Source: a virus
Virus record (IMG/VR): IMGVR_UViG_3300020185_000242
Location: 1-25,249 of that record
DNA: 25,249 nt
Reading direction: 5' to 3' (one strand)
Shown here: positions 1 through 25,249 of the stretch, piece after piece
Position numbering within the stretch: the first letter of the stretch is position 1
How the letters are laid out: every line of letters starts with the position of its first letter
Position numbers and translations under genes: made by a program
The notes under the pieces: model-generated
Told to the model about the DNA's origin: nothing
The model's input: only the letters and a program-made list of their open reading frames with translations
Databases searched by the model: none

Positions 1-901
1 CTTCCAATACTGCAATCTGAACTCCAGCAGTATAACGAGCAATAAATCTAACATTTTTAGACCCATCTAAATCTGCCATATCCAATACTTTGATTTCGTT
101 TTGGTCGTTTAATAAACCAGTTCCGAAATATAAGTTAGATTTCAAAGTTGATACCATTGTATCATCAGCTAATCCGTTTGCACATACAACCTTGATTCCA
201 TCGAAGTACTGAATATCGATATCTTGGTTTGTTCCCATTGCCATTGAACCGTTTCCACCTTTTCCATCTGCTTGGAATCCGCCTAATGCTCTCTTGTATG
301 CTCTCCATACGTTTTGAGATACATAAATGTATAAATCTTCGTTTCCGTATAAAGAAGATGGTACTGCATCAGCAACCTTTCCTAATTCATCGATTACGTT
401 TGCAGCAGTTACAGAAACTCCAGTAATGTCTTGACCAGCTGGTAAAGTAGCAGCAGTTAATAATGTAGCAAAACCATCAAATGTTCCAGCACCAGCAGTT
501 CCACTCCAGATGTCTTGTTCTGTTTGTTGTGCAATCTCTCCAGCCATTAATCCGATAAAGTAATCAGAAAATGTTGATGGCATATTGTCGTGTGCAGAAT
601 ACCCCATTGATACAGCTTCCCAGTCTGATTGAAAAGGAGTTTTACAAAGTTCTAAATTTACTTGTAATTCCTTTGGCTCAATAATTCTTTCAGTTAATAC
701 AACTGCTCCAGCATCTGTAAAGTCACAACTTGCATTTGCAATTGCTCCAGATAAACTTACTCTTTTTAATACTTCTTTAAACTTTACGTTTGGCTTAACT
801 TCGATTAATCCGTTTGCGATTGTGTTTCCAGAAAGCAACGCTGCCGAAACGTACTTACCCGCAAATTCCCCAGAATATGTACTCGTAATTGATAAACTCA
901 T
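1..901 (-). CDS. Major capsid protein (partial, C-terminus off the left edge)
   Basis: This is an open frame of 300 codons that starts with ATG at 901 and is still open at base 1. The N-terminus reads MSLSITSTYSGEFAGKY, followed by a long alpha/beta protein. Typical capsid features include EIAQQTEQDIWSG, a region around LYIYVSQNVWRAYKRAL and a late FIARYTAGVQI segment. It follows the prohead protease and a Glu-rich scaffold candidate, the usual place for the shell subunit, and is the last late gene in view. It should form the icosahedral shell, probably with the HK97 fold (inference from context and general look). The assignment to major capsid is fairly secure; the fold and full length cannot be judged from here. 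Confidence 0.8.
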   Translation of the reverse strand, partial: MSLSITSTYSGEFAGKYVSAALLSGNTIANGLIEVKPNVKFKEVLKRVSLSGAIANASCDFTDAGAVVLTERIIEPKELQVNLELCKTPFQSDWEAVSMGYSAHDNMPSTFSDYFIGLMAGEIAQQTEQDIWSGTAGAGTFDGFATLLTAATLPAGQDITGVSVTAANVIDELGKVADAVPSSLYGNEDLYIYVSQNVWRAYKRALGGFQADGKGGNGSMAMGTNQDIDIQYFDGIKVVCANGLADDTMVSTLKSNLYFGTGLLNDQNEIKVLDMADLDGSKNVRFIARYTAGVQIAVLE

Positions 902-910
902 AATTTTTTT

Positions 911-1492
911 TTATTTATTTAGTTTGTTAAAAATTCTACTCATTGTGTTATTCTTACCTTTTTGAGAGTAAAGGTTCAACTCTTTCTTTTCAGTTCCATT
1001 TTCTGGATTATGTGAAATCCCTTCAACTTCTTCTGATAATTCAACAGATACTTCTTCAACTTCAACCTCAACTTTTGCAAGTTTCAATTCAGCTATTTCA
1101 GTTCTTAACTTTTCGATTTCAGAAAAGAAAGTTTCCTTACTTACTGATTCGATTACCTTTTTTGGTGTAGCTGTTTCTGTTGATAAATCTTCTTCAACAA
1201 CTTCTGCCTCAACTGGTGCTTCTTCTTCTGCTGGTGCTTCTTCTTCTGCTCCAGCTTCTTTGATTTCTCCAATGATACCTTCTTCTGCAACAACGATTGT
1301 CATCCCATCAGCAGTAACATATTCTCCAACTGGTACTGCAACTCTTTCTTCATCTGCAACGACAAAGATTTCTGCACCAACTTCAAATGCTTCTGCTTCT
1401 AAAACAGCCCCATTATCAAGCTTCATTTGTTCCAACTTCACTTCGATACCGAGCAAAGTTCTAACTTTGTTTAATGTTTGATTTGTGTTCAT
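911..1492 (-). CDS. Acidic head protein, probable scaffold
   Basis: This 193-residue protein has two parts. Residues 1-80 are predicted beta-rich (LEAEAFEVGAEIFVVADEE, then VPVGEYVTADGMTIVVAEE). Residues 80-165 are extremely Glu/Ala/Val-rich with a coiled-coil stretch around TFFSEIEKLRTEIAELKLAK. The C-terminus is short and basic (SRIFNKLNK). It ends 9 bp before the major capsid start and lies downstream of the protease gene. An acidic, helical protein with a basic tail beside the capsid gene fits an internal scaffold that guides shell assembly and is then removed by the protease. That role is inferred from position and composition. A decoration protein is the main alternative. Confidence 0.55.
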   Translation of the reverse strand: MNTNQTLNKVRTLLGIEVKLEQMKLDNGAVLEAEAFEVGAEIFVVADEERVAVPVGEYVTADGMTIVVAEEGIIGEIKEAGAEEEAPAEEEAPVEAEVVEEDLSTETATPKKVIESVSKETFFSEIEKLRTEIAELKLAKVEVEVEEVSVELSEEVEGISHNPENGTEKKELNLYSQKGKNNTMSRIFNKLNK

Positions 1493-1540
1493 ATTTATAT
1501 AATAAAATTTAGTTATTATTTTGCGTTTTGGTTAATTTAA

Positions 1541-1927
1541 TTATTTCGGCTTATCATATAATCTTCTTAAATCTGGAATTAAACCATCTAACATTCTTGA
1601 AGAATCATTTGCTTTCTTTAAACCATCAACAGAATCAAAATCAACTCCTAAATCCATAGCAGCTTGATTAATTTCTGCAACATCGTTTTCTAATTTACTT
1701 CTATCACCAGCAACATCATCAAGAATATCTTGAAAATCTTGCCACGCTTTTCTATATGAATTAAATGCGTTTGAAATATTGCCCTCTGCTTTTTTTAATT
1801 TATTATCTAATTTGTCAAAATCTTTTAATACTGCTGGTGCTTTCCTTGCCAACTCAATCTTTTGCGTTGACAATTCTGTTTTCTCTTCTTTAAATAATTT
1901 GTTAAATACTTCTCTTTGTGTTTTCAT
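1541..1927 (-). CDS. Helical phage protein of unknown function
   Basis: A 128-residue charged, almost wholly helical protein. Residues 25-75 show heptad-like Leu/Ile spacing (APAVLKDFDKLDNKLKKAE), and the C-terminal half carries LGVDFDSVDGLKKANDSSRM. It has no Cys, no signal peptide and no membrane segment. It lies between the protease gene (with a tiny Cys protein) and the scaffold candidate, so it is part of the head-assembly segment of the late operon. A role as internal head or assembly factor is possible from context only. I do not recognise the family. Confidence 0.6.
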   Translation of the reverse strand: MKTQREVFNKLFKEEKTELSTQKIELARKAPAVLKDFDKLDNKLKKAEGNISNAFNSYRKAWQDFQDILDDVAGDRSKLENDVAEINQAAMDLGVDFDSVDGLKKANDSSRMLDGLIPDLRRLYDKPK

Positions 1928-1940
1928 TATATATATTAAT

Positions 1941-2078
1941 TTAGTTTTCGTCTTCTATTGCGTTTATTCTACCGATTCCTTGCTTCCAATATTCGGGTGC
2001 ATTACATTCTTTACCTTGATTCGTTTTACACTCAATTGAGTATGTATTTTTACACTTACAATAAACTGCTCTACTCAT
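1941..2078 (-). CDS. Small Cys-rich protein, possible zinc finger
   Basis: A 45-residue frame, MSRAVYCKCKNTYSIEC and onward, ending in NAIEDEN. The ATG at 2078 overlaps the TAA of the upstream protease by one base (TAATG), which suggests translational coupling. Four cysteines at residues 7, 9, 17 and 25 fall in a CxC-x7-C-x7-C arrangement that could bind one zinc ion. The gene fills the space between its neighbours and stops 13 bp before the next start codon. Function unknown. Confidence 0.55.
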   Translation of the reverse strand: MSRAVYCKCKNTYSIECKTNQGKECNAPEYWKQGIGRINAIEDEN

Positions 2079-2665
2079 TATGATAATGCTTTTTTAAGTT
2101 CGTTGATTAGTTTTTCTTCAGCAGATAAATCTTCTTTTAACTCTTCGTTTGGTCGCTCTAACTTATCAGCAAAATATCCCTCAATTGAAAAACCTTTTAC
2201 CTTACCAGTTTTCACATAGTCATTCCAAAGGTCTTCATTCTCAACTTTAACAGAACCCATCCAAGTACCAACTGGTACATCCAAACCATACAAAGCAGTT
2301 TTATCTTTTGCTTTGTCTTCAACTATCCAACTTTCAACTAATGTTAAACCTTTTAATTGTTTATCGTGTTCTAATGTTGATTGTGATTGATTACCATTCT
2401 GTAAATACATTTGAGATGCTCTTGCAACTGTTTTCTTTGAAAAGAATATATAGTATTCTTCTTCTCCGTTTCTTCTGTATATCGGCTTCTGTGGTATTAA
2501 TAAAGCACCCATTAATAAACGCTTCTCTTTGTTTATTTCTGCAAGTTTAATTTCTTGGTTGTTAAGTGCTATAAAATCAGATTCAATTGCTGGATTTTCA
2601 ACAACGCTAATTGCCTCAACTCCAATAGCTTCATCTTCATCTAAAATTAATTCTATCATTTTCAT
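2078..2665 (-). CDS. XkdF-like prohead serine protease (Peptidase_S78_2 type)
   Basis: A 195-residue protein resembling the XkdF family of phage prohead proteases. The core runs from LLMGALLIPQKPIYRRNGEE (about 50-69) through STLEHDKQL (96-104), LVESWIVED (109-117), VPVGTWMGSVKV (130-141) to GKVKGFSIEGYF (154-165). His100 and Ser160 are the likely catalytic pair in the HK97/herpesvirus protease arrangement. Such enzymes cleave scaffold and capsid N-termini inside the prohead and then themselves. The gene sits upstream of the scaffold and capsid genes, as expected. The first Met (2665) is used here; an in-frame ATG two codons later is also possible. The leader carries a repeated element also found before the tail chaperone gene. 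Confidence 0.82.
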   Translation of the reverse strand: MKMIELILDEDEAIGVEAISVVENPAIESDFIALNNQEIKLAEINKEKRLLMGALLIPQKPIYRRNGEEEYYIFFSKKTVARASQMYLQNGNQSQSTLEHDKQLKGLTLVESWIVEDKAKDKTALYGLDVPVGTWMGSVKVENEDLWNDYVKTGKVKGFSIEGYFADKLERPNEELKEDLSAEEKLINELKKALS

Positions 2666-2710
2666 AATTATATAATACTTTTAAGTTAATATTTTATATT
2701 TTGTTTGTAA

Positions 2711-4567
2711 TTAAATTGATGCACCTTCAATTGTATTCCTATCCATTTCTTGTGAAGTTGTAACGTCAGCAGAAACTACATAAGCCCTCGTTGGTTCTTG
2801 TGATTGTGAACCGATAGAATCAGCCAATTGACTTGTTTCACTTGCTCCAACAACATTAAACGCTGGAGGTGCAGATGGAATGCTAACACCACCACCAGAT
2901 GGAGCAGAACCGCCACCCCCAGAATTTGGTATTTTAACCGCTGTTATTTGTTTAACAGTTTTTAAACCAGTTGATAAGATACCAGCAGCATTTACAAATT
3001 TTAAAGCAGTATCAAAAGGAGTAAAAGTTTTTGCTGCTAATGCATCTGTTACACCTTGATAGGTATTCATTGTTGCGGCTGCTATTGCCATACCTTTTCC
3101 AGCAGCAGTACTTTCTCCAAGCACAGAACTCAATGAACCCAACGCTCCAATTGTTCCTTGCACCCTTTTCTTGGTTGCTTCTTCTTGTACTTTTTCAAGG
3201 TCTATTTTTGCCTTTGCAATCTCTTTTGTTCTTGTTAAATCTGTTTGCCTTGATTGTTCTGTAAATTCATTCAATGCTATTTCAGCATCAATCTTTGCTT
3301 GTGTTCCAGCATTTGCATTTTCAACGATAGCTTCTAACCTTAAAGTTTCTTGTTCTTTTTCAAGTTCATCAATTTCTTTTAATTTAGTTAACCTTAAAAG
3401 TTCATCTTCTATTTGTTCAGCATTAAACCTTTTTTGTTCGATGCTTAAATTAGATTCTGATTCTAACCTTGCGTTTGTTAACTCTAAAGATTCTTTATTA
3501 AGAGCATTTTCGTTTGACATTTGCTCTGAACGAATACCTTCAATTTGTGCCCTAACTGCTGCTAATTCTTTTACAGCTTCTATCTGTGCAACTTGTGATT
3601 CAACATTGTTTTTATCTCTTTTAAGGTCAGCATTTGCAACTCTTAACTGCATTTGTGCTTGTGCTAACATTCCTTTTTCAGCATCAGCAATCTTTACAAG
3701 TAATTCATCATTTGCTTTTTTACGCTCCGCAATTGACTTCGTTTCATCATCTCTTATTTGTCGTAATTTTTCCGCTTGTCTATCAAAAGTTTCAAAGATT
3801 AAACCTTGTCTTGCAGCAGCTAATTCAGCAGATTTCTGTAAATCAACATTTGCTTTTGCAGTATCGTAAGCAGCAGTAACACTTACTTTTCCAAGTTCTT
3901 CAATAACTGTTGAACCAACTTTACCAACCTCTGAAACCGCTTCTCCGAAATTATTATAGATTGTTACCGCAGCACCAACTGCTTCATCAGCAACTTCTTT
4001 CATATTGTCTTTGGTTTCTAAAATAGCAGCATTTAATCTTTTAATTTCTTTTGGGTCGCCATCTCCAAAAAAGGATTCCTCCCAAGCTAATTGTGCTGCT
4101 TGCATACCTAACTGAATGCCGTAAAAAGCCATTTTAAAAGGTGCTAACACAGATGTTAGAATACCACTCATAACCTTTCCAAGTGCATCGAATTGGTCTG
4201 TTGATTGTGTTAATACATCGTAAATATTTGTAAAAGCATTTACAACTTCTCCAACAACAATAGCAGCAGTTTCAAAAACTGTATTAAATAAATCAACCGC
4301 TTTCTGGTTTTGAGAAAATAGTTCTTTTAAGCTACTTAATGCGGATATAACTAAACCAATACCAATTGCCTTTAAAGTTGTACCAACAGCTTTGATTCCT
4401 TTTGCAGCACTCTTTGAAGCACCTTGAACACCCTTTAAAGATTTCTCTGTTGCTTTATTTGAACTAACAACTTCTTTATTTAAGTCCTCAACACTTTTCG
4501 CAACCGAATCAATTCCCTTTAATGCCTTGTCTGTTTTTGCTTGTAATTCAACAACTATTTTTTCCAT
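2711..4567 (-). CDS. Tail tape measure protein
   Basis: This 618-residue protein has the build of a tape measure. A Lys/Ser/Ala-rich helical start (LQAKTDKALKGIDSVAKSVE) is followed by hydrophobic helices around residues 65-80 (AIGIGLVISALSSLKELF) and 100-115. A long Glu/Ala/Leu/Arg coiled coil spans about 215-480. A second hydrophobic Gly/Ala patch (IGALGSLSSVLGESTAAGKG) precedes a low-complexity Gly/Ser/Pro linker near 550 (GGGGSAPSGGG). Tape measures set tail length and fill the tube; at about 1.5 angstrom per residue this one would suit a tail of roughly 90 nm. It starts inside the end of a 47-residue gene. Unusually, it is followed directly by head genes and is separated from the chaperone by several genes. 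Confidence 0.85.
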   Translation of the reverse strand: MEKIVVELQAKTDKALKGIDSVAKSVEDLNKEVVSSNKATEKSLKGVQGASKSAAKGIKAVGTTLKAIGIGLVISALSSLKELFSQNQKAVDLFNTVFETAAIVVGEVVNAFTNIYDVLTQSTDQFDALGKVMSGILTSVLAPFKMAFYGIQLGMQAAQLAWEESFFGDGDPKEIKRLNAAILETKDNMKEVADEAVGAAVTIYNNFGEAVSEVGKVGSTVIEELGKVSVTAAYDTAKANVDLQKSAELAAARQGLIFETFDRQAEKLRQIRDDETKSIAERKKANDELLVKIADAEKGMLAQAQMQLRVANADLKRDKNNVESQVAQIEAVKELAAVRAQIEGIRSEQMSNENALNKESLELTNARLESESNLSIEQKRFNAEQIEDELLRLTKLKEIDELEKEQETLRLEAIVENANAGTQAKIDAEIALNEFTEQSRQTDLTRTKEIAKAKIDLEKVQEEATKKRVQGTIGALGSLSSVLGESTAAGKGMAIAAATMNTYQGVTDALAAKTFTPFDTALKFVNAAGILSTGLKTVKQITAVKIPNSGGGGSAPSGGGVSIPSAPPAFNVVGASETSQLADSIGSQSQEPTRAYVVSADVTTSQEMDRNTIEGASI

Positions 4568-4698
4568 CTTATATCTTGTTTTTGTCTTGTAAATATTTCT
4601 TTAAAACTATCTGGAAACTTATTTTTTCCCTTTGCTAACTGCACAACCTCTGCCTTACAATCTGTATCCTTTAATAAATCTAATATTTCTTTTATCAT
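4555..4698 (-). CDS. Small protein between baseplate-like and tape measure genes
   Basis: A 47-residue frame, MIKEILDLLKDTDCKAEVVQ and onward, ending TRQKQDIRWKK. Its ATG overlaps the stop of the upstream 675-residue gene in an ATGA junction, and its TAG lies 13 bp inside the tape measure gene, a tight fit typical of a translated coupled gene. It is basic at the C-terminus and probably helical. Function unknown. Confidence 0.6.
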   Translation of the reverse strand: MIKEILDLLKDTDCKAEVVQLAKGKNKFPDSFKEIFTRQKQDIRWKK

Positions 4699-6722
4699 AA
4701 GTCATTTAATAATTCAATTTCAGATTTACCATTCTTGAAATTTGTTGTTATAGAATTTATTTTATATTGATGGTCTCCAATTATAAACCTATCCGCTAAA
4801 CTATAATTTAATAATATTTTCATTGGTAAGTAAGCACTTATTTTTGTAATTCTGTTCTTTGGATTAAATACACTTGTTATATAGTTTTTATAAAACACTT
4901 CAAATAAAGTATCTGTAAAATCATTTAAACCAGTATATTCATTTACTTCTGCATAAAAGTTTATGTTTTGTGTTCCGCTCATTCTACTTAAATAAACACT
5001 ATTTGATGGTATATTATAAATAGTTTGTTGAACGTGTGTTGTTTCATCTGTTAAAAAAGAAATAGTTGTAGTATTTGTTGACTGTCTAATAGGATAAAAT
5101 ATTAACGGCTTACCAAAATAACTTTCTTGATTATCATCTACATAATAACCAACTTGAACAGTTGTATTTAAATTATTATTTTCATTTACTAAACGCTCAT
5201 ATTTTAATTGTGAAAATGGTGTTTTAATATTATAGATTCCACCATCTAATTTTTCGCCACCTACATAAGATTCTTTTCCCCAAGTTTTACCAAATTTTTG
5301 AGAATGGTTTGCTGCTAAAAATGTTTTTGTGTCTTCGTGTTCAAAATTTATTTCTCTATATGGCAAAGATATATTAACAGAACTTTTACTATTGTCAACG
5401 TATTTTGTAATGTCATAAGAACCTCCATCATTATAAAAATCATCTAAAGTTTTTACAATTATATCTCCACTATTTTTATCAATATAAGCAGTCAAATTAA
5501 ACGTTTTAAATATTCCAGTTAAGAAATCAATAGTTTTCATTTCTGGTATTTGTTGACTAATAATAAATTCAAATAAACTAACGTGATTATATGTTCCAGT
5601 TGGATAAACTGCATTTTCATCAGCACCGCCATATGGTCTGTATGTTATATCCCATTCAATTTCAGAAAAAGTTATATCAGTTGAAGATTCTATAAAAACA
5701 GTATAATCCCCTCTTTGAATATCAAAATCTGATTCATCAATTAAAACCCCTTGCGTTATACTACCAGTATTGTAAACCTCAACCCCATCTTTTTGCAAAG
5801 AAACTTTATAAGAATCTGTTGTTGTTGATGTAAAGGTTAAGCTATACGATAAGTATCTTGTTGGGTCTCCACTTACTCTCATTGTAGTTGAACTAACCAT
5901 TTCTGTTGCTGCAACTGGTTGAGATATTGTACCAAGCCAACCATCAACAATTGATTGATTAACACCAGTTAGATTTTCAACATTCCCTTTCTTTCTGTGT
6001 AACCAAAGAAATAAATTATAGTAATGCTCATTTGAACTATTGAAAAAGTCATCACTAAAAGTAAGACCATATTTTGTTGCAATTGCTTCTACTATTTTAG
6101 AAACTCTAATAGCGTATTTTAAATCACTCCAAAGAACTCCGTGATTGTGACCACTACCAGTTTCATAATATAAATTGCCACTTAACAAATCATCGTGTGC
6201 GTGTCCAGAAGTACTATCGTAAAATAACCTCTTTGTGTGAGAAATCAAAGGCACAATTACATCGTTTGTAGTAGGGTCAAATGTTAAAGCACTTCTAACG
6301 GCAGTATTACTATACTCTTTGTCGTATGTAGTTAAGTCCAAAGATTGTAGTTTATCATCGCCTAATAGGTCTTTTAAGGTAACTGTACTACCAAAGAATG
6401 TTATTCTATATGTATGTGGTTTATTGTCCTTTAAATCAACTCCCTCAAGTTTTATTTTACCATCTTTAAAAGGTAAACTATTTAGTTCGATATAAGAATC
6501 CTTTTTAATTCTTGCATCAAAACCATCAACTATATCAAAATTATAATAATGCTTAAATATCTTGTTATTTGTTTTACTTGCTGGTAAACTAAACGTTCTT
6601 GAAAATGCTGTGAATATCTTACCAATATCTTTAACGTTCTGAATGGTATCTGTTATTGAAACAGTTTCATCCTTGAACATATCAACTCTTTCTCCCTCAA
6701 TATATAGTTGTATATTTTGCAT
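4695..6722 (-). CDS. Large tail protein, probable baseplate hub
   Basis: A 675-residue beta-rich protein. The N-terminus (IQLYIEGERVDMFKDETVSI) is followed by FSRTFSLPASKTNNKIF and ITFFGSTVTLKDLL. A middle segment reads MKTIDFLTGIFKTFNLTAYI and DIIVKTLDDFYNDGG; the C-terminus is LADRFIIGDHQYKINSITT followed by a final SEIELLNDL. The pattern of a domain near LTGIFKTFNLTAYID, then a strand reporting on a coordinate-like term, resembles tail hub or tail-associated proteins of siphoviruses. It abuts the upstream 374-residue tail gene with no gap. The tail assignment is fairly firm from context; the hub role is inferred. Confidence 0.6.
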   Translation of the reverse strand: MQNIQLYIEGERVDMFKDETVSITDTIQNVKDIGKIFTAFSRTFSLPASKTNNKIFKHYYNFDIVDGFDARIKKDSYIELNSLPFKDGKIKLEGVDLKDNKPHTYRITFFGSTVTLKDLLGDDKLQSLDLTTYDKEYSNTAVRSALTFDPTTNDVIVPLISHTKRLFYDSTSGHAHDDLLSGNLYYETGSGHNHGVLWSDLKYAIRVSKIVEAIATKYGLTFSDDFFNSSNEHYYNLFLWLHRKKGNVENLTGVNQSIVDGWLGTISQPVAATEMVSSTTMRVSGDPTRYLSYSLTFTSTTTDSYKVSLQKDGVEVYNTGSITQGVLIDESDFDIQRGDYTVFIESSTDITFSEIEWDITYRPYGGADENAVYPTGTYNHVSLFEFIISQQIPEMKTIDFLTGIFKTFNLTAYIDKNSGDIIVKTLDDFYNDGGSYDITKYVDNSKSSVNISLPYREINFEHEDTKTFLAANHSQKFGKTWGKESYVGGEKLDGGIYNIKTPFSQLKYERLVNENNNLNTTVQVGYYVDDNQESYFGKPLIFYPIRQSTNTTTISFLTDETTHVQQTIYNIPSNSVYLSRMSGTQNINFYAEVNEYTGLNDFTDTLFEVFYKNYITSVFNPKNRITKISAYLPMKILLNYSLADRFIIGDHQYKINSITTNFKNGKSEIELLNDL

Positions 6723-7847
6723 CTATCGAATGTTGTTTATAGCATCAAAAGAATAAGATAGTTCTATTGTGTAATCAACTAACTTATCATTTACACTTGT
6801 TTTAAATTTTAAGTTTTTACTTTCTACATTCATTGGTATGTTCTTTCCATCAACACGCATCCAAACCAATTCAGATTGCAACAACTCTTGCATTGGTGCA
6901 TTATACTCTTCGCTTACATAACCAGTATTAAGTGTTATTTTCTTTGTTGATTTTACATTGAAAGCTACATTCTGATGTTCATTTGTTCCATAAAAACCAT
7001 CTGTATTTGATTTCTTAAATTGCTCTCTTGTTGTACCTAAAGTTTCATCTGATTTTTTAAAGAACCATAAATCTTGAAAAGCACCCCATCGATTAATAAA
7101 CACAACTTTTTTTGGTTCGTATTTACATTCGTCAACAGTAATAACTTTTATTGTTTCTAATCCTTCAGTTGTTCCAATTCTTACTTCATCAACTTCATAC
7201 AATTCGTATTCATCTAAAAATTGTTTTACACATTCATTTTCTTCGTAAACCGCTTTTGGATAACTAACCGATGATGCACTTTCAATCCTATCTTTAAAAC
7301 TTTGTGAGGTGTAACCAGTATTACTAACATAATCAACACCACTAAATTTAACCATACCGCCAACTTGAGAATGTACTATCTCTCCTTTATAAAGAAAAGC
7401 AACGCTTGTTGTGTTCTCTGTTGCATAAGGAATTGATATTTCTGAATCAGCAAGTTTATAGATAACTTTATTTGAAAGTAAACAACCCTTTGTGACTTCT
7501 GGATTTCTACCATCTTCAAAGTAGCCATAGCCATCAAGACCAATTTTATCAACCGAAGTTGTAGAAACAACAGTACCAGTTCCATTTACACCAGTATAAG
7601 ATGTACCAACTAATTCAAATTCAACATTGTCAACAAGTTTTTCATTATTGTCGTAAAGGTAAATACCAACGTAATCTCTTACCAATTCTGAATACTCAAA
7701 ATTTATAAAAGTGTTGGTTCTTCTGTTTTTTATAATTTCATATAAAACAAATCCATTTGAATTTTTTATCTCAAGTTTTACAGAACCTCCAACTGGTGCT
7801 GATTTAGTGAAATACGCTGGACTTCTTAATAGTACATAATCTGCCAT
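6723..7847 (-). CDS. Tail protein, possibly distal tail or baseplate component
   Basis: A 374-residue beta-rich protein. It begins MADYVLLRSPAYFTKSAPVG and continues with strands such as VKLEIKNSNGFVLYEIIKN. Cys residues lie near 122, 205 and 240. Its last part, NLKFKTSVNDKLVDYTIELS, has the style of phage structural beta domains. It ends exactly one base before the hub candidate begins and follows the two tail-completion genes after a 1-bp gap, so the four are likely co-translated. I infer a structural tail role from this cassette; the specific part (distal tail, minor tail or receptor-linked) cannot be decided here. Confidence 0.55.
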   Translation of the reverse strand: MADYVLLRSPAYFTKSAPVGGSVKLEIKNSNGFVLYEIIKNRRTNTFINFEYSELVRDYVGIYLYDNNEKLVDNVEFELVGTSYTGVNGTGTVVSTTSVDKIGLDGYGYFEDGRNPEVTKGCLLSNKVIYKLADSEISIPYATENTTSVAFLYKGEIVHSQVGGMVKFSGVDYVSNTGYTSQSFKDRIESASSVSYPKAVYEENECVKQFLDEYELYEVDEVRIGTTEGLETIKVITVDECKYEPKKVVFINRWGAFQDLWFFKKSDETLGTTREQFKKSNTDGFYGTNEHQNVAFNVKSTKKITLNTGYVSEEYNAPMQELLQSELVWMRVDGKNIPMNVESKNLKFKTSVNDKLVDYTIELSYSFDAINNIR

Positions 7848-7848
7848 C

Positions 7849-8352
7849 TTATTTGTTGTTTATTGTATTCTTCATTAATTGTTCTACATCTAATTTGTAT
7901 GCTTCTATCAAATCTTTACTTAATCCTTTGAATGCTTTTTCAAATGGTTTTGTAAAGAATAAACTCGGTTTAATACCATTATTATAAATACTTCTTGCAA
8001 TCATAAACTGCAATGATTTTCTGCTGATGAATTTACCATCCTTATCTCTTGGTGCAATACCTTTCTTTACAATCCACTTATCCATTTTTGATGGAGGAGG
8101 CATTTTGCTTGTATATGAATATGGTGTGTTATATTTTTTCTTTACACCACTTACACCCTTATCTTGAAATAATCCATAATCTTCCATCAAGAAAGATAAC
8201 TCAAAACTGTTTTTAGAAACCTTTACTTCGGAATCTAAACTATTATATAAATCTTTTGAACTGTTCTTTTTGCCCCTTGTTAGATTCGCTCTTGATTGGC
8301 TTATAACATATTTAGCAAACCTATTTAGTTCGTCTTTTACATTGGCTAACAT
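7849..8352 (-). CDS. Neck or tail completion protein, HK97 gp10-like
   Basis: A 167-residue basic protein. Features resembling gp10-type tail completion or head-tail joining proteins are an N-terminal helix with ISQSRANLTRGKKNSSKDLY, a central FLMEDYGLFQDKGVSG motif, a Tyr/Pro/Lys-rich loop (KYNTPYSYTSKMPPPSKMDK), and a C-terminal helix ending in SLFFTKPFEKAFKGL. The segment YGLFQDKGVSG matches the typical 'aYa.y.EfGt' strand-loop position of the gp10 fold. It overlaps the upstream gene by 7 bp. Such proteins cap the tail or connect it to the head. Family assignment is by pattern, so moderate. Confidence 0.55.
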   Translation of the reverse strand: MLANVKDELNRFAKYVISQSRANLTRGKKNSSKDLYNSLDSEVKVSKNSFELSFLMEDYGLFQDKGVSGVKKKYNTPYSYTSKMPPPSKMDKWIVKKGIAPRDKDGKFISRKSLQFMIARSIYNNGIKPSLFFTKPFEKAFKGLSKDLIEAYKLDVEQLMKNTINNK

Positions 8353-8801
8353 ATCTCAATATCATTTGGAATAAGTACATCAAACGTTAATGCCCATCCA
8401 GCCATTTCATTTTCAAACCTATCGTAAAAAGGTTCAAGGTTTGGTGTGCCATCTAACTGATATAAATCTTGGTGTAATGTACCACCTCTTAAAACTTGCA
8501 CCAGCTTATTAAGAACCGCCAACTGTGTGTTCAATATATCTTGCTCGTTGTTATTACCTCTGAATATATCAATCACTTCTTCCTTTGAAAAGTCAACAAC
8601 ATCCATCGACAAAACAGATAAACTAAAACGTAATACACTATCTTCATTTCCTACATTATTAACAATGATGTGAGATAATGGAAACATCGTTTGCTTTGAT
8701 AAATCTATCCTTGTAATATCCCCACTTGTAACTGTGTTTACATTCACATCTGCCAACAGTTGGTTCTTTATTGTTTCCGTTACTTGATAAAATCCTTTCA
8801 T
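8346..8801 (-). CDS. Probable tail terminator or minor tail protein
   Basis: A 151-residue protein beginning MKGFYQVTETIKNQLLADVN. It contains ITRIDLSKQTMFPLSHIIVN, a predicted strand-rich centre and a C-terminal MAGWALTFDVLIPND. Size, position just before the gp10-like gene, and an N-terminal helix followed by beta strands fit tail terminator (gpU/gp17-like) proteins that cap the tail tube. The start codon comes immediately after the TAA of the -1 frame extension of the tail chaperone gene, so that extension and this gene abut. The role is inferred. Confidence 0.5.
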   Translation of the reverse strand: MKGFYQVTETIKNQLLADVNVNTVTSGDITRIDLSKQTMFPLSHIIVNNVGNEDSVLRFSLSVLSMDVVDFSKEEVIDIFRGNNNEQDILNTQLAVLNKLVQVLRGGTLHQDLYQLDGTPNLEPFYDRFENEMAGWALTFDVLIPNDIEIC

Positions 8802-9538
8802 TTAAAACTTATTTTTTATTTGTTGTGCTTCTATCTCTGATTTCTCTTTCATAAAAGAAAGCATTGTAAAGCATTGATGCACGTTTAATTTAGTGATATC
8901 TTCAAACCTTGTAACATCTCCGTTAGCGAGTCCATAAATTGATTGATACCATCCCCATTTTGTTGCGAAGTTAGCTGCCCTTGAATAGCTTCCATCTCCG
9001 CTGGAGTTACTGAATAAGCTATCGTATGATTCGCTAATTCCATTCCTAAATTGTAGAAAAAAAAAAGTGAACCAATAGCTGCATCCAAAGGCATATCTTT
9101 CATAACCTCTGGAAACTTTACATCGTAATCTTTAATATTATATTTACCAACCTTACTTGTTTTGATTGGTCTGTATAGCACATTCATTGCAACGTGCATT
9201 TGCTCCCATTTAGAAGCGTTGTTATCCAAGTCAATGTATTCCCCCAAACTCATTTCGTCAAGGTCTGGAATAAAGCCATATTCAATACCATTCATTTTAA
9301 ACCTCTCAACGTGTTGTGGTGTAATTGCCAACATCTCATTTAAGATATCAAGTATTGCAGTAACACTACTCATCTTTAATTTGTAACTATCTGATAAAGG
9401 TATTCCGCAGAATATCTCAATCATTTTAGCATTCAAGAAATTACCATCTGGATTGTTTTCAGCTATTTTAAGGAACTTTTGATATTGCCCTAATGTGATT
9501 TCACTTAATGAAGATGGTACGTTGATTTCGATGTTCAT
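8802..9538 (-). CDS. Tail assembly chaperone, -1 frameshift product (gpGT-like)
   Basis: Predicted fusion of the first 161 zero-frame codons (9538-9056) with 84 codons of the -1 frame from CTA at 9056 to TAA at 8804-8802, giving about 245 residues. The extension has protein-like composition: residues 31-50 contain ATKWGWYQSIYGLANGDVTR, followed by FEDITKLNVHQCF and a helical KEKSEIEAQQIKNKF end. It has no start codon near its beginning, so a frameshift is the natural way to express it. It ends exactly one base before the ATG of the next gene. A nested stem (8985-8991 with 9016-9022, enclosing CTCC/GGAG) lies about 33 nt downstream of the slip site and might stimulate shifting, though that is farther than the usual 5-9 nt. 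Confidence 0.62.
8885..9538 (-). CDS. Tail assembly chaperone, zero-frame product (gpG-like)
   Basis: A 217-residue protein beginning MNIEINVPSSLSEITLGQYQ, with a helical body and a C-terminal part enriched in Gln/Met/Ser (GDGINQFMDSLTEMLQGLKI). At codons 158-161 it carries Leu-Phe-Phe-Phe encoded by CTT TTT TTT TTC, a run of ten T on the coding strand. This holds a phased T TTT TTC slippery heptamer (9062-9056). Beyond it the -1 frame stays open to 8802. The arrangement matches the lambda G/GT chaperone pair, in which a small fraction of ribosomes shift frame. Such chaperones recruit the tape measure protein for tail tube polymerisation. Unlike lambda, the tape measure here is about 4 kb downstream. 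The gene follows a 50-residue protein after a 20-bp gap, and its leader contains a repeated AT element. Confidence 0.65.
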   Translation of the reverse strand: MNIEINVPSSLSEITLGQYQKFLKIAENNPDGNFLNAKMIEIFCGIPLSDSYKLKMSSVTAILDILNEMLAITPQHVERFKMNGIEYGFIPDLDEMSLGEYIDLDNNASKWEQMHVAMNVLYRPIKTSKVGKYNIKDYDVKFPEVMKDMPLDAAIGSLFFFYNLGMELANHTIAYSVTPAEMEAIQGQLTSQQNGDGINQFMDSLTEMLQGLKISLN

Positions 9539-9558
9539 ATATATATAATACTTTAAAG

Positions 9559-9711
9559 TTAATGTTTTATGAAAAAGCCCTTACAATTTTCATACGCTTT
9601 TGTTAATAGAAAAAATTGATTACTATTTACTGGTCTTGCTATTCTTATTTCTTTGTCCGTTCTGTGATGTATGTAGCACTCAACAGTTGCAATCATTTCT
9701 TCGTTTCTCAT
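9559..9711 (-). CDS. Small protein downstream of large terminase
   Basis: A 50-residue frame, MRNEEMIATVECYIHHRTDK and onward, ending in ENCKGFFIKH. Its ATG overlaps the terminase TAA by one base (TAATG), suggesting translational coupling. It is rich in His, Cys and Tyr (Cys12, Cys43, His15, His16), so metal binding is possible but not shown. It ends 20 bp before the tail chaperone start. Function unknown. Confidence 0.55.
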   Translation of the reverse strand: MRNEEMIATVECYIHHRTDKEIRIARPVNSNQFFLLTKAYENCKGFFIKH

Positions 9712-10874
9712 TATCTAATATTGTATTTGCCTTTGTTTGGTGTTTGTAATTGAGATGTGATTGCGTATCTGGCTGCATCAATACAATGGTTAAAAGCATC
9801 AATTGGTTTGTTAATAGTGTTCCCCTCTCTGTCTTTCATCCACGTATATGATTGCAATTCTTTGATTAGGTTTTTGCTTCTGCTTGTAATGTATATTTTG
9901 TTTTGGTTGATTAAGTTAATACCATACACAATTGAATCCTTTCCTTTTGTACAAGGCAATACTTTATGCCCTAAAGTTCTTAATTCTGCAATTGATTTTG
10001 GCTCTGCTGAATCAGCATACACAATAGCATTTATATCGTGTGCTTTAAATAGGTTTGAAGTATCACTATTCAATAGTTTCTTTTGGTATATAACCTCATC
10101 GAATATGTACGCATCGTTGTACTTGTATAATGCAATCAATGTTGTTGGGTCATTACTATAACCAAAGTCCATCCCATAGCATAACAACCTCGCTTCTAAT
10201 GGAAGCTTAATTTCTTGCCATTCTTTTATACACACACCCTCCAAAGAACCCACTTGCCCAAGTCCATATACTTTCCACCAGTTCGCCCAATATTCAGATG
10301 TCTTTGCTTTCTCCTTTGCTTGTTCTATATCGTCCACAATCGTCTGTGGCAACGCTTCGTTATCTAAATAGGTAAGTGTAATAAAATCAGCATCGGGTTG
10401 ATTAGCGACTTCCTTATGCGCCCAAAAGTTTGCAGTTGGATTAAAGTCAATCCATATATCGCCAGATGTTCTTATTGATAATTGATTGTATGCTTCAAAT
10501 GGTATATTGTTTGCTTCATTACAATACAATACATTTCTTCTTGCACCTCTTAATTTGTCTGGTTGCTCAACTGAAAAAAACTCTATATAAGAGCCATTTG
10601 TAAACGTATATTTTAAAGATGACCTATTCCATTGTGCATCTCTATACCTACCCGTTTCAATCATTATTTTAAGGAAGTCTTTCATTGCACCTCTCCTTAA
10701 ATGTGGTATTGATTCAGATACTACACTTGTTTCTAAATAAGGTGTTCTGATACATCTGTCAATAAGAATAGGCAGTATACCAAATGTTTTACCAGCTGAT
10801 GTACCACCTTGAATTACTTTCTTACGCTTTTTAAGAGCGTGTAACTTCTTTATTGCAGTTGTTGATTGGAACAT
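9711..10874 (-). CDS. Terminase large subunit (packaging ATPase-nuclease)
   Basis: A 387-residue protein with both motor and nuclease signatures. The Walker A motif GGTSAGKT is at 23-30. A Walker B-like strand NVLYCNEA (114-121) has Asn-Glu in place of Asp-Glu, with Glu120 as the likely catalytic residue. DFNPT (143-147) is the ATPase coupling segment. The C-terminal RNase H-like nuclease shows MDFGYSNDPTT (Asp236), IVYADSAEP (Asp288) and PIDAFNHCIDAARYA (Asp359 and Asp366). It powers DNA translocation into proheads and cuts the concatemer. It starts 1 bp after the small subunit stop and is followed by a TAATG-linked small gene. Length is a little short but in range for the Terminase_3/6 families. 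Confidence 0.93.
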   Translation of the reverse strand: MFQSTTAIKKLHALKKRKKVIQGGTSAGKTFGILPILIDRCIRTPYLETSVVSESIPHLRRGAMKDFLKIMIETGRYRDAQWNRSSLKYTFTNGSYIEFFSVEQPDKLRGARRNVLYCNEANNIPFEAYNQLSIRTSGDIWIDFNPTANFWAHKEVANQPDADFITLTYLDNEALPQTIVDDIEQAKEKAKTSEYWANWWKVYGLGQVGSLEGVCIKEWQEIKLPLEARLLCYGMDFGYSNDPTTLIALYKYNDAYIFDEVIYQKKLLNSDTSNLFKAHDINAIVYADSAEPKSIAELRTLGHKVLPCTKGKDSIVYGINLINQNKIYITSRSKNLIKELQSYTWMKDREGNTINKPIDAFNHCIDAARYAITSQLQTPNKGKYNIR

Positions 10875-10875
10875 T

Positions 10876-11118
10876 CTATAAATCGAATAGAGGTTGTTCT
10901 GATGTTATTGAAATGTCTTTTGTTTCTTTTGGCTTACCATACATATAATTCATATATAATTGAATTGCTTTGAAGTCCCCTTCATCAATCATTACCTTTA
11001 GTTTCTTTATTGCTTCGTCTTTATCAATATGTTTATTCAACATACCAATCAATTCCATTTCTTCTGATTTAGATTTACGACCAGCACCTTCTCTTTTACC
11101 ACCTCTTTTACTTTCCAT
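10876..11118 (-). CDS. Terminase small subunit candidate
   Basis: An 80-residue basic protein, MESKRGGKREGAGRKSKSEE and onward. The N-terminal KRGGKREGAGRKSK arm is typical of phage small terminases and of other small DNA-binding proteins. It is followed by a helical body with KDEAIKKLKVMIDEGDFKAI and KPKETKDISI. It ends just before the large subunit start, the classic place for TerS, which recognises the packaging site on the phage DNA. It is short for TerS, and the family assignment rests on arm and position. Confidence 0.72.
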   Translation of the reverse strand: MESKRGGKREGAGRKSKSEEMELIGMLNKHIDKDEAIKKLKVMIDEGDFKAIQLYMNYMYGKPKETKDISITSEQPLFDL

Positions 11119-11171
11119 AGTTTGAAAAAATTTGATTATTCATACTTATATAATAGTAAATATCAGCTATT

Positions 11172-11309
11172 TTATTCGGTTTCCTTTTTATCTTCTTCCC
11201 TTGTCAAATTAATTGCTTTGATTATTGCTTGTACTTCCAAAGCTAATTTGTACGTTACTTTTTCAACTAATGCTAACCGTTCGTTTACTGTGTGTTTTTT
11301 TTGCTTCAT
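11172..11309 (-). CDS. Small coiled-coil protein
   Basis: A 45-residue frame, MKQKKHTVNERLALVEKVTY, then helical LALEVQAIIKAIN, ending REEDKKETE. It has no Cys. It lies between the 62-residue protein and the small terminase and looks like one long helix with Leu/Val heptads. Function unknown; helical spacers of this kind are common beside Bacteroidetes phage terminases. Confidence 0.55.
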   Translation of the reverse strand: MKQKKHTVNERLALVEKVTYKLALEVQAIIKAINLTREEDKKETE

Positions 11310-11313
11310 ATAT

Positions 11314-11502
11314 TTATATTAGTTTGTCATTTAATTGTTCAATCCATTGCCTTAATCTTGTTTTATTACAAGTACAAGGTTGATGATATTTGTGGTCAAA
11401 ATATTTTGCGTGTAATCTACACATCGTTTTAAAATCTTCGTTGCTCATCTTTGAAGTAATTCTTTGCTTTACTCCGTTCCATATTAATCTATCTTCTACC
11501 AT
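11314..11502 (-). CDS. Small protein with Cys/His cluster
   Basis: A 62-residue protein, MVEDRLIWNGVKQRITSKMS and onward, with MCRLHAKYFDHKYHQPCTCN. The Cys-x2-His and His-Gln-Pro-Cys-x-Cys spacing could hold a zinc ion. It ends in RLRQWIEQLNDKLI. It overlaps the preceding gene by 7 bp and lies just before the small terminase genes. I do not recognise a named family. Confidence 0.6.
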   Translation of the reverse strand: MVEDRLIWNGVKQRITSKMSNEDFKTMCRLHAKYFDHKYHQPCTCNKTRLRQWIEQLNDKLI

Positions 11503-11627
11503 AATTCAATATCGTTTAAATCTTCTTGCCTTTTATCACATCCACAATCTTCGACCCATATCTTTTTGACTATCCATTTGATACCAGTATAATATGTAAT
11601 GCGTTCAATTAAATCTCCTAACTTCAT
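11496..11627 (-). CDS. Small protein with CxC pair
   Basis: A 43-residue frame, MKLGDLIERITYYTGIKWIV, then KKIWVEDCGCDKRQEDLN. The ATG overlaps the stop codon of the sigma-like gene by one base (TAATG), and its TAG is 7 bp inside the next gene. This chain of overlaps argues that it is translated. CGCDKR near the C-terminus is its only distinctive motif. Function unknown. Confidence 0.65.
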   Translation of the reverse strand: MKLGDLIERITYYTGIKWIVKKIWVEDCGCDKRQEDLNDIELW

Positions 11628-12100
11628 TACTCTAAAATCTTTTTTGTTAGTTTACTTTTTGTCTTTCTGTATGTGTTATATAAAGAATGGTATGTAATGC
11701 TGGTTTTGTTTGATAGTTCTGTAATACTATATTCGTTTTGAATAAGATTAAATACTTTTTTATCGTACCAATGCAAATTCTCTAATTCTTTAACAAGTTT
11801 TTCATCTGCTAAATCATAATCAATATATTCTTGCGATTCTAAATCTAAAACCAAATCCAAAGATACTTTGTTTTCTTTTTTCTTCTTGTTGTACATCTGT
11901 AAAAATGAAGTGCGTAATGTGAGATAAATATAATAATAATTTACATCATCTCCGTATGATATATTCAAACCCTTTTTCAGCATCCTACCAATAATGCAAT
12001 ACATATCGCCAACAATATCTTCTGCTTCTTCTTTTGAGCAACCGAATTTAAGAACTGTATTAATCCACTTGTTGTGCGACTGGTAAACCTTTTCTAACAT
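11627..12100 (-). CDS. Sigma-70/ECF-like transcription factor
   Basis: A 157-residue protein with the layout of a two-domain sigma factor. Residues 5-45 resemble region 2 (HNKWINTVLKFGCSKEEAEDIVGDM), a Lys-rich linker follows at 70-80, and residues 105-155 resemble a region 4 helix-turn-helix (WYDKKVFNLIQNEYSITELS, then SITYHSLYNTYRKTKSKL). It heads the late operon, directly before three small genes and the terminase, so it may switch host RNA polymerase to late promoters (inference). It starts just after a strong terminator, and an ATG at 12100 is preceded by a long AT-rich leader. Which promoters it would recognise is not known. Confidence 0.65.
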   Translation of the reverse strand: MLEKVYQSHNKWINTVLKFGCSKEEAEDIVGDMYCIIGRMLKKGLNISYGDDVNYYYIYLTLRTSFLQMYNKKKKENKVSLDLVLDLESQEYIDYDLADEKLVKELENLHWYDKKVFNLIQNEYSITELSNKTSITYHSLYNTYRKTKSKLTKKILE

Positions 12101-12151
12101 ATATAAAATTATATTATAAATATACGTATTTAAGTGTGAAAAGTTATAAAC

Positions 12152-12196
12152 AAAAAAGAAAGTGATTCCAGAGTATAGCTACTCCAAAACCACTTT
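12152..12196 (-). terminator. Rho-independent terminator upstream of the sigma-like gene
   Basis: In minus-strand RNA, bases 12196-12180 pair with 12175-12159 over 17 bp around the 4-base loop GCTA, followed by CTTTTTT. Several pairs are G-U in the minus sense and would be A-C mismatches in the plus sense, so the hairpin is specific for right-to-left transcription. It ends the operon that includes the methyltransferase and the DnaA-like gene, before the late operon begins at 12100. Confidence 0.8.
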
Positions 12197-12326
12197 ATAT
12201 TATTAAATTTATACTGTATGTTTTTGATTATGTTTGTAGATGAATATTTTTGTTTTTATGTATAATATTTCATCATATATATAATAAGTTTTTATGCCAA
12301 ATTTACAAAATATACTATATTATTTT

Positions 12327-12352
12327 CTTATAGTTGTTTATGTTACTATAAG
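12327..12352. repeat. Perfect 8-bp inverted repeat, possible operator
   Basis: CTTATAGT at 12327-12334 and ACTATAAG at 12345-12352 are exact reverse complements separated by 10 bp. The dyad is just upstream, in minus-strand terms, of a TAAATTTG box at 12305-12298, at about the place a -33 element would stand. That suits a dimeric regulator site. It could also be a weak hairpin. Confidence 0.45.
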
Positions 12353-12358
12353 TTTTTC

Positions 12359-12538
12359 TTATACTTGTTCTTTAAAATATGCATTTATTGTTTTATGACC
12401 GAAGCCAATAGCTAATGCCAAATGTTTGCAAGATTCATAGAACTGCTCCATATCAATATCACTATGGTCAAAAGTTATTGAAACCTTTTTATCGTAATGC
12501 TTAAAACTTAATTTACTTGGTGTTTCGTGTCCTTTCAT
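12359..12538 (-). CDS. Small hypothetical protein
   Basis: A 59-residue frame starting ATG at 12538, MKGHETPSKLSFKHYDKKVS, then SDIDMEQFYESCKHLALAIG, ending NAYFKEQV. The amino-acid composition is protein-like, and it lies 5 bp downstream of another small frame. The C-terminal part looks like a helix plus a short basic segment. I do not recognise the family. Confidence 0.6.
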   Translation of the reverse strand: MKGHETPSKLSFKHYDKKVSITFDHSDIDMEQFYESCKHLALAIGFGHKTINAYFKEQV

Positions 12539-12543
12539 AATTT

Positions 12544-12696
12544 TTATTTTTTTGATTTATATCTAATATAAGAACTTTCAAGTGTGTTTGAATCAATCCA
12601 ACCAGTAACTGGATTCATTTTATAGTTGTGTTTTCTTTGTTGAACCTCTTTGTGTTGCTTTCTTTTAAATTCTTCAAGTGTTTGTGCTTCTTCCAT
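12544..12696 (-). CDS. Small basic protein
   Basis: A 50-residue frame starting ATG at 12696, MEEAQTLEEFKRKQHKEVQQ, then MNPVTGWIDSNTLESSYI, ending RYKSKK. The first half is a charged helix; the second contains Trp and a basic tail. It follows the DnaA-like gene after 12 bp and precedes another small gene. Function unknown. Confidence 0.55.
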   Translation of the reverse strand: MEEAQTLEEFKRKQHKEVQQRKHNYKMNPVTGWIDSNTLESSYIRYKSKK

Positions 12697-12708
12697 ATTT
12701 ATATTTAT

Positions 12709-13260
12709 TTACCAAGTTCCAGCTAATTGTCCAGAACATTCAATTATTTCATATTCATTTTTTGCTTTCCATTCCCAAGATTTAACTCGTAGTCTAACAA
12801 GTTCCAAAATCTCTGGTCGTTTATCAAATTGTATATTACTAATAAGGATGTCTAAAGCATCCATTCCTATTTTGCTTTGCCTTGTATCAATTTCTTTTAT
12901 AGTTTCCTTAAAAGCTATCTTTTTACGTCTATCTCTTTTAATACCCAATTCTTTTTGGTCTGAAAAATATACATCGTAAAATTGTCTGAACCTTTTAAAA
13001 CTTGTGTAATATGTTTCAACCTTTGTTAGTGCTTGGTAAACCGATACTCTGTTTGTCTTTCGTCCTTTTGCTTCAAGAAACTCTGCAATCATTCTATCAT
13101 TCATATCGTTTAAGTCCTTTAATATCTTGTAGAACAAACATCTTGTATATGCATCTTCTGGTCGTCTTTGTCTACTGTTTAAATCAAACCCAGTTAGCTT
13201 AATGTAGTTATCTAATAACTCATTTGCTATTTCTTCGTTGTAGTGTAGTCTGTGTTTCAT
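12709..13260 (-). CDS. DnaA domain IV-like DNA-binding protein
   Basis: A 183-residue basic protein. Residues 33-85 resemble the DnaA C-terminal helix-turn-helix: RPEDAYTRCLFYKIL, then MIAEFLEAKGRKTNRVSVYQ and ALTKVETYY, echoing the pattern of DnaA domain IV (R-x2-DA-R, then a turn and a polar recognition helix ending in a K-x-E pair). The rest is Lys/Arg-rich and helical. I infer DNA binding, possibly at the phage origin. The start is ATG at 13260, two bases after the upstream stop; a TTG at 13269 would add three residues and overlap it. The DnaA likeness is pattern-based and could be wrong. Confidence 0.45.
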   Translation of the reverse strand: MKHRLHYNEEIANELLDNYIKLTGFDLNSRQRRPEDAYTRCLFYKILKDLNDMNDRMIAEFLEAKGRKTNRVSVYQALTKVETYYTSFKRFRQFYDVYFSDQKELGIKRDRRKKIAFKETIKEIDTRQSKIGMDALDILISNIQFDKRPEILELVRLRVKSWEWKAKNEYEIIECSGQLAGTW

Positions 13261-13261
13261 A

Positions 13262-13636
13262 TTATTCAATTATTTCTGCTCCGTGTTCAATATTTATTTT
13301 GTCTGATGCTGCTACCAATTGTTCTTTGTCTTTTGTATAAGCAATACAAACCTCTTGTATCTTTGTTAAGTCATTAAAATCAAACTCATTTAAAAGCCAT
13401 TTAACGAACTCTAATTTATTTGCGACTAACTTATCCCCTAAATCTTTTTCGTCCACCTCCTCGACTTTCTGATAGTAATTGGTTTCTATTTCTATTAAGT
13501 CATCGATTGTTTTCTTTACATTGTTTTTTGTTCTGTGTCTAAATAATCCAGATGCTTTTGCTTCTTCTAAAAAATGTAGGTTTACAAACGATGTGATTAT
13601 TGCACCGCTTATTTGTTCTATTTGTTTATTGTTCAT
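13262..13636 (-). CDS. Conserved-looking phage protein, unknown function
   Basis: A 124-residue acidic protein, MNNKQIEQISGAIITSFVNL, then HFLEEAKASGLFRHRTKNNV and KKTIDDLIEIETNYYQKVEE, with the rest mainly helical. No Cys beyond one near residue 97, no membrane segment. It ends directly before the DnaA-like gene and follows the methyltransferase after 2 bp, so it belongs to that operon. A partner role in replication is possible only by position. Confidence 0.6.
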   Translation of the reverse strand: MNNKQIEQISGAIITSFVNLHFLEEAKASGLFRHRTKNNVKKTIDDLIEIETNYYQKVEEVDEKDLGDKLVANKLEFVKWLLNEFDFNDLTKIQEVCIAYTKDKEQLVAASDKINIEHGAEIIE

Positions 13637-13638
13637 AA

Positions 13639-14262
13639 TTAAAACATTGTTAATTGTTGTTGGTGTTCTTTTAATCTTTTCATTGCTGCTTCATAGTAAT
13701 CTTTATCTAATTCACAAGCGGTTAAATCGTATTTAAGATTATGACAAGCCAAAGCAATACTTCCACTACCTAAATGTGTATCGAGTATTTTATCGCCCTC
13801 TTTTGCGTAGTTCATTAAAAGCCATTCATATAGTTTTACTGGTTTTTGTGTTGGGTGTATTGGCTTATCTTTCCAGATATGCGTTCTGTGTATATTTACA
13901 ACTCTTGTAGGACTTTTTATATTAGAATATGCTAACTCGCAATCTGACATTGTTAAACCCATTTGCCCTTTATACCATACAATCCATCCTTTACTTTTCT
14001 CTAAAAATTGTGGAAAGTAATTTGCACCCCAAATAATTTGATGCTTACTTACTCTTTTTAGTTCGTTAAAATAATCTTCGTTAGGGCATTCGTTATCCCA
14101 ATCTTTAAAAGTATGTGCTTTTCTAATTTGAACACCATCCTTTGTGTCTCCTTTTTGCCCATCTATTCCAATCCCATAAGGTGGGTCAACTATCGCAAGG
14201 TCAAAGTAGTTATCTTCATACCTTGCCATTAGCTCCATATTATCTTCGTTTGTTATGTTCAT
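13639..14262 (-). CDS. DNA adenine or cytosine-N4 methyltransferase, orphan
   Basis: A 207-residue protein with DPPY at residues 26-29 (motif IV, in FDLAIVDPPYGIG), HPTQKPV at 136-142, and DTHLGSGSIALAC at 161-173 (motif I, SAM binding). Motif IV comes before motif I, which is the beta-class order of N6-adenine and N4-cytosine methyltransferases. It transfers a methyl group from S-adenosylmethionine to DNA. No restriction endonuclease gene is adjacent, so I infer an orphan enzyme that protects phage DNA or marks replication. The target site cannot be read from sequence. It starts ATG at 14262, 3 bp after the upstream gene. Confidence 0.88.
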   Translation of the reverse strand: MNITNEDNMELMARYEDNYFDLAIVDPPYGIGIDGQKGDTKDGVQIRKAHTFKDWDNECPNEDYFNELKRVSKHQIIWGANYFPQFLEKSKGWIVWYKGQMGLTMSDCELAYSNIKSPTRVVNIHRTHIWKDKPIHPTQKPVKLYEWLLMNYAKEGDKILDTHLGSGSIALACHNLKYDLTACELDKDYYEAAMKRLKEHQQQLTMF

Positions 14263-14265
14263 AAT

Positions 14266-14571
14266 CTAATATCTGTTTTGTTCAAACTTTTCTTCTTGGT
14301 AATATCTCTTTGTTAATTCAATTTCATTATCAAGCAAATTGTTTAGGTGCTTGTAAATAAATTCTGCATCTTCTTCTGTTAGTTCATATTCTTCTTCTTC
14401 AATCCAAATGTTGGTATGCAGCACATCATCCTTTAAATGTAAATCAATTAAATGTTCGTCAGTATCTAAATACAAACTTACTTCGTTTGGTAGTTGCTCA
14501 TTGTACCAGCTATCTTCTGATTCAAATTCTGGTTGTATTATTTTAATAATGTTTTTTAGTTTAGTGTGCAT
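14266..14571 (-). CDS. Acidic hypothetical protein
   Basis: A 101-residue strongly acidic protein, MHTKLKNIIKIIQPEFESED, then LYLDTDEHLIDLHLKDDVLH and IEEEEYELTEEDAEFIYKHL. Predicted beta strands precede a helical end. It lies between small genes and the methyltransferase, with an 11-bp overlap upstream. Acidic charge may mean a DNA mimic or an inhibitor, but no evidence is visible. Function unknown. Confidence 0.6.
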   Translation of the reverse strand: MHTKLKNIIKIIQPEFESEDSWYNEQLPNEVSLYLDTDEHLIDLHLKDDVLHTNIWIEEEEYELTEEDAEFIYKHLNNLLDNEIELTKRYYQEEKFEQNRY

Positions 14572-14692
14572 AACTTTTCGATTTTTGTATTTCTAATTCT
14601 ATATCAAATTTTAATAATTCTATTTCTTTTTTTAAATAGGTATTTTCAGTTCTACCAATTAAATACTGTATTCTTTCAAATCTTTCTTCCAT
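14561..14692 (-). CDS. Small helical protein
   Basis: A 43-residue frame, MEERFERIQYLIGRTENTYL, then KKEIELLKFDIELEIQKSKS. It is highly charged, with a coiled-coil look. The start overlaps the previous gene's stop in a TAATG junction at 14692, and the stop lies 11 bp inside the next gene. Function unknown. Confidence 0.55.
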   Translation of the reverse strand: MEERFERIQYLIGRTENTYLKKEIELLKFDIELEIQKSKSYAH

Positions 14693-14808
14693 TATCTAAA
14701 CATTATTATTATCATAACTGCAAACCAAAATGCAAAAAACATTCCCAACAGTATCATCATAAAATTAAAAAATAATTCAATACCCTTTCTTAATATATTA
14801 TTAATCAT
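14692..14808 (-). CDS. Small membrane protein
   Basis: A 38-residue frame, MINNILRKGIELFFNFMMIL, then LGMFFAFWFAVMIIIMFR. After a basic N-terminus almost the whole chain is hydrophobic, so it is likely one membrane segment (residues about 11-37). The stop overlaps the next start by one base (TAATG). Function unknown. Confidence 0.55.
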   Translation of the reverse strand: MINNILRKGIELFFNFMMILLGMFFAFWFAVMIIIMFR

Positions 14809-14811
14809 ATC

Positions 14812-14937
14812 TTAAATATTAAAAATTAAACTTACAACTGTTCTTGTAGTGAAATAACCTACAATAATAATTAATGATACTAAACAAATCTTTTCAGTTT
14901 GCTTTCCTATTCTTGCTGCTCTACTTAAATTTTCCAT
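14812..14937 (-). CDS. Small membrane protein, first gene after promoter
   Basis: A 41-residue frame starting ATG at 14937, MENLSRAARIGKQTEKICLV, then SLIIIVGYFTTRTVVSLIFN. One membrane segment at about residues 18-29 follows a basic N-terminus. It stands first in the operon, about 30 bp downstream of a consensus-like Bacteroidetes promoter. Function unknown. Confidence 0.55.
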   Translation of the reverse strand: MENLSRAARIGKQTEKICLVSLIIIVGYFTTRTVVSLIFNI

Positions 14938-14966
14938 TTTGTGTTTGTTTTTAAATTATCGTTAAG

Positions 14967-14998
14967 CAAATCTAATACTTATTTACTTATAAACAAAA
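14967..14998 (-). promoter_or_regulatory. Bacteroidetes-type promoter (TTTTG, 19-nt spacer, TAGATTTG)
   Basis: In the minus strand, TTTTG (14998-14994) is followed after exactly 19 nt by TAGATTTG (14974-14967), an excellent match to the Bacteroidetes -33 TTTG and -7 TAnnTTTG pattern for the primary sigma factor. The first gene of the operon begins 30 bp downstream. It stands just downstream of the terminator at 15025-15054, so it can start a new operon running to the terminator at 12152. Confidence 0.75.
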
Positions 14999-15024
14999 CT
15001 TATTTACATTTATTTTTATTTAAG

Positions 15025-15054
15025 CAAAAAAAAGAGAAGCTAATTTGCTTCCCT
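15025..15054 (-). terminator. Terminator overlapping the end of the DUF3310 gene
   Basis: In minus-strand RNA, AGGGAAGC (15054-15047) pairs with GCTTCTCT (15040-15033) in an 8-bp stem with one G-U pair and a loop of AAATTA, followed by a run of T from 15033 to 15025. The stop codon of the DUF3310 gene falls in the loop. It closes the early block that starts at 20357 and insulates the next promoter. Confidence 0.72.
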
Positions 15055-15243
15055 TAATCTTTCAATTTCTCTTTCTAAATAGTCCTTTGCTTTTAAAAGG
15101 TCTTGTAATTCGTCTTTCTTTTTACCAGCCCTACATATATACTTCAATATGTTTCCTCTGCTGAAATTAAGATTAAAATCGTTTATTACATCAATTACAT
15201 CGTAATCTTTGCCGTTGTCATAGTGTGTTTGTGTTGCTCTCAT
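15040..15243 (-). CDS. DUF3310 protein
   Basis: A 67-residue protein resembling the DUF3310 family found in many phages: HYDNGKDYDVIDVINDFNLN, then FSRGNILKYICRAGKKKDEL and LKAKDYLEREIERLREAN. The HY...DVIDV start and the NILKYICRAGKK segment are characteristic. Its biochemical role is not established; proteins of this family often occur near nucleotide and replication genes, which fits the cluster here. It follows the small PD-(D/E)XK-like gene after 1 bp. Confidence 0.8.
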   Translation of the reverse strand: MRATQTHYDNGKDYDVIDVINDFNLNFSRGNILKYICRAGKKKDELQDLLKAKDYLEREIERLREAN

Positions 15244-15244
15244 A

Positions 15245-15634
15245 TTATATATTTATTATTGTTGCATAAGATTTTTTAAGAACCCAAAATTCTTTATCTA
15301 TTCTTTTCTTATTATTAAAGTCAGTTGTTGCTGGTACGTTATAGAATCTCTTTGGTATTGAATCCAAATCAAGTTTACTTATATTGAATACATAAACACC
15401 AGTTCCATCTGCTTGGATATAAAGATAATCTTTATTCTGGTCTTTTGCTTTCTTCATATTGATAACAGTTTTATTAACCTCCAGAAATGGGTCTTTGTGG
15501 TTTGCTCTTCTGTTTTTTATCTCAACAATATAATTATCATCAAATGCATCATACGAACTAAATTCATCTGTGTGTTCAATTAGTTTAGTGCCAGAAGTTT
15601 TATTTATAAAATTAACTGTTTGTTTTTGATTCAT
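15245..15634 (-). CDS. Small PD-(D/E)XK-like nuclease protein (copy 1)
   Basis: A 129-residue protein starting at ATG 15634 (an upstream ATG at 15697 would add 21 residues and overlap the previous gene further). It shows FSSYDAFDDNYIVEIKNRRA: Asp29 followed by Glu38-x-Lys40, a PD-(D/E)XK nuclease core. A C-terminal half with GVYVFNISKLDL, FYNVPATTDF and KEFWVLKK is shared with the protein at 16834-17226, so the two are paralogs. A structure-specific or dedicated nuclease role in replication or recombination is inferred. Starts 23 bp inside the upstream 88-residue gene. Confidence 0.6.
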   Translation of the reverse strand: MNQKQTVNFINKTSGTKLIEHTDEFSSYDAFDDNYIVEIKNRRANHKDPFLEVNKTVINMKKAKDQNKDYLYIQADGTGVYVFNISKLDLDSIPKRFYNVPATTDFNNKKRIDKEFWVLKKSYATIINI

Positions 15635-15878
15635 TTTCTTTTTGTTTATCGTAGTTATAAATCTTGGTGTATAAATCCCAAATTGATTGATATGCATCTT
15701 GTAAATTAAATTCTTTCCCTTGCATATAATACTGAACGCTATGCCCTCTTTGATACTTTACTTTATAGTTTGCACCAGCTGGTTCTAAAGTTATCATAAA
15801 CCCCTTATTAAAGCAATATGATTGTGCTTTATGGTCGCAGTTCTTAAAAGGTTTTAGTTTCTTCTTAATCTTCGCCAT
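15612..15878 (-). CDS. Hypothetical phage protein
   Basis: An 88-residue basic protein, MAKIKKKLKPFKNCDHKAQS, with CDHKAQSYC near its start (Cys14, His16, Cys22), then FMITLEPAGANYKVKYQRGH and LQDAYQSIWDLYTKIYNYDK. It overlaps the genes on both sides by 14-23 bp, which supports translation. Basic N-terminus and a Cys/His pair might bind nucleic acid or metal, but nothing else is visible. Function unknown. Confidence 0.6.
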   Translation of the reverse strand: MAKIKKKLKPFKNCDHKAQSYCFNKGFMITLEPAGANYKVKYQRGHSVQYYMQGKEFNLQDAYQSIWDLYTKIYNYDKQKENESKTNS

Positions 15879-16068
15879 CTATATTTTCCCAAAGTTCAAT
15901 AAATTCCAATGCTTTTTGAACACCTAACGCTTCACAAGTTCTTTTTGATTCAACTAATTGCAACCAGTATTCGTAAATGTCATTTCTATCTCCAGTTGTA
16001 AAGTAATTATCCAAGCAACTTCTGTATGCTATTCGATGCATTTGATTGCATTGTTTTTTATCATTCAT
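15865..16068 (-). CDS. Hypothetical phage protein
   Basis: A 67-residue protein, MNDKKQCNQMHRIAYRSCLD, then NYFTTGDRNDIYEYWLQLVE and KALEFIELWENIDGED. It is mostly helical with Cys7, Cys18 and Cys45, and an acidic C-terminus. It begins just after the exonuclease-like gene (2-bp gap) and overlaps the next gene by 14 bp. Function unknown. Confidence 0.6.
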   Translation of the reverse strand: MNDKKQCNQMHRIAYRSCLDNYFTTGDRNDIYEYWLQLVESKRTCEALGVQKALEFIELWENIDGED

Positions 16069-16070
16069 AT

Positions 16071-16832
16071 TTATAGGTTTAAATCGTAAAATTCTTTGTT
16101 CTCTAAATACTTATAATAGTTTTCAGTTGCTTTGTTCAACTTATCATATCCACCTTGTATAAAGTCATCATCAAATTGAAAGAACCCAACTTCTTTTGTT
16201 TTCTTATCTACCACCGCATACTTGAACTCAAAACATTCAAACAGTTCTAAATACAATGCAGCTTGTAAATCATATCCATATAATAAAGCAGCTTCTTCAA
16301 AGCTATCAATGTCGCTTGTTGTTTTTAAATCACATACAACACCAGCAAGTAACATATCTGCTTTTCCTCTAAATGGTAATCCGTTGTAATTAGATATGGC
16401 TGGAATCTCAAACTGTGCATTTGCAACAAGTTCTTTGTACTCTTCGTTCTGTAATACTGCTTCAGCTATTTCTTGGCATCTGTTTAGTTCTGCTCTTGTA
16501 TAAACCGATTGTGCTGGTTTTTCTTCAACTGCTAACTTGTATAGCTTACTTCCTTTTGTGCTATCAATAATTGTTAGTTCTTCTATTCTGTGCGGTTCTA
16601 AAGCCAATAGGTGTATCAACCTACCATCTCTGAATGGTTGCGGTTCTTTTGCCTTTGCTGGTTTATTTAGTTCCCTTACATATGCTTCTGGCGATTCAAT
16701 CAAACTTTTGCACATTGAACTACTCAAAGCGTTTTTTCCAAGATACCCATAGTAAAATGAATCATCCATCATTTTTTCAAGAATATCCTTTTCTTCAAAT
16801 TCTTCTCCGTTTAAAAGTTTAATTGTTTTCAT
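16071..16832 (-). CDS. Exonuclease VIII/RecB-family nuclease-like (PDDEXK)
   Basis: A 253-residue protein resembling the C-terminal nuclease of RecE and phage Cas4/RecB-type exonucleases (DUF3799 type). It has GRLIHLLALEP (His74), FRGKADMLLAGVVCDLKTT (Asp159, Asp168, Lys170) and the Q motif YGYDLQAALY (Gln190). Such enzymes degrade the 5' strand of linear DNA to leave a 3' overhang for an annealing protein. The ERF gene upstream is a natural partner, giving a Red-like recombination pair. It lies 1 bp from the small PD-(D/E)XK-like gene. Start at 16832. Confidence 0.8.
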   Translation of the reverse strand: MKTIKLLNGEEFEEKDILEKMMDDSFYYGYLGKNALSSSMCKSLIESPEAYVRELNKPAKAKEPQPFRDGRLIHLLALEPHRIEELTIIDSTKGSKLYKLAVEEKPAQSVYTRAELNRCQEIAEAVLQNEEYKELVANAQFEIPAISNYNGLPFRGKADMLLAGVVCDLKTTSDIDSFEEAALLYGYDLQAALYLELFECFEFKYAVVDKKTKEVGFFQFDDDFIQGGYDKLNKATENYYKYLENKEFYDLNL

Positions 16833-16833
16833 C

Positions 16834-17226
16834 TTATTTTAGTTTTTTTGCTTTGTTTATGTTTAGTTCTGTAATCTCTTTTTTTACCCAAAAACGTTTC
16901 TTAAATTCTGTTGTTGCTGGAAGTGATTTAGTAAACCACTTTTGCTCAATGTCATTTAGGTTGAATAAATAGATTCCTTCTGGTGTACTATTTATGTAAA
17001 TTGGAATATCAAAATTTTTATCTGATTCTTTTAAAATAGCATCGTACTTTGATTTCTCAAGAATTAATGTATCGTAATGTTTACGCCTACACTTTAGTTC
17101 TATTCTATTTTGTGTTTCAATATCGTAGCAATCCCATCTTGATATTGGATTTTTACTATTTACTAATGTTTTGTAATGGTTTTTTGATAGCCATTCAAAT
17201 AAATCTTTTTCTTTCCAGTTGGTCAT
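16834..17226 (-). CDS. Small PD-(D/E)XK-like nuclease protein (copy 2)
   Basis: A 130-residue protein starting at ATG 17226; a GTG at 17244 would add six residues. It has SRWDCYDIETQNRIELKCRR, giving Asp32/Asp35 followed by Glu43-x-Lys45, a PD-(D/E)XK nuclease core. Its last third, GIYLFNLNDIEQKW, LPATTEFKKRFWVKKE, matches the C-terminal half of the protein at 15245-15634, so both come from one ancestor. The copies differ in their cores. Nuclease activity and role are inferred; neither is proven. Confidence 0.6.
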   Translation of the reverse strand: MTNWKEKDLFEWLSKNHYKTLVNSKNPISRWDCYDIETQNRIELKCRRKHYDTLILEKSKYDAILKESDKNFDIPIYINSTPEGIYLFNLNDIEQKWFTKSLPATTEFKKRFWVKKEITELNINKAKKLK

Positions 17227-17249
17227 ATTTTGTAAATATAACACATTTG

Positions 17250-18104
17250 TTAAAAAGTATAATCGTTGTTTATAAACTCTGGTAATTCATTATTATTTAT
17301 CTGGAAGCTGAACGTTTCAAATGGTCTGTTTCTACTTCTTTTGCACTCAACAGTTACCCAACCTTTGTTGGCATTATTTTTCTCTAACTTAATTTGGCTT
17401 TCCGCTTTCTTCTCAAGTGCTGAACCTAAATTTCCGCTTGGCTTGTCGCTCCCAAAGTTTTGGTGTATAATCGTTGTAATATGACAATTTAATTTACCAG
17501 ACCATTGCAATAGTTTTTCAGCAACATTATTTGCTTGTTCCATATTATTCACATCAGAACATAAATCTGCACATCCATCAATAATAACCAAACCTATTTT
17601 TTCGTTTTCAAATTTATCAAATAAAATGTGTTCAATAAAATCAATTTTACTTTGCCAACCAAATTCACGCATTGCATAGATATGATAATCTTTATCGTTT
17701 TGCAATTGATTCATTACTAAAGGTCGCCTTGCTAATTTACTAACGTGGAATCTTCCTTGCTCTGTATCAAAATGAATTATCTTTCTTCCTCTTCGATGTC
17801 CTTTTATTTTACCACTATAACTATTTGAACCGCTTTGATAAGCTGATACAAGTAAACTCATAAAGAAACTTTTACCAACCTTTGGAAATGCTTGTACAAA
17901 AGAGAAATTACCATCTGTACCAATTGGAACTGGGTATTCTGTATAACTACCATCAAAATTTCTATCTTGGTAAATTCCGCAGCTAATAGCAACTGGCGGA
18001 TATTTAATAACTTCTTCAACATCAATACTTGCATCTTCTTCAAGTTGCTGCATTAACATTCTTGTTGTTTCTTTATCCTCCTCCAAATTTATTTTGTTCA
18101 TCAT
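17250..18104 (-). CDS. RecA/RepA-type ATPase, probable replicative helicase or loader
   Basis: A 284-residue protein with a P-loop fold. Walker A is AFPKVGKS (72-79), a HFDTEQGRFH strand (111-120) carries the likely catalytic Glu115, Walker B is LVIIDGCAD (172-180), and the sensor strand TTIIHQNFG is at 210-218. The pattern matches the AAA_25 and RepA/DnaB-like ATPases that drive DNA unwinding, which fits a place in the replication block. The two Met residues at the start are 3 bp apart; 18104 is used. It overlaps the GIY-YIG gene by 32 bp. Confidence 0.78.
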   Translation of the reverse strand: MMNKINLEEDKETTRMLMQQLEEDASIDVEEVIKYPPVAISCGIYQDRNFDGSYTEYPVPIGTDGNFSFVQAFPKVGKSFFMSLLVSAYQSGSNSYSGKIKGHRRGRKIIHFDTEQGRFHVSKLARRPLVMNQLQNDKDYHIYAMREFGWQSKIDFIEHILFDKFENEKIGLVIIDGCADLCSDVNNMEQANNVAEKLLQWSGKLNCHITTIIHQNFGSDKPSGNLGSALEKKAESQIKLEKNNANKGWVTVECKRSRNRPFETFSFQINNNELPEFINNDYTF

Positions 18105-18507
18105 CTATATATTTCTGTATTTTTGTTTTATAAAATTTGCCAAGAATATTATCGTTTAGGAATTTATCACTTTCCAAAACATTCTCTTTGAACTGTAACA
18201 TAGTTTCGTAATATGTCATCATTGTTCGATTGTAGCAAATATACATTATTTCTCGGTAACAATCTTCAACACCCCAAATCTTTGTATGGATATTGCTTCC
18301 AGTATATTTTAACCAATTGCTTTCAACATATTCAATTCTCTTCCTCTTATATCCTTTTAACGGTGGTTTAGTACGCTTATTAAGGAGTATCTTTTTACCA
18401 ATATACAATTTGTCTGTTTTTAGATTTCGTATCTTATAAACGAACCCAATTGCTTCTAATGGTAAATCAGTTCTACTTGTAATCTCTTTGCCTTTGTATA
18501 CCCACAT
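18073..18507 (-). CDS. GIY-YIG endonuclease-like protein
   Basis: A 144-residue protein from ATG 18507. It shows GFVYKIRNLKTDKLYIGKK: FVY (22-24) and YIG (35-37) of the GIY-YIG nuclease fold, then a basic stretch, and YYETMLQFKENV with Glu101 at the usual metal-binding place and SDKFLNDNILGKFY (Asn119) near the end. Enzymes of this type cut one or both strands in phage recombination or as mobile homing nucleases. A GTG start at 18534 would lie inside a terminator hairpin, so the ATG is preferred. It ends overlapping the ATPase start. Confidence 0.7.
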   Translation of the reverse strand: MWVYKGKEITSRTDLPLEAIGFVYKIRNLKTDKLYIGKKILLNKRTKPPLKGYKRKRIEYVESNWLKYTGSNIHTKIWGVEDCYREIMYICYNRTMMTYYETMLQFKENVLESDKFLNDNILGKFYKTKIQKYIDDEQNKFGGG

Positions 18508-18510
18508 AAG

Positions 18511-18539
18511 TAAAAAAAGGGATGCTATTAACACCCCTT
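18511..18539 (-). terminator. Terminator or attenuator just before the GIY-YIG start codon
   Basis: In minus-strand RNA, AAGGGGTG (18539-18532) pairs with CATCCCTT (18524-18517), 8 bp with one G-U, loop of 7 bases, then seven T (18518-18512). The start codon at 18507 follows after 4 bases. The SSB-like gene ends at 18551. Sitting 5 bp before the next gene, it should reduce, not abolish, expression of the downstream part, or be read through. Confidence 0.7.
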
Positions 18540-18550
18540 ATTTTATTTAA

Positions 18551-18850
18551 TTAAAATGGCAAATCATTTGATACAACCGCTTGTTGTGGTTGTGCTTCTT
18601 CTTGTCGCTCTGCTTTTACGCAAGTTCCATCTGTCCAAACAACTTGACCGTTTCCGATGTATTTCTTTGGTTCTTTTGCATCTCTTTGCTCTTTGCTTTG
18701 AGAATCAAATGCTGATGCGTTTTGCCCATAGGCATTTGTATCATCGTTTACAGATAATGTAAAGTTGTAATACGTTCCTTTTTTTCCTTTTACAAATTTC
18801 TCTTTTGGTAAATTGTCAAGGTTAATTGATAAATTGATTAATGCACTCAT
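18551..18850 (-). CDS. SSB-like single-strand binding protein
   Basis: A 99-residue protein. Residues 1-60 have an OB-fold-like pattern (INLSINLDNLPKEKFVKGKK, then GTYYNFTLSVNDDTNAYG). A Gln/Glu-rich linker leads to the end SNDLPF, the acidic-hydrophobic tip typical of bacterial SSB that recruits partner proteins. It binds single-stranded DNA during replication and recombination, next to the ERF gene. It is short for SSB, and the OB-fold match is by pattern. The tip is the strongest evidence. Confidence 0.68.
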   Translation of the reverse strand: MSALINLSINLDNLPKEKFVKGKKGTYYNFTLSVNDDTNAYGQNASAFDSQSKEQRDAKEPKKYIGNGQVVWTDGTCVKAERQEEAQPQQAVVSNDLPF

Positions 18851-18877
18851 AGTTTCTATTGGTTTTAATTGTTAATA

Positions 18878-19018
18878 TTAGTTATCGATACCATTGTCAA
18901 TGGTTTGTATTATGTGTCTGAACAAGCTTCTTTCTTGTTCGCCAGTTACATCTACTCCATTAATGAATAATCTGTAATGGTCTTTCTTGTCTGTTGGTCT
19001 TAATTCTATATCGTTCAT
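18878..19018 (-). CDS. Small hypothetical protein between ERF and SSB-like genes
   Basis: A 46-residue frame starting ATG at 19018, MNDIELRPTDKKDHYRLFIN, then GVDVTGEQERSLFRHIIQTI and DNGIDN. It starts 2 bp after the ERF stop. Predicted beta-hairpin and helix, with no Cys. It is part of the recombination cluster by position. Function unknown. Confidence 0.55.
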   Translation of the reverse strand: MNDIELRPTDKKDHYRLFINGVDVTGEQERSLFRHIIQTIDNGIDN

Positions 19019-19020
19019 AA

Positions 19021-19575
19021 TTATTGTTTTAATGCGTCTTTTGTGTTCTTTGAAATCTTGTATTTTGATTCAACGTTTGCTAAATTACCACCACCTTTTA
19101 AATATGCTTTTACTTTTGTAAATTCTGGTGTGTTTTCATTCAACCAAGGTTTATCATCGTTTGTTGCTTTGCTTGTTACTTTGCTTGTTGCTTTTCCGTG
19201 TGTGTTTGTTGAATCAGCATCTTTTGTGTCATCAATTAAAAACAATCCGTTTAAAGAGTATTTACGAGCATAACTGCTGCTGCTACCAAAAGATTGTGCA
19301 ATGTCCATTCCTTTTCTGTTTGGGTCAATCCCAGCTTGTGCCTTAACGTGTACTTGGTTTTCTCCATCAGATATGATTGAAACTGCTTCAACAAATAAGA
19401 TTCCACCAAGTTCTTTGATTTCGTCTGATACTGTTAATGTGCAATTGTATTTATTCAAAAGCGGTTTAACTGCTTCCAGAATATCTTCACAACTTCTGTA
19501 ATTGTACTTACCAAAATTATTTCTTTGGTTCTTTGGTGCTTTTAATTCGGCTTGAATTTTCTGTAATTTTTCCAT
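19021..19575 (-). CDS. ERF-family single-strand annealing protein
   Basis: A 184-residue protein with the ERF superfamily N-domain (about 1-125): LQKIQAELKAPKNQRNNFGK, then YNYRSCEDILEAVKPLLNKY, then AQSFGSSSSYARKYSLNGLF, the Gly/Ser/Tyr segment typical of ERF. The C-terminal 50 residues are a short linker plus a basic helix. It anneals complementary single strands in phage recombination, probably with the exonuclease at 16071-16832 and the SSB-like protein. Start ATG at 19575; length is in range for phage ERF proteins. Confidence 0.9.
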   Translation of the reverse strand: MEKLQKIQAELKAPKNQRNNFGKYNYRSCEDILEAVKPLLNKYNCTLTVSDEIKELGGILFVEAVSIISDGENQVHVKAQAGIDPNRKGMDIAQSFGSSSSYARKYSLNGLFLIDDTKDADSTNTHGKATSKVTSKATNDDKPWLNENTPEFTKVKAYLKGGGNLANVESKYKISKNTKDALKQ

Positions 19576-19609
19576 TATTTTAATTTTAGGTTTATAAATA
19601 TACTACTTT

Positions 19610-19780
19610 TTATTGCAAACTTGCTTTTAAATTTAAAAAATTTCTTGTTCCGTATGTTGGAATTTTTAACTGGTAGTTAATTTTAACATCTGTTAGGTTT
19701 GGGTCTTGCTCCATATGATATTCAATTTGTAGCTTTAATTTATCCCAAGCTGCTTGGTTTATCTTTTTATCACTCTGCAT
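19610..19780 (-). CDS. Small hypothetical protein
   Basis: A 56-residue frame from ATG 19780, MQSDKKINQAAWDKLKLQIE, then YHMEQDPNLTDVKINYQLKI and PTYGTRNFLNLKASLQ. It overlaps the zinc-ribbon-like gene by 22 bp and ends 34 bp before the ERF start. One basic helical half and a strand-rich half. Function unknown. Confidence 0.55.
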   Translation of the reverse strand: MQSDKKINQAAWDKLKLQIEYHMEQDPNLTDVKINYQLKIPTYGTRNFLNLKASLQ

Positions 19781-19965
19781 TGCTTCCATAGTTCTTTGAT
19801 TTTTTCTTTTGTATAGTGTATTCCACTATTACCGTTTTGACCGATTATTTTCATTCGCTCGTTTGCTTCTTCTTCCCAATCAGAGAAGTCAGCGTGTTCT
19901 TTACATTGGCTGCATATATCGGCTTCTAACCATCTACTTGCACCGCAACAATTTGATTCTTCCAT
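19759..19965 (-). CDS. Zinc-ribbon-like small protein
   Basis: A 68-residue protein, MEESNCCGASRWLEADICSQ, then CKEHADFSDWEEEANERMKI and KEKIKELWKQCRVIKR. Cys6, Cys7, Cys18 and Cys21 form a CC-x10-C-x2-C cluster that could bind zinc. It follows a GC-rich hairpin after 14 bp and may be translated from a leader that holds it. Function unknown. Confidence 0.6.
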   Translation of the reverse strand: MEESNCCGASRWLEADICSQCKEHADFSDWEEEANERMKIIGQNGNSGIHYTKEKIKELWKQCRVIKR

Positions 19966-19979
19966 AATATTTGTTTTAT

Positions 19980-20000
19980 AAAGGGGATTTTACACCCCTT
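19980..20000 (-). terminator. Weak terminator or leader hairpin before zinc-ribbon-like gene
   Basis: A perfect 6-bp stem AAGGGG/CCCCTT (19981-19986 with 19995-20000) around an 8-base loop. In the minus direction it is followed by TTATAAAAC, not a T run, so it is at most a weak terminator. Position is just upstream of the gene starting at 19965. Alternatively a translation or RNA stability element. Confidence 0.4.
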
Positions 20001-20015
20001 GTTGTTTTTAGTTAT

Positions 20016-20357
20016 TTAATTAGCAATTATAAATCCTTTTCTTAATGTGTTTATTTGGTGCTTATAGTTATTTAAGCTATCAACATATTTTAATGTTGAT
20101 TTTTTAATATAAAATTTTACATCGTTTATTGTAACACCTAAATACTTTGCGTTTTCACAAAAGTCAACAATACTTTCTTTCCACCATTCGTAAGCCATAT
20201 CAGAAGAAGATATAACACTTCTAATAGCTATACCTTGTTCAGCAGTTACATTTTGATAAGAATATAATGCAGTATAAATTAATTCACATTGATTTTCAAA
20301 AAAAGATAATTCATTTTCTTCCTCTAATTGCTCTAATAAGTTACCATAAATTGTCAT
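20016..20357 (-). CDS. Hypothetical protein, first gene of the early operon
   Basis: A 113-residue acidic protein, MTIYGNLLEQLEEENELSFF, then YSYQNVTAEQGIAIRSVISS and YKHQINTLRKGFIIAN. It is mainly helical with Cys24 and Cys67. It lies 30 bp downstream of a TAGATTTG promoter candidate. It leads the early block, so it may act early in infection, but no motif shows a role. Confidence 0.6.
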   Translation of the reverse strand: MTIYGNLLEQLEEENELSFFENQCELIYTALYSYQNVTAEQGIAIRSVISSSDMAYEWWKESIVDFCENAKYLGVTINDVKFYIKKSTLKYVDSLNNYKHQINTLRKGFIIAN

Positions 20358-20386
20358 AATATTTGTTTTAGTTATTAATTACCCTA

Positions 20387-20394
20387 CAAATCTA
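20387..20394 (-). promoter_or_regulatory. Early promoter -7 box TAGATTTG
   Basis: TAGATTTG in the minus strand is identical to the -7 box of the promoter at 14967-14974. The normal -33 position (about 20414) is not TTTG but lies at the edge of the phased repeats, so this promoter may need an activator. It would drive the early operon from 20357 onward with a leader of roughly 25 nt. Confidence 0.55.
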
Positions 20395-20415
20395 CAAAAG
20401 CATTTTAAATAAAAG

Positions 20416-20445
20416 TGTTAAAGAAATGTTAAAGTTTTGTTAAAG
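20416..20445. repeat. Three phased TGTTAAAG direct repeats
   Basis: Exact TGTTAAAG copies begin at 20416, 20427 and 20438, spaced 11 bp, which is one helical turn. The spacers are AAA and TTT. In the minus strand the array reads CTTTAACA and stands just upstream of the TAGATTTG box of the early operon. It may be an operator for a regulator that binds one face of the helix, or iterons for replication. Confidence 0.65.
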
Positions 20446-20447
20446 GC

Positions 20448-20482
20448 AAAAAAAAGGATTCAACATATAGCTGAACCCTTTT
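20448..20482 (-). terminator. Terminator in the lysis/early intergenic region
   Basis: In minus-strand RNA, AAAAGGGTTCA (20482-20472) pairs with TGAATCCTTTT (20462-20452) in 11 bp with one G-U, around a 9-base loop containing GCTATATG, followed by T residues to 20448. The G-U would be A-C in plus-strand RNA, so it serves right-to-left transcripts. It ends transcripts from the lysis genes or from a local promoter. Confidence 0.75.
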
Positions 20483-20785
20483 AATGATAGTAATCTAAAA
20501 ACAAAATAAGATGAAAAGAAAAACAGTTAAGATATTTCCTTGTTCAAATATACAAATAAATATGTGTTTAAATATTTAACTTATAAACAAAAACAAAAAT
20601 ATTTAGCTATAAAGTTGAAGATATATACCTTTTTTTTTAGATAACACTCCGAACACTTATATTTATTTTATTATAGCTATATTTCTTTATTTTTTTTTTA
20701 TATTAATATTTTACTATAAAACAGTAACTAATTAATAAATTACAAAGTTATATATTTTTATCTGGAATAAAAAACAAAAAGTTAA
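20483..20785. other. Intergenic region after the holin gene
   Basis: A 303-bp very AT-rich stretch with no credible gene on either strand. It contains homopolymer runs (20629-20638, 20690-20699), the shared motif TTTTGTTTATAA (minus strand, about 20592-20581) and a minus-strand TATATTTG box at 20552-20545. Possible roles are promoter region, origin-like AT-rich DNA or a short RNA ending at the terminator at 20448-20482. Confidence 0.6.
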
Positions 20786-21181
20786 TTATTTTTTATTTAT
20801 TGTAATATTTCCAGCTATCTTCTCTGCACTTCTACCTACTACATAACCACCAATACCTAATTGTAGTAAGTTCCAAAACTCATTTTCCAATGGCGGAATA
20901 GGTAAACCAAATAATGGTGCAACAAACTTTACATAAATAACAATAAAACCAAAAGCTAACATTAGTATTGGTCGCCAACTTCTTTGCAACCAATTACCAT
21001 TTGCTTCAGCTAATACTATTTCTGTTTGTAGTTTCTGTAATTCTAACTGTTGTTCTTGTAGAACCTTAAACACTTCGTTCTTGGCTTTTAAACGCTCCTC
21101 ATCAGACGTAAATAAACTATCAATTACTTTACCTACTTCTTTAACAACACCACCAGTAAACCATCCTAATATCTTATTCAT
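20786..21181 (-). CDS. Holin, 3TM (GTA_holin) type
   Basis: A 131-residue protein. An amphipathic and Leu/Gln-rich start (EVFKVLQEQQLELQKLQTEI) leads to GNWLQRSWRPILMLAFGFIV, the characteristic ANGNWLQRSWRP stretch of holin_3TM proteins. Membrane segments are about 70-92 and 101-117, separated by the loop FGLPIPPLENEF. Such holins make inner-membrane pores and time lysis. It lies after an M15 endolysin and a 48-residue gene, ending the lysis cluster. Start at 21181 with an 8-bp overlap. Confidence 0.85.
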   Translation of the reverse strand: MNKILGWFTGGVVKEVGKVIDSLFTSDEERLKAKNEVFKVLQEQQLELQKLQTEIVLAEANGNWLQRSWRPILMLAFGFIVIYVKFVAPLFGLPIPPLENEFWNLLQLGIGGYVVGRSAEKIAGNITINKK

Positions 21182-21320
21182 CTTTATTCCATCTTATTTG
21201 TAACTGTCCAAAGAATAAAAATATATTTACTTCTGAATAGTTAAAGTTATCATCTGGTCTGTAATATTGCCATCCAACCATCATAGCATCTGGCACTAAT
21301 AAAATTAAATTTATCTCCAT
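21174..21320 (-). CDS. Small protein in lysis cluster
   Basis: A 48-residue frame from ATG 21320, MEINLILLVPDAMMVGWQYY, then RPDDNFNYSEVNIFLFFGQL. The start shares one base with the endolysin stop (TAATG) and the stop is 8 bp inside the holin gene. The two hydrophobic parts (LILLVPDAMMVGW and VNIFLFFGQL) are too short for a clear membrane segment. It could be a lysis accessory protein by position. Function unknown. Confidence 0.55.
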   Translation of the reverse strand: MEINLILLVPDAMMVGWQYYRPDDNFNYSEVNIFLFFGQLQIRWNKDE

Positions 21321-21694
21321 TACCAACGTGCTTTTGTTTTTCTTATATCGTAGTGTGTAAATGTAGCATAAGCGGACAAACCACCTTGCAATAACTCTCC
21401 TTCGTTAATCAACAAATCAACTAATTCAAATGTTTCTTGTGGTGTCATATCAGCTATAACAATATCAGATGCTTTACCTAACTTGTGTTGGCTATTTTTA
21501 GCACCTTTTACGACATTATCGTTATAATCTGGACATCTATATCCACTATTGATTTTAATTGCAGTACCGACAACGTTTCGTAGTACTTGTAATTGGTTTG
21601 CTAACTTCTGAACGTTATGCAAAACCTTTAAAGGCATATCACATCCGCAAGAGCAATCGAATTCTGATTTATTAAAGTTTTTACTTAGCTTCAT
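21320..21694 (-). CDS. M15-type D-Ala-D-Ala carboxypeptidase/endopeptidase endolysin
   Basis: A 124-residue Peptidase_M15_3-like protein. Zinc ligands sit in the motif SQHKLGKASDI (His70, Asp77) and in FTHYDIR (His114). The start MKLSKNFNKSEFDCSCGCDM contains the family hallmark FxxSEFxC with a Cys pair. It cleaves the peptide stems of peptidoglycan. There is no signal peptide, so release needs the holin. It overlaps a short membrane protein by 14 bp upstream. Length matches phage M15 endolysins. Confidence 0.9.
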   Translation of the reverse strand: MKLSKNFNKSEFDCSCGCDMPLKVLHNVQKLANQLQVLRNVVGTAIKINSGYRCPDYNDNVVKGAKNSQHKLGKASDIVIADMTPQETFELVDLLINEGELLQGGLSAYATFTHYDIRKTKARW

Positions 21695-21836
21695 TTGGTT
21701 CTTTTAGTTTAAATATTTTCAATACAGTATAAACAATAGAAACAACTAATAAAGCTATTTTTAGCCATTGCTCAACGTTAGAAAAACTAACAGTAAAAGT
21801 CAGTAAATTAATTGCTCCTATTTTTATATCTTGCAT
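21681..21836 (-). CDS. Small single-span membrane protein, possible second lysis protein
   Basis: A 51-residue frame from ATG 21836, MQDIKIGAINLLTFTVSFSN, then VEQWLKIALLVVSIVYTVLK. One hydrophobic segment (about 25-41) is followed by a basic cytoplasmic-type tail IFKLKEPNEAK. It overlaps the endolysin gene start by 14 bp. A holin or antiholin role is possible by position, but the main holin candidate is the 3TM protein. Inference. Confidence 0.55.
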   Translation of the reverse strand: MQDIKIGAINLLTFTVSFSNVEQWLKIALLVVSIVYTVLKIFKLKEPNEAK

Positions 21837-21844
21837 ATCCAACT

Positions 21845-22198
21845 TTAGAATTTTAAAGCATCGTAGTTCAATCCAAAGAAAGCGTGTACACCATCTCCAT
21901 CAATATCAACACTTTTTGATTTCCAACCATATGGATGGTCAACTGTTCCATCTTCGTCAGCTTCTAATCCATTCCATAGAACATCAACGTGCCAATCGTC
22001 AGATAGTACTGCTTCTGTTTCTATTTCTCCATCTTCGTCAATTACTGCTTGTTCTAAAACAATATTTCCTAAATGTACGATTGTGTGTTTGTGAGTTGGG
22101 TATTCGTTTCCGTCCTCATCTGTTGCTGTTCCTAATGCATCAATTTTTGTTTGTGCTGCTTCTCTACTATCGAACTGATATTTTCCTAATTTAATCAT
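21845..22198 (-). CDS. Acidic hypothetical protein upstream of lysis genes
   Basis: A 117-residue acidic protein, MIKLGKYQFDSREAAQTKID, then LGTATDEDGNEYPTHKHTIV and a C-terminal HPYGWKSKSVDIDGDGVHAF. Repeated Asp/Glu turns and Gly (DEDGN, DIDGDG) suggest a small beta protein, perhaps calcium-binding or tail-fibre-associated. It lies between the fibre genes and the lysis cluster. No family recognised. Confidence 0.6.
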   Translation of the reverse strand: MIKLGKYQFDSREAAQTKIDALGTATDEDGNEYPTHKHTIVHLGNIVLEQAVIDEDGEIETEAVLSDDWHVDVLWNGLEADEDGTVDHPYGWKSKSVDIDGDGVHAFFGLNYDALKF

Positions 22199-22301
22199 AA
22201 TTTAATTTATTTACTCTTGTTAGTTTAATATGTGTATTTGTTACTCTTATGTATAGTTTTTTTAATTATCTTATCTTATTGTGTTTGTTATGTAAAGAAA
22301 A

Positions 22302-23495
22302 TTAACTTGTTAATGCAATTAGTTCTTGGTCTGTTAATGCTGTGTTGTATAATTTTAAATCTGCTATATTAAATGTTCTTTCATCAACTTGAGCATCAGA
22401 CAGACCACCAGTTTGAATTGAATCCCAATTAACCATACTTGCTGATACTGTATATGTTCCTAATTTAACCCCATTAGCGTATTTATGAAAAGATGTTCCA
22501 TCATAAGATATTGCAAATTTAGAATCAGTTAGTGAATTATAACAAATACCTATATTTATAGAAGAAGAACCATTAAAATAATACCAAACTTTATTGTAAA
22601 TATGTAACCCTCCACCACTATCATAAGCACTTTCTCCAGCACCTAAATTAAGCATAATATTATCAAAGTTGCCAACCCCACCATTTACTTCTAAAAACTT
22701 TGTAGCATCAAAAAACAAAGTAAACTGATTTGTTGCTTGTAGTATTGGCGAATTAATTCTTTTAGAATATTCTACTGTCCTCGTTACTGCACTTCCAGAT
22801 GTAGGGATATACGATGTAGCGTAACTGCCAGCTTCTAATTGGTGTCCAAAGTAAGCAATTGATGAATTACCTACACCTATAACTTGACCAAAATAACCTC
22901 TAATAATGGTTGTTGCAGAACCATCAGTTATGTTAAAAACTGCTTCAAATCTATCGTAACCATTTACATCACTTTGTATTTGAGTTGTTGAACCTACTTG
23001 TGTAGCGTTTTGTATAAGAGCAAAATATAAATCCCCTACATAAGAAACATTTATAGGTGTGGATATTCTTTTTCTATACCAAGAATAAGCCAATTTTTCG
23101 TTTGTGGAATATGTTCCTCCACTTATTGCGTATTCGTATCTATCAGAAGTACTATCTGGCGTTGGTATTACTGCGTTGTTTGTGCCATCTGGAGAAATTG
23201 TATTTGTTTCAGATGCTGGGCTATTGCCATAAGCTCCACTTGCACTTGTTAAAACTAAATTACTCCTACTCGGTTCTAACAATAAAGCACCTTTAGTATT
23301 ATCCTTAAAATCAATTCTTGGTTCTCCACTACCAACTGTTTCGATTAAACCATCTTTGTTTACAACAGTAGCACTACTATTTCTGCTGAATGAAAAAGTT
23401 AATGGCTTGTAATTAGAGTTTAAATCGTTATAGGCAAGCACCGTATCTTTACCAGTTGCCCATTGTCCGTTGCCCAGTTTAAGTGTATTACTCAT
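22302..23495 (-). CDS. Lectin-like tail fibre protein, copy 1
   Basis: A 397-residue beta-rich protein. It begins MSNTLKLGNGQWATGKDTVL, shares an N-terminal module (WAT-K, AYND, NYKPLTF, then KDGLIETV) with the next gene, and has the phage-structural segment GSYATSYIPTSGSAVTR (about 227-243). The C-terminal part fits a LamG/concanavalin A-like domain ending in FNIADLKLYNTALTDQELIA. Host-receptor binding at the tail tip is the likely role. It overlaps the upstream copy by 8 bp. The pair differ in their receptor parts. Confidence 0.72.
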   Translation of the reverse strand: MSNTLKLGNGQWATGKDTVLAYNDLNSNYKPLTFSFSRNSSATVVNKDGLIETVGSGEPRIDFKDNTKGALLLEPSRSNLVLTSASGAYGNSPASETNTISPDGTNNAVIPTPDSTSDRYEYAISGGTYSTNEKLAYSWYRKRISTPINVSYVGDLYFALIQNATQVGSTTQIQSDVNGYDRFEAVFNITDGSATTIIRGYFGQVIGVGNSSIAYFGHQLEAGSYATSYIPTSGSAVTRTVEYSKRINSPILQATNQFTLFFDATKFLEVNGGVGNFDNIMLNLGAGESAYDSGGGLHIYNKVWYYFNGSSSINIGICYNSLTDSKFAISYDGTSFHKYANGVKLGTYTVSASMVNWDSIQTGGLSDAQVDERTFNIADLKLYNTALTDQELIALTS

Positions 23496-24723
23496 TGTGT
23501 ATAATATTTAAGTTTAATTCTTTTACCATTTCTTCCCAAGTTCTGTAAGATGTAAGCGTTTCTAATTCAAGGTCTGTTAAAACTTCATCATAGTATGAAA
23601 TTTCTTTTGTTTTTCCGTAGAAAGGAAGAGTACCATTACCATATCTAAAATCTAATTGACTTAATCCAGTTGGTAAGCTACTTAAAGCACCACTATCGGA
23701 TAAAAATCCGTTAATAAAAACCTTTGCCCCACTTGAACTATAAGATATTGAGAGTTTATTTAATGTAGTTATATCGCCTAATACTTGATTATAACTATAT
23801 CTGTTAGTAGTTGCTCTTACAATAAAATTTACTTCATTACTTGATGCAGCGTAACCCATCCTAATAACGTTACTACCACTATTATCATTTATAGAAATAA
23901 CTTTACTTGTTAAATCATTTGCATTCGCAGCTATGTTTGCAAATAGAGTTCCTTGACTATCAGAAAAAACTTCCGAGTTTCCAGAACCACTTGCAGTTTC
24001 TTGCACTCGAGTTTGGATTGTGCCTTGTGTTGGTATGTATGAAGATGCTATGTTTCCACTTTCTAATTGCGCTGCGAATATATCTATATCAATACTATCA
24101 CTATGTAAACTATTACCAGTTATTCCAATTCTAAATTCTGCATTTAAAACACCTCCTTCAACTTTTAATCTTTGCCACTTATTTGATACTGGTAATGTAA
24201 CTCTATCAGATGCTGCGTTAACACCAATAAAAAATGTTTGTTCTACGTTAAGATTATTTTTTACATATAAAGATTTAGCACAAGTAAATGGTGTACCGCT
24301 AAAACCGCTTAACTTAATATAAGACCTATCTGAAGATGTGTTACCACCATTTAATACACATTGTATTCTTGATGCGTTTTTAGTTCCGTCTGGTGAAATA
24401 GAATAATTACTTGTTAAAGTGGCAAGCGAACCAGTCCCTTGTGAATAATTAATCCATTGACTAAAATCCTCACTATAAGTAACTAAATTTGTAGCTGCCT
24501 TTTCCAAAAGAAATACCCCATCTTCGCTATCTGTATAATCTATTCTTGGTCTGTCGTTTTCTACAACCTCAATTAAACCTTGTTTGTTTACTCTTGTACC
24601 TTTACCAGCACCAGTATATGTAAATGGTAATGGTTTAAAGTTTCCATCCTCATCATTATAAGCAAGAGTTGAACCCTTTTTAGTTGCCCACGTTCCGCCA
24701 CCAAATTTTAAAGTGTTTGCCAT
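23488..24723 (-). CDS. Lectin-like tail fibre protein, copy 2
   Basis: A 411-residue beta-rich protein. It starts MANTLKFGGGTWATKKGSTL, has the same N-terminal module as the gene at 22302-23495 (NKQGLIEVVE, RPRIDY, FLLEKAATNLVTYSEDF), the ASSYIPTQGTIQTRVQE segment, and a LamG-like C-terminus KEISYYDEVLTDLELETLTS with an extra tail TWEEMVKELNLNIIHNE. It probably binds a host surface structure. It follows a homing-type endonuclease after 2 bp. Tandem duplication of a fibre gene is clear. Confidence 0.72.
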   Translation of the reverse strand: MANTLKFGGGTWATKKGSTLAYNDEDGNFKPLPFTYTGAGKGTRVNKQGLIEVVENDRPRIDYTDSEDGVFLLEKAATNLVTYSEDFSQWINYSQGTGSLATLTSNYSISPDGTKNASRIQCVLNGGNTSSDRSYIKLSGFSGTPFTCAKSLYVKNNLNVEQTFFIGVNAASDRVTLPVSNKWQRLKVEGGVLNAEFRIGITGNSLHSDSIDIDIFAAQLESGNIASSYIPTQGTIQTRVQETASGSGNSEVFSDSQGTLFANIAANANDLTSKVISINDNSGSNVIRMGYAASSNEVNFIVRATTNRYSYNQVLGDITTLNKLSISYSSSGAKVFINGFLSDSGALSSLPTGLSQLDFRYGNGTLPFYGKTKEISYYDEVLTDLELETLTSYRTWEEMVKELNLNIIHNE

Positions 24724-24725
24724 AT

Positions 24726-25229
24726 CTATTTTGTTAAATTATATTCTTTTAATTTATCTAATTGCGTCAATGCAAAATTGTATGCTATTGATGCTCTATG
24801 TTCGGATTTAAAATATCCTAAATATATTTGATTACCATCAACTATTATTGATGACTGCCATTTTTTGTCATTTTTATGCCAAGTTACACCAGCGTAATTT
24901 GAATACTTATTATCTCTATCTTTAGTTGAATTCTCTCTTTGTGATATTACTTGTAAATTAGATAATCTGTTATCTGTTTTAACATTGTTAATATGGTCTA
25001 CAACAATATAGATGTTACTTTTGTGATTTAAAAAAGATTGAGCAACTAAACTATGCACAGTTTTAGTTTCTGCCTTTCCATCTTTACAAAGAGAAACTTT
25101 TAAATAACCATTACTTAAATTTGTTTTAGACAGTATCTTTTCTTTATTAAACTTAATACTCTTAACTCTACCTAAATCACTAACTTGATAGCTACCCTCG
25201 TATCCTTTTATGTCTTTCCAATTTTCCAT
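24726..25229 (-). CDS. NUMOD4-HNH-AP2 homing endonuclease
   Basis: A 167-residue protein with NUMOD4 (WKDIKGYEGSYQVSDLGRVK, residues 3-22), an HNH core (VHSLVAQSFL, then VVDHINNVKTDNRLSNLQVI around 77-96) and an AP2-type DNA-binding domain (YAGVTWHKNDKKWQ and LGYFKSEHRASIAYNFAL). It makes a cut in DNA and probably spreads itself into target genes. It lies directly before the fibre gene pair, a common place for such mobile genes. The start is 25229, 20 bp from the window edge. No interrupted gene or intron is visible nearby. Confidence 0.88.
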   Translation of the reverse strand: MENWKDIKGYEGSYQVSDLGRVKSIKFNKEKILSKTNLSNGYLKVSLCKDGKAETKTVHSLVAQSFLNHKSNIYIVVDHINNVKTDNRLSNLQVISQRENSTKDRDNKYSNYAGVTWHKNDKKWQSSIIVDGNQIYLGYFKSEHRASIAYNFALTQLDKLKEYNLTK

Positions 25230-25249
25230 ACTACTAATATAGTGAATTT

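Follow-up and report, generated by a model that had tools for sequence, protein, structure and literature searches.

I-HmuI is an intron-encoded HNH endonuclease. Free-standing homing genes are known from T4-like phages, where many are promoter-less and overlap the upstream gene; the cutting of neighbouring genes by such homing genes, and marker exclusion, are established in T4 in the available part of PMC2988022. Neighbour cutting and marker exclusion have also been reported for some HNH genes of Skunavirus, for which two tested enzymes were active against phage sk1 and five were not, in the available part of PMC12724721, which also cites by title a study of SegH and Hef in which one homing gene is replaced by another at a site. 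With respect to fibre genes, Inoue et al. proposed that HNH-AP2 proteins of Xanthomonas oryzae phages act in tail fibre domain duplication (PMC2248197), T5-like phages differ in which putative homing genes they carry near the lateral tail fibre locus (PMC8594841) and variable receptor-binding genes in otherwise near-identical phages have been reported (PMC7468147), each in the available text of the source. The homing endonuclease F-CphI, which has an Endo VII motif, acts on an intronless psbA gene, as described in the accessible part of PMC6083498.

The window analysed here is the whole of a linear virus contig of 25,249 bases. On the minus strand it reads 5' to 3' HNH, fibB, fibA, g21845, small ORFs, an M15-type endolysin and a holin. 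The ORFs agreed with the initial annotation in their coordinates, in the tandem arrangement of the fibre genes and in the position of the HNH gene, which ends 2 bp before the start of fibB.

Table 1. Positions of the features of the fibre locus and of the Erf-like gene in the window
Feature	Positions	Strand	Basis
HNH, free-standing homing endonuclease gene (NUMOD4 + HNH_3 + AP2-like), 167 aa	24726..25229	-	Pfam, phmmer
Leader immediately 5' of HNH start	25230..25249	-	Equals fibC-HNH spacer of L008, L022
fibB, receptor-binding-type fibre adjoining HNH, 411 aa	23488..24723	-	ORF, domain matches
fibB conserved 5' module, one block with HNH common to relatives	24488..24723	-	DNA comparison
fibB head-spike-fibre (GTA_spike_fiber) domain, residues 72-239, mostly within exchanged middle	24007..24510	-	NF048003.1
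fibB LamG/ConA-like beta-sandwich, residues 251-386	23566..23973	-	Laminin_G_3 below cut-off, model, profile
fibA, last fibre gene of array, 397 aa	22302..23495	-	ORF, NF048003.1
fibB end / fibA start, 8-bp overlap; also in L003 and L007	23488..23495	-	ORFs
g21845, conserved 117-aa protein 3' of last fibre	21845..22198	-	Conservation in relatives
Erf-like single-strand annealing protein	19021..19575	-	phrog_155, 9.7e-43

The HNH protein carries the homing-type nuclease domain expected of a free-standing homing gene. As initially annotated, NUMOD4 (3.7e-17) and HNH_3 (2e-7) were matched above the Pfam cut-offs; the AP2 part of that annotation scored under its threshold (E 0.0037) and is backed by matches to plant AP2 chains in the PDB. 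The best solved relative was I-HmuI (1u3e; phmmer, 3.5e-15 over residues 3-104, spanning NUMOD4 and HNH). Among the 13 aligned proteins, which are full-length and 53-95% identical to that of the window, residues H59, D78, H79, N87 and N91 are invariant. The gene lies 2-36 bp from fibC, the fibre gene upstream of it in relatives, and 2-6 bp from the next fibre gene, leaving no space for an intron. The nearest HNH proteins from cultured phages were those of the Polaribacter phages P12002L (48%) and P12002S (45%), and no fibre homologue was found near these genes in the 10.5 and 8.5 kb examined.

The fibA and fibB proteins share 34% identity over fibA residues 1-261 (E 5e-31), with the likeness greatest in the first 60-80 residues and poor in the middle, consistent with the shared N-terminal module and differing middle described previously. 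A motif of the form ..LTD.EL..LTS was seen by eye near the end of both proteins; the shared ending extends only up to LTS, beyond which fibB carries 19 residues that are missing from fibA. Both proteins matched NF048003.1, the 'phage head spike fiber domain' (78 bits each; cut-off 36), as did the fibC proteins of L008 and L026 above the cut-off. Of the 105 fibre ORFs listed, 86 were aligned together with fibA and fibB; the resulting 88-fibre profile matched the RcGTA head spike fibre with 1.7e-43 over profile positions 33-256 and, more weakly, baseplate and tail fibre chains.

The AlphaFold2 model of fibB showed two confident beta-sandwiches, at approximately residues 80-225 and 250-380. Only these were used, because confidence was low across most of residues 1-75 and the pTM was 0.46; the g21845 model (pLDDT 67) was left out of interpretation. 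The best Foldseek matches of the fibB model in the PDB were carbohydrate-binding modules, laminin-G-type and other lectin-like domains, at whole-model TM-scores of only 0.2-0.3. We take fibA and fibB as receptor-binding-type fibres, on either the head or the tail: the earlier label 'tail fibre' goes further than the matches, which are to a head spike domain that also matches baseplate and tail fibre chains. The middles that are exchanged between relatives (see below) may have a receptor role. Tandem paralogues with conserved ends and exchanged middles are compatible with the earlier suggestion of two receptor specificities.

Relatives were gathered by scans with fibA, fibB and HNH and with alignments of g21845 (best 80 of 96), fibC (best 80 of 466) and HNH. 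In these relatives the array runs fibC, an optional HNH, further fibre genes and g21845. The window contig ends only 20 bases upstream of HNH and has no fibC side of its own. These 20 bases are identical (20/20) to those of L008 and L022, agree at 16-20/20 positions with 12 of the 14 HNH loci, and agree at only 5-6/20 with L015 and L026. Because the same leader separates fibC from HNH in L008 and L022, a third fibre gene, fibC, probably sits just beyond the contig end.

The array is carried by at least two backbones. In backbone A, the type of the window, the array follows a portal gene, for example in L018, and a gene like that at positions 2-901 of the window is presumed to be the capsid gene, from a PHROG family without assigned function. 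Backbone B (L009, L015 and L026) has genes for a major head protein (by PHROG) and for a head-tail adaptor, as shown in L009. By eye, an amidase-like gene stands before the array in backbone B. In the pairs compared by blastn (L008 and L025 for A, L015 and L026 for B), no match was found between the backbones outside the array and g21845. Arrays with both ends visible have 2 to 5 fibre genes, three being the commonest number (25/43). A link between HNH and array size was considered and rejected, the 6 arrays with HNH having 2-3 fibre genes and the 37 others 2-5, a set that includes L120 with a different nuclease and a split fibB.

Among cultured phages, Nonlabens phage P12024L resembles this layout, with a portal, a single fibre, an M15 peptidase and ERF in that order and no annotated HNH within the stretch examined. 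A host search in genome contigs returned 6 distant HNH relatives only. The terminase of the window is closest to those of Flavobacterium phages (50%), and on this basis our guess is a Flavobacteriia host.

To describe the position of HNH, 114 junction entries were merged by identical 160-base context into 83 distinct fibC-type junctions. HNH follows fibC in 14 and a fibre gene follows directly in 64; 5 belong to neither class (four near contig ends, and L120) and were excluded from Fisher tests. A fibre gene follows HNH in 13 of the 14 filled junctions, and L022 ends inside HNH; the junctions were chosen because they begin with fibC, and the 14/14 figure carries that selection. HNH is thus its own ORF between two conserved genes, and optional (14 filled versus 64 empty junctions). 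This HNH was present in 8 of the 77 junctions found via fibre, fibC or g21845 queries, a prevalence biased by the HNH-containing members (5/9) of the fibC alignment used to fetch loci.

Among HNH relatives of at least 50% identity, 13/14 lie in the slot between fibC and the next fibre gene; the other, L027, matches at 58% over residues 1-106 and lies elsewhere. No fibre hit adjoined the HNH relatives at 46-47% identity (L200-L202). Relatives with HNH elsewhere, which the initial annotation had counted against its reading, are therefore these more distant ones and L027. In L120 the same slot is occupied by an Endo VII-like gene (phrog_1035, endonuclease VII). L144, counted among the 64 HNH-free junctions, has a rewritten fibC end and a 34-base spacer, and is read as having lost a former slot occupant.

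The commonest empty junction reads CAATTATACACAATAGAATA, followed by the fibB start. In the viral collection, the exact 20-mer was present in 54 contigs, in all of them in frame at the fibC 3' end. A fibre start comes next in 53, only 8 bases are left in L290, and HNH follows the 20-mer in none of the 54. Conversely, a scan with the HNH start found 14 loci (13 on the same contigs as filled junctions, plus L323) and 0 copies of the 20-mer. Among the junctions, which are phylogenetically non-independent, the exact 20-mer occurs in 0/14 filled and 37/64 empty ones (Fisher 4e-5), with 27/64 HNH-free junctions also lacking it. Likewise, ACAATA is found in the last 30 bases of fibC in 0/14 filled and 53/64 empty junctions.

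The fibC ends of filled junctions differ from those of empty ones partly through synonymous codons. Where the end encodes TIE, it is written ACC-ATC-GAG in 3/3 junctions with HNH (L018, L020 and L022) and ACA/G-ATA-GAA in 43/43 without; background use of these codons is 3% for ACC, 5% for ATC and 23% for GAG. As a control, every 24-mer of the fibB 3' ends of HNH-containing loci is also present among HNH-free loci. Relative to the nearest HNH-free relative, the last 15 bases of fibC are the densest stretch of change, with a mean of 6.3 mismatches in HNH-containing loci versus 1.6, and the 60 bases upstream show 7.1 versus 2.6, so that part of the change near the end is due to divergence in general. 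In two pairs of backbone B sisters, L026/L009 (94.3% identical upstream) and L015/L160 (96.0%), the native 20-mer is present only in the HNH-free member. In L026 the candidate site is split: HNH has a rewritten fibC end in front of it, and the native right part of the site, TTATACACAATAGAATA, whole at its own end. These patterns suggest that the 20-mer is a candidate HNH target, intact in many empty alleles and altered in filled ones.

Exchange of fibre middles was compared in pairs at least 95% identical over at least 800 bp upstream, a middle less than 60% identical being scored as different. In HNH-free pairs the fibC middles differed in 44/46 and the fibB middles in 19/19, from loci that fall into 5 groups, which makes the pairs strongly interdependent; the count omits 13 fibC sequences without a start motif, 7 of them, by eye, owing to too narrow a motif. 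The fibC start averages 88% identity in the same pairs. Pairs in which the slot holds HNH or another nuclease were few, with different middles in 2/3 (fibC) and 1/1 (fibB) where both members were filled and in 2/2 and 1/1 where one was. Cores 88-99% identical in DNA were found between loci without detectable upstream similarity, such as L123 and L160, and also at different array positions, as for L018 fibB and L143 fibC (92.7% over 452 bp). Because HNH-free pairs differ and cores cross backbones and positions, the swapping of middles between conserved ends is a property of the array itself, for which the Erf-like protein is a plausible candidate recombinase. In the initially proposed comparison of loci with and without HNH, the middles are exchanged either way.

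One pair combines near-identical upstream DNA with a different slot gene. L120 and L122 match at 99.8% across 5.4 kb, up to shortly after the fibC stop codon, beyond which the slot gene, the fibB middle and the fibA middle all differ. This fits a crossover near the slot, in a single case whose two loci lie 36.9 kb apart on one 58-kb contig, which may join two strains by read-through. A cut at the fibC/fibB junction may make a local contribution to exchange.

Evidence for movement of HNH came from comparison across backbones. The HNH genes of the window and L015 are 97% identical in DNA on different backbones. L015 and L026 have backbones 91-92% identical and HNH genes only 64% identical, the L026 HNH matching its counterparts in L024 and L025, both backbone A, at 94%; in the HNH protein tree L015 and L026 stand apart with starred support. 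Since L015 and L026 share a backbone and their HNH genes match different backbone A loci, HNH has entered this slot on different backbones, by horizontal transfer independent of the genome. Carriage with adjoining fibB DNA is also compatible: the similarity between the window and L015 begins 6 bases before the HNH start and extends about 270 bases into fibB, and the block of HNH and the fibB 5' module is 94.6% identical with L008 and, over a block that extends about 35 bases further in, 89.7% with L015. The sequences are compatible with either route, cutting or ordinary recombination with fibre DNA. The earlier description of a mobile homing gene in a fibre locus is supported by its optional presence, its common slot and the same gene on different backbones.

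We consider it probable that HNH is a free-standing homing gene of the fibC/fibB slot that cuts at a site proposed here, in an array that diversifies regardless. The slot, the optional presence, the altered candidate site, the occurrence on different backbones and exchange without HNH are read from the sequences, whereas cleavage and its precise position, movement by homing and immunity are inferred. In a mixed infection, the enzyme would cut genomes that lack HNH in or close to the 3' end of fibC (CAATTATACACAATAGAATA, followed by the fibB start), and repair would then copy the HNH gene with short flanks into the slot. The HNH-bearing allele would be spared, its site being split and its fibC end swapped for a differently written one. 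The array would meanwhile diversify by recombination of middles between conserved ends whether HNH is present or absent, and the HNH gene would ride along in a fibre recombination hot spot.

One alternative is that the differing fibC ends of HNH loci reflect neutral divergence or descent rather than loss of a target. The greater overall divergence of HNH-containing fibC ends and the variability of HNH-free ends, 27/64 of which are without the 20-mer, agree with this; the synonymous change of three codons to uncommon ones in L018, L020 and L022, which none of the 43 HNH-free TIE ends shows, and the presence of the native 20-mer only in the HNH-free member of both sister pairs argue against it, and we judge it unlikely. 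Less likely again is that HNH is an inactive or passive passenger, moved only by recombination of the fibre array. Its spread with neighbouring fibre DNA would require no nuclease, as arrays recombine: fibre cores cross backbones without HNH, and ordinary recombination at fibB would carry over just such a shared block of HNH and the fibB 5' module. A mere passenger would not, however, be expected to keep full-length proteins with H59, D78, H79, N87 and N91 invariant, to split the candidate site, to have similarity between the window and L015 starting 6 bases before HNH, or to share its slot with a different nuclease family, as in L120.

Very unlikely, in our assessment, is the role suggested for HNH initially, taken as that of the engine of fibre exchange, which cuts fibre genes of rivals and swaps their alleles. 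HNH is located inside the fibre array, T4 homing genes are established to co-convert their flanks in the part of PMC2988022 available, and L120 and L122, near-identical to just beyond fibC, have different slot genes and different fibB and fibA middles. Against this, the middles of HNH-free relatives differ just as much, fibC is exchanged too although it lies upstream of the slot, and HNH is present in only the 8/77 junctions noted above. The stronger version, in which HNH is necessary for fibre exchange, is ruled out by the HNH-free pairs. The shared exchange pattern that had been looked for is thus present, yet independent of HNH.

The preferred reading, of a homing gene exploiting a self-diversifying array, could be extended to the slot as a whole. 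The slot may be a homing-gene battleground, in which unrelated nuclease cassettes bring their own rewritten fibre end, break the fibre loci of rivals, preserve their own fibre and travel with adjoining fibre modules; such cassettes would be a natural counterpart of engineered home-and-rescue drives. We offer this extension as tentative, and as possible rather than expected.

The locus separates two things, namely the exchange of receptor-binding fibres, which does not need a homing gene, and a homing gene that exploits the locus. Phages 95-100% identical upstream of the array carry largely different fibre middles. The natural set of filled and empty sites, the 20-base candidate target and the sister genomes make specificity and immunity directly testable. 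Homing genes that cut their neighbours are established, variable receptor-binding genes are reported and a role for HNH proteins in fibres has been proposed. Neither such a fibre array nor a homing cassette with a rewritten end was found in the literature searched, which included few subscription papers; possibly new are the census of filled and empty sites and the substitution of a rewritten end for that of the neighbouring gene.

Compared with described systems, the arrangement is closest to SegF, SegG and MobE of T4-like phages, in which the gene lies between two conserved genes and several cut the neighbour, as proposed here (available part of PMC2988022). It differs in that the neighbours of HNH are fibre paralogues and the end of the upstream gene is rewritten. 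The I-HmuI-like HNHs of Skunavirus (1u3e) share the NUMOD4-HNH match and occupy several insertion places (available part of PMC12724721). Unlike I-HmuI itself, the HNH of the window is free-standing, has an AP2-like C-terminal part and is located in a fibre array. The HNN-AP2 endonucleases of X. oryzae phages are likewise free-standing HNH-AP2 genes, but in the accessible text of PMC2248197 they have no conserved flanks and insertion is seemingly independent of sequence, whereas the slot is common here. F-CphI shares only a broad family, that of Endo VII, with the slot gene of L120 (accessible part of PMC6083498). For the fibres, the comparison is with the RcGTA head spike fibre Rcc01080 (6tb9; NF048003.1), matched by the 88-fibre profile (available part of PMC10218006); in contrast to Rcc01080 the fibres here are in tandem and carry a C-terminal LamG-like domain outside the match.

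Related loci carry nuclease genes at more than one position in the fibre region (see the table). Between the last fibre gene and g21845, the gene that follows it in the window, or the gene replacing g21845, further nuclease genes were found in L091, L208, L029, L030 and L240. The position after the last fibre is a second slot for nuclease genes. In many relatives g21845 itself is located after the last fibre, with backbones A and B alike. Searched against families, its product matched none of known function; a role as fibre chaperone is a guess.

The fibC/fibB slot is also variable in content, as L120 and L122, on the same 58-kb contig, carry an Endo VII-like gene and the HNH gene there respectively. 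The fibB of L120 is present as two separate ORFs. In HNH-free loci, synonymous sites of the fibC-end 20-mer, the candidate target, are conserved despite high variability in the rest of fibC. The C-terminal tails are mostly position-specific (fibC, QLYTIE; fibB, LNIIHNE or ELNLNTL; fibA, LTS/LTTI); the cores, by contrast, shift between positions.

Nuclease genes, possible nuclease genes and neighbouring genes in the window and related loci
Locus	Positions	Feature	Placement or matches
L091	7364-7972	NUMOD3 gene, weak SegE GIY-YIG match	after last fibre
L208	4491-5066	NUMOD4-HNH gene	after last fibre
L029, L030, L240		HNH relatives (sequence search)	after last fibre
L120	7305-7979	Endo VII-like nuclease gene, 224 aa	fibC/fibB slot, in place of NUMOD4-HNH
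L027	4351-4896	HNH relative, 58% over residues 1-106	no fibre hits in surrounding locus
Window	21845-22198	g21845	after last fibre
Window	13639-14262	methyltransferase gene	
Window	18073-18534	ORF	phrog_447 (NAD synthetase, 7e-26); phrog_7363 (homing endonuclease, 1e-10)
Window	15245-15697; 16834-17244	paralogous ORFs	30% over 122 residues, E 5e-10

The HNH relative of L027 lies close to an ORF resembling the window methyltransferase gene. Within the window, the ORF matching phrog_7363 is perhaps a second nuclease. The two paralogues share an E-x-K-x-RR stretch, which we take to be reminiscent of some nucleases.
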